This document shows, piece by piece, positions 1 through 64,000 of a DNA stretch of 64,000 bases (positions within the stretch are counted from its first letter, which is position 1; each line of letters begins with the position of its first letter). The notes beneath the pieces are model-generated. The model was not told the origin of the DNA and ran no database searches. It worked only from the letters and a program-made list of their open reading frames with translations. The stretch spans positions 1,178,001-1,242,000 of the forward strand of contig CP012068.1 in NCBI GenBank assembly GCA_001189495.1, given 5' to 3'. The translations under genes were made by a program, and so were the position numbers. The stretch is from Eubacterium sulci ATCC 35585 (lineage in GTDB: Bacteria > Bacillota > Clostridia > Peptostreptococcales > Anaerovoracaceae).

Positions 1-525
1 ACGTTCGCTTGGCGTTGCAAGCAGAAGAGCTCTCTTTAGCTTAAGTAAACGATCCTTGCTTATTCTCTGTGGCATTAGCTGTGATTTACCATCTATAAGA
101 AAATATATCCTCTCACCTATGATTTTTGCTGATGATGAACTTTTGTATTTATCATCTGTGTCATAAGCCCAAGGTGAAATTCCTGCAAGCCCATATAGCT
201 CAGCGAATATGGCTTCTATGATATCCTGATAATAGCTAGGAAAGCTGGCCTCTTCTAGTTTATTCTGTCTTAGAATTTCCCTTATTTTATCTTTGTAGAA
301 TAGAACATCCTTCTCATATCCTATGATTGCACTCTTTTCCCTCTCAAGCTTAAGCTGTTTACTAGCATCATCTGCATCGTTCCAGTCTATATCTAGTTTC
401 TTCTCGACTAGACTGCAGATAGCTTCAAAGTCGAAATATGCATCTGTCTCCTGCCTCGTTTTTACAGGTTCATTGGAATACTCATCCAAGAAGTTCTCGA
501 GCGAAAATAAATTTCTAACTGCCAT
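1..525 (-). CDS. cpaF: Flp/Tad pilus assembly ATPase CpaF (TadA), N-terminal part only
   Basis: The reading frame opens at ATG 525 and runs off the left edge, giving 175 residues starting MAVRNLFSLENFLDEYS. The part visible is the variable helical N-terminal domain; the Walker boxes lie outside the window. CpaF is the secretion ATPase that powers assembly of Flp pili at the inner face of the membrane. The call rests mainly on context: a SAF-domain CpaB-like gene and a CpaE-like gene come just before it in the same operon, as in Tad loci. Residues around 145-170 (ERIYFLIDGKSQ) resemble the segment that precedes the ATPase core in CpaF. The start overlaps the end of the cpaE-like gene by 11 bases, suggesting translational coupling. 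Confidence 0.7.
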   Translation of the reverse strand, partial: MAVRNLFSLENFLDEYSNEPVKTRQETDAYFDFEAICSLVEKKLDIDWNDADDASKQLKLEREKSAIIGYEKDVLFYKDKIREILRQNKLEEASFPSYYQDIIEAIFAELYGLAGISPWAYDTDDKYKSSSSAKIIGERIYFLIDGKSQLMPQRISKDRLLKLKRALLLATPSER

Positions 526-1228
526 TGTCTTTTCCCAAGCATTCTTTGATTAAGCATTCTACTGCTCGTCTATATCGTTTTTCGCCTATAAGAGTTTTTC
601 TCTCTATCTGCGCATAGCTTCCAAACTGAGAGTACGGAATTACACATGAAATATCCTTCTTCAGAAGATAAGCAATATCATCCTTGCTGTATAAAGATTT
701 ATCCCTTAAATATTTATTTATAACAAGCTCAAAATCTCCAAAACTGCTTAATATGTCATTATCTAATTCTTTGAAATTTGATATTGAATTTGGTTCTTGA
801 GTAATTGACACTATTCTCTTATTGCAATAACATAGTGCAGAAATAGTCAGAGCCGTCCTAAAGTCAGATCCTGCATCTACAACAACGTAATCAAAGCACC
901 TAGATGAATTCAATATCTGTTCAAAACTATCCACAGGAAATGTATTTGCCATAAGAAAACTTTTATTTGATGCTATCAGTTCTATTCCATCTACGGTCTT
1001 TGCTGTAGCTTTTATCTCCTCTTCTGTTAGGCTCCTACCAACAAGTGACGACTTGATATCGTCTAGACTTCCTGCATTATTTTTTTCAACATATGAATAT
1101 AAACTGCTTATTCCTGTAAAAATATGAAGCACTCTCTTTCCCATATCTGCTAAAAGTTTAGATGTTGACACTGCTAACATGGTAGATCCAGGTGATGCAG
1201 ACCCTGAAAAGAATCCAATACTAGTCAT
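515..1228 (-). CDS. CpaE-like MinD/ParA-fold protein of the Tad locus, P-loop degenerate
   Basis: A 237-residue protein with a MinD/ParA-like fold pattern: N-terminal strand and glycine loop, a middle VVVDAGSDF strand resembling the Walker B region, and a C-terminal region with INKY. CpaE/TadZ proteins place the Flp pilus machine in the cell. The loop that should read KGGxGKT is here SGSASPGSTML, so both the signature lysine and the P-loop lysine are absent. Some TadZ proteins are known to be atypical ATPases, so it may bind nucleotide weakly or act only as scaffold. Its start codon directly follows the stop of the SAF-domain gene, with GGGGAAG as likely ribosome site, and it overlaps cpaF by 11 bases. 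Assignment is by fold pattern and context. Confidence 0.7.
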   Translation of the reverse strand: MTSIGFFSGSASPGSTMLAVSTSKLLADMGKRVLHIFTGISSLYSYVEKNNAGSLDDIKSSLVGRSLTEEEIKATAKTVDGIELIASNKSFLMANTFPVDSFEQILNSSRCFDYVVVDAGSDFRTALTISALCYCNKRIVSITQEPNSISNFKELDNDILSSFGDFELVINKYLRDKSLYSKDDIAYLLKKDISCVIPYSQFGSYAQIERKTLIGEKRYRRAVECLIKECLGKDNGS

Positions 1229-1777
1229 CTAGCTTCCCCTCACAATCAGTAATTTTCTGCCCTTTGATATCGCTTCGCTAAGCTTTGCTGCTTCGCTTTG
1301 GCCTGTTATCACTTCAAATCCATGTGTGTCATCCATTACGCTAGACACCTTTGCTCTAAGAATCAAATCAGCCTCATCATAAATCAAAACTATATCCTCC
1401 CTCTTAATCTGACTAGAATAATTATGTATTGCAGACTTTGGTAAGACCACAGCAAGTCTATCCCTAGATATATCAACTAAACTTTCTGGCTTTCCAAGAT
1501 ACTCGCTGAATAGTGGCACTCCCTTATGTATGAACTGCTTCGCCCTAGTCCCTATATATTTATTGATTTCCGCCTTGCTAATATATTTCTCTCCGCAGCT
1601 TGACTCTACATAGGATATCATGCCATCCTTTAGCTCATCCCCCTTTTGAAGGTCAATCTTAAGGACTGGTATTTTATCATACACAAGTGCTGGCTTAGCC
1701 CATTTCTCCCATATTACAAGCATAGTTAAAGCGCAGATTATTATAACAAGGCCTGTTATCCTCCTACCCATGCTCAT
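1229..1777 (-). CDS. SAF-domain protein, CpaB/RcpC-like Flp pilus assembly protein
   Basis: A 182-residue protein with one N-terminal membrane segment (about residues 7-25) followed by a SAF domain: PVLKIDLQKGDELKDGMI and then a conserved IGTRAKQFIHKGVPLF. CpaB-type proteins sit on the outer side of the membrane and join the Flp secretion machine to the wall or outer layer. It is shorter than many CpaB proteins (about 250 residues) and ends soon after a region that could be a reduced RcpC domain. ATG 1777 follows the stop of the upstream gene with no gap; a second ATG two codons in is an equally good start. Translation is probably coupled, since no clear ribosome site is seen. Confidence 0.75.
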   Translation of the reverse strand: MSMGRRITGLVIIICALTMLVIWEKWAKPALVYDKIPVLKIDLQKGDELKDGMISYVESSCGEKYISKAEINKYIGTRAKQFIHKGVPLFSEYLGKPESLVDISRDRLAVVLPKSAIHNYSSQIKREDIVLIYDEADLILRAKVSSVMDDTHGFEVITGQSEAAKLSEAISKGRKLLIVRGS

Positions 1778-2182
1778 CTACATCAGGGAAAGGTTCTTTG
1801 CTACATCAAAGAGAAACCTCTGTTTCCACTGCCTCCATGTGTTGTTTGGAAATGTTGTACCTGGATTTTGCATAATTATATTACTAAGAATATATCTTCT
1901 ATACTCCTTAGGTACTGTGGCTAGTGCTCTTTTAATCGCATTTACCCTCTCTTGAAGAAGTAAAATCTCCATCGCCTTTGCCTCAACCGGCTTGCTTACA
2001 CTGTATGATTTACTAGTCTCACACATCTTACGTCCATCTCCAACAGCATCTTTTTCCGCTGAGAGTTCGTTGATGCGCATCTCCATCCTCTGGATGTCTC
2101 TAACTGCCCACAGGCTCTGATAATATACCGCGTTAGGCATCAAATACTCTCTTAATTTAGTCTGTTGCCACTCTCTTGCCAT
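1778..2182 (-). CDS. small RinA/phage-regulator-like protein heading the Tad operon
   Basis: A 134-residue soluble protein with no signal peptide. The middle (about 55-85) is a predicted helix and the end, about residues 90-130 (VPKEYRRYILSNII, then TWRQWKQRFLFDVAKNL), resembles the helix-turn-helix of RinA/ArpU-type late regulators of Firmicutes phages and sigma region 4. No phage genes surround it; instead it is the first gene of the Tad operon, its stop touching the start of the SAF gene. A good promoter (TTGACA, 18 bases, TAAAAT) lies upstream and AGGGGG at 9 bases is the ribosome site. Function unknown; an operon regulator is a reasonable inference, not shown. Confidence 0.6.
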   Translation of the reverse strand: MAREWQQTKLREYLMPNAVYYQSLWAVRDIQRMEMRINELSAEKDAVGDGRKMCETSKSYSVSKPVEAKAMEILLLQERVNAIKRALATVPKEYRRYILSNIIMQNPGTTFPNNTWRQWKQRFLFDVAKNLSLM

Positions 2183-2215
2183 CTCATAATTCCCCCTTTT
2201 TGTTTGTTTGAACAG

Positions 2216-2245
2216 ATTTTAATCAATTCCCCAAATTACTGTCAA
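2216..2245 (-). promoter_or_regulatory. sigma-A promoter of the Tad operon
   Basis: On the minus strand TTGACA (2240-2245) and TAAAAT (2216-2221) are 18 bases apart. Just downstream, where transcription would begin, lies TGTTCAAAC (2206-2214), a motif also found in the leader of the sortase pilus operon near 51650. Confidence 0.7.
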
Positions 2246-2350
2246 GGCATTTACAAATTTTCCCATATTTATGTCATAAATTCGACTTTTTATGTAATAA
2301 AACCGTATTTTTTTGTTTTAAACTTTCTTTTTAATTCCCTATTTACATCA

Positions 2351-2400
2351 AAAAAACAAAAATCTCTAGGCAATAAACTAAATTATCGCCTAGAGATTTT
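2351..2400 (-). terminator. rho-independent terminator after the beta-CASP gene
   Basis: A 13-bp perfect stem (2359-2371 with 2388-2400, AAAATCTCTAGGC on the minus strand) with a 16-base loop is followed on the minus strand by a T-rich run (TTTTTGTTTTTTTG). It lies just downstream of the stop codon at 2413. Confidence 0.85.
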
Positions 2401-2412
2401 ATCTAATTCTGA

Positions 2413-4083
2413 TTATTTTTCTTCGCGAAGTCCATCGTCTTCATTGACAGCTGTCGCAAGATTTATAGTCGATTTTTCGAGCTCCTGTATAATATTATTT
2501 ATCAGTGTAATCTTCTTGTCAGATATGTTTTCTTCTACAGCAAGGTTAGCACTATAGAGAATTTGCTCCAGATCAAGATGTATGCTTGAAAGTTTATCTC
2601 TAACCTTTTGAATTTTATCAGCTTCTGCTGCCTGCTCTCTTGCACTATCCATATTTACAATCTCAGACTTGTTCATGTCAAGCTCAAATTCTGAGTTACC
2701 CATTACTACGATAGGCTCATATGAAAGTTTTTCGTTTACAAGTTTTGCAAAGTCCTTCTTTGATTCCTCTTCACCATGTACTAGGAATATCTGCTTAGGT
2801 TTCTGCTCAAAATGTGCAAGCCATGCAAATAGGCCGTTTTGGTCCGCATGTCCAGAAAATCCTTCAAGATTATGTATCTCTGCATTGACCTGAATTTCCT
2901 CACCAAAGAGAGTTACCATCTTTATCCCCTCGACTAGGCTTCTGCCGAGCGTTCCTTGTCCCTGATATCCTACGAAAACAATACTATTCTTTGGATTCCA
3001 TAGATTGTGTTTTAGGTGGTGTCTAATTCTTCCTGCTTCGCACATGCCACTTGCAGATATTATTATCTTAGGCTCCTTATTGAAATTTAGGTCCTGAGAC
3101 TCCTTGCTGCTTCGTGTAAACTTAAGGTTCTTAAACTCAAGCGGATTATCACCCTTGAGTATGTATTCCCTGGTTTCTTCGTCAAATACCTGAGCATTTC
3201 TCCTGAATATTTCAGTTGCAGTCGTAGCCATAGGGCTATCAATGTATACGAATATCTTATCCAGTTCTTTTCTATACTCGTTATTTGAGTCATAGAAGCG
3301 GTTTAACTCGTAGATCAACTCCTGAGTTCTACCGACAGCAAATGATGGAATGACGACGTTTCCTCCGCGTCTTGTCGTATTTAAAATTATCTCTATGAGT
3401 TTATCGACACCAGATCCTAGCTCCTTATGGATTCTATTTCCATATGTAGTCTCCATAATCACATAATCAGCTTTTTTGATATAGGTTGGATCACGCAAAA
3501 TAGGTCTTCCCTCCATACCAAGGTCGCCTGAGAATACGATTTTTGATTCCTTATCGTCCTCAGTTACCCATAGTTCTGTGATTGCAGATCCAAGAATATG
3601 TCCAGCATCATTAAACACGATTTTCATGTCAGAGTTAATTTCTATCTGCTGATCATAGAGAATTGGACTTACTAAAGATAAAGCTTTCTCTGCATCTTCG
3701 ATAGTGTAAAGAGGTTCAACTTGCTCTCTTCCTGCCCTCTCAGCCTTTCGATTCTTCCACTCAGTCTCTTTTTCGTGAATATAGGCGCTGTCCTTTAGCA
3801 TTACCGAAAGTAAATCTGCTGTAGCATCCGTACAGTAGATTTTTCCCTCGAACCCCCTCTTTGTTAAAAGCGGTAATCTTCCGCAGTGGTCTATATGAGC
3901 GTGAGATAAAACTACGCACTCTATCTCTGATGGCTCAAATGGAAACTTCTCATAATTGAGTGCGTCCTGAGCTTTTCCTCCTTGAAATTGACCGCAATCA
4001 AGCAGAATCTTATGTTCTCCACTTGTCAGCAGATGACAAGATCCTGTTACACCTGTTGATGCTCCACAAAACTTAATCTTCAT
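2413..4083 (-). CDS. MBL-fold beta-CASP ribonuclease-like protein (CPSF/YSH1 type)
   Basis: A 556-residue metallo-beta-lactamase-fold protein of the beta-CASP group. Visible motifs are HAHIDHCG (zinc motif 2), DAGHILGSA, FSGDLG, the beta-CASP region with PSFAVGRTQE and ISASGMCEAGR, and the late FSGHAD and LVHGEE motifs. This family cleaves RNA at the 3' side in archaea and eukaryotes; the bacterial homologues are mostly uncharacterised RNA exonuclease or endonuclease candidates distinct from RNase J. The first ATG (4089) sits directly on the GGAG ribosome site, so ATG 4083, 6 bases beyond it, is preferred. It is the last gene of the murT-gatD-PHP-glpP run and ends at a strong terminator. The last 70 residues are acidic and helical, an extension of unknown role. 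Confidence 0.88.
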   Translation of the reverse strand: MKIKFCGASTGVTGSCHLLTSGEHKILLDCGQFQGGKAQDALNYEKFPFEPSEIECVVLSHAHIDHCGRLPLLTKRGFEGKIYCTDATADLLSVMLKDSAYIHEKETEWKNRKAERAGREQVEPLYTIEDAEKALSLVSPILYDQQIEINSDMKIVFNDAGHILGSAITELWVTEDDKESKIVFSGDLGMEGRPILRDPTYIKKADYVIMETTYGNRIHKELGSGVDKLIEIILNTTRRGGNVVIPSFAVGRTQELIYELNRFYDSNNEYRKELDKIFVYIDSPMATTATEIFRRNAQVFDEETREYILKGDNPLEFKNLKFTRSSKESQDLNFNKEPKIIISASGMCEAGRIRHHLKHNLWNPKNSIVFVGYQGQGTLGRSLVEGIKMVTLFGEEIQVNAEIHNLEGFSGHADQNGLFAWLAHFEQKPKQIFLVHGEEESKKDFAKLVNEKLSYEPIVVMGNSEFELDMNKSEIVNMDSAREQAAEADKIQKVRDKLSSIHLDLEQILYSANLAVEENISDKKITLINNIIQELEKSTINLATAVNEDDGLREEK

Positions 4084-4106
4084 ATTCATCTCCTTAAAAA
4101 ACTAGA

Positions 4107-4664
4107 CTATATGTTCAAATTCCAAAGTTCCACTTCACCAGTTGAAACTATATCAGCTCCGGCTTCTAGTGCAGCAATAACCTCCTGCTCCGTTTCGATT
4201 ATTCCTCCTGCTATTATCGGTGTTGTGATTTCCTCTCTGAATTCTTTGATCTTCTTTGTGACAATCCCCGGCATTATCTCTATTATGTCAGGCTTTGAAA
4301 TTTTGATAGACTCCATTGATGTGTTTAGCGAGTGCGAATCGACAATGAAGAATCTCTGCACAGTCGTCAAATTGTACTCCTTGGCAATCCTTACGATATT
4401 TGTTCTCGTAGTCAAAATACCATCGACTCCATTCTTTGCCAGAAACTCTATCCCTGCTCTATCCTTACCTATTCCCTCAGCGAAATCTAGGTGAACAAAA
4501 GCCTTCTTTCCGGCTCCATGAATTTCCTTTACGCTTTGATTTACTGTGATTATATTTGAGTGAAGCAAAAATACTACATCAACGCGTGATTTTAGTGCCT
4601 TGCTAAAATCCTTTTCTGTCCTTATCGCAGCGGCTATCTTCTTGTTCAAAATATCTTCTACCAT
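4107..4664 (-). CDS. glpP: glycerol-3-phosphate-responsive antiterminator GlpP
   Basis: A 185-residue TIM-barrel-like protein with the GlpP signature parts FLLHSNI, AFVHLDFAEGIG, DGILTTRTN, QRFFIVDSHSL, EIMPGI, TPIIAGGII and a final EAGADIVSTGE. GlpP in Bacillus binds glp mRNA leaders in the presence of glycerol-3-phosphate and prevents early termination. No glpF, glpK or glpD gene is near, so it would act in trans or control something else here. Ribosome site AAGGAGA is 8 bases before ATG 4664. It lies 23 bases upstream of the beta-CASP gene and 43 downstream of the PHP gene, apparently in one operon. Confidence 0.9.
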   Translation of the reverse strand: MVEDILNKKIAAAIRTEKDFSKALKSRVDVVFLLHSNIITVNQSVKEIHGAGKKAFVHLDFAEGIGKDRAGIEFLAKNGVDGILTTRTNIVRIAKEYNLTTVQRFFIVDSHSLNTSMESIKISKPDIIEIMPGIVTKKIKEFREEITTPIIAGGIIETEQEVIAALEAGADIVSTGEVELWNLNI

Positions 4665-4707
4665 ACGAACTATCTCCTTTTAGATTATAATCCAAACAAA
4701 TCACAGT

Positions 4708-5472
4708 TTATTCGTGATGAAAATCAGACCCACTTGTTATATGCAAATGGTACTTTGCTGCTATCTCTATAAGCTTTGCTGAATCATCCTCGCTTGCAGA
4801 CGGATGGAAACACTCTAGTCCCCTTAGTCCTATCTTCTTAAGTTCCTTGAGCAGTTCAACTAGCTTATCAAAATCATACTTGCTACCCGAGATGAATTCT
4901 TCAATTTCTAGTGGATGTGCAAGAACCACAGTTCCCTTTGCTCCCCTTAAAAGCTCTATTGCCTCGTCAGTGCGTAGCATTTTCTTTGGTATTCCAGAAA
5001 GAAGTTTATAAAGGTCTAAGTCTCCATATCCTTTATTTATCAAAACTCTGGCTATATCAGGCTTTCCAATATATCCCCCTGGCTTCTTTGGTAAATCAGC
5101 TTCAGATATATCAATGTCATCTGCTATCAACTTCTCTATAAGCTTTGTATTTCTTTGTTTGCGATTTTCCTTAAGTTCCTCACATGTAGCTATCATCTTA
5201 GGATCTTCGGTATCAAAGTTATATCCTAGTATATGAAGTTCTATAGATTTTCCATCAAAATCATAAATTGTTGAAAACTCGATGCCAGGAACGACCTCCA
5301 TCTCAAGGTCTTTTACTGCATCTCTTGCCTCTCTTAGACCCTCAAAGCCATCGTGATCGGTTATGGAAATTATATCGTAATCTAGCGCTCTAAACCTCTT
5401 TACTATTTCTGTCGGAGAAAGAACTCCATCTGAGTAAAACGAATGTATATGGTAATCAGTTTTAAATTCCAT
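4708..5472 (-). CDS. PHP-domain metal-dependent phosphoesterase
   Basis: A 254-residue PHP-domain protein. The metal-binding motifs are visible: DYHIHSFYSDG near the start, ITDHDG near residue 39, EVVPGIEFST, VLAHPLE near residue 186 and a final GSDFHHE. Stand-alone PHP proteins of this size include RNase AM/nucleoside 3',5'-bisphosphate phosphatases (YciV, TrpH), acting in the cytoplasm on nucleic acid or nucleotide phosphates; the exact substrate cannot be read from the sequence. It starts 12 bases after the gatD stop region and is part of the murT to beta-CASP operon. All the metal ligands I can recognise are present, so it should be active. Confidence 0.87.
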   Translation of the reverse strand: MEFKTDYHIHSFYSDGVLSPTEIVKRFRALDYDIISITDHDGFEGLREARDAVKDLEMEVVPGIEFSTIYDFDGKSIELHILGYNFDTEDPKMIATCEELKENRKQRNTKLIEKLIADDIDISEADLPKKPGGYIGKPDIARVLINKGYGDLDLYKLLSGIPKKMLRTDEAIELLRGAKGTVVLAHPLEIEEFISGSKYDFDKLVELLKELKKIGLRGLECFHPSASEDDSAKLIEIAAKYHLHITSGSDFHHE

Positions 5473-5484
5473 TATTTCACCTTG

Positions 5485-6222
5485 CTAATATAAATATCCT
5501 GTATCTGGATTGCTATATTCCTTGACACGTTCATCATGCGCTAGGAATATTGAATCTCTAAACGGAATGCTGTAATCTTCTACACCTAGTTCTCCTAGAA
5601 CCTTTTCTAGGTAATTAGGATTCATTATAAGTAGTGGTCCTAGCGTATATGTACCCCTAAAACCCTTGTGTTTGATACCTTCTATAGAAATGTCCTCATT
5701 TAATCCCGGCCCTCTTAAAACCTTAAATAAAGGCGCTATATCCTCTCTATAAAAGCTACGTGTAAACTGGCTTCTAAGCCCCGTAAGCTTTTCGCCCTCG
5801 TACTCTCCTAGCCATAGAGAATTGTACTTGTTAATCATGTCTCTTTCTGTATCAAAGTTAAATATTCCAAGTCCCTCTAGAAAAGGTCCTCCATTTTCCT
5901 CAAATACAAATTTACCAACATCCTTTATTCCATTACCGAAAATCTCTAGAGCATTTCCGGTAATAAGTAAGTTCTGACCAGCTTCTATCTTCTCGATTAT
6001 TTTATTTTTATATTTTTTTAGTCTTTCGATTACAATTTTCTGACTTAACTCAGTCATAGAGCCCATGTAAACAAGGTCTATTTCCTCGCTTAAAAAGCGT
6101 GGTTCACTATTAAGAGAGGTACTGATAACTTCAGCATTTATAACCGATCTTTTTAAAATATCTATATTTGCATGGTCTCCAAAAATACCTGTGATCTCTG
6201 GAAATAAATATTCTATCTTCAT
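5485..6222 (-). CDS. gatD: GatD-family subunit of lipid II isoglutaminyl synthase, catalytic residues missing
   Basis: A 245-residue homologue of GatD, which in Staphylococcus and Streptococcus releases ammonia from glutamine so that MurT can amidate the D-Glu of lipid II. Family features are EGLGIFNFDTE and GTYTLGPLL near residue 200. The nucleophile elbow, CGGYQ in the family, is replaced by a segment ITGNALEIFG, the whole protein contains no cysteine, and GTYLHGP has become GTYTLGP, so the catalytic histidine is lost too. ATG 6222 with GGGAGAT before it is chosen over an upstream start at 6282 that would overlap murT. It lies 13 bases after murT. Glutaminase activity is not expected; a structural role is inferred. 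Confidence 0.85.
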   Translation of the reverse strand: MKIEYLFPEITGIFGDHANIDILKRSVINAEVISTSLNSEPRFLSEEIDLVYMGSMTELSQKIVIERLKKYKNKIIEKIEAGQNLLITGNALEIFGNGIKDVGKFVFEENGGPFLEGLGIFNFDTERDMINKYNSLWLGEYEGEKLTGLRSQFTRSFYREDIAPLFKVLRGPGLNEDISIEGIKHKGFRGTYTLGPLLIMNPNYLEKVLGELGVEDYSIPFRDSIFLAHDERVKEYSNPDTGYLY

Positions 6223-6235
6223 AAATCTTATCTCC

Positions 6236-7612
6236 CTACTGTACTTTGCCAGCTGAAAATCTTTCTCTAATAGCATCTGCAATCTTTAGACCCTTATCTA
6301 TTACATCAAGGTCATATAAAACATAAATCAAGCTGTCATCAATATACTCAAATAGCTCAATTGCGTCTTCTGCCTTTTCAACAACTTTAATTTTTTCCTC
6401 TGGAACTCCGGCAAGAAGTAGTCTCACCTTATAGTCCAACGCCCTTGTCCCGTAAACAATAATGCTATGTAAATAATCATCTGCTATAAACTCAAAATCG
6501 GTGTCGTAAATCCAGCAAATATCTTCTGACCAGTGGATTTCAGCATCTATTGAGTTAACCATAAATAGAATCTGCTTCTGCTTCTTTTGCTTTGCAATAT
6601 ACTCCATTACTCTTGATGTAGCATATCCGTTCAGACACTTTGACAGCATAGTGATAACCTTCATGTCTCCAGCATCCTGTGAGTTATATCTCGTTTTCGC
6701 AAGTCCCATAGTCTTTAGACATTCTGCAATCTCTGCTAGTGAATATCCCATCTCATGAAGTAGTGTCATAGCAGATAACTGATTGTAGATATTGAATACA
6801 CTATCATTTAATATTACTACTCTCTGACTTTCTCCTTTTGCCACAAAGAGCATTTCATTATTATCAAAATCAACTTCATCTAGATAATAATCATATTCTG
6901 GCGATTTATATCCACAGGCATCGCAATAGATTTTTCCTATGTTACTATAACGATAATACTCAAACTTGATTTTCTCTCCACATACAGGACAAATCTGCAC
7001 GTCATTTATGATGTTATTGCTATCTTGCCTGTCACCTTCCATCTTTTTGATACCGAAATATGTTCTTTTGTTCTTAGGTGATACAGAATAAGCATTGTAA
7101 TCATCTGCATTGCAAATCAGCTCTGTGGTTTCTGGTATAAACGTGGTTAGAACATTTCTTACAAATTCAGGATGACCAGTTCTCATTATTGAATCTCTAG
7201 ACAAGTTGCAAACCACAAGCTTATCTATATCCATCTGTGAGCCAATAAATCTCATTGAACGCTCATCCATCTCAAATACAGCAAGCTCATATTTGCACTT
7301 TCCGAAGATACCAGTAGACTTTATCAAAGAAGTCGCTATACCCGTATGTGTATTTGATCCATCTCTATTTGTTATAACCTCTGTGCCTAGAGTGGCTAAC
7401 ATATCTGAAATAAGGTTCGTTGCCGTTGTCTTACCGTTAGTGCCTGTAACTCCTATAATAGTTTTCGGCTTTTTTGCATATCTCAAGAAACCAGGGCATA
7501 TTCTAAATGCAACTATACCTGGAAAGTCAGTTCCCTTATATCCAAATACCTTTAGCGCAATTATAGCGAGCTTTGCTACGCAAAGTGCAACAAAATACCT
7601 GATTCTATTCAT
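6236..7612 (-). CDS. murT: MurT, Mur-ligase-type subunit of lipid II isoglutaminyl synthase
   Basis: A 458-residue Mur-ligase homologue without the UDP-binding N-terminal domain, as usual for MurT. It has a hydrophobic N-terminus, the ATP loop GVTGTNGKTTATN near residue 54, the DERSM segment, a four-cysteine zinc ribbon (CPVCGEK and CDACGYK, residues about 209-235) and a C-terminal DUF1727 domain. With GatD it forms the enzyme that turns D-Glu into D-isoGln in lipid II at the membrane. The DUF1727 loop VNSIDAEIHWSEDICW departs from the ND..ADG..SW pattern I recall from other MurT proteins, which may go with the altered GatD next to it. First gene of a five-gene run down to the beta-CASP gene. 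Confidence 0.9.
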   Translation of the reverse strand: MNRIRYFVALCVAKLAIIALKVFGYKGTDFPGIVAFRICPGFLRYAKKPKTIIGVTGTNGKTTATNLISDMLATLGTEVITNRDGSNTHTGIATSLIKSTGIFGKCKYELAVFEMDERSMRFIGSQMDIDKLVVCNLSRDSIMRTGHPEFVRNVLTTFIPETTELICNADDYNAYSVSPKNKRTYFGIKKMEGDRQDSNNIINDVQICPVCGEKIKFEYYRYSNIGKIYCDACGYKSPEYDYYLDEVDFDNNEMLFVAKGESQRVVILNDSVFNIYNQLSAMTLLHEMGYSLAEIAECLKTMGLAKTRYNSQDAGDMKVITMLSKCLNGYATSRVMEYIAKQKKQKQILFMVNSIDAEIHWSEDICWIYDTDFEFIADDYLHSIIVYGTRALDYKVRLLLAGVPEEKIKVVEKAEDAIELFEYIDDSLIYVLYDLDVIDKGLKIADAIRERFSAGKVQ

Positions 7613-7713
7613 AAAATCTCTCGCAATCCAAGGAATACAAAACTTGGACTTATTCCTTTCTCCTAGAAACTCCTAGGCCTCGAATTTTAGTTCTAATGCT
7701 TTTAATCAATGCT

Positions 7714-8259
7714 TTAGGCTTCGAAAAGCATATCGCCCCTTACCTCACTAGCTACATCATCATTCTTTAAAATTCTGATGAGTTCGCTTGCAAAATCGCT
7801 AGCATAGGCTGGTCCGCGACCTGTAATGATGTTGCCAGATACAACTACATTCTTCTTTACATACTCTGCATCTATAAGTTCACTCTCCATGCCATCGTAG
7901 ATTGTCGCTTCATGACCTCCTAGAATCCTTGCCTTAGCAAGAGCCATAGGTCCTGCACATATTGCAGCTACATATCTTCCACTCTCAGCAAACTTTCTTA
8001 GTGCTGCTTTACAATCAAAGTGATTGCAGATATTTTCCACACCCTCGTAGCCTCCTGGAACTATGAGCATCTGACAGTTTTCGAAGTTACATTCCTCAAA
8101 GACGATGTCGGCCTCAACTCCAATCCCATGTGAGCCGTATACCATCTTTTCTCTCATTATCGATACCATCTTTATCTGTATTCCGGCGCGTCTTAACATA
8201 TCGACAGTTGTTAGTGCCTCTATCTCCTCAAATCCATTCGCCAAAAAAATATACGTCAT
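7714..8259 (-). CDS. DJ-1/PfpI family protein (ThiJ/YajL-like)
   Basis: A 181-residue DJ-1 superfamily protein. The nucleophile elbow AAICAGPMAL places the reactive cysteine at residue 101, and the acidic partner lies in FEEIEALT near residue 14; both match the DJ-1/YajL group. Members act as protein or sugar-aldehyde repair enzymes (glyoxalase III or deglycase activity) and as redox-responsive chaperones in the cytoplasm. Length is normal. AGGAGAAATC precedes ATG 8259. Its gene begins 9 bases after the membrane-protein gene ends, and is followed by 101 bases before murT in which I see only short inverted repeats and no convincing promoter. Confidence 0.88.
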   Translation of the reverse strand: MTYIFLANGFEEIEALTTVDMLRRAGIQIKMVSIMREKMVYGSHGIGVEADIVFEECNFENCQMLIVPGGYEGVENICNHFDCKAALRKFAESGRYVAAICAGPMALAKARILGGHEATIYDGMESELIDAEYVKKNVVVSGNIITGRGPAYASDFASELIRILKNDDVASEVRGDMLFEA

Positions 8260-8268
8260 GATTTCTCC

Positions 8269-8943
8269 TTAATAAAAAATACGCTCATCCTTGATTAGCT
8301 TCTTGTTTATATAAACAAATATGCCTATCAAAATTACCATTATTATCGTTGCAAAGACCGATACGACCGCCTCAAACGGCGTTCCAATAAGCTCAATCAA
8401 AAGTGACTCCTTACCAGGGCTTACCCCAATGAGTAGCCTATATATGACTTTTCTTATCGCATCTACATTTAGACTAATTGCCATCACAATCTGCATAAGC
8501 ACCGCTAGTGCAATGGCAACATTGTTTGTTCTTTTAAGCTTGCTTCTGCTACCGTTTTTTAGCAGATAAGCATAGCTAAAGATAGATGAAATTCCAAATA
8601 AGAAACATGCGATTGCGCTTATAGTCAGTATTTTCTTTGCTTTTCTCATTACCTCCACTTCTTTTTTCTCAAAGAGTGGATCATTAAACTTGCCGTTCTT
8701 TTCGTATACTTGGAATTCGCTTTTTAACGGTGAGTTGAGATATGAACAAATCTCACTAGAAAACTCTGTACCCGATGTCTTTGTGTTTAGGTTATATGTC
8801 ACCTGCGAATCATTAAAATGGTAGGTATAGGTTTCAGGCACTCTAAGAATAGCATTATAGCTAAAAATCACGATAAAAAACGAAATACTTACGGCAAGAA
8901 TAACATATAAAATATAATTAAGTTTTTTCAATATGCTCTCCAT
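8269..8943 (-). CDS. unknown membrane protein with four predicted transmembrane segments
   Basis: A 224-residue protein with four hydrophobic stretches (about 10-32, 104-126, 142-163 and 188-213) and a polar stretch of roughly 70 residues between the first and second, likely outside the cell. This layout resembles the DUF1461/TIGR01906 membrane proteins of Firmicutes but I see no motif that proves it. Ends are basic, fitting cytoplasmic placement. It starts after the hpt terminator and is followed closely by the DJ-1 gene, so the two may be transcribed together. Function unknown. Confidence 0.65.
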   Translation of the reverse strand: MESILKKLNYILYVILAVSISFFIVIFSYNAILRVPETYTYHFNDSQVTYNLNTKTSGTEFSSEICSYLNSPLKSEFQVYEKNGKFNDPLFEKKEVEVMRKAKKILTISAIACFLFGISSIFSYAYLLKNGSRSKLKRTNNVAIALAVLMQIVMAISLNVDAIRKVIYRLLIGVSPGKESLLIELIGTPFEAVVSVFATIIMVILIGIFVYINKKLIKDERIFY

Positions 8944-8950
8944 TCGTAAA

Positions 8951-8984
8951 CTAAAAAACAGAGGGCAGGAATTACCCTGACCTC
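8951..8984 (-). terminator. terminator after hpt
   Basis: On the minus strand GAGG-T-CAGG pairs with CCTG-C-CCTC (8961-8984, one T/C mismatch, 6-base loop) and is followed by TGTTTTTTAG. It lies just past the hpt stop at 8991. Confidence 0.7.
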
Positions 8985-8990
8985 CATTCC

Positions 8991-9524
8991 CTAACCTTCT
9001 AAGTAACTAATATATGGAAGATTTCTATACTTTTGGTCATAGTCGAGCCCATAACCAACCACAAACAAATCCTCGACCTCAAAACCAACATAGTCAGCCT
9101 CTACATCAGCTTTTCTTCTTGCTGGTTTATCTAGCAATGTGCAAATCTTAATTGTCTTTGGATTTCTTGCGGATATGTACTCCTTGAGATACTTGAGTGT
9201 TGTTCCAGTATCAACAATGTCCTCGATTATGATGATGTTTTTATCAAAGAGGTTCATTCCGATATCCTTAGTAATCTTAACGACACCGCTACTTGTTGTA
9301 GCTGAACCATAGCTGCTTGCTGCAACAAAGTCAATCTTAGTGTCTAGCTTAATTTCCTTCATGATATCAGCCATCCACATGATAGCGCCCTTAAGCGTAC
9401 CTATTAGGACAACCTCCTCACCCTTATAGTCTTTGTTTATCTGTTCGCCTATTTCCTTGGCTCTCTTAGTTATCTCTTTCTGTGTAAAGAGAACTGTTCC
9501 AATTGCATCCTGTTTTGCTTTCAT
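8991..9524 (-). CDS. hpt: hypoxanthine phosphoribosyltransferase
   Basis: A 177-residue phosphoribosyltransferase. The PRPP-binding loop IIIIEDIVDTGTTLKYL (about residues 97-113) is diagnostic, with KGAIMWMADIM, the flexible loop containing SSYG near residue 70, and the late VGYGLDYDQKYRNLPYI. It makes IMP (and usually GMP) from hypoxanthine or guanine and PRPP in the cytoplasm. GAGGAAGCT precedes ATG 9524, and a candidate promoter (GTGACA, 17 bases, TAAAAT on the minus strand, about 9565-9595) lies between it and engB. A terminator follows the stop. Confidence 0.95.
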   Translation of the reverse strand: MKAKQDAIGTVLFTQKEITKRAKEIGEQINKDYKGEEVVLIGTLKGAIMWMADIMKEIKLDTKIDFVAASSYGSATTSSGVVKITKDIGMNLFDKNIIIIEDIVDTGTTLKYLKEYISARNPKTIKICTLLDKPARRKADVEADYVGFEVEDLFVVGYGLDYDQKYRNLPYISYLEG

Positions 9525-9602
9525 AGCTTCCTCATTATATATATTTAAATAACATCTACGTCTACATATAATTTTATACTAAATGACTCAATATGTCACT
9601 AA

Positions 9603-10193
9603 CTATTCTATGCCAAGTTCCTCAGCAATATAGTCAAGTAACACATCATGTCCAGTCTTCTTGAGCGCAGAAACTGGAACAATCTTATCTTCCTTACCAA
9701 GGTTTAGACTCTTTCTGATTATCGATAGATTTTTCTGCTTCTGATTTCCGGATATTTTGTCTGCCTTTGTGGCACAAACAAGTCCATCAAGTCCATAACT
9801 TCTTAGGTATTCATACATCTGAACATCTAGTTTTGATGGCTCGTGTCTAATATCGACAAGCTGAACTACCCTCTTAAGGTTTTTTCTCTGTTTAAAGAAA
9901 TCATCCATCATTCTGTCCCAGTCAGCTGTAATACTCTTTGATACCTTAGCATAGCCATATCCAGGCAGGTCGACAAAGCGAAATGCATCGTTTATCAAAT
10001 AGAAGTTAATCGTCCTTGTTTTTCCTGGGTTTCCGCTGACCCTCGCCAGACTCTTCCTGTTTGTTAACAGGTTGAGCAGCGAGGATTTTCCTACATTTGA
10101 GCGCCCTACAAATGCTATTTCATCAAGACTTGCATCTGGATACTGATTTGGTCTTACTGCGACCGCTTCCAATTCTGACCTGATAATTCTCAT
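9603..10193 (-). CDS. ysxC: ribosome biogenesis GTPase YsxC/EngB
   Basis: A 196-residue small GTPase of the TrmE-Era-EngA-EngB class. Motifs in order: G1 GRSNVGKSSLLN (about residues 30-41), G2 region PGKTRTINFY, G3 DLPGYGYAKVS, G4 TKADKI and G5 SALKKTGHD. EngB acts late in 50S subunit assembly. Its start overlaps the last base of the lon stop, a spacing often seen for lon-engB in Firmicutes, so the two are translationally coupled. Length is typical and no motif is lost. Confidence 0.95.
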   Translation of the reverse strand: MRIIRSELEAVAVRPNQYPDASLDEIAFVGRSNVGKSSLLNLLTNRKSLARVSGNPGKTRTINFYLINDAFRFVDLPGYGYAKVSKSITADWDRMMDDFFKQRKNLKRVVQLVDIRHEPSKLDVQMYEYLRSYGLDGLVCATKADKISGNQKQKNLSIIRKSLNLGKEDKIVPVSALKKTGHDVLLDYIAEELGIE

Positions 10194-12604
10194 TACTTTT
10201 CTAACGCCTCCGGTAAGGCTTCCTTAGCATATTCTAGTCCCACAACCTTGAGGTTCTTTCTCACTGACTGTGGTATTTCCTCAAGATCCTTTACATTGTC
10301 CTTAGGAAGCAAAATAGTTCTTATTCCCGCTCTATAAGCAGCTAGAACCTTTTCTTTGATTCCGCCAACAGGAAGAACCTTTCCTGTCAGGGTAATCTCA
10401 CCTGTCATTGCAACATCCTTGCGTACAGCTACCTTTGTCAAAGCAGACACAACTGATGTAAACATAGTTACACCTGCTGATGGTCCATCCTTTGGCACAG
10501 CGCCCTCTGGAACGTGAATGTGAATATCTTTGTTCTTATAGAAGTCATCCTCAATATCAAATTCCTTTGCAATTGATCTGATATAGCTAAGCCCTGTCTT
10601 TGCAGATTCCTGCATTACATCTCCAAGTTTACCAGTCAAAGAAATCTTACCTGTTCCATCGAGAATCAAAGTCTCTATCGATAGCGTCTCGCCACCTACA
10701 GCTGTCCATGCCATACCGTTAACTACACCGATTTCTCCAGCTCCTTCGATAATATCGTATCTAAACTTTCTCTGTCCGAGATACTTATCAAGGTTTCTTG
10801 GAGTTACTGAGTATGTCTTCTTTCCGCGAGTTACTGTCTGCATAGCTGCCTTACGGCAAACATCTGCAATTCTTCTCTCTAGGTTTCTTACACCAGACTC
10901 TCTTGTATAGTAGTTTATTATATCTCTGATAGCCTTCTCTGAGATATTTAAGCTATTTCTACGTAGGCCATGTTCCTTTTCTTGCTTAGGAATTAGGTAT
11001 TTCTCAGAGATTTTTAGCTTCTCTTCCTCAGTATATCCGCTTACCTGGATAACCTCCATACGGTCTAGTAGAGGTCTTGGAATTGTGTCTAGCGAATTAG
11101 CTGTAGTTACGAATAGCACCTTTGATAAATCAAAAGGTATGTCTAGAAAGTGGTCTGTAAATGTCTTATTCTGCTCTGGATCAAGAACCTCTAGAAGTGC
11201 TGACGAAGGATCACCCTTATAATCCGCACCTAGCTTATCGATTTCATCAAAGAGGAATAATGGATTATTAACACCACTATCTTTGATACTTGTGATAATT
11301 CTTCCTGGAATTGCACCAATGTATGTACGTCTATGTCCACGAATCTCAGCTTCGTCTCTAACTCCACCAAGTGACATACGAATAAACTCTCTTCCTGTAG
11401 CCTTAGCAATCGATCTTGCAACTGATGTCTTTCCTGTTCCTGGAGGGCCTACTAGGCAGAGGATAGGGCCTTTGATTCCTTTTGATAAATGAATTACCGC
11501 TAGATACTCTAGCACCCTCTCCTTAACAGACTTCAGTCCGTAGTGATCCTGCTCAAGTGTCTTTTCGGCCTTTGCTATGTTAATGTTAACCTTAGATGCC
11601 TTATCCCACGGAAGCTCAATAATTGTCTCAACATAGTTTCTAATAACTGCACTCTCAGCAGATGATGGTGCCATCTTTGTAAATCGTTTGATTTCCTTGC
11701 GAACCTTAGCATCTATCTTCTCATCAAGTTTGAGTTCATCTAGTTTCTTTAGCCATTCATCAGCTTCTTCTATTGCGTTTTCTTCTTCGCCAAGCTCTTC
11801 CTGAATGACCTTCATTCTTTCCTTAAGGAAGTAGTCCTTCTGATTCTTATCGACATTTTCCTTAACTTTACGAGCAAGCTCCTTCTCAACAGCAGCAATC
11901 TCGATTTCCTCACTTACGATAACAAGCAAAACCTCAAGGCGGTGTACAAAAGGTGTAGCCTCAAGTATGCGCTGTTTCTTTGCAACAGGAAGTACTAGCT
12001 CATTAGCTATATTATCAACTAGTGCTGATGGATTTGTTTCTGAAAGCACTTTATCAATTGATTCCTCGTTAAGTCGCTCTGAGAGAGCAGCGTACTCGAT
12101 GAACTTCTCAGTTAGGATTCTAAGGTGTGCCTTTTCCTCAACATTGAGTACATCAGGATCAACCTCCTCGGGAAGCTCAAATACTGTGCAGGACATTAAA
12201 ACATCCTCACTAACCACTCTACTTAGCTTTGCTCTGCAAACTCCACTAACTAGAACTCTGACAGCATCGCCGTTGATCTTAAGCATCTGCTTAACCTTAA
12301 CGATACAGCCCATATCGTAAACATCAGAAAAAGTAGGAATCAAAACATTATCATCCTTCTGAGATGACACGAACATCATTCTGTCTCCCGCCATAGCCTT
12401 TTCCAATGCTCTTATTGATTTTTCTCTACCTATGTCAAAGTGAATAACTGTATTTGGGAAGATTGAAACTCCTCTAAGAGGAATGCAAGGATATACTTTC
12501 TCAACCTCATCTTCTTCCAAATCCATTATCACATCATTATCGTTTTCATATGTATCTATATTTTCAGCAAAGGTCTCTGCTGCAGTGTTTTTCTTGTCTT
12601 CCAT
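10193..12604 (-). CDS. lon: ATP-dependent protease Lon (LonA type)
   Basis: An 803-residue LonA protease: N-terminal substrate-binding LON domain (about residues 35-240), coiled linker, AAA+ module with Walker A GPPGTGKT and Walker B LFLFDEIDK, and a C-terminal Ser-Lys protease domain with the serine in PKDGPSAGVTM and lysine in GGIKEKVLAAY. It degrades damaged and regulatory proteins in the cytoplasm. The first 25 residues are an acidic extension before YPCIPLRG. AAGGAGAATTTT precedes ATG 12604. A hairpin lies between clpX and lon, so lon may be partly separated in expression. No CIRCE or CtsR site was recognised. Confidence 0.97.
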   Translation of the reverse strand: MEDKKNTAAETFAENIDTYENDNDVIMDLEEDEVEKVYPCIPLRGVSIFPNTVIHFDIGREKSIRALEKAMAGDRMMFVSSQKDDNVLIPTFSDVYDMGCIVKVKQMLKINGDAVRVLVSGVCRAKLSRVVSEDVLMSCTVFELPEEVDPDVLNVEEKAHLRILTEKFIEYAALSERLNEESIDKVLSETNPSALVDNIANELVLPVAKKQRILEATPFVHRLEVLLVIVSEEIEIAAVEKELARKVKENVDKNQKDYFLKERMKVIQEELGEEENAIEEADEWLKKLDELKLDEKIDAKVRKEIKRFTKMAPSSAESAVIRNYVETIIELPWDKASKVNINIAKAEKTLEQDHYGLKSVKERVLEYLAVIHLSKGIKGPILCLVGPPGTGKTSVARSIAKATGREFIRMSLGGVRDEAEIRGHRRTYIGAIPGRIITSIKDSGVNNPLFLFDEIDKLGADYKGDPSSALLEVLDPEQNKTFTDHFLDIPFDLSKVLFVTTANSLDTIPRPLLDRMEVIQVSGYTEEEKLKISEKYLIPKQEKEHGLRRNSLNISEKAIRDIINYYTRESGVRNLERRIADVCRKAAMQTVTRGKKTYSVTPRNLDKYLGQRKFRYDIIEGAGEIGVVNGMAWTAVGGETLSIETLILDGTGKISLTGKLGDVMQESAKTGLSYIRSIAKEFDIEDDFYKNKDIHIHVPEGAVPKDGPSAGVTMFTSVVSALTKVAVRKDVAMTGEITLTGKVLPVGGIKEKVLAAYRAGIRTILLPKDNVKDLEEIPQSVRKNLKVVGLEYAKEALPEALEK

Positions 12605-12620
12605 AAAATTCTCCTTTCTA

Positions 12621-12648
12621 ATAAATCAGGCGACAAAGAAGTCGCCTG
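12621..12648 (-). terminator. hairpin between clpX and lon, weak terminator or attenuator
   Basis: CAGGCGAC (12627-12634) pairs with GTCGCCTG (12641-12648) around a 6-base loop. On the minus strand it is followed by ATTTATTAG, a poor T-run, so read-through from clpX into lon is likely. Confidence 0.55.
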
Positions 12649-12663
12649 GAATTTTACGAGATT

Positions 12664-13917
12664 TTAGTCAATCATTTCTATCAGCTTAGGCTCATTACCA
12701 TTATTGACAGTTTCCTCTGTAACTATACATTTTGATACATTTTCGCGTGACGGAATCTCATACATAACCTCATTCATTATCTTCTCAAAGATACTTCTAA
12801 GACCACGCGCTCCCGTCTTTCTCTCTATCGCCTTGTGTGCAATAGCGTCTATTGCATCATCCGTCATCTCTAATTCGACGCCATCGAGCTCAAATAGCTT
12901 CTCGTACTGTTTAACAAGTGCATTCTTAGGCTCTGTCATAATCATCTTGAGAGCATCTACATCAAGCTCATCAAGAGTAACTATAACAGGAAGTCTACCA
13001 ATGAATTCTGGAATTAGACCAAACTTCAGTAAATCCTCTGGCTCAAGATGTACAAGTGCCTTTTCGGTTTCTACCTCAACTCCCTTTTCTCCAGAATTAA
13101 AACCTATAACTTTCTCGCCAAGTCTTCTCTGGATCATTACATTAAGTCCATCAAAGGCTCCGCCACATATAAACAGTATATTTGTTGTATCGAGCTGTAT
13201 AAACTCTTGGTGTGGATGCTTACGGCCTCCCTGTGGAGGGATATTTGCAACTGTGCCCTCTAAAATCTTTAAAAGTGCCTGCTGCACCCCTTCTCCGCTT
13301 ACATCCCTTGTAATAGATGGATTGTCCGATTTTCTGGCGATTTTATCAATCTCATCTATATATATAATGCCTCTTTCGGCTTTCTTTGTATCGTAATCAG
13401 CTGCCTGAAGAAGTCTCAGTAGAATATTCTCAACATCCTCTCCTACATAGCCTGCCTCTGTTAGCGCCGTAGCGTCTGCAATTGCAAATGGAACATCTAA
13501 TACCTTTGCAAGAGACTGAGCAATCAAAGTCTTACCAGAACCCGTAGGTCCAATCATAACGATGTTGCTCTTCTGTAGCTCTACCTCCGAATCATCTGCC
13601 TTTCCAAGCGCATTGATTCTCTTATAGTGATTATAAACTGCAACGGAAAGTGTCTTCTTTGCTCTATCCTGACCAACTACGTAATCCGATAGATACTCAA
13701 AAATCTCCTTTGGCTTTGGAAGCTCATCAAAAGATATATTTGAATCTCCACCGAAGACATCTTCCATTGGCATTTCATCTATCAATTCTGAACACATTTG
13801 TATACACTCATCACAAATGTATACTCCTGGTCCTGCTACTAAGCGCCTTACTTCGCTCTGTGGCTTTCCACAAAACGAGCAATGCAATTCGCCATTCTGT
13901 TCGTTTTTCTCTGTCAT
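12664..13917 (-). CDS. clpX: ClpX, ATPase subunit of ClpXP
   Basis: A 417-residue AAA+ unfoldase. The N-terminal C4 zinc-binding domain is intact (CSFCGKP and CDECIQMC), followed by Walker A GPTGSGKT, the pore loop GYVGEDVE, Walker [26 protein letters not shown] and the sensor region TGARGLRSI. The ClpP-contact loop lies near [11 protein letters not shown], where the usual IGF is present as VIGF. ClpX unfolds tagged substrates and feeds them to ClpP. It directly follows clpP (12 bases), in the order tig-clpP-clpX-lon that is common in Firmicutes. Confidence 0.97.
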
Positions 13918-13929
13918 CTTTGTTCCTTA

Positions 13930-14508
13930 CTATCTCCTTATAACCTCATCAACAAGGCCGTATTGCTTTGCCTCATCAGCGGTCATAAAATTATCCCTAT
14001 CTGTGTCTTCTTCTACTTTCTCGAAGCTCTGACCTGTGTTTTCGCTAAGAATATTATTTAGCTTAGTCTTGGTCTTAGTTATCCAATCCGCATGGATTCT
14101 GATATCGCTTGCCTGACCTCTGGCTCCTCCAAGAGGTTGGTGTATCATAATCTCTGCATTTGGAAGGGCGAAACGCTTTCCCTTTGCTCCTGAAGAAAGA
14201 AGTACAGCTCCCATACTTGCAGCTAGCCCAACACAAATTGTTGAAACATCTGCCTTAATATAGTTCATGGTATCGAGTATAGCAAGTCCTGCTGTGACTG
14301 AACCACCTGGCGAGTTAATATAAAGGTTGATATCCTTTTCGCTATCTTCAGCATCGAGAAAGAGTAGTTGTGCTACTACAAGGTTAGCAACATGATCATC
14401 TATCTCGTCTCCGAGAAAGATGATTCTGTCCTTTAGCATTCTTGAGTATATATCGTAGCTTCTCTCGCCTCTACTTGTCTGTTCAATAACATAAGGTATC
14501 ATTGCCAT
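13930..14508 (-). CDS. clpP: ClpP protease subunit
   Basis: A 192-residue serine protease that forms the 14-subunit chamber of ClpXP. The triad is at the canonical places: Ser98 in GLAASMGA, His123 in MIHQPLGG and Asp172 in the TDRDN segment. The N-terminal axial loop begins [17 protein letters not shown]. Length and start match the family; ATG 14508 lies 2 bases after the tig stop, so translation is probably coupled to tig. The clpX gene follows after 12 bases. Confidence 0.97.
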
Positions 14509-14510
14509 TC

Positions 14511-15860
14511 TTATTTATCCTTTCCTTCTTCGGACTTCTCTTCAGCCTTCTTTGCCTCAAGGTCTTTTGCCTTAACCAAAGTGATCTTAGCTTCGTTGTA
14601 AAGCATATCCATAACCTTTGTCAAAGCGATGTCCTTACGGAAGAATGCTAGATTTTCTTCTCCAAGCATCTTCTTGATGTTCTCTGGATCTGTGTTGTAT
14701 GCTTCAGACATTCTCTGTAGTTCTTTATCTAGATCCTCGTCTGTAACTTCTACATTCTCAACGTCTCCGATAGATCTTAGAACGATTCTTGTAGCGACAC
14801 GCTTCTCAGCTTCTGGCTTAATCTCATTACGGAAATCATCTAGAGTTGAACCTGTGAACTGTAGGTACTGCTGGATGTTTAGTCCCTGGTATCTCATCTG
14901 CTGCTCAAGTTCCTGGATCATTCTATCCATCTCGTCAGCTACCATTGTTGCAGGAGCCTCAATCTTGTTGTTCTCATATACCTGAGCGATTACCTTATCC
15001 TTAGCTTCGTTCTCGCACTGTAGCTTAACTGACTCTAGGATTCTTGCTCTTGCATCATCTCTAAGCTCAGCAAGTGTATCAAACTCGCTTACATCCTTAG
15101 CAAATTCATCATCAAGCTCTGGTAGTTCCTCAAACTTAACTTCGTGAACTGTGCACTTGAATGTTGCTTCCTTACCAGCAAGCTCCTTGGCCTGATACTC
15201 TTCAGGGAATGTAACGACTACATCCTTAGATTCTCCAGCCTTAACACCAATTAACTGCTCTTCAAATCCTGGAATGAACATTCCTGATCCAATCTTTAGT
15301 TCCTGGTTCTCAGCTGTTCCTCCCTGGAACTGCTCATCACCAACGAACCCAGCGTAGTCAAGAATTACTGTATCTCCATTCTCAACAGGTCTATCTGCTA
15401 CAACCATACGTGAGTTTCTCTTACGCATAGCTTCGATATCTCTGTCAACGTCCTCTTCTGTAACCTCAGGGTCAACCTGTTCTACTTCAATTCCCTTGTA
15501 GTCCTTAACCTCAACTACTGGATAAACAGCAACATCGATTGTAACTGTTAGAGGCTTACCCTTACCAATCTCGCTGAAATCAGCCTGTGGTGAATCGATT
15601 ACCTCTAGGTCAAGCTCATTAAGTGCTTCTGGATAAGCTGTCTGGAATAGGTTGTTGATTGCATCCTCAAAGAACACTCCCTCTCCAAAGTGCTTTTCGA
15701 TAATGCTACGTGGAGCCTTACCCTTTCTAAATCCATCGATATTGAACTTATCCTTGCTATCCTGATATGCTTTTACAACAGCTGCTTCAAATTCCTCTGC
15801 TGTGAAGTCCATAGTGAATTTTGCTCTGTTGTTTTCCTTTGAAATTAATGTTGCTTTCAT
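14511..15860 (-). CDS. tig: trigger factor, ribosome-bound chaperone and prolyl isomerase
   Basis: A 449-residue trigger factor with the N-terminal ribosome-binding domain (signature [17 protein letters not shown] near residues 43-59), an FKBP-type domain ([17 protein letters not shown], about 160-240) and a long helical C-terminal domain ending in a lysine/glutamate-rich tail. It shelters new chains at the ribosome exit. Ribosome site TTGGAGGACG precedes ATG 15860 and a promoter lies about 65 bases upstream. First gene of the tig-clpP-clpX-lon-engB run. A second trigger-factor-like protein, anchored to the membrane, is coded at 40.6 kb. Confidence 0.96.
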
Positions 15861-15924
15861 TTAAGTGCGTCCTCCAATATTACCATCATTATTATCTTAT
15901 AATATTTAACTAATTTAGCATTTT

Positions 15925-15953
15925 ATTTTATCATTTATGCGCCATAAAGTAAA
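15925..15953 (-). promoter_or_regulatory. promoter of the tig-clpP-clpX operon
   Basis: On the minus strand TTTACT (15948-15953) and TAAAAT (15925-15930) are separated by 17 bases, about 65 bases before the tig start. No heat-shock operator was recognised near it. Confidence 0.6.
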
Positions 15954-15976
15954 GGTTTATAAGCCATTTCACTCAA

Positions 15977-16609
15977 TTATACCCTATTTTTGTCGACTAA
16001 ATCCAAGCCTTGCTTGAATTTACTATGATTTTCTGGTGAAATTTTGAATTTATTTGATATATATTCCCCTAATTCCTTAAGTTCATCGTTTGAACCCGAA
16101 AAAAGTTCTATTTCTAATTCATTAATTTGCTTAGTTTTGCCCCTGCAGCTTATATTTCCATTATCTACAGAAAGCTCAAAAATTCCTGTACCCGTATCCA
16201 GTCTCACAGCCCTTCTCACAAAGCTCATTTCCATCATCAAAACAAGTTCCTTACCTAGGACCGCAGACTCAAGCTTCTCATAAATATCGCTTTCCGAAAA
16301 TACGCAGATATTTGGATTGTCAAAATGTCCTCTATCACTAAGTGGCACATTTATCTCCTCACGTGCGTGAAGTCCATCTATACTCACTCCGTCCCACTTG
16401 AGCGTAGCCATTAGCTTATCACCCTCTTCCCTGACCCTAAATACTATTCCTTTTGAACTAAGGCTAGCATCTTCGGTATCAAAGTAAGCAGCATGCATCT
16501 TGATAGTCTTCTCTGATCCAGGATCTGTCATAGCAAATATCCTTGCGTCGCTAAATATGGCTTCAGCCTCTGACGCATCGTTAAGTCTATATTTCAATTC
16601 TATTTCCAT
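15977..16609 (-). CDS. CYTH-domain protein (triphosphate tunnel metalloenzyme)
   Basis: A 210-residue CYTH protein. It opens with MEIELKYRL, containing the ExExK signature that starts the family, and shows the expected tunnel residues in FRVREEG, ATLKWDG, REEINV, ELSVDNG and NELEIELFSG. Members act on triphosphates (inorganic triphosphate, thiamine triphosphate) or bind polyphosphate; the exact substrate is unknown. A longer frame to 16777 exists, but ATG 16609 with GGAG nearby matches the family start and removes an overlap with the divergent deoC gene. Confidence 0.87.
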   Translation of the reverse strand: MEIELKYRLNDASEAEAIFSDARIFAMTDPGSEKTIKMHAAYFDTEDASLSSKGIVFRVREEGDKLMATLKWDGVSIDGLHAREEINVPLSDRGHFDNPNICVFSESDIYEKLESAVLGKELVLMMEMSFVRRAVRLDTGTGIFELSVDNGNISCRGKTKQINELEIELFSGSNDELKELGEYISNKFKISPENHSKFKQGLDLVDKNRV

Positions 16610-16634
16610 AGTAATCACTCCAAATCTACATCTA

Positions 16635-16651
16635 GCACATACATCATGTGC
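16635..16651. repeat. inverted repeat between the CYTH gene and deoC
   Basis: GCACAT and ATGTGC flank 5 bases (ACATC), a perfect 6-bp dyad in the intergenic stretch between two divergent genes. It could be an operator, but nothing else supports this. Confidence 0.4.
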
Positions 16652-16684
16652 CAAATTACTTATATCAGTGGATACCCTAAACAT

Positions 16685-16693
16685 GTTATAATA
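16685..16693 (+). promoter_or_regulatory. extended -10 promoter of deoC
   Basis: TGTTATAAT contains the TGn extension and a perfect TATAAT (16688-16693) 32 bases before the deoC start. No good -35 hexamer is seen, which fits an extended -10 promoter. Confidence 0.6.
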
Positions 16694-16725
16694 AATCAAA
16701 ACGAGTAATTGTTTAGGAGTCAAAT

Positions 16726-17397
16726 ATGAATTTAAACGAATATATCGATCACACCATCCTTTCCGCTGATGCAACAAGCATCAAAGTCAGCGAACTGTGC
16801 GATCAAGCCAAAAAATATGATTTCTACTGCGTATGTGTAAATCCTTGCTATATAAGCCTAGCAAAACAGTCACTTGAAGGCAGTAATGTAAAGATTGCTA
16901 CAGTAGTAGGCTTTCCTCTAGGAATGACCACTAGTAACAATAAGCTTGCAGAATGTATAGAAGCCATAGAAAATGGCGCATCCGAAATCGATATGGTCAT
17001 AAATATCGGTGAATTAAAGGCTAGTAACTACGATTATGTAAGTAAAGAAATTTACATACTTGCAAAAGCATGCCACGAAAAATCTGCCATACTCAAGGTT
17101 ATCATTGAAACTGCCCTACTTACAGAAGATGAAATCATCAAAGTCAGCGAAATCTGTTGCGAAAATAACGCAGACTTTATAAAGACATCAACTGGTTTTT
17201 CAACAAGAGGCGCAAATATACACGACATAGAAATAATCAAGGAAACCATCTTGCGTTTAGGCAAGAACCTAAAGATTAAAGCCTCTGGCGGAATTAGAGA
17301 CCTAGACTTTGCCCTTGCTCTAATAGATGCTGGTGCAGATAGACTAGGCACTAGCAGTGGTGTCAAAATCATACAAGAATATAGAGCAAGACAGTAA
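16726..17397 (+). CDS. deoC: deoxyribose-phosphate aldolase
   Basis: A 223-residue class I aldolase. It cleaves 2-deoxyribose-5-phosphate to glyceraldehyde-3-phosphate and acetaldehyde in deoxynucleoside breakdown. The Schiff-base lysine lies in the strand segment DFIKTSTGF (about residue 150), the second lysine in KIKASGGIRD, and VVGFPLG and EIDMVINIG are further family motifs. AGGAG precedes ATG 16726 by 7 bases. One of four plus-strand genes; it stands alone, without the deo operon partners, and ends at a two-way terminator shared with the LCP gene. Confidence 0.96.
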   Translation: MNLNEYIDHTILSADATSIKVSELCDQAKKYDFYCVCVNPCYISLAKQSLEGSNVKIATVVGFPLGMTTSNNKLAECIEAIENGASEIDMVINIGELKASNYDYVSKEIYILAKACHEKSAILKVIIETALLTEDEIIKVSEICCENNADFIKTSTGFSTRGANIHDIEIIKETILRLGKNLKIKASGGIRDLDFALALIDAGADRLGTSSGVKIIQEYRARQ

Positions 17398-17414
17398 ACT
17401 ATATAAGCTTATAA

Positions 17415-17446
17415 AAAAGAGATTAGGTATTCTCCTAATCTCTTTT
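17415..17446. terminator. two-way terminator between deoC and the LCP gene
   Basis: AAAAGAGATTAGG (17415-17427) pairs perfectly with CCTAATCTCTTTT (17434-17446) around a 6-base loop. A-run on one side and T-run on the other make it work for both convergent genes. Confidence 0.9.
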
Positions 17447-17455
17447 ATCATGCCT

Positions 17456-18808
17456 TTATGGATTAGTTGGCTGTACCGGCTGAACTGGTTGCACTGGTTG
17501 CACTGGCTGAGTCTGTCCTTGATTTTGATCTGGCTGCTGTGGCTGCTGTGGCTGCGTGTTCTGCTCGTTCCCACTCTGATTTCCGCTTTGGTTTTCTCCA
17601 CTATTTTGCGAATAATTGTTCTGTGTCTGCTGTGAATTATTGGATTCTGGTTCAAGAATATCCGTATTATTTGTCGGATTGTTAATAACAGCATTCGGAT
17701 CAACAACAGACTGTCCTGATGATAATCCAGCATCATTTGCAATCTGCGCGCTTATCTCAAGAACGCTCTTGCTTGGCTTATACTTCTTATTCTTAAACAC
17801 CTTCTTATGCAGCTCTATTACATCATTCTCAAGGTCTGCCGGGAATACATATGCAGCGCCATTTAGATATCCCGTGGTTATTGTATATGGGAATCCCTTG
17901 CTACCCTTAATGTTGAAGTCCTTTAGCTTATATCCAAAGGTTAGAATATCTGAGTTGCTGAGGTTTGTTCTAATCTGTGGCATGGTTGCATCGATGAGGT
18001 TATCTATCTTGAGGAAGCTCTGCTTCTTAACCTTGGTCAAAAGCTTCTTGATAACAGTTCTCATTCGCTCAGTTCTCTTAAAGTCGTCGCCTACACCCTT
18101 ACGGATTCTTCCGTAGGCAACAGCCTGAGGTCCTGTCAGCTTCTGAGGTCCTGCCTCGCTAACCATGTTGTAATTCTCAGTTCCGATAATTAGTGCAGTC
18201 TCATACGTATACTTATTCAGCTCATCTATCTCATAGTCCTTAACATCGATATTTATACCATCGACTTCCTCGACAACATCTGAAACTGCCTTAAAATTGA
18301 ACAATACATACTTCTTGATATTCAAATCTAGCGCCTGATTAACGGTCTTCATCATCTCCTTAGGACCACCATTTGCAAAAGCGTGATTTATCTTATCATA
18401 ATAGTTTTCATCACCTAGCTTCAAATAAGTGTCTCTGTAGATAGATGTCAGGTAAACCTTACCTGTTTTTTCCTCTATACTTGCTATGATTATAGCATCA
18501 GCTCTCGCATCCTTATAATCAGATATGTCTCTTGAATCTATACCAATGAGAAGGATGTTTACATATCCATCAACATCAACGCACGATAGTTCCTTATCTG
18601 TATAGTTCTCGACCTTATCTCTCTTAATCTTGTTCAGCTTGCTATATATATAACCGTAACCTACTCCGACTACGATCATAGCGATTATCAAAATTACTAT
18701 TATTATCTTATGGTAAAGCTTGAGACGACCTTTTTTCTTAACCTTGCCTGCAATATCTGTAACTGCAGCGGCTTCTTTCTGTCGCCTTTTCTTGTCCATT
18801 CTGCTCAT
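17456..18808 (-). CDS. LytR-CpsA-Psr (LCP) family cell-wall glycopolymer ligase
   Basis: A 450-residue type II membrane protein: basic N-terminus, one membrane segment (about 35-57), then the LCP domain with NILLIGIDSRD, RADAIIIASI, SIYRDTYLKL, KINHAFANGG and the arginine-rich GRIRKGVGDDFKRTERMR. LCP enzymes move teichoic acid or capsule chains from lipid carrier to peptidoglycan on the outer face. The C-terminal 70 residues are Asn/Gln/Pro-rich and end in four PVQ units coded by a 9-base tandem repeat. GGAGGAG sits before ATG 18808; a TTG five codons upstream lies within the ribosome site and is not used. Own promoter at 18835-18863. Confidence 0.93.
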   Translation of the reverse strand: MSRMDKKRRQKEAAAVTDIAGKVKKKGRLKLYHKIIIVILIIAMIVVGVGYGYIYSKLNKIKRDKVENYTDKELSCVDVDGYVNILLIGIDSRDISDYKDARADAIIIASIEEKTGKVYLTSIYRDTYLKLGDENYYDKINHAFANGGPKEMMKTVNQALDLNIKKYVLFNFKAVSDVVEEVDGINIDVKDYEIDELNKYTYETALIIGTENYNMVSEAGPQKLTGPQAVAYGRIRKGVGDDFKRTERMRTVIKKLLTKVKKQSFLKIDNLIDATMPQIRTNLSNSDILTFGYKLKDFNIKGSKGFPYTITTGYLNGAAYVFPADLENDVIELHKKVFKNKKYKPSKSVLEISAQIANDAGLSSGQSVVDPNAVINNPTNNTDILEPESNNSQQTQNNYSQNSGENQSGNQSGNEQNTQPQQPQQPDQNQGQTQPVQPVQPVQPVQPTNP

Positions 18809-18834
18809 ATTTAACTCCTCCAAAGCGATAAGTC

Positions 18835-18863
18835 ATTATATCACAAATGCAAAATGATGTAAA
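18835..18863 (-). promoter_or_regulatory. promoter of the LCP gene
   Basis: On the minus strand TTTACA (18858-18863), 17 bases, TATAAT (18835-18840), about 27 bases before the start codon. Confidence 0.75.
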
Positions 18864-18935
18864 TCATTCCCCAAACGCCAGATATGATATATAATAATAT
18901 GATACACAGATAAATTCCTTTTATATGGAGAACAA

Positions 18936-19541
18936 ATGAAAAATCAAGAGCAAGCTAATAAAAGAATCATACTTGCATCGGCTTCTCCTCGAAGAGTCGA
19001 GCTTCTATCAAAGCTAGTTCCAAGCTTTGATATACTTCCTACTAATGCAGATGAAAATACGAGCGGAATCTCCTCTGCAAAGGATCTTGTAATGTTTCTT
19101 GCCCTAAAGAAATGCCAGTACTGCCTTGAGCATAATGATATAGACAAAAACAGCCTTATTATCAGTGCAGATACTGTCGTATATTGTGATAAGGTTCTAG
19201 GAAAACCTGAGAGCAAGGATGACGCACGCAAGATGATAGAATCAATCTCCGGAAGAATCCACAGCGTCTACACTGGAGTTGCCATCTACGATGCGATTTC
19301 AGAGCGCTTTGATGTATTTTACGACAGGTCGGATGTGACCGTAAAACGCCTTTCTGCGGCGCAGATTGAAAAATATATACAAAGTGACGAACCATACGAT
19401 AAAGCAGGTTCATACGCTATTCAGGGCGCTTTTGGGCAGTATATAGAATCAATAAGCGGAAGCTACGAAAATATCGTCGGTCTTCCAACTCAAAAGCTCG
19501 TCAAACATCTCATCAATTTTGGAGGTATTAACTTATGCTAA
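18936..19541 (+). CDS. maf: Maf nucleotide pyrophosphatase
   Basis: A 201-residue Maf protein. SASPRRVELL near residue 15, the ISADTVV segment, KPESKDDARKM and the late QGAFGQYIESISGSY are family motifs; the QGAFG form fits the dTTP/UTP-specific (YhdE) subgroup. Maf enzymes hydrolyse non-canonical or excess nucleoside triphosphates and are linked to septum inhibition. TGGAGAACAA precedes ATG 18936. It shares 7 bases with the following small gene. An AT-rich stretch with TATAAT (about 18890) upstream is the probable promoter region. Confidence 0.94.
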   Translation: MKNQEQANKRIILASASPRRVELLSKLVPSFDILPTNADENTSGISSAKDLVMFLALKKCQYCLEHNDIDKNSLIISADTVVYCDKVLGKPESKDDARKMIESISGRIHSVYTGVAIYDAISERFDVFYDRSDVTVKRLSAAQIEKYIQSDEPYDKAGSYAIQGAFGQYIESISGSYENIVGLPTQKLVKHLINFGGINLC

Positions 19542-19888
19542 AAGATGGCATTGTCTTTAAAGATGGTGGTGATAGAATAGTCGTTAATCAGTATAGCTTC
19601 TGTGAATTGATTAAACACCTATTGTCTCATTATGTAGGTATCTCATACGAAATTGCATCTGAAACTGTATCTCAATCTCATCTTGCAAAACCTGTTTCAA
19701 ATGCAATAGAAGCCGTATTACTAAGCCATGAATATCCTTACTATTGGGCAATGAAGCTTTATTACGGAAACATGTATTGGGAAAAAGGGATCCCGGCGCA
19801 GCCAAGTGACATGAAAGCATACTTTGAACTTGAAAATAGTATAAAAGATAATTATAAATTGAATGATCCCTTCATTTTATTTTTATAA
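19535..19888 (+). CDS. unknown 117-residue protein coupled to maf
   Basis: The start codon lies inside the end of maf (7-base overlap) and a terminator follows the stop by a few bases, so this is a real co-transcribed gene rather than a chance frame. The protein has no signal peptide or membrane segment. It is rich in Tyr and His in the middle (HEYPYYWAMKLYYGN) and ends in a hydrophobic PFILFL. I do not recognise a family. The tight coupling suggests a shared condition of expression with Maf, no more. Confidence 0.65.
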   Translation: MLKDGIVFKDGGDRIVVNQYSFCELIKHLLSHYVGISYEIASETVSQSHLAKPVSNAIEAVLLSHEYPYYWAMKLYYGNMYWEKGIPAQPSDMKAYFELENSIKDNYKLNDPFILFL

Positions 19889-19890
19889 AG

Positions 19891-19925
19891 AAAAGACAGA
19901 AAATCTACTAGATCTACTGTCTTTT
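19891..19925. terminator. two-way terminator after the maf pair
   Basis: AAAAGACAG (19891-19899) pairs with CTGTCTTTT (19917-19925), with a partly self-pairing loop (TCTACTAGATCTA). It serves the plus-strand maf pair and probably the convergent minus-strand gene at 19954. Confidence 0.8.
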
Positions 19926-19953
19926 AAATGCTGTATGATTAATTATAAGTGAA

Positions 19954-20460
19954 TTAACTTTCATGGGCTACATAGTATGGCTGTTTATCTAAATTAAAAC
20001 GAATAACCATAAGTTCATCTGTTAATTCAGTATCAAAACTTAAATCCATAATAAAAGCCTGTTCCTCTGTTTTATTATCAATAATACTTCCAAAACGAAC
20101 AGCTTCTAAATATTCTACCATCTCTGCAAATGTCATTGTGTCTATATCACTTGACGGAAATATCTCTGATAGAGTATCCTCATCCATCTCATCTCTATGA
20201 TATTCCATGAAATATGATACCGTGCCGTAATCCTCGTTTTCCTCGCCCGCGAGAATCTTTTTTAAAAAGTCTTTTGCTGATATTACAAATGTATCAACTT
20301 CATCTAGGGCCTCGGCTACATTATTCATAGCCTCTTCATCTAAAGTCAAATCTTCCTCTACATCAAAGTAAAATGAACCTCCAAATTCCTCTGGTGCTAG
20401 AAAAATTTCTTCACCTTTCTCGTACTCAATATCTGGATAATTATTGCTCTTTAAATTCAT
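19954..20460 (-). CDS. unknown acidic protein (possible DUF2004-like)
   Basis: A 168-residue, strongly acidic protein without membrane segments; the first 60 residues are mostly Asp/Glu. The end, DLSFDTELTDELMVIRF then KQPYYVAHES, is similar in layout to DUF2004-type proteins, some of which are encoded as immunity-like partners, but this is a weak resemblance. It has AAGGAGATTTAA before ATG 20460 and sits between a terminator and the DUF1697 gene. Function unknown. Confidence 0.55.
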   Translation of the reverse strand: MNLKSNNYPDIEYEKGEEIFLAPEEFGGSFYFDVEEDLTLDEEAMNNVAEALDEVDTFVISAKDFLKKILAGEENEDYGTVSYFMEYHRDEMDEDTLSEIFPSSDIDTMTFAEMVEYLEAVRFGSIIDNKTEEQAFIMDLSFDTELTDELMVIRFNLDKQPYYVAHES

Positions 20461-20510
20461 TTAAATCTCCTTGTTTTATTACAAACCTAATATATAACTA
20501 TGCATAGATT

Positions 20511-21044
20511 TTAGATAAATTCTGCTATCTTTTCAAATGTTTTCCCATTTCGAATCGTGATTTCCTTGTAAAAATCCTGTTTGATTAGTTTTTTATGGTA
20601 GGTAGTTTTTAGATATTCTGACTCATCGTATTTTCCCCAAAATATCGCGTTCTTACCCACATATATTATTTCATTATAGAAATTTTCTTTATTTAGAAAG
20701 TCAATAATGTTTGATGTATCTAGGCCACACGAAAAGAACAAAACGTCCCTTCTAGCTAGATTTTCATACCACCAATTAGGCAAACTCGCCCTCTCTTCTA
20801 AATACTCATCTTTAGTCATTAAAGCAAAAGGAATAGAAAAGTTATAATTAGTATCTAACACTTGTCTTATCTTTGATATGCAGCTTTCACGCTTCTGAAA
20901 ACTCGTAAAAAAAAGATTTCCACTGTTGATATATGAATCAATATCTTCAAAACCTGATGTAAGCAACATGTTTTTCAATTCACTCATGGAAACCTTATTC
21001 TTCCCACCAACATTTACACCGCGAAGTAAAAGTATATATCTCAA
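20511..21044 (-). CDS. DUF1697 family protein, TTG start
   Basis: A 177-residue DUF1697 protein with the family opening RYILLLRGVNVGGKNKVSM and SYINSGNLFF. The function of the family is not known. The frame extends to an ATG at 21077, but GGAGGT stands exactly 6 bases before a TTG at 21044, and starting there gives the usual family N-terminus, so TTG is chosen. It follows the MATE gene by 48 bases. The downstream acidic gene begins 50 bases after its stop. Confidence 0.82.
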   Translation of the reverse strand: MRYILLLRGVNVGGKNKVSMSELKNMLLTSGFEDIDSYINSGNLFFTSFQKRESCISKIRQVLDTNYNFSIPFALMTKDEYLEERASLPNWWYENLARRDVLFFSCGLDTSNIIDFLNKENFYNEIIYVGKNAIFWGKYDESEYLKTTYHKKLIKQDFYKEITIRNGKTFEKIAEFI

Positions 21045-21092
21045 CCACTTACCTCCGTTAACTCTATTTATATACATAAACCATATTACAGC

Positions 21093-22445
21093 CTATGTCA
21101 AAATATTAATCCATTTACGGCTCTTATACCTTGGATAACAAACTAGTATTCGAATTACATCACCTAAGTCTACGAAAATTAAAGCCACAGGAAGACTAAC
21201 ATGAAAGGCCATTACGCTTATATAAGCTAGTGGAAGGCTTATTAGGAGATTACAGAATATCTCTATCTTCATACAAAATACCGTATCTCCACCCGCTCTC
21301 AGAATGCCAACAATAAACATATATGCAGTCATCTTTGGCGTAATCAAAATCGCTTCAACTATAATCGTCTTAATCAAAAGATCCATGGTTTCAGCATTGA
21401 AGGCATATATACTTGCTATACGACTACTTATCAAAATCAGAAAAGCAGTTATTACAATATTAAATACTATTGTTGTAATAAGTGAAAGCCTTCCAAAATA
21501 CTGAGCCTTTTCCTTATTTCTCTGTCCAAGACCCTCTCCAATTATCACAGCAGTTGAGTTTCCAAGTCCAAAATATAGCGATTGCAAAACACTTGCAATT
21601 ACATTTGCAACCTGAGCTACTGCAAGTGCTGAAGTTCCTAGTTTTCCGTAGGCAGCCAAAATTAGTGCAAATGACATAGCCCAGCTTCCCTCAGTTGCAA
21701 CAACGGGAAGAGCTGTTCTCATAACCCTAAAGAAAAGAGCCCTATCAAAAGAAAATAAATTTCCTATGCTCGCATGTAAAGGATGTGCCTTGTCAAAAAT
21801 CAAGTATGCCAAAAGCACAGTAAATTCAGAGACCCTTGCTATAAGTGTTGCAATAGCTGCACCTTCAACTCCTAGAGCCGGAAGACCAAGTTTGCCAAAT
21901 ATCAAAATATAGTTAAGACTTGCGTTCATGAAAAACGCAATAAAGCTTATAAAGGTTGGAAACTTGAGATTTTGGACAGCTCTGCAGTTATATGAAATGG
22001 CCATTGATATTGTACCAAATAAGTACGAAATGCATACTATTCTAAGATACCTAGCTCCTATCTCTATTACCTTAGGACTAGATGAAAATACATTTATTAT
22101 ATGTGGCGCAAAAATATAGCTTGCAAGACTTACAAGCACAGCAAGCAAGGCTCCAACAAAGTAGTCAATTCCAACCATCTTATGCACGCCATCTAGATTC
22201 TTAGCGCCCCAATATTGCGCAGTAAAAACAGCTGCTCCGCTAAAAAGCCCAAACATCGTCACAGTAAAAACAAAATAAACTTGATTTGCTGCCCCGACTG
22301 CTGCGACCTCGTTCTCTCCGAGCCTGCCAATCATTATCGTATCTAGCAAATTAAGGCTTATACTAATCAGATTTTGGAGTACTACTGGGATTCCAATCAT
22401 TAGTACCTTATGAAAATATATCCTTCTTGTCTCAATGATATCCAT
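21093..22445 (-). CDS. MATE family multidrug efflux transporter
   Basis: A 450-residue membrane protein with about 12 predicted helices in two repeats. The opening VLMIGIPVVLQNLI and DTIMIGRLGENEVAAVGAANQ are typical of the NorM/DinF-like MATE group, which exchange drugs or metabolites for Na+ or H+. GGAGG precedes ATG 22445 by 5 bases. A second, related MATE gene lies at 28.2-29.6 kb with closely matching motifs, so they are probably old duplicates. Substrate unknown. It is followed by the DUF1697 gene on the same strand. Confidence 0.92.
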   Translation of the reverse strand: MDIIETRRIYFHKVLMIGIPVVLQNLISISLNLLDTIMIGRLGENEVAAVGAANQVYFVFTVTMFGLFSGAAVFTAQYWGAKNLDGVHKMVGIDYFVGALLAVLVSLASYIFAPHIINVFSSSPKVIEIGARYLRIVCISYLFGTISMAISYNCRAVQNLKFPTFISFIAFFMNASLNYILIFGKLGLPALGVEGAAIATLIARVSEFTVLLAYLIFDKAHPLHASIGNLFSFDRALFFRVMRTALPVVATEGSWAMSFALILAAYGKLGTSALAVAQVANVIASVLQSLYFGLGNSTAVIIGEGLGQRNKEKAQYFGRLSLITTIVFNIVITAFLILISSRIASIYAFNAETMDLLIKTIIVEAILITPKMTAYMFIVGILRAGGDTVFCMKIEIFCNLLISLPLAYISVMAFHVSLPVALIFVDLGDVIRILVCYPRYKSRKWINILT

Positions 22446-22497
22446 TTAATCCTCCGTTATAAATGATATAGTATCACAAGCCCTAGTCAAAAAACAA

Positions 22498-22527
22498 CAG
22501 AAGTCGCTACATTTGTAGCGACTTCTG
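22498..22527 (-). terminator. terminator of the bcd-etfB-etfA operon
   Basis: CAGAAGTCGCTACA and TGTAGCGACTTCTG form a 14-bp perfect inverted repeat. On the minus strand TTGTTTTTTGAC follows. Confidence 0.9.
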
Positions 22528-22553
22528 AATAAGACTTATTTATAATCCATAGA

Positions 22554-23660
22554 TTATTCAGCTACTGCGTCTGCAAGAGCTTCAGCGTTGTCCCACTCTT
22601 CGATAATCTGTGGAATTACCTGATATAGGTCTCCAACGATTCCGTAGTCTGCAACTTCGAAGATAGGAGCATCAGCATCCTTATTGATAGCAATGATGAT
22701 GTCTGAATCCTGCATACCTGCTAGATGCTGGATAGCACCTGAGATACCGCAAGCGAAGTAGATCTGTGGCTTAACTGTTGTACCTGTCTGTCCAACCTGG
22801 TGGCTGTGATCAATCCAACCTGAATCTACAGCAGCACGTGATGAACCTACAACACCGCCAACCTTATCAGCTAGCTTCTGGATAAGCTCAAATCCCTTAG
22901 CATCGCCAAGTCCTCTTCCGCCTGAGCAGATGATATCAGCATCTGTTAGTGATACCATTTCCTTAGCTGACTTAACGATATCGATAATCTTTGTTCTGAT
23001 ATCTGAAGCATCAAGATCAACATTGCACTTGATGATTTCGCCTGTAGCTCCAGGTTTTCTCTCTAGCTTTGACATAACGCCAGGTCTTACAGTTGACATC
23101 TGAGGTCTTGATGTAGGGCTGACGATAGTAGCCATTAGGTTACCACCAAAAGCAGGACGAGTCATCTTTAGCTTTGTATCTGGATCATTAGGATCTAGTG
23201 ATGATGTGTTAAGTGTTGTGTTCTTTGATGTGAAGTCGATGTACTTATCAACTCTGATATCAAGGTGAGTACAGTCAGCTGTTAGACCAACGTTTGCACG
23301 ACCAGCTACACGAGGAGCTAGGTCACGTCCGATGTGTGTAGCACCATACATGATGATCTCTGGCTTATATTCACGAAGAGCAGCAGTGATTACCTTTGTG
23401 TAAGCATCTGTTGTGTAGTTCTTTAGTAGTGGGTCTTCGATGATGTATACAAGGTCTGCGCCATATTCGAAGCATTCCTGAGCAAGATGCTCAACCTTGT
23501 CACCTACCAATAGAGCAGCTACCTTTGAATCAGCGCTGATATCTCTTGATAGTCTGTGTCCTTCACCAATCAACTCGAGGGCAACGTTCATGAGCTTGCC
23601 GTCACGCTGTTCAGCGAATACCCATACATTTTTGTATTCAGCAAAATTTACTTCTGACAT
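22554..23660 (-). CDS. etfA: electron transfer flavoprotein subunit alpha
   Basis: A 368-residue EtfA. The C-terminal FAD domain shows [46 protein letters not shown] and [20 protein letters not shown], all diagnostic. With EtfB it carries electrons to or from the acyl-CoA dehydrogenase coded just upstream; in butyrate-forming Clostridia the same trio bifurcates electrons from NADH to crotonyl-CoA and ferredoxin. GGAGG is 2 bases before one ATG (23666) and 8 before the next (23660); the latter is preferred. It follows etfB by 13 bases and ends at a strong terminator. Confidence 0.96.
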
Positions 23661-23673
23661 GTTCATATCCTCC

Positions 23674-24474
23674 TTAAATGATGTGCTTCTTCTTCAAAGC
23701 AACGATTAGCTTCTGAGCAACTTCCTTCTCGGAATCTCCCTCAAGCATTGTTCCTTTTCCCTTTGGCTTAGGTGTGAATGAACGGAAAACGTTTGTTGGG
23801 GAAGCCTTTAGACCTACTGTTGATAGGTCAACTTCTACGTCAGCTGCACTCCAAACCTTGATGTCCTTCTCTGGCTTGAAGATTCCTGCAATGTTCATGT
23901 ATCTTGGAGTGTTTAGCTCCTTTGTGCATGTTAGCATGCATGGAATTGGAACTTCGATTACTTCGTAACCGTCTTCTAGCTGTCTCTGTACTGTAACCTT
24001 TGTTTTGTCAGCACTCATTTCGCATTTCTGAACATATGTTACCTGTGGAAGGTTTAGCTTCTCAGCAATCTGAGGTCCAACCTGAGCTGTGTCTCCGTCG
24101 ATAGCCTGTCTTCCACCGATGATCATGTCGAATTCGCCAATCTTCTCGATTGCAGCTGTGATAGCGTTTGATGTAGCCCATGTATCTGAACCACCAACTG
24201 CTCTATCTGATAGTAGAACTGCATCGTCAGCACCCATAGCGATACACTCGAAAAGCATTTCCTGAGCCTGTGGAGGTCCCATGCTTACAACTGTAACCTT
24301 GATGTTTTCTGGGTCTGTATCTTTAATTCTTAGCGCTTCTTCTAGTGCGTTAGCATCGTCTGGATTTAGGATGCTAGGTACACCATCTCTGATCAATGAT
24401 CCCGTTTCAGGATTGATCTTGATTTCGTTTGTATCTGGAACTTGTTTTGCGCAAACAACAATTTTAAATGCCAT
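23674..24474 (-). CDS. etfB: electron transfer flavoprotein subunit beta
   Basis: A 266-residue EtfB. It begins [20 protein letters not shown], followed by [45 protein letters not shown] and a C-terminal region with [12 protein letters not shown]. It carries the AMP or second FAD of the flavoprotein. The [14 protein letters not shown] segment contacts the nucleotide in both bifurcating and classical types, so this alone does not prove bifurcation. Gene order bcd-etfB-etfA, spacings 23 and 13 bases, points to one transcript. Confidence 0.96.
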
Positions 24475-24497
24475 TACTTCATATCCTCCTTATCCTA

Positions 24498-25637
24498 TTA
24501 GCGTAGAAGCGATGCTGCAACAACCATTCTCTGAACTTCTGAAGTTCCTTCATAGATCTCAGTGATCTTAGCGTCACGCATCATTCTCTCTACTGGGTAA
24601 TCCTTGGTGTATCCGTAACCGCCGTGTAGCTGTACGCACTTTGTAGTTACTTCCATAGCTGTTTCTGCAGCAAATAGCTTAGCCATTGCAGCTGGAACAC
24701 CGTAAGGTAGGCCTGCATCCTCACAGAATGCTGATTTCAAAACTAATAGCTTTGCAGCTTCTACCTTTGTAGCAAGATCAGCTACTACGAACTGAAGTGC
24801 CTGCATCTGAGCAAGCTTCTTGCCGAACTGCTTTCTCTGCTTCATGTATTCAATCGTTACTTCTAGAGCACCCTCTGCAATTCCGAGAGCCTGTGAAGCA
24901 ATACCGATACGTCCACCATCAAGAGTCTGCATAGCAACCTTAAATCCCTTGCCAAGTCCACCGAGGAGTCTGTCCTTAGGAATGCGGCAGTTCTGGAAAA
25001 TAAGCTCTGTTGTTGAAGAAGCACAGATACCCATCTTGTCCTCAGTCTTACCGATTGAGAATCCTGGATCGTTCTTCTCTACGATGAATGCGCTTATTCC
25101 GTGGTTACCCTTTGACTTATCTGTCATAGCCATAACTACGAATACCTCTGCGTATCCACCATTTGTGATGAAGCACTTAGCTCCGTTTAGTACCCACTCG
25201 TCACCGTCAAGTTCAGCTCTTGTCTGCTGTCCTGATGCGTCTGTACCTGCATTTGGTTCTGTAAGACCGAAAGCACCTAGCTTCTTACCAGATAGTAGCT
25301 CTGGAAGATACTTCATCTTCTGATCCTCTGTACCATACTTATAAATTGGCCAGCAGCATAGTGATGTGTGTGCAGATACGATAACTGAGGTTGATGCGCA
25401 AACCTTTGCTAGCTCAGATACTGTAATTGAGTAGGACACCTCGTCTCCACCCATTCCGCCGTACTTTGTTGGGAAAGGAATGCCAAGCAAACCATACTTA
25501 GCCATCTTCTCTACAGTTTCTACCGGAAAACGGTGCTCCTGATCGATTTCAGCAGCTAAAGGTTCAACTTCTGTTTTAGCGAATTCTCTCACCATTTTCT
25601 GTACGAATTCCTGTTCCTTCGTCAGTTGAAAGTTCAT
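24498..25637 (-). CDS. bcd: short-chain acyl-CoA dehydrogenase, probably butyryl-CoA dehydrogenase
   Basis: A 379-residue FAD acyl-CoA dehydrogenase. Motifs include [23 protein letters not shown], the substrate-loop region [13 protein letters not shown] and [19 protein letters not shown]; the catalytic base is the Glu in [10 protein letters not shown]. Length and sequence fit butyryl-CoA dehydrogenase, which with EtfAB reduces crotonyl-CoA. No thl, hbd or crt gene is in the window, so the rest of the butyrate pathway would lie elsewhere. AAGGAGGCAATTAC precedes ATG 25637. A Rex-like operator overlaps the likely start of transcription. Confidence 0.93.
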
Positions 25638-25716
25638 GTAATTGCCTCCTTAAAAAATTATAACGATTCTTCTTGACATTTAGAAGAAAAGCCAATACTT
25701 ATTAAAGCTGTACACC

Positions 25717-25734
25717 TTGTTATAAAAATAACAG
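25717..25734. promoter_or_regulatory. Rex-like operator upstream of bcd-etfBA
   Basis: TTGTTATAAAAATAACAG closely follows the TTGTTAANNNNTTAACAA consensus of the redox sensor Rex, which is known to control bcd-etf genes in several Clostridia. It lies 9 bases downstream of a candidate -10 (TACTAT, 25744-25749, with TTGCAA at 25769-25774, 19-base spacing), so binding would block transcription. The promoter call is weak; the operator match is good. Confidence 0.6.
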
Positions 25735-25826
25735 CATACAAATATAGTAAAGCACCTTTTCACTTTTTTTGCAAGCCCTTTTGACCATTATATGATAAGA
25801 ATTTGTCAATATCTAAGTGCTTTCGA

Positions 25827-25854
25827 TAAGTGAACAGTTTAGGGTTCACTTTTG
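25827..25854. repeat. inverted repeat downstream of thiI, possible weak terminator
   Basis: GTGAAC and GTTCAC flank 8 bases (about 25831-25850), directly after the thiI stop. No T-run follows on the minus strand, so termination would be weak at best. Confidence 0.4.
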
Positions 25855-25856
25855 GG

Positions 25857-27044
25857 TTATGCTCTTATGTAGATTATTTCCTCTTCAGCTATTGCACTTT
25901 CAACAAGTGCGTCGATATCAAGCTTTGAGTCTGATATTTCTATCTTGTCTAGCTGTGGTTTTGTTGTAGGATGCTTTGGCAAAAATACTGTACAGCAATC
26001 CTCGTATGGCTCTATGGAAGTCTCAAACGTACCAATCTCCTGAGCCTTAGCGATTATATCTATCTTATCCATGGCTATCAAAGGTCTCATAACGGGCATA
26101 TTAACACAGTTATCCGTTACAACTAATGCTTCTGCAGTTTGACTTGCCACCTGTCCTAGATTTTCGCCTGTAATCAACATCATCGCAGAATTTCTCTCTG
26201 CAATCTTCTCTGCAATTCTCATCATGAATCGTCTTACATGTATTGTGGTCTCAGCTTCTGGACAGTTTTTAACTATCTGCTCCTGTATAGGTAAAATGTT
26301 TATAACATGCATCTTGAAGCTTCCACAGTATGAAGCGACTATCTTTGCTAAATCCTCTACCTTCTCCTGCGCCCTAGGCGATGTGTATGGATATGAGTGG
26401 AAGTGAACAGCTTCAATCATCATTCCACGCTTTGCCATCATCCAAGCTGCAACTGGTGAATCTATTCCGCCAGAAAGGAGAACAAGTCCCTTACCGTTAG
26501 TTCCTAGAGGAAGGCCACCAAATCCTGCAATCTTATCCGCATATATATAAGATCTATCATGTCTTACATCAACAAAGAGTCTAACATCTGGGCTATGAAC
26601 ATCTACCTTTAGGACTTTAAGTCCTTTTAGCACATATCCACCTATCTGTCTTGCAATATCAGGAGATTTAATAGGAAACTGTTTGTCAGCTCTCTTTGCT
26701 TCAACTTTGAAAGTTCTTACACACCTCTCCTCACATAGTTTTTCCATAAAGCTTACAGCCTCTACCCCGATAGCTTCCATATTTGACTCAGATTCTACCG
26801 CAGGGCTTATTGAAGCAACGCCAAATACCTTTGATATCTCGCCAGCAAGCTGTACTGTATCCCATTCTCTATCAAATCTAACAAAGATTAGGCCTTCGTG
26901 TCTTTTTACGCTTGCCTTGCCATATCCAGCAGCCTTTAGTCTCTTGTGTATTCTCTCCGCAAGCATTCTTTCAAAATACGGCTTGTTCATTCCCTTAAGG
27001 GCAACCTCACCGCATCTTACTATCAAAATCTTTTCTTCGTTCAT
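25857..27044 (-). CDS. thiI: tRNA 4-thiouridine synthase ThiI
   Basis: A 395-residue ThiI: N-terminal ferredoxin-like and THUMP regions (about 1-170), then the PP-loop ATPase with LLSGGIDSPVAAW and later ITGENLGQVASQTAEAL and PYEDCCTVFLPKHPTT. It adenylates U8 of tRNA and installs sulfur. The C-terminal rhodanese domain of the E. coli enzyme is absent, as in Bacillus, so sulfur comes directly from a partner desulfurase. That partner is coded immediately upstream (21 bases apart), matching the nifZ-thiI pairing known from Bacillus. Confidence 0.95.
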   Translation of the reverse strand: MNEEKILIVRCGEVALKGMNKPYFERMLAERIHKRLKAAGYGKASVKRHEGLIFVRFDREWDTVQLAGEISKVFGVASISPAVESESNMEAIGVEAVSFMEKLCEERCVRTFKVEAKRADKQFPIKSPDIARQIGGYVLKGLKVLKVDVHSPDVRLFVDVRHDRSYIYADKIAGFGGLPLGTNGKGLVLLSGGIDSPVAAWMMAKRGMMIEAVHFHSYPYTSPRAQEKVEDLAKIVASYCGSFKMHVINILPIQEQIVKNCPEAETTIHVRRFMMRIAEKIAERNSAMMLITGENLGQVASQTAEALVVTDNCVNMPVMRPLIAMDKIDIIAKAQEIGTFETSIEPYEDCCTVFLPKHPTTKPQLDKIEISDSKLDIDALVESAIAEEEIIYIRA

Positions 27045-27065
27045 TTATACTTCCTTTCAGAAACT

Positions 27066-28205
27066 CTATCTAAAGCTACCTAACTTTCTAAATCCGGTAA
27101 CTGCATCCTTCAATTTGCTTATCACATAGTCTAGCTCCTCTATTGTATTATCTGCACCAAAGCTGAATCTGATTGCGCCTTCAATATCTTTGTGGCTAAG
27201 TCCCATAGCTTTTAGAACGTGGCTATCGCCCTTCTTACCTGATGAACAAGCAGAACCAGTCGAAACCATTATTCCATCCTGCTCAAGCCTATGGAGTATA
27301 ACTTCAGCTCTAGTACCAAGAATAGATACATTAAGAACTGATGGGCAAGCATCTACTGGGCTATTGAATCTAATATCTTCTAGTTCCTCTTCTATTCCAT
27401 TTCTAAAATAACCATTCAATTCTTCGATTTTCTTAGTTCTTTCATCTAGATTTGCGTATGCCTTCTCCGTTGCAACTCCAAAGGCTGCTATTCCTGGAAG
27501 ATTTTCCGTACCAGATCTATATCCCTTTTCCTGTCCACCACCATGAAGAATAGGCGAAAGGAGTTCTACGCTTTTAGCATACAGAGCTCCGGTACCCTTA
27601 GGACCATTTATCTTATGAGAACTGATGCTAATCAAATCTGCATTAAGCTTATCCATGCTAAGCTTTCCAAATGCCTGAACGGCATCCGTGTGCAAAATTG
27701 CGTTACTCTTAAGTTCTGCAATCTTTGATATAGGCATGATTGATCCGGTCTCATTATTAACAGTCATAACAGAGATTAAAGCGGTCTTCTCACTAATTTC
27801 AGACCTGAGCTCGTCTAAATTAATCTTACACTCTGAATCGACACTTAAATATTTAACCTTGGCCCCCTGCCTCTCTAAATACTTGCAGGCTTCTAGTACT
27901 GCTGGGTGTTCAACCTCAGTTGTAATAATCTCATCAGCCCTACGCTTAAGCCTATTAAAGGTGCCTATTATCGCCATATTATCGCTTTCGGTACCGCTTG
28001 ATGTGAATATGAGCTGAGACTTATTTCCACCGCCAAACCTATCTAAAATTGCGTTTCTTGCGTTTTTAAGTTCCTTGGCCGCATTGTTGCCAAGACTATG
28101 AAGCGAAGATGGGTTTCCGTATCCCTCAGTCATTACCTCATAGGCCTTGTCTGCAGCCTCCTTGCAAACCTTTGTAGTCGCACTGTTATCCAAATATACC
28201 TGCAT
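27066..28205 (-). CDS. cysteine desulfurase (NifS/IscS family, NifZ-like)
   Basis: A 379-residue pyridoxal-phosphate enzyme. Seen: VYLDNSATTKV at the start, IFTSSGTESDNMAI, HTDAVQAFGK, the PLP lysine in SISSHKINGPKG, and the catalytic cysteine loop STGSACSSGKKGD. It draws sulfur from cysteine and hands it on as a persulfide. Position directly before thiI suggests that it is the dedicated donor for 4-thiouridine, rather than the general Fe-S enzyme, but it could do both. Confidence 0.93.
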   Translation of the reverse strand: MQVYLDNSATTKVCKEAADKAYEVMTEGYGNPSSLHSLGNNAAKELKNARNAILDRFGGGNKSQLIFTSSGTESDNMAIIGTFNRLKRRADEIITTEVEHPAVLEACKYLERQGAKVKYLSVDSECKINLDELRSEISEKTALISVMTVNNETGSIMPISKIAELKSNAILHTDAVQAFGKLSMDKLNADLISISSHKINGPKGTGALYAKSVELLSPILHGGGQEKGYRSGTENLPGIAAFGVATEKAYANLDERTKKIEELNGYFRNGIEEELEDIRFNSPVDACPSVLNVSILGTRAEVILHRLEQDGIMVSTGSACSSGKKGDSHVLKAMGLSHKDIEGAIRFSFGADNTIEELDYVISKLKDAVTGFRKLGSFR

Positions 28206-28226
28206 TAATTTATCCTCAAAATCAAA

Positions 28227-29588
28227 TTAAATCACTTTCTTTTGCCACTTGCCACTCTTATATCTATATATGAATGCCGACATCTTAAAAATATTTCCAA
28301 GCGACGCTAGCGCAATACACATTTGAAGTGGCCACTTCAAGAATACTACAGCTGTGTATGCCATGGCAAGTTCTATGACTAGATTGCTCGTAAGCTCAAT
28401 CACCATACAAAACAGCGTGTCACCACCTGCTCGCAGTATCCCGCACTGGAAAATATACGATAGCATTCTAGGAATTAATGTAAATGCAAATACTACCAAA
28501 ACCTTTCCAAGAAGCTCAGTCGTCTCTGGACTGAAGTTATATATTGCTGATATAGGCTTTATCATAAGTATAATTCCTGCTACCATACAAGCTATCATAA
28601 CTAAAGCTATCTTTATTGTCTTGTTTGCATAAAGCTTAGCAAGCTCAAACTTTCCTATTCCAAGAGTCTCACCTATAGCCACTGATGCACCATTACCAAA
28701 GCCAAATATTACGCTTTGAAAAATCATGCTCGTGAGGCTTGCAACCTGGATTACTGCAAGTGCTGAAGGGCCTATAATTCCATATGTTGCAAATACAAGC
28801 GTAAGCCCTATTGACCAACCGCTTTCGCTAAATACCACAGGCAGTCCTGTTTTGACAACTCTATTGTATAGACCAAAATCCTTGACGAATAATTCCTTAA
28901 AGGCCGCATGGAATGGATGTGTTTTATCACCGGCAATGTATATAACTAGTGCTACAAGCTCAAGTCCCCTCGCTATCAAAGTTGCAAAAGCTGCTCCTGA
29001 TACACCAAGGCGTGGAAAAGCACCTACACCGTAAATCAATAAATAGTTCAAAACTATATTTATCACCATCGCGCTTGCGTTTATTATAGTCGGTACTTTC
29101 ATTCTAGCAACAACTCGCGAATTATAGCTTAAAGCAAAGGAAATAGCCATCAAAATATACGAAAGCGAAACTATTCTTAGATATCTGCTTCCGTATGCTA
29201 TAACCATTTCATCCTTAGCAAATATATGGATTATGCTCTCTGCTTTAAGTTGCGCTATGCTTAAGAAAGCAAGCCCAATTAATGCGCCAAGTGCTATATC
29301 AAATCCAATGAGCTTCCTAATGCTTTTAATATCCTTTACACCATAGTACTGTGCTACAAATACGGCTGTTCCACTGTAGAACCCAAAGCACACAGAAATA
29401 AAGATTCCAAAGACCTGATTCGCTGCTCCTGTTGCTGCAAGCTCAAGTTCACCTAACCTACCTATCATGATAGTGTCCGCTAGGTTTAGCCCGATGTTAA
29501 GCATGTTCTGTATGACAACAGGTATGGTAACTGTCAATATTCTTCTGTAAAAAAAGCTTTTATTTTCACCTTCTAATAATGTATTCAT
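28227..29588 (-). CDS. MATE family efflux transporter (second copy)
   Basis: A 453-residue transporter with the same layout as the one at 21.1-22.4 kb: TVTIPVVIQNMLNI, ADTIMIGRLGELELAATGAANQ, and a closing half with CGILRAGGDTLFCM, where the other copy has VGILRAGGDTVFCM. The two are paralogues. Substrate unknown. The ribosome site is weak (GATGGAAACAAG). The gene lies upstream of the cysteine desulfurase with 21 bases between them, perhaps by read-through, and downstream of the rny terminator. Confidence 0.91.
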   Translation of the reverse strand: MNTLLEGENKSFFYRRILTVTIPVVIQNMLNIGLNLADTIMIGRLGELELAATGAANQVFGIFISVCFGFYSGTAVFVAQYYGVKDIKSIRKLIGFDIALGALIGLAFLSIAQLKAESIIHIFAKDEMVIAYGSRYLRIVSLSYILMAISFALSYNSRVVARMKVPTIINASAMVINIVLNYLLIYGVGAFPRLGVSGAAFATLIARGLELVALVIYIAGDKTHPFHAAFKELFVKDFGLYNRVVKTGLPVVFSESGWSIGLTLVFATYGIIGPSALAVIQVASLTSMIFQSVIFGFGNGASVAIGETLGIGKFELAKLYANKTIKIALVMIACMVAGIILMIKPISAIYNFSPETTELLGKVLVVFAFTLIPRMLSYIFQCGILRAGGDTLFCMVIELTSNLVIELAMAYTAVVFLKWPLQMCIALASLGNIFKMSAFIYRYKSGKWQKKVI

Positions 29589-29650
29589 CTTGTTTCCATC
29601 TAGCTTAAGCCGAACATTAACATCTTAAAACAATCTTCTGATTCATTTAG

Positions 29651-29676
29651 AACAAAAGACTCCCCTTTATGGGGAG
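29651..29676 (-). terminator. terminator after rny
   Basis: CTCCCC and GGGGAG around a 5-base loop (29660-29676), followed on the minus strand by TCTTTTGTTC. Short but GC-rich stem. Confidence 0.75.
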
Positions 29677-29694
29677 CCTAAGCAATATCAATTC

Positions 29695-31245
29695 TTATTT
29701 TGCGTAATCTATTGCACGAGTCTCTCTCACAACGTTTACCTTAATCTGTCCTGGATATTCTAGTTCAGATTCAATCTTCTTGGAGATTTCTCTTGCGAGT
29801 AGTGCGATGCTGTCATCACCTATCTCATTAGGATTTGCAATGATACGAATTTCTCTTCCTGCCTGAATTGCAAATGACTTCTCAACTCCAGGAGTTGTAT
29901 TTGCTATATTCTCAAGTGTCTCAAGTCTCTTGATATATACATCTAGAGTTTCTCTACGAGCACCAGGTCTAGCTGCTGAAAGAGCATCAGCTGCAGCTAT
30001 CAAAACTGCTTCTGCTGACTGTGGCTCATAATCACCATGGTGAGCAGCCATACCGTTGATAACAGCATCAGTCTCCTTGTACTTCTTAAGTACAGTTATA
30101 CCGATATCTACGTGTGTACCCTCAAACTCATGGTCTAAAGCCTTACCTATGTCGTGAAGCAGACCAGCTCTTTTTGCAAGCTTAACATTTAGTCCTAGCT
30201 CACCAGCCATAAGTCCTGCAAGGTGTGCAACCTGAATTGAATGGTTTAGTACGTTCTGTCCGTATGATGTTCTATATCTCAAACGTCCTAGAAGCTTTAC
30301 AAGCTCTGGATGAAGGTTGTGTATACCGACCTCAAAAGTAGCTCTCTCACCTTCAGATTTAATTATGCTGTTTACTTCCTTAGTTGCCTTGTTTACCATC
30401 TCCTCTATACGAGCTGGATGGATTCTTCCGTCAGTGATTAGCTTCTCAAGCGCAAGTCTTGCGATCTCTCTTCTCACTGGGTCAAAACATGAGACGATTA
30501 CGGCCTCTGGTGTATCGTCAATGATTAGATCAACACCTGTCTGAGTCTCTATCGCTCTGATATTTCTTCCTTCTCTACCAATAATTCTACCCTTCATCTC
30601 ATCGTTAGGTAGCTGGACAACAGATACTGTAGATTCTGCAACCTGATCAGCTGCACATCTTTGAATAGCGCCGACTATGATATCTTTAGCCTTAATGTCA
30701 GCTTCTTCCTTAGCCTTCATCTCGATGTCTTTAATCATCAAAGATGCGTCGTGTCTTACGTCCTTTTCTATCTCGGTTAACAATAGCTGCTTCGCCTCTT
30801 CGGCTGTCAATCCTGAAATTCTCTCAAGTTCAACAATTCTCTTCTCAAGGAATGAGTCTAGCTCTTCCTTTTGCTTCGATATCTCGATTTGCTTTTTCGC
30901 TAGATCTTCTTCTTTCCTCTCTATGCTGCTAAGCTTGCGATCTACCGTCTCTTCCTTCTGAGCTATTCGTCTTTCTGAACGTGTAAGCTCATTTCTTCTT
31001 TCTCTTACTTCCTTTTCTACATCGTTTCTTACACGATGCGCTTCCTCTTTGGCTTCTAACGTAATTTCCTTCTCAATTGTTTCGGATTTTTTCTCTGCAT
31101 CTAGAATCAAATTCTGTGCAACCTGTTCTGCGTTTCCAATTATCTTTTCGCCAACGCTTTTTCTGTAAATATATCCGATTAACAGTCCCGCAATAAGGGT
31201 AACTGCACCAACTACAACAATTAAAATCACGGCTGTCGGAGTCAT
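29695..31245 (-). CDS. rny: ribonuclease Y
   Basis: A 516-residue membrane-anchored endoribonuclease that starts most mRNA decay in Firmicutes. Order: N-terminal membrane helix (about 3-25), long charged coiled coil (about 30-205), KH domain ([19 protein letters not shown]), and HD domain with the metal motif [12 protein letters not shown] and a late [14 protein letters not shown] lies 6 bases before ATG 31245; a longer frame from 31266 starts upstream of this site and is rejected. Transcribed from a near-consensus promoter that overlaps the divergent rodA promoter. Confidence 0.96.
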
Positions 31246-31309
31246 TGAAGCACCTCCTTTATTCATATTTTATTATGTACGAACGGCATGCTCAAAAAAA
31301 GAATATGCC

Positions 31310-31339
31310 TTGATATTCTCACACAAATTATATTATAAT
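31310..31339 (+). promoter_or_regulatory. promoter of rodA
   Basis: TTGATA (31310-31315), 18 bases, TATAAT (31334-31339). The -10 hexamer overlaps that of the opposite rny promoter. Confidence 0.75.
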
Positions 31340-31361
31340 GTTTGATACGACAATATGTCAA
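31332..31361 (-). promoter_or_regulatory. promoter of rny
   Basis: On the minus strand TTGACA (31356-31361), 18 bases, TATAAT (31332-31337): both hexamers perfect. It shares four bases of its -10 with the divergent rodA promoter. Confidence 0.8.
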
Positions 31362-31380
31362 GAAACTTGAGGTGTATTGA

Positions 31381-32484
31381 ATGAACTATTTTTCATATAT
31401 TTACAAAAATATTGATAAAATTATATGCACGATAGTTGCTATTTTTGCTCTTATCAGTATTCTTATAATAGGTAGTACCACTGTAGATACTAATTTCTTT
31501 TCAAGAAGTGTAATAGTACAGTTTGCTGCATATTTAATCGGCATTTTTATGATATTATTCACCCTTAGGTATAACTACACCATATTCAAGAATTTGAGAA
31601 AAATCCTCTATCCTATAGCCATATTAATGCTATTAACCGTTTATATACCTGGCCTAGGAACAGAAATAAACTCGGCACGTTCATGGATAAACCTAAGAGT
31701 TATAACGCTTCAGCCATCTGAACTAGTTAAGATTCTATTTATCCTAATAATGGCATCATATCTAGATGAGCATAAGGATGAATTATATAATTTCAAATGC
31801 CTTGTCAAAGCTGTGCTAATCGCCTCACCTATCATCCTAATCGTACTCAAAGAGGATCTCGGAAGCGCACTAGTATTTGCATCCATTTGGCTCTTCATGA
31901 TGTTCTTTTCAGGCATAGAGCTTAAGGCGCTAGGCAAGTTCTTCGCTTTGATATTTGCTCTAATCCCTCTCGGCTATATATCCATGGCGCAGTACCAAAA
32001 AGATAGAATCGAAGCATTCCTGCATCCTGACAATCTTTCACTTCCAGGAAACTACCAGGTATGGCAATCCAAGGTTGCTATTGGTTCAGGCGGATTCTTT
32101 GGCAAAGGGCTCTTCGGCGGAACTCAGAAAAGTTTAGATTTCATACCTGTTCAAACAAGTGACTTCTTCTTCGCCGTGCTTGGTGAAGAGCTTGGGCTAC
32201 TCGGAGGCTTCTTTATTATCGCACTCTACCTTGTGCTCCTTCTACGTATGATGAGTATTCTAAAAAACGCAGTCGATTTCTATGGTGCTTTGATAATCTC
32301 GGGAATAATCGGTATGTTCGTATTCCAAATTTTCGAGAATATCGCAATGACTATGGGGCTTATGCCTGTAACCGGTATAACACTACCTTTCCTAAGCTAC
32401 GGCGGATCATCCATAGTATCCAATATGCTAGCCATCGCACTTGTACTAAATATAGCAGTGCGCAGTAAGAAGATAAACTTCTAG
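31381..32484 (+). CDS. rodA: RodA-type SEDS peptidoglycan glycosyltransferase
   Basis: A 367-residue protein with about ten membrane helices. SEDS hallmarks are NSARSWINL, LQPSELVKILFIL, KEDLGSALVF, a late GLFGGTQKSLDFIP and GLMPVTGITLPFLSYGGSS. It polymerises glycan strands together with a class B PBP, here very likely the PBP2 coded at 33.4-36.1 kb. RodA fits better than FtsW because of the neighbouring mreBCD genes, although sequence alone cannot settle it. GAGGTG precedes ATG 31381. In related Clostridia rodA is co-directional with this cluster; here it faces it. Confidence 0.93.
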   Translation: MNYFSYIYKNIDKIICTIVAIFALISILIIGSTTVDTNFFSRSVIVQFAAYLIGIFMILFTLRYNYTIFKNLRKILYPIAILMLLTVYIPGLGTEINSARSWINLRVITLQPSELVKILFILIMASYLDEHKDELYNFKCLVKAVLIASPIILIVLKEDLGSALVFASIWLFMMFFSGIELKALGKFFALIFALIPLGYISMAQYQKDRIEAFLHPDNLSLPGNYQVWQSKVAIGSGGFFGKGLFGGTQKSLDFIPVQTSDFFFAVLGEELGLLGGFFIIALYLVLLLRMMSILKNAVDFYGALIISGIIGMFVFQIFENIAMTMGLMPVTGITLPFLSYGGSSIVSNMLAIALVLNIAVRSKKINF

Positions 32485-32510
32485 CATAGCTAGATCAATA
32501 CAAATTAAAT

Positions 32511-32541
32511 ATGGGGCAGGCGTTAATTCCGCTTGCCCCAT
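32511..32541. terminator. two-way terminator between rodA and the minD-like gene
   Basis: ATGGGGCAGGCG (32511-32522) pairs with CGCTTGCCCCAT (32530-32541), one G-T pair, 7-base loop, with TTTTGTTT after it on the plus strand and A/T-rich sequence on the other side. Confidence 0.85.
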
Positions 32542-32572
32542 TTTGTTTCTTAATATCAGCTTACTATTCTAG

Positions 32573-33328
32573 TTAAATCAAAGGTCTTATCTCTTCTGAA
32601 ACATCTTCAATGCCTAGTATGCGATCGCATATATTATTGAAGTTTTCCTCAATGTATGTGCCTTCCTTAAGCACGATAGGAATACCTAGGTTTGTTGATA
32701 TTCTGATATTTGCATCAGACTGAATTACTCCAGCAAGTCTTGGCTTTAGCATCGCTGTAATCTCCCTAAGCTTTGGTGAATAACCAGATGCCATTAGCTC
32801 GGCTTCGACATTGTTTATAACAAGATGTCTCTTATCTATTCCCATTCCAACTAGCTGTCTATCTAGGTTATCTGCATCCCTTATAGCAGAGTAATCCGGG
32901 CTTGAGATAATTATTGCTTCGTCTGCACCAGCGCTTGCTATTACAAGTCCATCATCTATTCCTGATGGAGCATCTATTATCACATAGTCGTAGATATTCT
33001 TTAACTTTTCGCAGAGCACTTTCATATGAAGAGGTGTAAGATATCCATCGTCCCTCTCAGGTGATGATGCCATGATATATAAATCGTCAAATCTCTTATC
33101 CCTGATAAGCGCCTGCTTGATTCTGCACATTCCAGTCAGAACGTCATGAACGTCGTAAACGACATTGTTTTCTAGACCGAAGTATAAATCAAGGTTCCTA
33201 AGTCCCATATCAAGGTCAATCAAAACAACGCTCTTGCCCCTCTTTGCGAGTATTGAGCCAAAGTTGACCGCAAACATTGTCTTTCCTGTTCCACCCTTAC
33301 CTGATGAAACGACATACACCTTTCCCAT
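32573..33328 (-). CDS. minD: MinD-like septum-site ATPase without membrane-targeting tail
   Basis: A 251-residue ParA/MinD ATPase. The deviant Walker A SGKGGTGKT is intact, and the MinD signature LIDLDMGLRNLDLYFG with VVYDVHDVLTG is clear, as are YVIIDAPSG and the closing SDANIRISTNLGIPIV. MinD positions the division septum with MinC. Two oddities: the C-terminus, ILGIEDVSEEIRPLI, is acidic and lacks the basic amphipathic helix that ties MinD to membrane, and no minC or minE is next to it. ATG 33328 follows GGAGG by 5 bases; a TTG four codons upstream overlaps that site. It ends the mreBCD-PBP2 operon. Confidence 0.85.
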   Translation of the reverse strand: MGKVYVVSSGKGGTGKTMFAVNFGSILAKRGKSVVLIDLDMGLRNLDLYFGLENNVVYDVHDVLTGMCRIKQALIRDKRFDDLYIMASSPERDDGYLTPLHMKVLCEKLKNIYDYVIIDAPSGIDDGLVIASAGADEAIIISSPDYSAIRDADNLDRQLVGMGIDKRHLVINNVEAELMASGYSPKLREITAMLKPRLAGVIQSDANIRISTNLGIPIVLKEGTYIEENFNNICDRILGIEDVSEEIRPLI

Positions 33329-33357
33329 TTCTTCCTCCAAATATAATCACATCAGAC

Positions 33358-36096
33358 TTACTTAATGATATTTTTTCCTATATTGTCTGTGTTTGAATAA
33401 GGCAAGCTCGACTCATCATTAGTTTTAAAGTAAGCATCCAAAATATCCTTGATTCCGTCGCCTGCATTTGATGCAAGACCTCCCTCAGGAAGCATTACAA
33501 CAACCGCTATCTTAGGGTCATCTGCAGGTGCCATGGCTATAAACCACGCAAAATCCTCGTATGTACCCTTAAATTTATTTATTATTCCATAGTTAATCTT
33601 ATGATCACTTAGCTCTATCAAAGCCCCATCTATGGCTGCATAATCCGTCGGATACTTCTTAGCATCAGTCTTCATAAGTTCATTAGCTTTTGCCTCAACC
33701 TGCTCATATGTAAGGTTTGTGCCTGCAAGCTGATTTATGCGATCTAAATGCTCTCTTACATATTCGCCCTCATCCTTTGGCTGCTTAATAGCCTGGTATT
33801 GAGCTGTACCCGTCTTTCCTGCAACTTCTACTGGATAATTCTTAAGCGCTGATGAAAGTGTACCTGAAAGGCAAACTCTTCTCATTCCCTTGATTACAGC
33901 CTTGCGATTTTCTTCGCTTATGTTGATATCTTTAGCAGCAGGTTTTACTGTTCTTCCCTCACCTTCAACGCCATATACTATACTAACTTTATTTCGCTTT
34001 CCGTGATTTGCAAGCGTTGCAGTGTAATTTGCTAGCTGTATAGGTGTATAGTTGTTATCACCCTGTCCAATTGATAGGTTGAATACGTCGTAGGTTCCCC
34101 AACTAGCCTGGTTAAAGTAATCAAATTTAACCATCTGAGCACAGTCCTCAACCTGATCTTTTTTCACATCAGTCTGCTCCTCAATACGCTTTTGGATATC
34201 TGCATAGGATGGATTTTCCTCTATCCATGATGTGATTGTATCTATATTTTTGTATAGTTTCTTCTCGTTATCATAGACGCTCTTAGGGAAATACACATGA
34301 GCTTTGTTATAGATAGCATTCCAAACAGCTACCTTGTAGCTCTTCATCTTGCTCTCCTTAGAAACTGGTTCTCTTACGGTCTCTCCAATTTCTATCCCCG
34401 TCTTTTCTCCAAGACCCAAATCCTTAGCTCTTTGAAGTATTGCGTCTATAGTAATTTCTTTGCTATATCCAAGACTCGCGCCATTGCCCCAGTTTTTTCC
34501 CGTTGCAATGCATGCGAAATAGTAGTTACATGAGTTACCGATTCCCCACTCAAGGTCCTCGTATCCATCTGTTCTCTTATATTCGTTCCACGTATAGCAT
34601 CCGAAGGATCTTCCGCCTATATCTATATGACCCTTATCCCATATCTTTAAATTTGGATTCAGCCCGCACTCAAGAGCTACAAGACCTGTTATAGGCTTAA
34701 ATGTAGAACCAGGCGCAGCTGATGCCTTTGTAGCATTGTTATATAGAGGCGCTGCCGAAAATGGATCTCTAGGATTAGCTGCCTGTACAGATTCCCATTC
34801 ACTTGCGCTAATACCATCAGCAAATGAGTTTAGATCAAAGGTAGGATAGCTCGCCATAGCAAGCACATCACCTGTCTTTACATCTAGCACTATCGCTGCA
34901 CCACTGTTACATGTAGGTATTCCTCTAACTGTATTCTCAAGACTAGCCTCTACAGCTGCCTGAAGATCTCTATCAATAGTTGCATAAGCATCCTTACCCT
35001 TTTGGCTGCTCGTCTCACTGATTGTCGATACATAGTTACCTGAGCTATCGACAACAACAGTCTTTATTCCTGCCTTGCCATGAAGTTTATCCTCTAGGGC
35101 TGCCTCAATTCCGTCCTGACCTATAAGGTCTGTGTTTAGATATCCCTTCTTAGAATAAGCTTCAGCACTATCCTCTGATATTGAGCCCATATATCCTATG
35201 ATATGAGCTCCAAGACTTCCGTTTGGATAATATCTTTGGGTTTCTGATGAAACAGATACTCCCTTGATACCTTTTTCTTCAAAGAAGATTACGCTCTTGT
35301 GGCTTATATTCTTAGCAACTGTGACAGGCATATATTTTTGGCTACCGCTGTCTACAATCTTGTTTCTGACGATAAATATTTTTCTAGCCTGAGCATCGCT
35401 TAGTGAGTTTTCTATTCCGAAGTACTTTCTCATGCCTTTAAAGCATTCTGAAGCACTTATTCCTTTCTCTATATCCTCATCAGAAAACCCAAATCTGCTA
35501 AGGAAGTTTTCCTTCTGAAGAGTATAGATAAACTTCATACTTCTGACATTTATCGGTAGACTCACATTATGCTTATTCTCAAGAACCTTTGAGGCTTCAT
35601 ATCTATCTAGCTTTTTATCTATTCCATACTCAGTTCTGACTGCATCAAATACCTGCTGTGCACTTGTACCCTTTGCATATCCATTTTGCTCTAGCCACAC
35701 AATTAAGTCTGAGTCAAACTTATAGCTGAACTTTCCATCTTCACTCATCAAAATAGGAAAATCATCTGTGTATTCGTCACCGTTTTCTTCTAGTTTATTC
35801 AAAAGTCTAAGTGCAGATTTATTTATCTCAGCACTGTCAAGTCCACTAGCGTTAAATACAGCAGTAAAAATCTGCTTGTTTCCGGCAAGTAAATTACCAT
35901 TTCTATCGTATATATTTCCTCTAGGTGCAGATGTATAGATGGTCTTCGTTGACTGCTTTGTTGCAGCTTCATTCCATGTCTTGTGCTCAATAATGGTTAT
36001 AACAAAAAGACGCACTACCAAAGCGAGCATGAGCAAAAGAATCAGGCTTATTATGTACTTGTATCTAAGATTGATTTTTCTGTTATGATCATTCAT
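33358..36096 (-). CDS. mrdA: class B penicillin-binding protein 2 (MrdA type)
   Basis: A 912-residue transpeptidase with one N-terminal membrane segment (about 12-35), a dimerisation domain (APRGNIYDRNG near 57) and a penicillin-binding domain: active serine S464 in STFK, SxN motif S522-C-N524, KTG at 761-763. It cross-links lateral wall peptidoglycan with RodA. It is longer than usual for PBP2 (600-750) owing to two insertions, about 585-665 between SxN and KTG and about 768-845 after KTG; long forms are also known in other Clostridia. ATG overlaps the mreD stop by 4 bases. Confidence 0.94.
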   Translation of the reverse strand: MNDHNRKINLRYKYIISLILLLMLALVVRLFVITIIEHKTWNEAATKQSTKTIYTSAPRGNIYDRNGNLLAGNKQIFTAVFNASGLDSAEINKSALRLLNKLEENGDEYTDDFPILMSEDGKFSYKFDSDLIVWLEQNGYAKGTSAQQVFDAVRTEYGIDKKLDRYEASKVLENKHNVSLPINVRSMKFIYTLQKENFLSRFGFSDEDIEKGISASECFKGMRKYFGIENSLSDAQARKIFIVRNKIVDSGSQKYMPVTVAKNISHKSVIFFEEKGIKGVSVSSETQRYYPNGSLGAHIIGYMGSISEDSAEAYSKKGYLNTDLIGQDGIEAALEDKLHGKAGIKTVVVDSSGNYVSTISETSSQKGKDAYATIDRDLQAAVEASLENTVRGIPTCNSGAAIVLDVKTGDVLAMASYPTFDLNSFADGISASEWESVQAANPRDPFSAAPLYNNATKASAAPGSTFKPITGLVALECGLNPNLKIWDKGHIDIGGRSFGCYTWNEYKRTDGYEDLEWGIGNSCNYYFACIATGKNWGNGASLGYSKEITIDAILQRAKDLGLGEKTGIEIGETVREPVSKESKMKSYKVAVWNAIYNKAHVYFPKSVYDNEKKLYKNIDTITSWIEENPSYADIQKRIEEQTDVKKDQVEDCAQMVKFDYFNQASWGTYDVFNLSIGQGDNNYTPIQLANYTATLANHGKRNKVSIVYGVEGEGRTVKPAAKDINISEENRKAVIKGMRRVCLSGTLSSALKNYPVEVAGKTGTAQYQAIKQPKDEGEYVREHLDRINQLAGTNLTYEQVEAKANELMKTDAKKYPTDYAAIDGALIELSDHKINYGIINKFKGTYEDFAWFIAMAPADDPKIAVVVMLPEGGLASNAGDGIKDILDAYFKTNDESSLPYSNTDNIGKNIIK

Positions 36097-36596
36097 TTAA
36101 AATATCCGTCTCTACGCGCCTGAACAGCTTTGTTTATAAAGAAGTATAAAATAGCTTCTGTTATAACAACTTCTATTGCTAGGACAAGCGGTAACTTTTT
36201 GAGCATATAAAAATATGTGTATGGCGAGCCTAGTAGCTTATACATTAACCAATAGCAACTACTATGTATCAATATGGCTAAAGCGCTAATTCCCGCATCC
36301 GTAACAAGGCTCTCTGTGTTGATTGATCTTCTTATCAAAAGCACAAAGCTTACCATAACAACAAGACTAATCAGGCTAACTCCAATATATTGATTGAAGA
36401 ACAAATCCTTAGCTAGCGTAAAGAAAGCTGTAACCACTATTGGCTTCAGCAAATCCTCTTCCTGATATATAAATACAACTGCAAGCATTAGGCATAGCAG
36501 TGGATCTACTCCTCTAAACACAGGCAGTAAACTTGTGATAAAGGTCTGAAGTACAAAGACTATAGAGCAAATAATGATATATGTCTTTAGCTTCAT
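36093..36596 (-). CDS. mreD: rod-shape protein MreD
   Basis: A 167-residue membrane protein with about five helices and almost no polar loops. There is little sequence conservation in MreD; the call rests on the size, topology and fixed place after mreC. It belongs to the elongation complex with MreB, MreC, RodA and PBP2. Start and stop each overlap the neighbouring genes by 4 bases (ATGA), showing tight translational coupling. Confidence 0.88.
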   Translation of the reverse strand: MKLKTYIIICSIVFVLQTFITSLLPVFRGVDPLLCLMLAVVFIYQEEDLLKPIVVTAFFTLAKDLFFNQYIGVSLISLVVMVSFVLLIRRSINTESLVTDAGISALAILIHSSCYWLMYKLLGSPYTYFYMLKKLPLVLAIEVVITEAILYFFINKAVQARRDGYFK

Positions 36597-37402
36597 AGTA
36601 TCACGCTCACTCTATCCATAGATGCAAAATCCGTCTCTGGTTTTATTTCGACCTTGAGAAGCTGCTTATCGCTATCATATCTTGTTTTAGATACCTTACC
36701 GATAATTATACCAGCCGGATATTCACCCATACCCGATGTTATTATAATATCTCCCTCACCCACATCTGATCTGCTATCTAGCATGTAACCAGTTAGCGCT
36801 CCATTGCTTGAAGCCTCAAGAATTCCCAAAGACTTCTTGTTATCCTGGGTGCAGAAGCTTATTTTGCTGGACTCATCTATTATAGGCAAAATCTTAGACC
36901 AGCCCTTGCCTGTGGCAATAACCCTGCCCACAAGGCCTTGTCCGTAAATTACTATATTTCCTTTTTGGATTTTACTCTCACTACCTCTATCGATAACAAA
37001 GGAATTTGTCCAGTTTGTTCCGTCAAAGGATGTAATCTTTGCCGTTACAATATCTGACTCTCCTTTGATAAAGTCGTAGTTGAGCGCCTTTTCAAGGGCT
37101 TTGAGCTTCTGAAGCTCATTTGCAGTCAATGTCATCTGGTTAACCTGCTGCTTAAGCTTACTATTTTCTTCTTTTAGCTTTTCGTTTTCCTTCATTAACT
37201 GTCTATATGAGAAGGCTCCACCTAAATTATCCCTGAGCGTACTGCCCAAGGATGTCATAGGTTTTTCTATAGCCATATATAAGCGATTAAAAACGCCGCT
37301 ACCTGAACTTCCGATTGAAAAGGTAAGTGCTAAAATTATGATCGCCGCAAATAATAATGAAAGCAACACGCTAATCAGTTTATGTCCCTTTATAAATTTC
37401 AT
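36593..37402 (-). CDS. mreC: rod-shape protein MreC
   Basis: A 269-residue protein with one membrane segment (about 11-30), a coiled coil (about 70-110, KENEKLKEENSKLKQQV) and an outer beta-rich domain with DRGSESKIQKGNIVI, GLVGRVI, SRSDVGEGDIIITSG and YPAGIIIGKV. MreC joins MreB filaments inside to PBP2 outside. Length is normal for Firmicutes. It lies 20 bases after mreB and overlaps mreD by 4 bases. Confidence 0.94.
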   Translation of the reverse strand: MKFIKGHKLISVLLSLLFAAIIILALTFSIGSSGSGVFNRLYMAIEKPMTSLGSTLRDNLGGAFSYRQLMKENEKLKEENSKLKQQVNQMTLTANELQKLKALEKALNYDFIKGESDIVTAKITSFDGTNWTNSFVIDRGSESKIQKGNIVIYGQGLVGRVIATGKGWSKILPIIDESSKISFCTQDNKKSLGILEASSNGALTGYMLDSRSDVGEGDIIITSGMGEYPAGIIIGKVSKTRYDSDKQLLKVEIKPETDFASMDRVSVIL

Positions 37403-37422
37403 TTGCGTTTCTCACTTCCTAC

Positions 37423-38463
37423 CTATCTACGTTTTACACTGGAAGCATGAATCTTAAGGGTTTCTATATTGTTTAGACTCATTCCAGTTCCAAGGGCAAC
37501 TGCCTCAAATGTATTTTCGGCAACTGTCGCCTTGATGCTTGTTCTCTTCTCTATAAGCTTGTCTAGATTATAAATTCTTCCGCCGCCTCCTGAGAGAACC
37601 ATACCACTTGAAGCGATATCTGCTGCGATTTCAGGTGGTGCTTTTTCTATTGTTGCTTTTACTCCATCTATGACTATATCTATAGACTCCTGTAAGCCAA
37701 GCATAATGTCTCTGTTTGTTACTTCTATGCTCTTTGGCAATCCTGATATGATGTCACGGCCGCTAGCCTGAACCGTCTTGATGATTTCGTCGCCATTTTC
37801 GTCAATATCTAGGCAAGCTGCACCAGCCTCTATCTTAAGCATCTCAGCTGTCTTCTCACCTATCATAAGAGCATATCTCTTACGCACATACTGAATTATA
37901 GCTTCGTTGAACTTATCTCCCGCATGTCTTATAGATGTGCTAGCTACTATACCACCAAGCGCTATAATAGCAATATCAGTTGTTCCTCCACCTATATCAC
38001 ATATCATGCAGGCAGTTGAACTATCAACATCAAGACCAGCACCTATCGCTGCAGCCATAGGCTCTTCTAGAATGTAAACCTCAGATGCGCCCATCTGTCT
38101 TACAACACCTTCAACAGCTCTTTTTTCTACTTCGGTAACTCCGCTTGGAACGCCAACAACTACTCTGAAGTTCTTAATCTTATTTCCGACAGCCTTGTCG
38201 ATAAATGCTCTAAGCATATCTCCAGTTCTATCAAAATCAGAAATTACTCCATCCTGAAGAGGTCTTACAACCATTATATTTGCTGGTGCCTTACCAATCA
38301 TCTCCTTAGCATCGTCACCGACAGCTAAAGTTACATTGCGCCTCTTATCTAGCGCAATTACAGATGGTTCGTTTAAGACAATTCCATTATCCTTAATGTA
38401 AATCAGCGTATTTGCAGTACCTAGATCAATACCCATATCCTTTGCTGATAAAAAATTCAACAT
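37423..38463 (-). CDS. mreB: cell-shape actin homologue MreB
   Basis: A 346-residue actin-fold ATPase. Phosphate 1 motif MGIDLGTANTLIY, VVGVPSGVTEVEKRAV, phosphate 2 motif CDIGGGTTDIAIIALGG, and the adenosine motif MVLSGGGGRI are all present. MreB filaments steer the elongation machinery under the membrane. GGAGGT lies 6 bases before ATG 38463; the frame reaches 38487 but that would include the ribosome site. It follows radC by 43 bases, the usual radC-mreB arrangement. Confidence 0.96.
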   Translation of the reverse strand: MLNFLSAKDMGIDLGTANTLIYIKDNGIVLNEPSVIALDKRRNVTLAVGDDAKEMIGKAPANIMVVRPLQDGVISDFDRTGDMLRAFIDKAVGNKIKNFRVVVGVPSGVTEVEKRAVEGVVRQMGASEVYILEEPMAAAIGAGLDVDSSTACMICDIGGGTTDIAIIALGGIVASTSIRHAGDKFNEAIIQYVRKRYALMIGEKTAEMLKIEAGAACLDIDENGDEIIKTVQASGRDIISGLPKSIEVTNRDIMLGLQESIDIVIDGVKATIEKAPPEIAADIASSGMVLSGGGGRIYNLDKLIEKRTSIKATVAENTFEAVALGTGMSLNNIETLKIHASSVKRR

Positions 38464-38506
38464 TACTTTACCTCCGTAGTATATCAAATGTAAACCGCAT
38501 GACCTT

Positions 38507-39181
38507 CTATATCAGTCCCATATCCGCCATGCTAGTGTACTCTCCATCACCTATTATCACATGATCGAGCACCTTTATTCCCAGTATTTTACCCGATTCA
38601 CAGAGCCTCTTAGTTGTCACTACATCTTCTTTGCTCGGACTTGAATCACCACTTGGATGATTGTGAACAAAGATAACTGATGCAGCGCTCATCCTCACAG
38701 CTAGAGTAAAAACCTCTCTAGGGTGTGCTGGAGCTCCGCTTAGTTCACCGACGGATACCCTATCGATGTGAAACACCTTACCCTTAACATCCATAAGCAG
38801 GCTGACAAAGCATTCCTTCTTAAGATGTCTCAGCTCAGGCATCATGAAGCTTGCCACATCATCTGCTGAGTTTATAGTAGCCATGCTGCTCTTCTTCTGG
38901 GTAAGCCTTCTGCCTATCTCTGCTGCTGCAGCGATTGCACAGGCCTTACTCTTGCCTATCCCATAAAAGCTAACAAGCTCCTTTGGACTTGCAGAAGATA
39001 TGCCATAAATACCAGACTCAAACTCGTTAATGATTTTGCCAGCAAGCTCAAGAGCTGAGTTTTCCTTCGTTCCAGTTCTAATTATCAAAGCAATAAGCTC
39101 AGTATTGGATAAAGAACCAACTCCATATGAAAAAGCCCTTTCCATGGGTCTTTCCGATTGTGGTAAATATTTGATTTTCAA
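38507..39181 (-). CDS. radC: RadC family JAB-domain protein, TTG start
   Basis: A 224-residue RadC protein. N-terminal helix-hairpin-helix region (SFYGIGKSKACAIAAAAEIGRR) and a C-terminal JAB1/MPN metal domain with FVHNHPSGDSSPSKED and DHVIIGDGEYTSMADMG. The role in bacteria is unsettled despite the DNA-repair name. There is no ATG near; the frame opens with TTG at 39202 or 39181. The second, preceded by AGAGGA, gives the family start xKIKYLPQSERPMERA and is chosen. First gene of the mre cluster. Confidence 0.9.
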   Translation of the reverse strand: MKIKYLPQSERPMERAFSYGVGSLSNTELIALIIRTGTKENSALELAGKIINEFESGIYGISSASPKELVSFYGIGKSKACAIAAAAEIGRRLTQKKSSMATINSADDVASFMMPELRHLKKECFVSLLMDVKGKVFHIDRVSVGELSGAPAHPREVFTLAVRMSAASVIFVHNHPSGDSSPSKEDVVTTKRLCESGKILGIKVLDHVIIGDGEYTSMADMGLI

Positions 39182-39305
39182 TGAATCCTCTCTTACCGAC
39201 AATCTTAAGTTAAATTCAAATTCACCCTATATTATACCATTAATATATTGCTCTTACCATGTTTATTGTTAAAGTTTCACATACAAAATGTGAACATTTC
39301 ATGTG

Positions 39306-39956
39306 CTATTTACCGTCTATATATGACTTAAGGCAAGCGATAACCTCGTCTATGTTCATTCCTGTAGTATCTAACACAAGCGCATCTTCAGCCGCTCTTA
39401 GGGGATTTAGTTCTCTGTTCATATCGTTATAGTCCCTTTGATTGATATCGCTTAAGACTTTATCAAAGCTCACTTCCTCGCCCTTTTCTATAAGCTCCTT
39501 GTATCTGCGATTTGCCCTTTCCTCTGCAGATGCAGTTATAAAGAACTTGAACTCAGCATCTGGCATAACGTTAGTACATATATCTCTACCGTCCATTACA
39601 AGGCTCTTGCTTCTGCCCATCTCCTTTTGGATTGCAACGAGCTTACTTCTTACGCTTCCAATCTTGGAGCAGTCAGATGCCATCATTGAAACCTCTGGAG
39701 TTCTAATAAAGTTGCTAACATCTTCTCCATCTAGGTATATATGCGAGTTTCTAAAGTCAATACTAGTCTTATCAAGCATCTCATTAAGCCTAGCCTCGTC
39801 ATCACAGCCTATGCCACTTCTGATCATCTTATATCCAACCGCTCTATACATAGCGCCAGTATCTACATAATCGATCCCATATTCACTTGCTAAAATCTTC
39901 GCTAGTGTGCTTTTGCCAGCGCCACCAGGACCATCTATAGCTATCCTCTTCAGCAT
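39306..39956 (-). CDS. cmk: cytidylate kinase
   Basis: A 216-residue CMP kinase. P-loop IDGPGGAGKSTLAK at the start, VDTGAMYRAVGY, SDCSKIGSVRSKLVAIQKEM, MDGRDICTNVMPDAEFKFF and a lid RANRRYKEL. It phosphorylates CMP and dCMP to the diphosphates. Length is normal for the Firmicutes type. It follows nrdR by 29 bases and precedes radC by about 120 bases, with no terminator seen. Confidence 0.95.
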   Translation of the reverse strand: MLKRIAIDGPGGAGKSTLAKILASEYGIDYVDTGAMYRAVGYKMIRSGIGCDDEARLNEMLDKTSIDFRNSHIYLDGEDVSNFIRTPEVSMMASDCSKIGSVRSKLVAIQKEMGRSKSLVMDGRDICTNVMPDAEFKFFITASAEERANRRYKELIEKGEEVSFDKVLSDINQRDYNDMNRELNPLRAAEDALVLDTTGMNIDEVIACLKSYIDGK

Positions 39957-39985
39957 ATTTGCTCCATTCTATACATCAAAACCAA

Positions 39986-40447
39986 CTATTTGTTCTTCTT
40001 TCCCACAAGGGCCTCGATTTCTTTGATGAAGGTATTCACATCCTTAAAAGATCTATATACTGATGCAAATCTAACATATGCAACCTCATCAAGGTCCTTA
40101 AGCTGTTCCATGACAAGCTCGCCAAGGAAGGTACTCTTAACTTCTTTTTCCATCATGTTGTTAAGGCCACGCTCTATACTGTCGACAACGCGCTCAATAT
40201 CAGCTAGTGCAACTGGTCTCTTCTCACATGCCTTTATAATGCCATTCATTAGTTTGTCTCTATCAAAGGCCTGGCGACTACCATCCTTCTTAATAATCAT
40301 TATTATGGTCGTCTCAACCTTCTCGTAAGTCGTAAAGCGCTTTACGCACTTTTCGCATTCTCTTCTACGTCTAATCGCCTTACCGTCGTCGATTGGCCTA
40401 GAATCAATTACCTTTGTATCTTCATTATCACAAAATGGACATCTCAT
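39986..40447 (-). CDS. nrdR: transcriptional repressor NrdR
   Basis: A 153-residue regulator of ribonucleotide reductase genes. N-terminal zinc ribbon [16 protein letters not shown] with [12 protein letters not shown], then an ATP-cone (about 49-139) that senses ATP/dATP. No nrd genes are near. GGAGATAAACAA precedes ATG 40447. Upstream, ACACTATAT at about 40510-40518 matches one half of an NrdR box, so self-control is possible but weakly supported. Confidence 0.96.
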
Positions 40448-40564
40448 TTGTTTATCTCCGTATATATCTTCAATACTGTTATTTACTATGTTAATATTAC
40501 TTTTATTTTACACTATATGCCCCTCTTTTTCTACATCAAAATGTACTGCTGCTATTAAAGTCCA

Positions 40565-40598
40565 AAGAAAAACACAGCCCATATCACTATAGGCTGTG
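40565..40598 (-). terminator. terminator after the membrane foldase gene
   Basis: CACAGCC (40573-40579) pairs with GGCTGTG (40592-40598); on the minus strand it is followed by TTTTTCTTTGG. It lies 16 bases past the stop codon. Confidence 0.8.
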
Positions 40599-40613
40599 CC
40601 GATATAATCTCAT

Positions 40614-41786
40614 TTATTTAGAGCTGCTATTTTCTGATGTCTTTGCCTTCTTAGCCTGCTCCTCAGCTACGATCTTCTGGTATTCCTTCTGTGATACCTT
40701 CTTACCGTCCTTCATTACCTTGTCAAGAACCTTATCAAAGAGAACCTTCTGACGCCAATTCTGCTCGTCAGCATATGTTTCGATGTCCTTACCGAAAGCC
40801 TTCTTGAAGCTTTCCTCATCATATCCGTTATCCTCAAGGATCTTCAGAATTTCCTTCTTGTATTCTCTGTTGCTGAGCGAAATATTCTCTGAGCGAGCGA
40901 TGCTATACATAACCATTCTATTAAATACTATGTTCTTAGCATATTCTTGCTTTAGCTTCTCAAAACCCTTCTTGTCAGTTCTCATTACTGTCTTGAGATA
41001 TGTTTCCCACTCCATTCCATAGTTCTGAGCCTGAGCCTTATATGATTCCTCTAGCTTATTAGCCTGTGACATAGCCTCATTGAGTTCCTTCTCAGGATAC
41101 TTCTTAGCCTTAGACTTGTCTATTATTCTGCTCCAAAGTTCCTGCTTAACTGTGGAGTCTAGGCTCTTCTGTTTCTGGTTAAGAAGTTCCTTCTTAACAC
41201 CCTCTTTGTATTCCTTGACTGTTGTAAACTTGGAATTCTTCTTTACAAATTCTGTATTTAGTTTAGGAACTGAAATCTTCTTCTTGCTGTTAATTGTTAC
41301 TTTGAATTCTACAGCTTTGCCCTGAAGGTCAGTCTTACCATAGTCATCAGGGAATTTTAGGTTTAAAGTTACAGACTCTCCGACATTCTTACCAATCAGG
41401 CCCTCGACAAAACCGTCTATCATCTGAGTTGTACCAACTGTTATATCAGTTGATTCACTGCTTCCGCCTTCAAACTCCTTGCCGTCTATCTTGCCAACAA
41501 ATGAGATGTTAATTGTATCTCCATTTTCAACCTTACCCGTCTTGAAGTTCTCAGTCTTTGCAGCTTTCTGAAGTCTTCTCTGAATTTCTACATCAACCTC
41601 TTCATCAGTAACGCTGGCCTTCTGACTAGCATACTCTAGTCCCTTATAGTTGCCAACCTTGACGTATTTGCTTAGATCGTAGTTGTATTCTTTGGACTGC
41701 TTATTGTTAACAAATACTAGTATAATAGCGATAACAGCAACGATTGCAACAACAACGCCTGATCCTATAAGCAATTTCTTGTTCAT
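40614..41786 (-). CDS. membrane-anchored trigger-factor-like peptidyl-prolyl isomerase
   Basis: A 390-residue protein with one N-terminal membrane segment (about 5-24), then a short linker and regions that follow trigger factor: a VTDEEVDVEIQRRL helix, an FKBP-type domain (GDTINISFVGKIDGKEFEGG to AVEFKVTINSKKK, about 90-180) and a long helical C-terminal part. The ribosome-binding motif of real trigger factor is absent. I infer an outside-facing foldase, analogous in role to PrsA. It has no lipobox cysteine. GAGGAAGG precedes ATG 41786. It stands alone between promoter-size gaps and has its own terminator. Confidence 0.85.
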   Translation of the reverse strand: MNKKLLIGSGVVVAIVAVIAIILVFVNNKQSKEYNYDLSKYVKVGNYKGLEYASQKASVTDEEVDVEIQRRLQKAAKTENFKTGKVENGDTINISFVGKIDGKEFEGGSSESTDITVGTTQMIDGFVEGLIGKNVGESVTLNLKFPDDYGKTDLQGKAVEFKVTINSKKKISVPKLNTEFVKKNSKFTTVKEYKEGVKKELLNQKQKSLDSTVKQELWSRIIDKSKAKKYPEKELNEAMSQANKLEESYKAQAQNYGMEWETYLKTVMRTDKKGFEKLKQEYAKNIVFNRMVMYSIARSENISLSNREYKKEILKILEDNGYDEESFKKAFGKDIETYADEQNWRQKVLFDKVLDKVMKDGKKVSQKEYQKIVAEEQAKKAKTSENSSSK

Positions 41787-41920
41787 ATCATACCTTCCTC
41801 TTGAATTTATATAATTAATTATTATAAAAGTCTTACCCTCAGATTCTACCATTTCGTACAATCTTTTTCAATTAAAAAGCCGTATAATTCACTGAAAATA
41901 CACAATCCCACATACTTTTA

Positions 41921-41955
41921 TAAAAAAAGAGACGAACCCTTTTGGGCTAATCTCT
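41921..41955 (-). terminator. terminator after the small Cys-rich membrane gene
   Basis: AGAGA (41928-41932) pairs with TCTCT (41951-41955) and ACCC with GGG inside, leaving an internal loop. TTTTTTTAT follows on the minus strand. Confidence 0.6.
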
Positions 41956-41985
41956 AAAATAAATCACACTTGTCCAAAAACTGCA

Positions 41986-42201
41986 TTATTGCAAAGTATC
42001 CTCTGTCTTCTCTTTCTGCCCCATGTTCATGCACATTGAAGCCATGGCACATGAAGAACACGCTTCTTTTCTCTTAGAAAGCTCATCATCGCTTCTATCT
42101 TCAGCGTTCTTGCTAGCTACAATGACAGCTATAAAACAGAGTGCTGCAATAGCAACAGATGCAACTGCTATATATAATAAGTGACTCATAAAGTATTCCA
42201 T
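41986..42201 (-). CDS. small single-pass membrane protein with Cys-rich tail
   Basis: A 71-residue protein: short N-terminus, one membrane helix (about 8-29), a charged stretch, then CSSCAMASMCMNMG with three closely spaced cysteines and four methionines. The layout recalls FeoB-associated Cys-rich membrane proteins, which are thought to handle metal, but no feo gene is near. GGAG stands 8 bases before ATG 42201 and a terminator follows the stop, so expression is credible. A metal-binding or redox role is inferred from composition only. Confidence 0.68.
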   Translation of the reverse strand: MEYFMSHLLYIAVASVAIAALCFIAVIVASKNAEDRSDDELSKRKEACSSCAMASMCMNMGQKEKTEDTLQ

Positions 42202-42301
42202 ACAATCATCTCCTCATCAAGTCTATCAAATGTAATTATATATACATTCTACCACAAATATCAGCTTTTACACCACGCCCTGAAGAATTTCATATAGATT
42301 T

Positions 42302-43492
42302 CTAAATAAGACCTAGAATTTCGTCAAATATTTCCTTAGCAACCTCAGCCTTTGATTTCAATTCTAGTGATCTATGGCCATTCCTTGTAATCAAAGTAAC
42401 CGCATTAGTATCTGTCTTAAAGCCACTCCCTGCATCCTTTAGGTTGTTAGCCACTATCATATCAGCGTTCTTCTTGCTGAGCTTAGCCTTTGAGTTTTCT
42501 AGCATATTGTCAGTTTCCATCGAGAAGCCACATAAGAACTGCCCCTCTTTTTTGTTTTCTCCAAGATACTTAAGAATATCCTTTGTTCTCTTGAGAGGTA
42601 TAGATAGCTCTCCGTCCTTTTTCTTAATCTTGCTGTCCACATAGCTTTCTGGTGTATAGTCGGCTACTGCTGCGGCCTTTACAATTATATCCTGCTGATC
42701 TGACAAAGCAGTTACTGCATCAAACATATCTTTAGCTGAAGAGACTTCAACTATTTTTACGAAGTTTGGAATTTCTGCTGTCGTATTCGCCTTTACAACT
42801 GTAACTTCAGCTCCTCTTAGCATGGCTTCCTTTGCTATAGCAAAACCCATCTTGCCACTGCTGTGATTTGTTAGGAACCTAACTGGATCTAACGACTCCA
42901 TCGTAGCACCTGCAGTAACGAGAACCTTCTTGCCTAGCATGTCCTTTTCCCTTGCTATTTCTCTTTCTATTACATCAAAGAGAAAATCTGGCTCAGGCAT
43001 CTTTCCGGCGCCCGTATCTCCACATGCCAAAAGACCGTTCTGTGGCTCTACTACACCAATTCCATACTTCTTAAGTTTAGCGATATTGTCCTGCGTTATC
43101 TGGTTTTCAAACATAGCAGTGTTCATGGCAGGCGAAACTATCTTCTTGCACTTTGATGCTAGGAAAGTTGTCGTTAGCATATCATCTGCTATTCCGTTTG
43201 CAATCTTGGCGATTACATTTGCCGTTGCAGGCGCAATCATAAAGATGTCAGCCTTTTTCGCAAGCGATATATGCTCTACATCAAATTTGAAATTCCTATC
43301 AAAAGTATCCACATAGCATTTATTTCCCGTTAGCGTCTCAAAGACAAGCGGGCTAATAAACTCACATGCATTCTCAGTCATTATTACGTTTACATCTGCT
43401 TTTGTCTTTGACAAAGCACTTACTAGATATGCAGTTTTATACGCTGCAATTCCACCGCTTACTCCTATAATTATCGACTTATTTTCAAACAT
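42302..43492 (-). CDS. coaBC: bifunctional CoaBC (phosphopantothenoylcysteine decarboxylase and synthetase)
   Basis: A 396-residue fusion for coenzyme A synthesis. The N-terminal flavin decarboxylase CoaC shows GVSGGIAAYK, a histidine in VEHISLAKKADIFMIAPAT, and AMNTAMFENQ; the cysteine lid lies near GLLACGDTGAGKMPEP. The C-terminal synthetase CoaB has VTAGATMESLDPVRFLTN, KAAAVADYTP and a KRTKDIL segment. Both activities look intact. AGGAGC precedes ATG 43492. It comes after the HAD gene by 15 bases and the pair may form one transcript. Confidence 0.96.
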   Translation of the reverse strand: MFENKSIIIGVSGGIAAYKTAYLVSALSKTKADVNVIMTENACEFISPLVFETLTGNKCYVDTFDRNFKFDVEHISLAKKADIFMIAPATANVIAKIANGIADDMLTTTFLASKCKKIVSPAMNTAMFENQITQDNIAKLKKYGIGVVEPQNGLLACGDTGAGKMPEPDFLFDVIEREIAREKDMLGKKVLVTAGATMESLDPVRFLTNHSSGKMGFAIAKEAMLRGAEVTVVKANTTAEIPNFVKIVEVSSAKDMFDAVTALSDQQDIIVKAAAVADYTPESYVDSKIKKKDGELSIPLKRTKDILKYLGENKKEGQFLCGFSMETDNMLENSKAKLSKKNADMIVANNLKDAGSGFKTDTNAVTLITRNGHRSLELKSKAEVAKEIFDEILGLI

Positions 43493-43507
43493 TTTTGCTC
43501 CTAAATC

Positions 43508-44419
43508 TTATTCATTAAGATGCTTTGGTACTGAGTTTTTGTCAAAGCTATACTTTGATTTTTCATCCTCACATATATTATCAGCAATGCTTCCAATTCT
43601 GTTCATTATCCAAAGATAGGTCTGTGAACCTTCGCTATAGTCAGCTTCTGAGTAACCGTCTATTCTATCGTTCTTATGCAGTATATCTACCTGCTTAAAA
43701 GCATTTATATCGCCCTTAGGGTAGATTGCATACGTCGATCCACCGTTCCCTCTTACAACAGAAAATGCAGGGATATCACTTGGCCCATCTGCAATATAAA
43801 TCATGTTCTTTAGTTTGACTCTTCTAGCATCCTCTGGCATGGCGATATTTACATCTATCTCTGGGTGCTTGTTAACACCCTTGTTTATCTCAAAGATTGC
43901 TCTCGTCTTTGTCGTATTATCAACAGTGTAACCTATTTCTGCGATTCGTCTTACGCCATTTTGCTCATCTTCTATGAACTCACAGCCCCAAATACCGTCA
44001 ACATATTCAGCAATTTCACTACCCTGTATTATAGCTGCCATTCCCGTACTTACTATATAGTGCTCTAGCTTAATACCGCACTCTCGATAGTCCTCATTCT
44101 GGTCAATAAAGTCTTTGGTTTTTGTAAATAGTTCAGGTATGCCTGGATAAAACTTCAGTTCCTTGCCGAAACTCTTTAGCTTTTCGTTATTTAGGCCCTG
44201 CATACGGCCATCTCTTGCATCTCTGATAAACTGGTTGAGGTAGATTGTCTCAGGATTTACCCTTACTCCCTGCTCGCTCATATACTTTGCTGGAAGCGAT
44301 CCAACCTCACCCCAGAAGCTCTTTTCGTCTATTCCGTAGTACTTAAATATTGGCTCCTGCATGTATCCATTTAGGAGCGTCTTATCAAAGTCCCATACTA
44401 CCGCAATTATATTTGCCAT
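43508..44419 (-). CDS. HAD-superfamily phosphatase
   Basis: A 303-residue haloacid-dehalogenase-fold hydrolase. Motif I is VVWDFDKTLLNG near the start (DxD), motif II ends HYIVSTGM, and the late IADGPSDIPAFSVV is motif IV. Long cap sections lie between motifs I and II. It should be a metal-dependent phosphatase in the cytoplasm; substrate unknown. ATG 44419 after GAGGT is preferred to 44464, whose frame would start inside the rplT terminator. The gene is followed by coaBC. Confidence 0.82.
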   Translation of the reverse strand: MANIIAVVWDFDKTLLNGYMQEPIFKYYGIDEKSFWGEVGSLPAKYMSEQGVRVNPETIYLNQFIRDARDGRMQGLNNEKLKSFGKELKFYPGIPELFTKTKDFIDQNEDYRECGIKLEHYIVSTGMAAIIQGSEIAEYVDGIWGCEFIEDEQNGVRRIAEIGYTVDNTTKTRAIFEINKGVNKHPEIDVNIAMPEDARRVKLKNMIYIADGPSDIPAFSVVRGNGGSTYAIYPKGDINAFKQVDILHKNDRIDGYSEADYSEGSQTYLWIMNRIGSIADNICEDEKSKYSFDKNSVPKHLNE

Positions 44420-44440
44420 AAAATTACCTCGATAATTGCA

Positions 44441-44470
44441 AAAAAGACCCGGGAGAATTCTCACCGGATC
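44441..44470 (-). terminator. terminator of infC-rpmI-rplT
   Basis: GATCCGG-T-GAGA pairs with TCTCCCGGGTC (44446-44470; one bulged T, one G-U pair), then TTTTTTGC on the minus strand. Confidence 0.85.
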
Positions 44471-44484
44471 TGGATATTAAAAAT

Positions 44485-44844
44485 TTATTTTGCGCAAGCT
44501 TTCTTTGCTGTTTCACATAGCTGTGTGAATGCTGCTGCATCATAAATAGCCATCTCTGATAGCATCTTACGATTGATTTCGATTCCGCTCTTCTTGAGAC
44601 CATCCATCAAACGGCTGTATGAAAGATCGTTCTGTCTAGCAGCTGCATTGATTCTTGCAATCCACATCTGACGATACTGTCTCTTCTTTAGCTTTCTACC
44701 AACATATGCAGATCTAAGAGCTCTCATTACAGCAGGATTGGCTGCTCTAAATGTCTTGCTCTTGGAACCGTAATATCCCTTAGCTAACTTTAAGATTTTT
44801 TTATGTCTGCGGTGTGCAGTTACACCCTTTTTTACTCTTGCCAT
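44485..44844 (-). CDS. rplT: 50S ribosomal protein L20
   Basis: A 119-residue L20 with the usual basic N-terminus [30 protein letters not shown], and [20 protein letters not shown]. It binds 23S rRNA early in 50S assembly and, in Firmicutes, represses its own operon by binding the infC leader. GGGAGGAAGTAAA precedes ATG 44844; 21 bases separate it from rpmI. Confidence 0.98.
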
Positions 44845-44865
44845 TTTACTTCCTCCCGATCCTGA

Positions 44866-45066
44866 TTATTTAGCCATTGATCTTAGCATTCTCTTAAGAT
44901 CAGCGCTTGATGCCAAAGTAGCCTTACGAAGGCCTCTCTTTCTCTTAGCTGTCTTCTTTGTAAGCTTGTGCGCCTTAAATGCCTTATTTCTCTTTATCTT
45001 GCCGCTTCCTGTAAGTTTAAGTCTCTTGCATGCTCCTCTGTGAGACTTCATCTTATTCTTTGCCAT
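44866..45066 (-). CDS. rpmI: 50S ribosomal protein L35
   Basis: A 66-residue basic protein, [19 protein letters not shown] at the start and [18 protein letters not shown] near the end, typical of L35. AAGGAGGTTCCAGC precedes ATG 45066. It is the middle gene of infC-rpmI-rplT. Confidence 0.98.
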
Positions 45067-45143
45067 TGCTGGAACCTCCTTATTATGAATAGCACCCTGC
45101 GTGCCCTACTCGTGTTGAATTTACATGTCAATCAAATTGAATA

Positions 45144-45650
45144 CTAATTTTTTGGTGCTAAGAACATCACCAAGCTACGACCTTCCATAACAGGGCGCTT
45201 ATCAACCACTGCTACATCCTCGCATAGCTCTGCAAATTTGTCCATAACTTCTCTACCCAGTGAAGTATGTCCAAGTTCTCTTCCTCTGAAACGAAGGCTT
45301 ACCTTAACCTTGTCTCCAGCCTTAAGGAACTTAGATGCTGTGCTTGCCTTAACCTGTATGTCGTGAGCCTCAATGAAAGTGCTCAATCTGATTTCCTTAA
45401 CCTGTGTGGTCTTCTGTTTCTTCTTCGCTTCTTTTTCGCGCTTCTGCGCTTCGTAGCGGAACTTACCGTAGTCCAAAATCTTACAAACCGGTGGCACAGC
45501 ATTAGGTGAGATGTTCACCAAATCTAGCTTGTGCTCGTCAGCAAGCTTAAGAGCATCCTCTCTGCTCATGACTCCAAGCATGTTGCCATCCTCGTCTATA
45601 ACTCTAAGTTGTTCTTCGCGTATTTCCTCGTTTATTCTGTTCTCTTTGAT
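45144..45650 (-). CDS. infC: translation initiation factor IF-3, ATC start
   Basis: A 168-residue IF3: N-domain IKENRINEEIREEQLRVID, linker rich in Lys (EKEAKKKQKT), C-domain VKEIRLSTFIEAHDIQVK and GREVMDKFAELCEDV. IF3 checks start codons and keeps 30S free. No ATG fits: the frame runs upstream to 45824 through a leader that codes no IF3-like sequence, while GGAGGT stands 6 bases before ATC at 45650, exactly at the family start. Rare start codons in infC are known to let IF3 limit its own synthesis. First gene of infC-rpmI-rplT. Confidence 0.93.
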   Translation of the reverse strand: MKENRINEEIREEQLRVIDEDGNMLGVMSREDALKLADEHKLDLVNISPNAVPPVCKILDYGKFRYEAQKREKEAKKKQKTTQVKEIRLSTFIEAHDIQVKASTASKFLKAGDKVKVSLRFRGRELGHTSLGREVMDKFAELCEDVAVVDKRPVMEGRSLVMFLAPKN

Positions 45651-45790
45651 GTCAGTACCTCCAAATATAAATAAAAAACGGACACCTGAAGAGCCCGCAT
45701 CAAAATATGTCATAAAAAACATAGTCTTTATTAACCCATAGAAACGAAATTCATTAGGTGAGAAGCGGACAACTTCTTCTTGATACCCAT
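45651..45790 (-). promoter_or_regulatory. infC leader of L20 type with attenuator
   Basis: About 135 bases between the promoter and infC contain a terminator-like hairpin directly before the ribosome site: CGGGC and GTCCG (45679-45697) followed by TTTTTT. Further upstream GTCCGC (45765-45770) can pair instead with GCGGGC, which would undo the terminator. Two exclusive folds fit the L20 leader of Firmicutes, where L20 favours termination. I recognise the design, not a full match to the known consensus. Confidence 0.75.
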
Positions 45791-45792
45791 AT

Positions 45793-45821
45793 ACTTTACC
45801 ATTATGTCCAGCATATGTCAA
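45793..45821 (-). promoter_or_regulatory. promoter of infC-rpmI-rplT
   Basis: On the minus strand TTGACA (45816-45821), 17 bases, TAAAGT (45793-45798). Confidence 0.75.
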
Positions 45822-45865
45822 CATAATTTTTGTTAAAATTCCAGTCTTTTAGCATATTTTATATC

Positions 45866-45917
45866 AAAACAAAACGGCCTAGGTTTGTAAGCACGCTTAC
45901 TTCCCTTTGGCCGTTTT
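45866..45917 (-). terminator. terminator of the sortase pilus operon
   Basis: AAAACGGCC (45871-45879) pairs with GGCCGTTTT (45909-45917). The loop holds a second dyad, GTAAGC-AC-GCTTAC (45887-45900). TTTTGTTTTG follows on the minus strand. Confidence 0.85.
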
Positions 45918-45940
45918 TAATTAGCTTTCTAGCTTAATAC

Positions 45941-48658
45941 TTACTTTGATTTCTTAGCTCTTCTAATCATCAATGTAGATATCGAAATTGCTATCATTGC
46001 CATTCCCGCGAAATACAAAACTTTTGTGCCTGTACCACCAGTTTCCGGAAGTGTGTATCTCGCTATTTTCGTATTTTTAATTATAAGTGTACCTTTAGAA
46101 ACCGCAACACCTGAAGCCGTCTTTGACTCTGTACCATTGTTATTGCTGTAGCTAATCTTATAGTCTGAAACTGGATTTTCCACTACATAGTAACTAAATG
46201 TAACTTCTTCGCCATTTTGGTTTTTACCCGTCAAAGGTAAGTCGCCATAGCTTTTTGTCCAGTTATCTGCCTTCGTCAGCCTTTCACCTGCCAGGTAAAC
46301 CTTCTCTGAAGTTCTACCGTTATCAGTTATAGCAACCTGCATTAGATCGTAGGTGATTGAACCGTTTTGAACCTGCACTTCCTGCCCATTATCATCAAAC
46401 CACTTCTTGGTTACATTGATATTAGTCTTAGGTCTCTTGTTCTTAACCGTAAAAGTCAAACTTGAGCCATCTAGTGTTACTAATGGGTTACTTGAAGTCA
46501 TTGTCACGGTAAATTTACCGGCTTTGTCCTCAATTTTGAAGTCTATAGGAGCTGTTAGCCCTACATGGTTCTTCGGAGCCTCAACCTCAGTTAGACGATA
46601 CTCTCCAGCCTCTAGATCAGTGAATTTAAACTGTGATATATTCTTTCCTCTACCTTCTGTTACAGGTGTAAATGCTGCATCGTTTAGCTTTTCTAGCTTA
46701 AATACAGCTCCGTTTAGGTAGGAATTAGTCTCATCTAGCTTAACTATATTGATCTCTGTACTACGCTTTAGTTCAAAGCTTACAAGGGCCTGATATGGTT
46801 TACCATTTCTGCGTGCAGGTGGTCTAAACACATTAACTTTCACAGACTGCATGTCCTTTTCGGATATCTTTGCACTTTCTGCAAGTATATGGTTAACTGC
46901 CGTTTGTAGAACGCCTTCCACAAGTGCACCCTGATACTGCTTCATATAGTTTAATGTATTTGAATAGTACCAAAGAGCCTGCTGAAGTGCTGCATAGTAT
47001 CCATGGTCAGGGTCATTGCCTTGTGTATCCTTCCAAAACAGCTCATTATTGAGTCCATAGTTTTCTAGAAGTTCTTTTTTATGAGTTTCACAGTAGAAGT
47101 AAATCTTTCTTACTATGTCGTATAGTTCCTTCTTACCAACTCTTGGTTCCTGAGCCATACTATATAAAGCATCTGCATTCGATTCTAGCTTTGTATAAAC
47201 GGCTCTGTCACCAAATGATGGGAACGTGTCCTCCGCCCTAAAACAAAAGGCATCCACACCTGATGAATTGTCAACATCCTTTGATATCTTTACCTTACCA
47301 TTAACAGACACAAATCCATAGTATTCGTTTTCGCCTAGCGGTTTTTCTGCTTCGCCATTTCTTAATAACGTAGTTACCGTACCACCTCTGTCAAACCTCA
47401 TAAATAGTTTGCCATCCTCATATGAGAACTTAAACTCTGATACCGGTTTAGTAGGCTTAACAAAACCATTAGGAACCTGAGTTATATAGAGTCTATAAGT
47501 ATCACCAAGATATACATCTCGCTTATTCATTTCTATAGCGATACCGCTTGGATAATAGTCAGATAGTTTCTGATTTATATTTATGTTTACCTCTCCACCT
47601 GGTACGACCCTTTTAAGTTCAAATTTAACTGCACTGCGGTTTACAGCCTTCCCTGAAGAATCCTCTGCAAAGAAAGTTAAGCCTGTCAAAGTATTCTGTG
47701 TGATATATACCACACCTCCACCTTGAACATAATGGATTCCAGCAGCATCAAAGTAAAATTCAGAAATTGGAGTTACTGGTCTGTCATATCCACCAGGAAC
47801 ACTTGTTATATAAAGCTTATATCTAGGTCCGAGCTTCATGCCTGTGAATTCTACTTCTTTGTCTGATGTATTTAGAGTACCTTGCTTAAAGATAGTTTCT
47901 CGTGTTCCATTTACTTCAACTAACTTATATCCAATAGGCCCTGTTATAGGACTTCCAGTATTTGCTACAATTTTGAACTTTGCGTAGGTTATCGCAAGTG
48001 CTCTAGTTCTTCTAGTACGTGGCTGATTTTCAGGTTCTTTCAGTACATTCTCTGCTACATTATTGATTTTCTCAGTTTTCGCAGTTTTTATATTAGTACT
48101 TTCATCTTTCTTTGCAACCTCAAGCACTGATACATTTTCACCAAGGATAGTTGCAAATAGCTCGCCCTTTTTAGGCTTAGCCTTTACATCAAATGTTATA
48201 GAAATCTTATTAAGCTTAGCATCTTTGCCATCGCTTGAGTTACTGTTTTCTACTAACACCTTGTTGCTATTTTCTGGTGCTGATTCTTTAGCATCCTTTA
48301 GCTTTAGGCGTGCCGAAGTATAGTTTACTCCGTATACCCCGCTGTCACGATACTCCTTATCTACTTCTATTTCAGCTGACTTTAGGCTCTTTTCATTTAG
48401 GGCTAGAGTCTTCTGATATACGACGATGAATTCCTTTATATCATTTTTACTTGATATATCTATTACCGTCTTTTCATCTGTAGATTGGTCTTCGTTAAGC
48501 TTTGCTTCTAGGATTTCTTTATCCGTCTTAAAGTCGGAAAGCTTTTGAATCTTGCCTTCATCTTCCTGCGCATAGGCATAAGCAGGTATCACCTGCATCA
48601 GCATAGACAGGAGCATAAGCAAGGTTAAAAGCTTGATTGATAGTTTTTTCTTTGTCAT
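45941..48658 (-). CDS. LPETG-anchored thioester-domain adhesin, probable pilus tip protein
   Basis: A 905-residue surface protein: signal peptide (1-30), about 185 residues of low similarity, repeated beta segments (about 220-430), a thioester-type domain (about 445-600), a SpaA-like domain opening NIVKLDETNSYLNGAVFKL (from 637), a Cna-B domain (KKWFDDNGQEV, from 751), LPETG at 870-874, hydrophobic span and basic tail. Cys472 in FCFRAED and Gln559 in LQQALW match the residues that form an internal thioester in adhesins such as SfbI and Cpa. Such bonds capture host amines covalently. Last gene of the pilus operon; start overlaps the previous stop by 4 bases. Confidence 0.87.
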   Translation of the reverse strand: MTKKKLSIKLLTLLMLLSMLMQVIPAYAYAQEDEGKIQKLSDFKTDKEILEAKLNEDQSTDEKTVIDISSKNDIKEFIVVYQKTLALNEKSLKSAEIEVDKEYRDSGVYGVNYTSARLKLKDAKESAPENSNKVLVENSNSSDGKDAKLNKISITFDVKAKPKKGELFATILGENVSVLEVAKKDESTNIKTAKTEKINNVAENVLKEPENQPRTRRTRALAITYAKFKIVANTGSPITGPIGYKLVEVNGTRETIFKQGTLNTSDKEVEFTGMKLGPRYKLYITSVPGGYDRPVTPISEFYFDAAGIHYVQGGGVVYITQNTLTGLTFFAEDSSGKAVNRSAVKFELKRVVPGGEVNININQKLSDYYPSGIAIEMNKRDVYLGDTYRLYITQVPNGFVKPTKPVSEFKFSYEDGKLFMRFDRGGTVTTLLRNGEAEKPLGENEYYGFVSVNGKVKISKDVDNSSGVDAFCFRAEDTFPSFGDRAVYTKLESNADALYSMAQEPRVGKKELYDIVRKIYFYCETHKKELLENYGLNNELFWKDTQGNDPDHGYYAALQQALWYYSNTLNYMKQYQGALVEGVLQTAVNHILAESAKISEKDMQSVKVNVFRPPARRNGKPYQALVSFELKRSTEINIVKLDETNSYLNGAVFKLEKLNDAAFTPVTEGRGKNISQFKFTDLEAGEYRLTEVEAPKNHVGLTAPIDFKIEDKAGKFTVTMTSSNPLVTLDGSSLTFTVKNKRPKTNINVTKKWFDDNGQEVQVQNGSITYDLMQVAITDNGRTSEKVYLAGERLTKADNWTKSYGDLPLTGKNQNGEEVTFSYYVVENPVSDYKISYSNNNGTESKTASGVAVSKGTLIIKNTKIARYTLPETGGTGTKVLYFAGMAMIAISISTLMIRRAKKSK

Positions 48659-49308
48659 CTAACCATCTCTCCTATCTTATTTTTTCTATTGATCACAAGA
48701 AGTACTAGCATCCCTGTGCTTATCATCCATAGTCCGCTCCACCAGTAAGCATTGTTACTGTCTCTAGTATCTGGTGGTGTGTGCGGTGGGACGATAGGTT
48801 TACGTACCACTGGTTTTGGTTTTGCGCTCACGTGGTTTCTCCAAACTCCGTTTTGCCACTGTGGAACCATAACCAAAAATGGTTGCATTGTCGAATATTC
48901 TGCAGCTACACCTGTCTGCTTAGTTTGAACAACAAGATATATACCGTTATTTAGGCCTGTGAAGTGTACCACCCCATCTGCTCCTGTTGTCTGTGTCATC
49001 ACTGGATTTGCACCAAGGCTCTGTCTTTCTAGGTTCTGCGCTAGTTTTAGCTGATCTTCAGAAGACCTTATAGTAATCAAATCTCCGCTCCACTGGAATG
49101 GTGATGTTACTGTATAGCCTGTCCTATCAGCTTTTAGCTCAGCAACCTGATAAATTGAAAACTCTGAGCCACTGATACCTTTGTTATTGTCAGTGAAAAC
49201 TATATCTAAGCTTGGGCTTTCGTCTGCATATACGAAATTGGAAGGTAGAATGAAAAATACAAAGCTAAAGCATAAAACTAGAATTAAACTCATTCTATTA
49301 CTTTTCAT
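48655..49308 (-). CDS. small SpaA-like pilin, probable basal or minor subunit
   Basis: A 217-residue exported protein: signal peptide (1-28), one pilin-like domain (SLDIVFTDNNKGISGSEFSIYQVAEL to PFLVMVPQW), a proline-rich linker (PKPVVRKPIVPPHTPPDTR), hydrophobic span (about 190-206) and a basic end. Minor pilins of this form anchor or decorate sortase pili. The place where LPxTG is expected reads PPDTRD, so sortase recognition is doubtful. Both ends overlap neighbours by 4 bases, so it is translated with the sortase gene and the adhesin gene. Confidence 0.8.
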   Translation of the reverse strand: MKSNRMSLILVLCFSFVFFILPSNFVYADESPSLDIVFTDNNKGISGSEFSIYQVAELKADRTGYTVTSPFQWSGDLITIRSSEDQLKLAQNLERQSLGANPVMTQTTGADGVVHFTGLNNGIYLVVQTKQTGVAAEYSTMQPFLVMVPQWQNGVWRNHVSAKPKPVVRKPIVPPHTPPDTRDSNNAYWWSGLWMISTGMLVLLVINRKNKIGEMVR

Positions 49309-50138
49309 TTAATTTCCTTCTTTTTTCTTCGCTTTATTAGGTATACCAATATTATGATTAGAATTAGTCCTACACCAGCAGCTATAATTGCTACGAATTT
49401 TAGCCATGTGTGGTTTATAACTTCTTCTATATTCTTTGTTGGCTTGTTGTACTGCGTGCGCTCTCCACGGATTAGAAGTCTGTGGGAATTAACCCCATAA
49501 GGCGTGCATGTAATCAAAGTCACATAGTCCTTACCTTCTTCAATATCTAGCTTTTCTACCTCATCTGGTAGAACTGTGTTGATCTGGTCGACTCTATAGG
49601 CCAGCACTTCGTCAAATACATGTATGAAAAACATATCTCCGACCTTTAGCTGATCTATGTTTGTGAATAGCTTCGCAGATGGCAGACCTGTATGACCTGA
49701 CAAAAGACTGTGAGTACTTTCGCCACCTACTGGAACCGATGATCCCGGTATATGACCTACTGCAATTTGCAGTGTGCCCTCATCGACATTGTGATAAATA
49801 GGCATATACACATTTATCTTTGGAATCTCTATGTATCCCATTATGCCGGTGTCTGTCACGTCCATAATCTGTTCGTATCTGCTTAACTCATCCTTGCTCA
49901 ATGAATACCTGTTGTTTCTATGAACCAAGCTCTGATTGTATTCCTTTGCTTCTGTTAAGAGCCTCTCCTTCTCCTCCTTGGACATGTCCTTGGATCTTTC
50001 CACATAGCTTGCTATTGCTTTTGAAGAGTGCAGTTCGTTAAGTAAATCGCTGATTGTCGGGTAGGCTAAAAAACCTATTCCCGTTATCAGTATTAAAGCC
50101 ACCAATATATTTGGTATGATTTTTTTTACTTTTTTCAT
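49305..50138 (-). CDS. srtC: class C (pilin-polymerising) sortase
   Basis: A 277-residue membrane transpeptidase with hydrophobic segments at both ends (about 10-28 and 247-268), as in class C. The active site is complete: His149 in SGHTGLP, Cys211 in TLITCTPYG and Arg220 in SHRLLIRG. It joins pilin subunits through a pilin-motif lysine. The family's lid with a DPW/DPF motif is not evident before the catalytic domain (the segment reads DVTDTG). It lies between the major pilin (sharing one base, TAATG) and the minor pilin. Confidence 0.94.
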   Translation of the reverse strand: MKKVKKIIPNILVALILITGIGFLAYPTISDLLNELHSSKAIASYVERSKDMSKEEKERLLTEAKEYNQSLVHRNNRYSLSKDELSRYEQIMDVTDTGIMGYIEIPKINVYMPIYHNVDEGTLQIAVGHIPGSSVPVGGESTHSLLSGHTGLPSAKLFTNIDQLKVGDMFFIHVFDEVLAYRVDQINTVLPDEVEKLDIEEGKDYVTLITCTPYGVNSHRLLIRGERTQYNKPTKNIEEVINHTWLKFVAIIAAGVGLILIIILVYLIKRRKKKEIK

Positions 50139-51613
50139 TATTTAGCAGCTTCGCGCTTCTTGTAACCTAAATATCCTAAAGCACCTAATACAAAGATTGA
50201 ACCTAGACCGTAGATGAGTATTCTACCCATACCACCTGTCTCTGGTAGAACGAATCCCTTGTTATTTATTACATCTGTTGCAACTGAACCAGCAGTTTTA
50301 TCTGCAGTAAATGTGATAGTTCCAAGGTCAGTTGTACCTTCTAGCTTAGTTAGCTTAGGGTCATCTGATTCCTTGTCATATGTTGCAGTGATTGTGAATT
50401 CGATTGGCTTGATTGTGTTATATCCACTTGGAGTCTTTGTCTCCTTAAGTACATATGAACCAGCATCTAGTCCCTTGAATGTAAATACTGTCTTAGTACC
50501 ATCTAGTGTGAATGTTGCCATCTTAACTTCGTTAGTTCCAACCTTCTTGTAAAGTTCGAACTCAGCTCCCTGAAGTGGATTGTTTGCATCGTCCTTCTTG
50601 TTTACAACAACCTTGTATGTGAATACGATGTTCTTATCCTTAGGAGTTGTTCCGTGGTCACCTTCGCCACCCTTGTTTGGGTTGTTTGAGTACTCAAGGT
50701 AAACTGTATTTGGGTTACCACCTGAACCTATAACTGCGTTATTGTTAAGTGTGCATGAATACTCTACAACGATCTTGCTGTCCTTAGTTACAGGTGTTTC
50801 TGTAATTGTCTTTAGGTCATCAAAAGCAACTGTAAATCCGTTAGTTGCTGCATTTGTTGTTACAGTATATCTGCTAGCTGGAATTAGAACTCCGTCGATC
50901 TTAACATTGATTGAATCAGCCTTTAGTGTTAGACCAGCTGACATCTCATCGTGGAACTTATATGTGTATTTCTCATACTTGTCATAGTTTGCTGGAAGTG
51001 TACCTGTTAGCTTGTATGGGATTGTATCTCCAATTCCATAGTCTGCAGCATCCTGCCATACGCCGTCGCTGTTCTCCTGAACCTTCTTTACAACTGTTGG
51101 AACATCGAGCTTTGTTCTTGCTTCTGTGTTCTTAACAATCTTTAGCATGTAAAGTGTATAAGCTGAGTTATTTCCAGTCTGTGAACCTGCTTTATCCTTG
51201 ATTAGGTAGTAACCTGGCTCTAGATTTGTTAGAGTGTCTGTTGCACCAGCAGCTACCGTCTTTGTCTTTTTCTTTGCAGGATCTAGATGTGCCTGAAGAG
51301 TGTTAGCAAAAGCCTGAGCCTTATCTGTGTCAGTTAGAGTCTTAGCCTTTGCATTTGCATCTCCTAGACCTGCCTTTGATGAAGCCTTGATTCCGTCACC
51401 CCACTGGATGTTGGAAAGAGTGCTTCCTGAAAGCTCTCCCTTAAAGATCTGATATACTTCGAATTCATGCTCTGTCTTACCATCATTCTTGAGTGTAAGT
51501 GTGTAGTTTTCTGCAGCGAATACCTTAGCTGGCATTACTAGAGAAACTGACATAGCTACGAGCATCAGTACTGCTACTAGGCAGTTCTTCTGTTTGTTAA
51601 TTAAGTTTCGCAT
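50138..51613 (-). CDS. major pilin subunit, SpaA/fimbrial type
   Basis: A 491-residue backbone pilin: signal peptide (1-34), N-domain, middle domain (about 170-325), SpaA-type C-domain (about 330-450), LPETG at 456-460, hydrophobic span, basic tail. VPTVVKK (Lys176/177) is the likely pilin-motif lysine joined by the sortase. YVLKETKTPSGY (Glu391) is an E-box used for an internal isopeptide bond. First gene of a four-gene operon; AAGGGGG, an unusual ribosome site, is 5 bases before ATG 51613. It should form the shaft of the pilus. Confidence 0.92.
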   Translation of the reverse strand: MRNLINKQKNCLVAVLMLVAMSVSLVMPAKVFAAENYTLTLKNDGKTEHEFEVYQIFKGELSGSTLSNIQWGDGIKASSKAGLGDANAKAKTLTDTDKAQAFANTLQAHLDPAKKKTKTVAAGATDTLTNLEPGYYLIKDKAGSQTGNNSAYTLYMLKIVKNTEARTKLDVPTVVKKVQENSDGVWQDAADYGIGDTIPYKLTGTLPANYDKYEKYTYKFHDEMSAGLTLKADSINVKIDGVLIPASRYTVTTNAATNGFTVAFDDLKTITETPVTKDSKIVVEYSCTLNNNAVIGSGGNPNTVYLEYSNNPNKGGEGDHGTTPKDKNIVFTYKVVVNKKDDANNPLQGAEFELYKKVGTNEVKMATFTLDGTKTVFTFKGLDAGSYVLKETKTPSGYNTIKPIEFTITATYDKESDDPKLTKLEGTTDLGTITFTADKTAGSVATDVINNKGFVLPETGGMGRILIYGLGSIFVLGALGYLGYKKREAAK

Positions 51614-51774
51614 TTTAACCCCCTTGTTAATACGTTAAATAAATATATTTGAACAAACCAAAACATGATTGCGCACTAGGTAAAGAAATTTGTTCTTAAA
51701 TAAATCGATTTATTGTATTTTTTCCCCCTTTTTGATTTTAGATTTATCCCAGTTTGCCCCCATAGATTAATTTG

Positions 51775-51792
51775 TTTGTTCACATGAACAAA
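51775..51792. promoter_or_regulatory. palindromic operator candidate TTTGTTCA-CA-TGAACAAA
   Basis: Two perfect 8-base arms around CA. The half-site TGAACAAA recurs at 51650-51657 and in inverted form near 51689, and a close relative (TTTGAACAGA) lies at the Tad promoter (2207-2216). Likely recognised by a dimeric regulator; identity unknown. Confidence 0.5.
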
Positions 51793-51928
51793 TTTGTATG
51801 CTGTATAAAATTTAGCAATAAGAAAAAATTATACACTTGTAAAGATATTGCAAATTAATTAATTGTAGTACATTTTATCACAATTAACTGTGTTTTTCAA
51901 GCTTTTTGCCTTCTGCTTTATCCATCAA

Positions 51929-51950
51929 AAATGGCTATATTTAGCCATTT
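51929..51950. repeat. inverted repeat AAATGGCTA / TAGCCATTT
   Basis: A perfect 9-bp dyad around 4 bases, 25 bases from the ribF terminator. No T-run follows on either side, so it is not an obvious terminator; it may be an operator or a leftover. Confidence 0.45.
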
Positions 51951-51966
51951 ATAGACATTGTACAAT

Positions 51967-52003
51967 CAAAAAAGCACCATTGGCTTGCCTAGCCAAAAGT
52001 GCT
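51967..52003 (-). terminator. terminator after ribF
   Basis: AGCAC and TTGGCT (51973-51986) pair with AGCCAA and GTGCT (51991-52003), a small internal loop between; TTTTTTGATT follows on the minus strand. It closes the rimP-to-ribF operon. Confidence 0.85.
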
Positions 52004-52030
52004 CAAATTTTTCACTCATTAAATCGCGAT

Positions 52031-52966
52031 TTATAAAAATCCATTCTTTTTATGAAATTCTTTCGCCGTAGCGCAGTCGCTAATTATCTGCTCAGATAAT
52101 TCTTCAACATTATCAAACTTTATTTCATCCCTTAGCATTTCCAAAAACTCTACTGTAATGCCCTTTCCATAAAGGATTTTATCAAAGTCAAAGATATGTG
52201 TTTCGACATTTTTTCCGTAATTACCTATCGTTGGCTTAACCCCGACATTTGTTACACTAGGATATCTCTTTCCGTTATAGACACAAAATGTCACATAAAC
52301 GCCGTTTGGCGGTGTAACCATGCTATCGTCTATAACAAGATTTGATGTTGGGAATCCAAGTTTTCTGCCTAGCCTATTACCGACAACGACTTCACCTGAT
52401 ATAGCATAAGGACGTCCCATATACGTTTCACACTCATCGACCTTGCCCGTAGCAATTAGATTTCTAATCAAAGTCGAACTCACTACCTGCTCATTTATGA
52501 CAAAAGCATCTATTACCTTAAGGCTGAAACCCAGCTCAAGGCTCAGCTCGTAAAGAGTGTCTACATTTCCGCTTGCTTTGTATCCGAAGTTATGGTTGAA
52601 TCCACAGACAACAGATTTTGCGCGAAGCTTATCTACGATAATCTTCTTTACGTATTCTTCTGGCGGCATCTCCATGATTTCCCTTGTAAATGGAATGTTT
52701 ATGAGGTAGTCAACTCCCAAATCCTCCATGAGTTCTTCTTTTTCATGTTTATAAAGTATGTTCTTTATCTTAGGGACATTTGGAAGAAGGTCCCTAGGGT
52801 GATTCGAAAAAGTAAACACGGCAGATTTAAGTCCGCGTTCCTTCGCAATTTCAATCGTCTTCTTGATAAGCTTCTGGTGCCCTAGGTGTACTCCATCAAA
52901 GTTACCAAGCGCAATCGATGTCTCCTCTATGCTCTTTATTTCATCTAAACTATCAAATATTTGCAT
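52031..52966 (-). CDS. ribF: bifunctional riboflavin kinase / FAD synthetase
   Basis: A 311-residue RibF. The N-terminal adenylyltransferase shows LGNFDGVHLGHQKLI and GFNHNFGYKASGN and STLIRNLIATGKV; the C-terminal riboflavin kinase begins near 185 with GNRLGRKLGFPTSNL and has PPNGVYVTFC and VKPTIGN. It makes FMN and FAD from riboflavin. The start overlaps the truB end by 14 bases. Last gene of the long rimP-to-ribF series, with a terminator after it. Confidence 0.96.
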   Translation of the reverse strand: MQIFDSLDEIKSIEETSIALGNFDGVHLGHQKLIKKTIEIAKERGLKSAVFTFSNHPRDLLPNVPKIKNILYKHEKEELMEDLGVDYLINIPFTREIMEMPPEEYVKKIIVDKLRAKSVVCGFNHNFGYKASGNVDTLYELSLELGFSLKVIDAFVINEQVVSSTLIRNLIATGKVDECETYMGRPYAISGEVVVGNRLGRKLGFPTSNLVIDDSMVTPPNGVYVTFCVYNGKRYPSVTNVGVKPTIGNYGKNVETHIFDFDKILYGKGITVEFLEMLRDEIKFDNVEELSEQIISDCATAKEFHKKNGFL

Positions 52967-53891
52967 TATAAAATACCTTGTCTGCTTTTATTAAGCCCTT
53001 ATTTTCTTTGGCTGTTCCCAAAAATTCTCCAGCCTTGCCGTAAACTCTATATAGTCTTGCAAAATCATCCTTGAGCGTGAGTGGAAACTTCTCCTCTGAG
53101 AACTTAGGCTTTTCCAAAAGAGACCACTGGTCCTCTCTTAGCTCAACTCCGTTTACAAAAAGGTGCTTTTCCCAGTCCTCTAGCTCTGCTAAGCCAAAGT
53201 GCTCCAGAGGTTTATCTATAGGGGTAAGCATTTTCCCTATTTCCTCTGGACTCATATTCCTTATCTTTTCTATGTCTATTGCATCTGCAATATCAAAGCA
53301 TCCTGATTTAATCCTAGTCAGACTGCTCATTGCTGCTCCGCAGCCGAGCGCCCTTCCTATATCTGCACATATGCTTCTTATGTAAGTACCCTTTGAACAT
53401 GCGATTTCAAACTCAAATTCACATCCATCAAAAGATATAATATCAGCCTTTTCTATATAAGCCTTACGACTCTTTACATCTATAGTCTTGCCTTCACGTG
53501 CATATTCATATAGCTTTTTGCCACCCACCTTAAGCGCAGAATACATAGGTGGAACCTGGCTAATCACACCTCTAAAAGCTTCTACAGCCTTCTCAAGCAT
53601 CTTTCTATCTATGCTAAAATCTTCACAGGTTCTGACAGTATTTCCCCAAATATCAAGCGTATCTGTCTCAAGACCTAGTCTTGCACTACCTCTGTAAACT
53701 TTGATATCCGCATCCAGATAATCCATGACTCTTCCAGCTCTTCCAATGGTTACAGGAAGTACGCCCTCTGCCATTGGATCAAGTGTTCCAAGATGTCCAA
53801 CTCGCTTAGTGCAGCAAGCACGTCTTACTATGGCTACAACATCAAAAGAAGTCATGTCCTTAGGCTTGTTTATATTGATTATTCCATCCAT
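52953..53891 (-). CDS. truB: tRNA pseudouridine(55) synthase TruB
   Basis: A 312-residue TruB. DGIININKPKDMTSFDVV opens it; the catalytic aspartate is in GHLGTLDPMAEGVLPV; further motifs are PPMYSALKVGGKKLYEYAREG and CSKGTYIRSICADIG. It makes pseudouridine 55 in the T arm of tRNA. ATG 53891 follows the nrnA stop with one base between; a longer frame to 53918 lies within nrnA and adds no conserved sequence. The PUA-like end is short. Confidence 0.95.
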   Translation of the reverse strand: MDGIININKPKDMTSFDVVAIVRRACCTKRVGHLGTLDPMAEGVLPVTIGRAGRVMDYLDADIKVYRGSARLGLETDTLDIWGNTVRTCEDFSIDRKMLEKAVEAFRGVISQVPPMYSALKVGGKKLYEYAREGKTIDVKSRKAYIEKADIISFDGCEFEFEIACSKGTYIRSICADIGRALGCGAAMSSLTRIKSGCFDIADAIDIEKIRNMSPEEIGKMLTPIDKPLEHFGLAELEDWEKHLFVNGVELREDQWSLLEKPKFSEEKFPLTLKDDFARLYRVYGKAGEFLGTAKENKGLIKADKVFYNANI

Positions 53892-53892
53892 A

Positions 53893-54855
53893 CTACATTT
53901 CTCTGCCAAAGGCTTCAATTACTCTTTCAATAGCTTCATCTAGGCTGCATCTAAGTGTGGCACCAGCTGCTCTTGCATGTCCGCCTCCGCCTAGACTAGC
54001 ACATAGCTTTGCTACATCAAAATACTGCTTTGACCTCATGCTGAGCTTGATTACATCTTTTTCGTACTCCTTGACAAGAACGGAAACCTCGGTTCCCTTT
54101 ATCGCTCTCATAAGATTTACGATTCTATCTGTCTCATACATGAAGGCGCCGCTCTCTTTTAGCATTTCCTGACTAACATAAGTTATCAAAAGCTTGCCAT
54201 CAAACTCACTTCTCATCCTTGCTATTGCAAGGGCTTCAACTTTAAGTCTTTCGAATCTATCACTTTCGTATATCTCTATGCTAACTTCATTTGCAGAAAC
54301 TCCCCAGTCATATAGCTCAGCAACTATCTCATGTGTAATTTTCTGAGTGTTAGAATACTGAAAATTTCCTGTGTCCGTTGTAATCGCTGCAAAGACCGAG
54401 TTTGCAATTCTCTTATCAGGGACTATTTCTAGTTCCTTTATTAAAAGAAAGGCAAGCTGCCCCGTAGCTGCAGACTTAGGATCTATGTAGTTATAGTCAC
54501 AGAAATGCGTGCTCGTCGAGTGGTGGTCTATGCATACACTTAGCTTTGCTGCCTGAAATAAAGAAGCTCTTTCACCTATTCTATCTAGTGCTCCTGAATC
54601 CACGCAAAACGCCATGTCTACCGAGCATGCAAATTCCTTATCTTCTGTAACTAAGCCTTCAGCTAGAAACATTAGATTATCTGGAACTTCTTCATCTATG
54701 ATTATCCACGCTTCCTTACCAAGCTGCCTAAGCGCTAGGCAAATAGCTGCACTTGAGCCTATCGCATCTCCATCCATATTAGTGTGTGGATAGAGTGCAA
54801 AGCTTTGATTCGCTTTGATTGCTTCTGCGATTTCCCTAAAGCTATTATTTCCCAT
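53893..54855 (-). CDS. nrnA: DHH-DHHA1 phosphoesterase NrnA (oligoribonuclease / pAp phosphatase)
   Basis: A 320-residue DHH protein: HTNMDGDAIGSSAA, FCVDSG, CIDHHSTSTHF, a late TDTGNFQYSN and the C-terminal DHHA1 motif GGGGHARAAGATL. NrnA removes nanoRNA remnants and dephosphorylates 3'-phosphoadenosine 5'-phosphate. GGAG precedes ATG 54855, which lies inside the end of rbfA (11-base overlap). The order rbfA-nrnA-truB is common in Firmicutes. All metal ligands that I can recognise are intact. Confidence 0.93.
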   Translation of the reverse strand: MGNNSFREIAEAIKANQSFALYPHTNMDGDAIGSSAAICLALRQLGKEAWIIIDEEVPDNLMFLAEGLVTEDKEFACSVDMAFCVDSGALDRIGERASLFQAAKLSVCIDHHSTSTHFCDYNYIDPKSAATGQLAFLLIKELEIVPDKRIANSVFAAITTDTGNFQYSNTQKITHEIVAELYDWGVSANEVSIEIYESDRFERLKVEALAIARMRSEFDGKLLITYVSQEMLKESGAFMYETDRIVNLMRAIKGTEVSVLVKEYEKDVIKLSMRSKQYFDVAKLCASLGGGGHARAAGATLRCSLDEAIERVIEAFGREM

Positions 54856-55252
54856 TCTTTTCTCCAAGCTCTCTTATCACCTTTTCTATGTGATTTCCAT
54901 ATTCCATCGAGCTATCAATCTTGAAAATAAGCTCTGGCACGTGTCTTATGCTAAGCTTCTTGCTAATCTCAGTTCGCATAAGTCCAGCTGCATGCTTTAG
55001 ACCGTCTATAACTTCAGTCTTTTCGTCTTTGCTTTTCTGCTCATCGTCTATATCTATATTCCTATCTCCCTGAGTACATGACATAACTGTCACATAGCAG
55101 GTTGCATAGCTGCCGTCTGAAGTAACTTCAACATCTGTGATGCTGATAAACTTTCCGGCTAGACGTGGGTCTTTAATCTCGGTAAGCAAAAGCTGGCTTA
55201 TTATTCTTTTGATTTCTTCACCGAGTCTCTTTGTTCTATATCCTTTTCCCAT
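54845..55252 (-). CDS. rbfA: ribosome-binding factor A
   Basis: A 135-residue KH-type protein: YRTKRLGEEIKRIISQLLL, IKDPRL, ISITDVEVTSDGSYATCYV and HVPELIFKIDSSMEYG. RbfA helps mature the 30S subunit. GGAGAAAGT precedes ATG 55252; the frame extends to 55270 without a better ribosome site. A small insertion (about 66-78, DRNIDIDDEQKSKDE) is acidic and not usual. Between it and infB lie 51 bases containing a short dyad (AAGCCGCC/GGCGACTT area near 55270-55292), too weak to call a terminator firmly. Confidence 0.94.
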   Translation of the reverse strand: MGKGYRTKRLGEEIKRIISQLLLTEIKDPRLAGKFISITDVEVTSDGSYATCYVTVMSCTQGDRNIDIDDEQKSKDEKTEVIDGLKHAAGLMRTEISKKLSIRHVPELIFKIDSSMEYGNHIEKVIRELGEKNGK

Positions 55253-55303
55253 ACTTTCTCCAGATAGCACTTAAGCCGCCATAGGCGACTTAAGCTTTTT
55301 ATA

Positions 55304-58081
55304 TTACTTTCGCTCTATCTCTACCATGTGGAAGCACTCGATCAAATCGCCATCTTTGATATCGTTATAGTTTTCGATTCCGATACCGCACTCATATCCC
55401 TGAGCAACTTCCTTTGCATCATCCTTAAATCTCTTAAGTGATGAAATCTTTCCTTCGTGAATAACAATTCCATCTCTTACAAGTCTAACCTCTGCGTTAC
55501 GCTGAACCTTACCCTCAATAACGTAAGCACCACCGATGATTCCAACATTTGGTACCTTGAAGGTATTTCTGATTTCAACCTTACCAAGGATTTCTTCCTT
55601 GTACTCTGGATCGAGCATACCCTTCATAGCGTTTTCTACATCGTCAATTACGTCGTAGATTACTCTATATGTTCTGATTTCTATGCTCTCTCTATCTGCT
55701 AGAGTCTGCACAGCTGTGCTTGGTCTTACATTAAATCCGATGATTACGGCACCTGATGTACCTGCAAGCATGATATCTGATTCAGTAACTGTACCTACAC
55801 CTGTGTGGATGATATTAACCTTAACCTCGTCATTATTTAGCTTTTCTAGTGAAGCGACTAGGGCACCGATTGAACCCTGAACGTCTCCCTTGATGATTAG
55901 GTTGAGTTCCTTAACGTCACCCTCCTGAATCTGGCTAAATAGCTTCTCTAGTGTTGTACTTGAATTCTTTGCGAGAACTTCTTCTCTTAGCTTCTCTTTA
56001 CGCTTCTCAGCGATGTCTCTTGCAATCTTGTCTTCCTTAACTGCATTGAACTCATCACCTGCCTGAGGAACGTCTGTAAGTCCAAGAATTTCAACAGCAG
56101 TAGCTGGACCAGCCTTCTTTATAGTCTTTCCTCTGAAGTCTGTCATCAGACGGATTCTACCTGCAGATGTACCTGCAACGATGCTCTGTCCGCTCTCAAG
56201 TGTACCATTTGTAACAAGAAGTGTAGCTACAGGGCCCTTTGACTTATCTAGTCTAGCCTCTATTACTGAACCCATAGCTAGTCTACTTGGGTTAGCCTTG
56301 AGCTCAAGAACCTCTGCCTGAAGCAGAATCATCTCAAGCAGGTTCATTATTCCTTCGCCTGACTTTGCTGAAACTGGAACTGTGATTACATCTCCACCCC
56401 AATCTTCGACTAGTACATTGTGCTCTGAAAGCTCCTGCTTAACTCTATCAGGGTTAGCTGCTGGCTTATCCATCTTGTTGATTGCAACTATGATAGGAAC
56501 TCCGGCTGCCTTAGCATGGCTTATTGACTCTATCGTCTGTGGCATTACACCGTCATCTGCAGCAACAACTAAAACTGCTATATCAGTAACGTGAGCACCT
56601 CTTGCTCTCATCGCTGTAAATGCTTCGTGTCCTGGTGTATCTAGGAATACGATTTTCTGCCCATTTACCTTAACCTCAGATGCACCGATGTGCTGAGTAA
56701 TTCCACCTGACTCGCTTGAAGTAACGTTAGTCTTCCTGATTGCATCAAGTAGCGATGTCTTACCGTGGTCAACGTGGCCCATTACAGTGATAATAGGTGG
56801 TCTTGGCTTTAGATCCTTATCATCGTCCTCGAATACTTCGATTCCTGTCTCTTCATTTTCTTCCTCAACCTTGCCGATATGAACACTGATTCCAATTTCT
56901 TCTGCAAGAATCATAACTGTGTCCTCATCGATGTTCTGGTTGATATTTGCCATTATACCTAGCTTCATCAAAGACATGATAACCTTTGATGTTGAAACCT
57001 CTGTCTGCTCACAGAAGCCTGCAACTGTGATAGGTACTGTAAGAACTATTGTGCCTTCTGGTAATACTTCTTCTTCAATCTGTGGCTCTACGTCTACGTT
57101 GTTGTTCTTATACTTGGTGTGCTTATTTCTAACCTGCTTCTCAAGTGACTTTCTCTCGAACTTATCGAACTTGCTGTGTTTCTCCTTCTTATCGAATGAC
57201 TTCTTCTTGTCGTCTCTCTTTGCTGAGTCTGGCTTGCCTTCGATTCTACCTGCAGAAGTTGTTCTCTTATTGTCCTTGTCCTGATATCTTGAGTTTCCAC
57301 CCTGCCTGCGATCATCCTTGCTAAACTTATTCTCGGAGTCACGGCCGTTTCTAGAGTTGTTTCTGTCGTTTCTATCGTTACGATCGGTTCTGTTATTTCT
57401 GTCGTTTCTATCGCGTCTTTCGCCTCTAGCCTCGCCTGACTTTGCATCTCTGCTTGGTCTTGTATTTCTTCTGTCGTCAGACTTCTTTGCCTCAGATGAT
57501 GCAGGCTTTGCTGCTCTTTCTACACGCTTCTTTTCCTCTGCCTTAACCTCATCAGCTGTCTTTATAATCTTAACACCGATAGGTCTTCTTCCTGAAGCGT
57601 TCTGATCAGCTGTAGTTTCCTGCTTTGCTGGTTCAGGCTTCTTCTCTTCCTTCTTAACAGGCTTCTTTGACTCTTCCTTTGGCATCTCGCTAGCCTTTGA
57701 TGCCTCTTTAGTCTTCGAGTGTTCCTTTGATGTCACGTCTTTGCTGCTTGCCACTGCTTTATTCTCTTCTTTTTCTTTCTTAACTTCAGGTTTTGCTTTC
57801 TTATCGCTTTCCTCTGCTTTATTTCTATTTGCAAAGTAGGAATCGTCAACTATCGGTCTTCCAATAGGCAAACGCTTTCTACCAGCTGCTGGCTTTGTTG
57901 TTTCACTATCATTGCTCTTAGACTCACCTTTGCCGTATGCCGACTTAAGCTTTGCAATATCACCCTCGGATAATGTGCTCATATGACTCTTTAGCTCTAT
58001 ACCCAGTCCTGAAGCCTTTTCGAGTAGCTCCTTGCTTTGAACTTCTAGTTCACGGGCAAGTTCAAATACTTTCACTGCCAT
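55304..58081 (-). CDS. infB: translation initiation factor IF-2
   Basis: A 925-residue IF2. N-terminal IF2N domain ([19 protein letters not shown]), then about 250 residues of charged low-complexity sequence, with an Arg/Asp/Asn run of RNDRN and RTDRN type units near 225-255, a second IF2N domain, the G domain ([28 protein letters not shown]) and C-terminal domains II-IV. It brings fMet-tRNA to the 30S subunit. Its start overlaps ylxQ by 20 bases. The low-complexity stretch is the fast-evolving part of the protein. Confidence 0.97.
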
Positions 58082-58409
58082 TAGACACCTCCCTTTCTGA
58101 TTGAATCAGGTCAATCTCCTTACATATGCTTTCGGCAAAACCCTTGTCCACGATTGCGAATACACCCTTATCCACATTCCCGGTCATGTGTGAAAGCTCA
58201 CTAGCTTCTCCGAAAACCCTGTATTTTATATTGTTAGTGACACATTTCTGCGTCAATTTACTCTTTGTATTGTCTCCAACATCCGTAGCTATTATCAAAA
58301 GTTTTACGCGCCTCTTTGCGATTAGCATAAGTGCGGTGTTATACCCAACCTGGATATTCTTTGACCTTGCGGCAAAACCCATGTAGCTTCTAAACTTGGA
58401 TTTTTCCAT
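58062..58409 (-). CDS. ylxQ: YlxQ, L7Ae-family RNA-binding protein
   Basis: A 115-residue protein of the L7Ae/L30e fold: [37 protein letters not shown] and a hydrophobic [18 protein letters not shown]. YlxQ proteins bind RNA (kink-turn-like) and are coded between nusA and infB in Firmicutes; their role is not well defined. The GAG-GAG site precedes ATG 58409. It overlaps both ylxR (20 bases) and infB (20 bases), unusually long overlaps that indicate close coupling. Confidence 0.9.
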
Positions 58410-58659
58410 CAAATTCTCCTCTTAGCTTATCTATATTCTCTTGATCAACCTTGCGTCTGAAGACTCTTGCAAACGCCCTCTTCTTGCATGCATTATCAAA
58501 GCATTCAATGCTCTTGCACACATAGGCACCCCTGCCATCCTTCCTTCGCGTAAAGTCAAAGCTGATGTTATCACCTTCGTCTACAAGTCTAAACAGCTCA
58601 TCCTGAGACTTTGATTCCATGCAACCTATGCATCTGCGCATTGGTTTTTCTTTACTCAA
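58390..58659 (-). CDS. ylxR: YlxR (DUF448) nucleic-acid-binding protein
   Basis: An 89-residue basic protein with PMRRCIGCMESKSQDELFRLV, then GRGAYVCKSIECFDNACKKRAFARVFRRKV. The two cysteine pairs and GRGAYVC motif define YlxR, an RNA- or DNA-binding protein linked to RNase P in recent work. It overlaps nusA by 8 bases at its start. Length is normal. Confidence 0.93.
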   Translation of the reverse strand: MSKEKPMRRCIGCMESKSQDELFRLVDEGDNISFDFTRRKDGRGAYVCKSIECFDNACKKRAFARVFRRKVDQENIDKLRGEFDGKIQV

Positions 58660-59791
58660 CTTCTACGACCTCCGCATCAGCTGAATCTTCATAGCTCATA
58701 TCCTCATCGCAAACTCCATCAGCATCTTCATCCTGATAGTACTGGCTATGGCTCTTTATATCTATCTTCCAACCGCTAACCTTTGCTGCTAGTCTTACGT
58801 TCTGACCTTCCTTACCTATTGCTAGTGAAAGCTGGTAATCAGGTACTACTACAAGTGCAGCCTTTTCTTCATCGCTATCGGAAACGATGAATACGTCCTC
58901 AACCTTAGCTGGGCTAAGTACGTTAGCGATAAGTTCTTCTGGTTCATCGCTCCATGGAATTACGTCAATCTTCTCTCCATCAAGCTCATTTACCACAGAC
59001 TGAACTCTTGCTCCGCGGTTACCAACGCATGAACCTACTGGGTCAACGTTCTCAAACTCAGTGTAAACTGTCATCTTTGTTCTTGAACCAGCTTCTCTTG
59101 CGATAGCCTTAATCTCAACCGTTCCATCTGTAAGTTCTGGGACTTCTAGCTCAAATAGCTTCTTTACAAGGCCTGGATGCGATCTTGAAAGATATATCTG
59201 AGGTCCCTTTAGGCTGTGCTTAACATCCATGATGTAAGCCTTTAGTCTATCATTTACCTCAAAACGTTCTCCTGGTACCTGCTCCCTAGGTGGAAGTATT
59301 GCCTCTGTATGTCCTAGGTCAACAAAGAGTGTTGCTCCGCTCTTTCTGTGCACAACACCTGTAACAATCTCATATAGGCGATTCTTGAAATCGTCGTATA
59401 CCTTTGAGCGCTCGGCTTCTCTGATTCTCTGCACTACTACCTGCTTTGCTGTCTGTGCAGCGATTCTACCAAAGTCCTCTGGTGTAACCGCAAACTCTAT
59501 CGCATCGCCGATTTCGTATCTTGCATCAATCTCGCGTGCATCATCAAGGCTTATTTCACGATTTTCGTCCATAACTTCTTCGACAACCTCAAGTCTTGAT
59601 AAAACGGAAATATCTCCCGTCTCTGAATCGATGTCAACTCTTACATTATCGACATTGATATTACCTGTGGTGCTATAGTTGCGCCTATATGCAGCTAACA
59701 ATGCTGACTCAATTGCCTCTAGAAGAACTCCTTTTTCTATATGTTTTTCTTCCTCAAGCTGTTCGAGCGCGTCTATAAACTCTCTGTTCAT
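58652..59791 (-). CDS. nusA: transcription termination/antitermination factor NusA
   Basis: A 379-residue short NusA, lacking the acidic repeats of enteric forms. Order: N-terminal RNA polymerase-binding domain, S1 domain (about 130-200, IVTGVVHRKSGATLFVDLG), KH1 (DPVGSCVGNRGARVQSVV), KH2 (AIGKEGQNVRLAAKVSGWK), then an acidic tail of about 30 residues. It stimulates intrinsic termination at weak sites. AGGAGGGTCAGAA precedes ATG 59791. Between rimP and ylxR as usual. In Bacillus it limits its own operon through a leader terminator; a suitable hairpin precedes rimP here. Confidence 0.97.
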   Translation of the reverse strand: MNREFIDALEQLEEEKHIEKGVLLEAIESALLAAYRRNYSTTGNINVDNVRVDIDSETGDISVLSRLEVVEEVMDENREISLDDAREIDARYEIGDAIEFAVTPEDFGRIAAQTAKQVVVQRIREAERSKVYDDFKNRLYEIVTGVVHRKSGATLFVDLGHTEAILPPREQVPGERFEVNDRLKAYIMDVKHSLKGPQIYLSRSHPGLVKKLFELEVPELTDGTVEIKAIAREAGSRTKMTVYTEFENVDPVGSCVGNRGARVQSVVNELDGEKIDVIPWSDEPEELIANVLSPAKVEDVFIVSDSDEEKAALVVVPDYQLSLAIGKEGQNVRLAAKVSGWKIDIKSHSQYYQDEDADGVCDEDMSYEDSADAEVVEVE

Positions 59792-59819
59792 TTCTGACCC
59801 TCCTATTTATATTTAGTCC

Positions 59820-60284
59820 CTAGAATATAACTGCTAGATTAGCCTTAGCAATCTGATCTCTAGGTAGTTCCATATCCTTACCATCTACTGTAATCTTTAC
59901 AATACCATCATTAAGCGAAACAAGCGTTCCAACAAGCTGCTTCTTCTTATCAATAGCCTTGTAAAGCTTGATTTCTATTTCACTGCCAACATATCTGTCA
60001 AAATGCTCCTGAGTAATAAGCTCTCTATCCATTCCTGGCGAGCTAACCTCAAGGTAGTATTCCCTTTCTATCAAATCCTGCTCATCGAGCTTATCTGAAA
60101 GAAATCTGCTGACCTCTTCGCATTCCTGAGTACCTACATATCCTTCCTCTTTGTCAATGTATACTCTAAGAAAGTAATCAGGTCCTTCTTTAACAAATTC
60201 ACATGCCCAGAGACTAAGCTTTCTCTCATCAAGGAAATCCCTGATAAGCTCCTCTGTCACTTCTGTAATCTTTTTCTTTGCCAT
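59820..60284 (-). CDS. rimP: ribosome maturation factor RimP
   Basis: A 154-residue RimP: FVKEGPDYFLRVYIDKEEGYVGTQECEEV and REYYLEVSSPGMDREL, followed by a C-terminal SH3-like barrel. It acts in 30S maturation. AGGGTGAAA precedes ATG 60284; the frame could start at 60299 but this would remove the ribosome site. First gene of the operon, only 19 bases downstream of a strong hairpin, and 29 bases before nusA. Confidence 0.95.
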   Translation of the reverse strand: MAKKKITEVTEELIRDFLDERKLSLWACEFVKEGPDYFLRVYIDKEEGYVGTQECEEVSRFLSDKLDEQDLIEREYYLEVSSPGMDRELITQEHFDRYVGSEIEIKLYKAIDKKKQLVGTLVSLNDGIVKITVDGKDMELPRDQIAKANLAVIF

Positions 60285-60302
60285 TTTCACCCTATACAAA
60301 AC

Positions 60303-60330
60303 TTAAAGAGTGGGAAGGCCCACTCTTTAA
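60303..60330 (-). terminator. leader hairpin before rimP: attenuator candidate
   Basis: TTAAAGAGTGGG and CCCACTCTTTAA (60303-60314 with 60319-60330) form a perfect 12-bp stem around AAGG. On the minus strand GTTTTG follows, a short T-run of the kind that needs NusA. Since the rimP promoter lies just upstream (60354-60382), the operon's own transcript meets it; it may also stop mscL transcripts. Confidence 0.8.
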
Positions 60331-60353
60331 CAAAAGAATTATCGATTACAATT

Positions 60354-60382
60354 ATAGTACCATAAATTTTATACAATGTCAA
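60354..60382 (-). promoter_or_regulatory. promoter of the rimP-nusA-infB operon
   Basis: On the minus strand TTGACA (60377-60382), 17 bases, TACTAT (60354-60359). The start of transcription would fall about 18 bases before the leader hairpin. Confidence 0.75.
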
Positions 60383-60411
60383 ATAATCGACACTTTACTC
60401 AGATGTCGCTA

Positions 60412-60807
60412 CTACTTATTAAGAGCGTCTCTAATTTCCATAAGAAGCTTAACCTCATCTGATGGCTCAGCTGGTGCAGCAGCTTCCTCTGCATCATCTG
60501 CTGCCTTCTTCTTAGCAGCTAGCTTATTTAGTCCCTTCATCATTACGAAGATTACAAGTGCAGTTAGTACGAACATGATTACAGCCTGGATGAAGTTACC
60601 AACCATTAGCTGAGCGCTTCCAACTGTGATAGAAATGCCTGAGAAGTTGATTCCTCCTAGAATCATTCCGATTAGCGGTGTGATGATATCTGCTACGAGT
60701 GAGTTAACGATAGCAGTAAATGCACCACCGATGATGATACCAATTGCCATGCTCATAACGTTGCCGTTGCTGATAAACTCCTTAAATTCCTTAATAAAGC
60801 TCTTCAT
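60412..60807 (-). CDS. mscL: large-conductance mechanosensitive channel MscL
   Basis: A 131-residue channel with two membrane helices (about 16-45 and 68-92) and the motif FISNGNVMSMAIGIIIGGAFTAIV at the start of the first, cut here as the pore-lining helix. The C-terminal cytoplasmic helix carries an Ala/Glu-rich stretch. MscL opens on strong osmotic down-shock. AAGGAGAGCTTA precedes ATG 60807. It stands between the LytTR gene and the rimP operon, not part of the usual polC-rimP series. Confidence 0.93.
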   Translation of the reverse strand: MKSFIKEFKEFISNGNVMSMAIGIIIGGAFTAIVNSLVADIITPLIGMILGGINFSGISITVGSAQLMVGNFIQAVIMFVLTALVIFVMMKGLNKLAAKKKAADDAEEAAAPAEPSDEVKLLMEIRDALNK

Positions 60808-60931
60808 TAAGCTCTCCTTTCAATTCCCCAAAATTACCTTACAAACTAAAATCATAAAATTAAATTGTCTATATGGGTATACCCTGATTGTGTATATATT
60901 ACCAAAAATTTTTCGAAATGCAATATTATTT

Positions 60932-61270
60932 TTAGGATTGTATGCTCCTACGTAGGTAATTGTAGTATTCCCTTTTGGTTCTCAAAAAACTATCTCTTCC
61001 TAAAACCAGCGCCTTGCCGCAGCCAAAGTTAACTATTCCGCCTGACATGAGTCTCACTTTCGATAAGTTGATATAGCAATATGACATGGCCCTGCAAAAG
61101 CTATCATCAAAACTAGGTGCAATCGCTGAGATTTTCTCATAATACGATAATGTTCCGCATTCTGTCTCAAGTTTAATCTGCCTTCCATCGCTCTCTACAT
61201 AGAGTATCTCATCAAAGTTAACACGCCTTACAACCTTATTCGTCTTATAAACGATATATCTACCTTCCAT
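60932..61270 (-). CDS. stand-alone LytTR DNA-binding regulator
   Basis: A 112-residue protein that is only a LytTR domain: FDEILYVESDGRQIKLET at the start and SFCRAMSYCYINLSKV later, ending KREYYNYLRRSIQS. Such domains bind paired short repeats in promoters of virulence, competence or bacteriocin genes; here no receiver domain is attached, so control must come from level or from a partner. Its final segment is less conserved than usual. GGGGAG is 6 bases before ATG 61270. Upstream lies a 20-bp-period repeat array (61325-61464), the natural candidate for its own binding. Confidence 0.82.
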   Translation of the reverse strand: MEGRYIVYKTNKVVRRVNFDEILYVESDGRQIKLETECGTLSYYEKISAIAPSFDDSFCRAMSYCYINLSKVRLMSGGIVNFGCGKALVLGRDSFLRTKREYYNYLRRSIQS

Positions 61271-61324
61271 AACACTCTCCCCTAATACATAACATCTTTA
61301 AATAGATTATATATTGGTTTCGAG

Positions 61325-61464
61325 TAGAATATATGTATGTTTTTCCGTCATTTTGTCTAAAATTCCGTCATTTTGACGTAAATTTAGACATAATGTATGA
61401 AATCCCGTCAATTTGACAGGATTTCATACATTTATACAGTTTTTGTGTCATTTATACATGAAAA
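61325..61464. repeat. array of degenerate 20-bp direct repeats upstream of the LytTR gene
   Basis: Units start at 61345, 61365, 61385, 61405, 61425 and 61445, with a weak one at 61325. Two units share CCGTCATTTTG exactly, 61405 has CCGTCAATTTG, 61385 TAGACATAATG, 61425 CATACATTTAT and 61445 GTGTCATTTAT. The period of 20 is kept across all. CATTTATACA also recurs at 61429 and 61449. Two helical turns per unit fits a protein binding one DNA face, as LytTR proteins do. Confidence 0.75.
61394..61430. terminator. long hairpin after polC, overlapping the repeat array
   Basis: TGTATGAAATCC (61394-61405) pairs with GGATTTCATACA (61419-61430), and GTCAA/TTGAC pairs inside. It is a strong stem but has no T-run on the minus strand, so it may be a terminator of polC or part of a regulator site. 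Confidence 0.55.
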
Positions 61465-61513
61465 TTAGACTTTATCCAGCATTAACTCCCTTTATGCGTA
61501 TATTTAAACAGCC

Positions 61514-64000
61514 TTAGAAGAAGCTTAGCTGATCTGTCTCTGGAAGACCATCAAAGATTCCGTATGCTCTAAGTGACTCTAGAGCTGTGCGATTTACCTT
61601 TGATCTTATCACAGCATCTTCTACCGTATCAAAAGGCTTCTCCTCGTATGCCTCAACAAATGATGTTGCAGCAGAACCTCCCATTCCATCTATGACTACA
61701 AATGGAAGCAGAACCTCACCATCCTCGACCCAGAATTTAAGAGCCTTGGAGTGTCCAAGTTTAGGCATGCGGAACTTAAATCCCCTAGCATACATCTCAT
61801 AGGCAACCTCGTAGACAAGAATTTCTGCCATTTCCTTAGGTGAAGCATTCTTACCCTTGGTTATGGTTTCCTCTATCTTGTTGAGACAAGCTGATGGTCC
61901 CTGAAGGATTACTGATGCATTAAAGTCAGCAGCTACTGAAGTAAAGTGCGTTGCATAAAACTCCTGCGGATAATAAACCTTATACCATGCCATTCTAAAT
62001 GACATCATTGTATAAGCAACAGCGTGGGCTCTAGGGAACATGTACTGAATTTTGATACATGAATCAATATACCAATCAGGTACTCCATGATCCTTCATGA
62101 TTCCTAGAAGCTCGTCACTGAGCGGCTTATTCTTTCTTACCTTCTCCATGATATCAAAGGATGTCTTGTTTTCGATACCCTTGGAATGAGGTAGTTCATG
62201 ATGTCATCTCGAGTAGATATTACCTCTCTCATGGTTGCAGTTCCATCTTTGATGTAGTCCTGCGCATTGTTTAGCCAAACATCTGTACCGTGTGAAAACC
62301 CTGATATTCTGACTAGGTCAGCGAACTTGTCAGGCTTAGTATCATCGAGCATCTGACGTACAAAAGATGTGCCAAACTCAGGTATCGCATAGCTTCCATG
62401 CGTGAACTTATAGTTTTCGTCCTTTATATCTAGCGCTTCTGTGCCGTTGAAAATGCTGAGCACTTTTCTATCTGTCAGGTCTATTTGTAGCGGGTCAACT
62501 CCTGTCATATCCTGAAGTTGCCTTATCATCGAAGGTACGTTGTGTCCTAGGATGTCAAGTTTTAGTAGGTTTTGATCTATCTTGTGATAATCAAAGTGCG
62601 TTGTTACAACATCTGACTTAGCATCATTTGCGGGTCTTTGAACCGGACAGAACTCATAGATTTCGTGATCTTCTGGAACTATTACAATTCCGCCTGGATG
62701 CTGTCCCGTCGTCTTCTTAACCCCTGTACATCCCTTCGCAAGCCTTAATGTATCAAATTTGTTTATCGGAAAGTTCTTTTCCTCTGCAAACTTAAGTACA
62801 TATCCATAAGCAGTCTTGTCAGCCACAGTACTTACAGTACCAGCCTTGTATACGTTTTTTTCACCGAAGATTTCTCCGACATAGCTGTGTGCTCTCGCCT
62901 GGTATTCTCCAGCGAAGTTAAGGTCTATATCAGGCTCCTTATCTCCGTTAAATCCGAGGAAGGTTGCAAACGGAATAGTAAAGCCATCCCTCTTCATCTC
63001 AGTACCGCACTTTGGGCATGCCTTTACAGGCATATCTATTCCACAGTCGTAGAGATTCATATCTCCCCACTCTAGGTGCTTGCAATTAGGGCATACATAA
63101 TGTGGCTCAAGTGGATTAACCTCTGTGATTCCAGCCATTGTCGCAGCAAGTGAAGACCCTACCGAACCTCGCGATCCTACAAGGTAACCATCCTCCAGTG
63201 ACTTGTTAACTAGCATCTGTGCAGAAACATACATGACCGCATAGCCATTTCCTATGATGGAATCAAGTTCCTTATTGAGTCTTTCTTCTATTTCTGACGG
63301 AACATTCTCTCCGTACATCTCATGGACCTTATCCATGCAGGTCTTACGAAGAGTCTCTTCAGCCCCCTCAATCTTAGGAGGATACTTGCCCTTAGGAACT
63401 GGCAGAATTTCTGGAGAAATCATATCAGCAATCTTATTAGGGTTTTCAACAACTATTTCGTAAGCTGTATCATCACCAAGATACGAAAACTCTTCGAGCA
63501 TCTCCTCGGTTGTTCTCATATATAGACCCTGACCATTTTCGGCATCCTTATATCCCATGCCTGCCATGATTATATTTCTAAAAATAGCTGACTCTGGCTC
63601 ATCATAGTGCGCGTCGGTTGTTGCAACTACCATCTTGCCTAGCCTTCTTCCGCATTCCAAAACTCTGCGGTTAAAGTTTCTAAGATCTTCCCTTGACTCG
63701 ACCATGCGCTTTTCTATCATGAACTGATTGTTAATCAAAGGTTGAATCTCTAGATAGTCATAGAAGCTTGCAATTTCATCAAGCTCCGCATCGCTTAAAT
63801 TATTTGAGACCGCTCTATATACCTCACCTGCCTCGCAGGCTGAGCCAATAATTACACCATCCCTATACTTACTGATTACAGATTTAGGAAGTCTAGGCTT
63901 TCTGTAGAAATACTCTATATGAGACATAGAAACCATCTTATATATGTTTTTAAGTCCCTCCTGAGTTGCTGCAAGAAGAATTATGTGGTTAGTTCCCTTC
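61514..64000 (-). CDS. polC: DNA polymerase III PolC-type, C-terminal two-thirds, frame broken at about 62183
   Basis: The gene enters at the right edge and ends at 61514. Visible: part of the PHP region (HIILLAATQEGLKNIYKMV, ATTDAHYDE), a zinc ribbon (CPNCKHLEWGD and CPKCGTEM), the polymerase palm (FLGFNGDKEPDIDLNFAGEY), and the end SLRAYGIFDGLPETDQLSFF. PolC is the replicative polymerase of low-GC Gram-positives. The frame from the edge stops at 62137, but homology continues in the next frame: NYLIP then KGIENKTSFDIMEKVRKNK. One base missing near 62183-62184 (probably CCC read as CC) explains it. The gene is normally essential, so a sequence error is likely. Confidence 0.9.

Follow-up and report, generated by a model that had tools for sequence, protein, structure and literature searches.

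MurT and GatD form a cell-wall enzyme pair that normally takes its nitrogen from glutamine. The window analysed here, a stretch of 64,000 nucleotides from Eubacterium sulci ATCC 35585, encodes a pair of this type in which the GatD homologue contains no cysteine, raising the question of what such a complex might do, and with which amine, once its glutaminase site has gone. The features of the pair are as follows:

5485..6222, minus strand: gatD homologue, 245 aa, glutaminase residues gone (translation, phmmer to GatD structures, AlphaFold2)
5635..5655, minus strand: GTYTLGP, with Leu194 replacing the catalytic His of GTYxHGP (hhalign; column without His in 154 of 154 Cys-less GatDs)
5953..5961, minus strand: Thr88-Gly89-Asn90 replacing Ile-Cys-Gly of the nucleophile elbow (ungapped hhalign; Gly in 149 of 154 Cys-less GatDs)
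6236..7612, minus strand: murT homologue of 458 aa that keeps the main ligase residues (MurT_C 83 bits over a cut-off of 25; AlphaFold2; residue counts)
6512..6559, minus strand: MurT loop VNSIDAEIHWSEDICW, where canonical MurT has DNAADGRD with the third triad residue (alignment)
6914..6991, minus strand: MurT Cys4 zinc-ribbon region (Cys208, 211, 230, 233)
7163..7198, minus strand: MurT active-site loop RDSIMRTGHPEF, canonical Glu replaced by His147 (His in 129 of 148)
7427..7444, minus strand: MurT P-loop GTNGKT (Lys in all 148 MurTs paired with a Cys-less GatD)

The GatD homologue and its former active site

The gatD gene is read from an ATG, with an alternative TTG start that would lengthen the open reading frame to 6282, and its translation bears out the absence of any cysteine claimed in a preliminary description of this DNA. 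The homology to GatD is not a matter of chance, because a PDB sequence search returned the GatD subunits 9sq9, 6fqb, 5n9m and 6gs2 at the top, with E values of 8e-12 to 1.4e-10; for both window proteins, GatD and MurT, the top matches are their S. aureus and streptococcal counterparts. The protein scores 25.5 bits against Pfam GATase_3 (cut-off 27) and lies below the NCBIfam equivalog cut-offs (54 vs 400 bits and 43.5 vs 450 bits). Its AlphaFold2 model (pLDDT 95.2) aligns with the GatD of 6h5e at a Z of 26.3 over 229 residues (rmsd 2.6, 23% identity). Six GatD entries rank first among the fold matches (Z 24.9-26.3), imidazole glycerol phosphate synthase follows far below at 15.9, and the human CPS1 entry 5dou appears at 11.9. 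Sequence and model together indicate that the protein retains the class I amidotransferase fold and the motifs by which known GatDs dock onto MurT.

Since the window genome has a sole MurT_C match, and its GATase_3 matches elsewhere consist of the high-scoring loci L001 and L002 and a DJ-1 gene, no second, canonical GatD was found there with these two profiles. The genome additionally encodes a 240-aa stand-alone class I GATase-like protein (L259).

The profile alignment of 26 Cys-less with 17 canonical GatDs (hhalign, 99.8% probability) is free of gaps in the elbow region and pairs the canonical I-C-G-G-Y-Q with T-G-N-A-L-E, placing the catalytic Cys opposite Gly89 and the catalytic His opposite Leu194. 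The motifs ITGNALEIFG and GTYTLGP, to which attention had been drawn earlier, are both present as quoted, with the refinement that the nucleophile position is Gly89; Thr88 was rejected as a stand-in nucleophile on the strength of this placement. The elbow therefore does not carry the nucleophile Cys of a class I glutamine amidotransferase, and the oxyanion Gly-Gly-Gly reads GSM. The glutamine-capturing Arg is partnered with Lys132 in hhalign, where most relatives have Arg, and the MAFFT alignment of 173 rows has a gap at this position in 112 of the 154 Cys-less proteins.

These 173 non-redundant GatDs come from the fetched Clostridia loci, after removal of proteins shorter than 200 or longer than 330 aa, low-scoring rows and duplicates over the last 140 residues. 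Cys is present in 19 of them, all of which have the His, and the remaining 154 have neither residue, a 154:19 ratio that is skewed toward the Cys-less form by the queries used. Because every protein has both residues or neither, the loss of Cys and His is a coupled, two-state pattern without intermediates and not a gradual decay. The nucleophile position of the Cys-less proteins is occupied by Gly (149/154), preceded by Thr in 145/154 and followed by Asn in 140/154; the first, second and third oxyanion glycines persist in 140, 16 and 26 of them, respectively, as against 19/19 each in canonical GatDs. Of the 154, 19 have a Cys somewhere between -4 and +8 of the elbow, at scattered offsets and never at 0, and no alternative conserved nucleophile or base emerged at the site among these proteins, which answers in the negative the question, raised at the outset, of whether a substitute had taken over. 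E4, E9, T88, N90 and R232 are new invariant residues (26 rows). With the nucleophile and base gone, together with two oxyanion glycines out of three, it is well supported by sequence and model that the window GatD should not hydrolyse glutamine, as had been proposed, and nothing found contradicts this.

The MurT partner

The murT gene is separated from gatD by 13 bases on the same strand, and this adjacent arrangement recurs across the fetched relatives with few exceptions (e.g. L089 and the contig-end locus L181). The window MurT is below its NCBIfam equivalog cut-off (163 and 184 vs 800 bits); its AlphaFold2 model has a pLDDT of 90.5, and the top 13 PDB rows are MurT chains. The ATP, Mg and acceptor residues and the zinc-ribbon cysteines are present. 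Conservation was counted in 148 MurT partners of Cys-less GatDs, in S. pneumoniae numbering, with MurTs shorter than 400 or longer than 560 aa left out and 6 of 172 excluded as having no classified neighbour. The P-loop Lys is found in 148/148, the acceptor Asn85 and also Glu108 in 147/148 each, the acidic pair in 147/148 and 148/148, Asp136 in 145/148, Arg140 and Arg304 in 147/148 each, Lys321 in 148/148, and the four zinc cysteines in 147-148 of 148. Less conserved positions are Asn270 (Asn in 113), Arg387 (Arg in 107) and Pro323 (30), and the gate between the two subunits is represented by Arg135 (Arg 120, Lys 23) and Asp361 (Asp 128, Glu 18). Because the ATP, Mg and acceptor residues are mostly kept, the MurT half looks, from sequence and model, able to work as an ATP ligase, and the glutaminase half does not look able to perform its own function.

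Two loops of MurT, the active-site loop and the specificity loop, are altered. Glu143 is replaced by His in 129/148 partners of Cys-less GatD, compared with Glu in 17 and Asp in 1 of 18 canonical MurTs. The triad Asp column (S. aureus D349) holds Asn in 113, Thr in 14 and Asp in 9 of the 148, and Asp in 18/18 canonical proteins; the window MurT has Asp at this column by MAFFT, with the surrounding DNAADGxD motif gone and a gap there in hhalign. The divergence of the MurT loop suggested in the preliminary description is thus real, the canonical DNYADGRDISW reading DAEIHWSEDICW in the window. At the DNAAD site, the loops are specific to clades, including HWSEN, HPTET, PxYTNTFY-like and RKYFTSETSW motifs.

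Several unusual MurTs were encountered among the relatives. In genome G006, the catalytic residues of the murT paralogue L010 are degraded (GTNGKD, QIEE) and a second, intact copy is present (L015), and L281, the second MurT of G797, scores 462 bits and contains one internal TGA, possibly as a decaying paralogue. The MurT of L089 (G146) groups beside canonical ones, with no GatD found adjoining it, and an additional Mur-ligase-like open reading frame lies near the pair at L136:6176-7570, L194:8443-9843 and L077:3642-5003.

Distribution, selection and gene neighbourhood

Titled genome records (473 relatives, 80 of them kept) place the Cys-less form in [Eubacterium] infirmum, Mogibacterium pumilum, Mobilibacterium timonense, Baileyella intestinalis and Alterileibacterium massiliense, and in numerous MAGs with labels such as Oscillospiraceae and Lachnospiraceae; by their taxonomy lines, E. 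infirmum and Mogibacterium belong to Anaerovoracaceae. Gly occupies the nucleophile position in all 81 GatDs read from these loci (79 of the 80, since L181 stops short of gatD), and the His is absent from every one. A strain-specific loss is ruled out, as E. infirmum, M. pumilum, B. intestinalis and others share the absence of both residues, which answers the earlier query about a clade-wide loss; chance or misassembly is likewise ruled out by the same state in homologues on many contigs. Matches to GatD occur in 10/13 genomes of the genus and matches to MurT_C in 76/197 genomes of the family. Within the class, 212/391 genomes have a MurT match, and the 30 loci read among these comprise 28 Cys-less and 2 canonical ones. 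Across the phylum, a strict E of 1e-97, which weaker Cys-less types would escape, was passed by 3/398 genomes, all in the same class. Judged by these sequences, the Cys-less MurT/GatD is a conserved version present in many Clostridia, well beyond one strain.

Among the copies read from the 102 genomes classified by fetched loci, the two forms do not coexist: Cys-less GatD is the sole form in 83 genomes, canonical GatD in 19, and none has both, a distribution that would be expected from replacement of one form by the other. No canonical-range MurT was detected in 13 genomes with titled records, where 17/17 MurT matches reach at least 462 bits and canonical ones elsewhere about 210-325. Two different Cys-less GatDs are carried by 17 of the 102 genomes. 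The loci L080 (G015), L199 and L173 each contain two different Cys-less murT-gatD pairs at a short distance from one another.

A rapid maximum-likelihood tree (60 rows) separated the canonical proteins, the groups B+C (support 100) and A+A' (support 96, with the window GatD among its members), and the lone row L078; the canonical rows alone have a support of 38, and the tree does not fix the basal order. With L089 and the outgroup left out, the Cys-less state is a single change on this tree, and one or more losses of the glutaminase site are possible. Between the window and E. infirmum, NG86 estimates with dS near saturation gave dN 0.053, dS 0.99 and dN/dS 0.053 for GatD, and dN 0.058, dS 1.63 and dN/dS 0.036 for MurT. 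Both proteins are under purifying selection. As had been argued previously, the Cys-less GatD is not a product of decay, because its dN/dS is about 0.05 and its state marks whole clades.

No constant partner gene surrounds the Cys-less pairs in the fetched loci. An ATP-grasp gene, detected with a profile made from genes beside Cys-less pairs, is next to 45 of 150 Cys-less pairs and to none of the 19 canonical ones; these rows are related, and 11 of the 19 canonical loci have less than 1150 bases upstream. It belongs to PF14397 in all four neighbours checked, and its position is mostly upstream for the A pairs, except in L011, and downstream for the A' pairs and the L242-L248 group. PF14397, a sugar-transfer associated ATP-grasp family, was seen upstream or downstream of Cys-less murT-gatD in L127, L157, L199 and others. 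Neither the window genome nor that of E. infirmum has a match to this ATP-grasp gene, which rules this gene out as an obligatory partner in the window. Directly upstream of murT, a DJ-1/PfpI family gene with a CAGP elbow (7714-8259, minus strand) occurs in the fetched loci, at E <= 1e-10, in window-genome and E. infirmum copies only. A membrane protein at 8269-8943 (minus strand) exceeds the cut-off of Pfam Lit, lipoprotein intramolecular transacylase (30 vs 24 bits).

Regarding the wall type, a meso-DAP wall is likely for the window organism, because DAP epimerase was found in its genome and its MurE (L200:1189-2670) passes one DAP-ligase model (461 vs 373 bits). The specificity motif of this MurE reads EEDPRDE, with EDPR instead of the usual DNPR, and GKGDE stands in place of the usual GKGHE.

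Candidate reactions of the Cys-less pair

With the MurT/GatD lipid II isoglutaminyl synthase of S. aureus and S. pneumoniae, the residue roles of which are described in the available parts of Morlot 2018 and Noldeke 2018 (PMC6085368, PMC6113224), the window pair shares adjacent genes, both folds, the zinc-ribbon cysteines, the ATP and acceptor residues and the docking motifs. Unlike that GatD, the Cys-less form has lost Cys, His and two oxyanion glycines; unlike that MurT, its partners have mostly lost the triad Asp, the window keeping Asp at the column, and have altered specificity and active-site loops. Depletion of MurT/GatD in S. pneumoniae leads to less cross-linking (PMC6085368). Excerpts of Munch 2012 (PMC3266927) state that the S. 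aureus enzyme uses only glutamine at pH 7.5 and also ammonia at pH 8.5, that MurT or GatD alone is inactive, and that GatD C94G with MurT loses glutamine use and keeps NH3-dependent lipid II amidation at pH 8.5. By analogy with C94G, the Gly at the nucleophile position of the window GatD would be expected to bring loss of glutamine use with ammonia use retained; unlike this laboratory mutant, which uses ammonia only at pH 8.5, the window form is natural, lacks the His and has a rebuilt pocket. Human CPS1, which is ammonia-dependent, likewise retains the class I GATase fold in a pseudo-glutaminase domain after losing the catalytic Cys, its synthetase being unrelated to the window pair.

The natural C94G-like change combined with the His loss makes an ammonia-fed enzyme with an obligate pseudo-glutaminase the simplest reading, and a glutamine-independent MurT/GatD-type complex, most likely fed by ammonia, is tentatively preferred here, with a confidence somewhat short of even. 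MurT would still form an acyl phosphate on the D-Glu alpha-carboxyl of lipid I or lipid II, which free ammonia, entering via the rebuilt GatD pocket, would attack. The newly conserved Thr88 and Asn90 and the HWSEN loop of MurT may serve to hold ammonium and remove its proton at neutral pH, and GatD would be retained as an obligate pseudo-glutaminase because MurT, like the S. aureus enzyme, would not work alone. Counting against this, a bare scaffold should drift, yet the former glutaminase pocket has new near-invariant residues; a single ammonia-dependent amidase needs no second, yet 17 genomes carry two; Arg135, Asn270 and Arg387 of MurT are less conserved; and the C94G enzyme of S. aureus, in the excerpts available, makes no use of ammonia at pH 7.5 (PMC3266927). 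The new invariant GatD residues and the clade-specific MurT loops fit an ammonium-binding pocket or a new amine donor alike, and the choice between ammonia and another amine is not settled by sequence and model data.

The main rival, a real possibility if on the unlikely side, is that the Cys-less pairs are ligases for another amine (an amino acid or some other small amine), with the D-Glu alpha-carboxyl or a different carboxyl as the site. The loops would then vary between clades because the nucleophile varies, and the DNAAD loop now replaced by clade-specific motifs is the one likened, in the portions of PMC6113224 and PMC3266927 consulted, to the amino-acid-binding motif of MurE. The same portions of PMC3266927 report that S. 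aureus MurT stood in for MurE in vitro, adding Lys. MurE shares the Mur ligase core, and unlike MurT it acts on the UDP precursor and has an N-terminal domain absent from MurT (PMC6113224, in part). The genomes with two different Cys-less GatDs, the ATP-grasp gene beside Cys-less and not canonical pairs, and the apparently rebuilt GatD pocket also suit another amine; against it, the gate residues Arg135 and Asp361 are mostly kept, which suits a small nucleophile, and ATP-grasp has no match in the window and E. infirmum genomes. In the literature searched, no wall chemistry of species with Cys-less GatD was found. Extended further, this rival would make the pairs a Clostridial family of MurT-like ligases acting on lipid II: the glutaminase would have become an amine-binding subunit, the MurE-like specificity loop would have diversified, and clades or paralogues would add different stem amines, a proposal that must be called unlikely as it stands.

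The preliminary description had offered free ammonia, another glutaminase or another reaction as options, of which the first and last are uncontradicted and the second is weakened. A separate glutaminase or deamidase supplying ammonia to MurT in trans could be sought in the DJ-1 family gene directly upstream of murT or in the stand-alone class I GATase-like protein, and is improbable given the restriction of the DJ-1 gene to two genomes in the fetched loci and the docking motifs that GatD itself retains. Group B walls have 2-4 cross-links through the D-Glu alpha-carboxyl, and a pair linking a diamino acid there would in principle involve the right carboxyl and chemistry; this is highly improbable for the window organism, disfavoured by the DAP epimerase and by a MurE that passes the DAP-ligase model, even with its EDPR motif. 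Decaying or regulatory pseudoenzymes without a ligase reaction, of which the degraded L010 and the internal TGA in the second MurT of G797 are reminiscent, are equally hard to credit against dN/dS values of 0.053 and 0.036 and catalytic residues (P-loop Lys, Asn85, Glu108, Asp136, Arg140, Arg304, Lys321) each kept in 145-148 of 148 partners.

What appears new, on sequence grounds, is a natural Cys-less form of a known enzyme pair, and no mention of a Cys-less GatD was found in the open-access papers searched, including the accessible parts of PMC6085368, PMC6113224, PMC3266927 and PMC11915815. For records with Cys-less GatD, the annotation 'glutamine-hydrolysing' would be wrong. Many of these records come, by their titles, from rumen and gut samples, and D-Glu amidation also alters host sensing of wall fragments. 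If a family adding different amines does exist, the GatD/MurT label would conceal a new class of wall-branching ligases.
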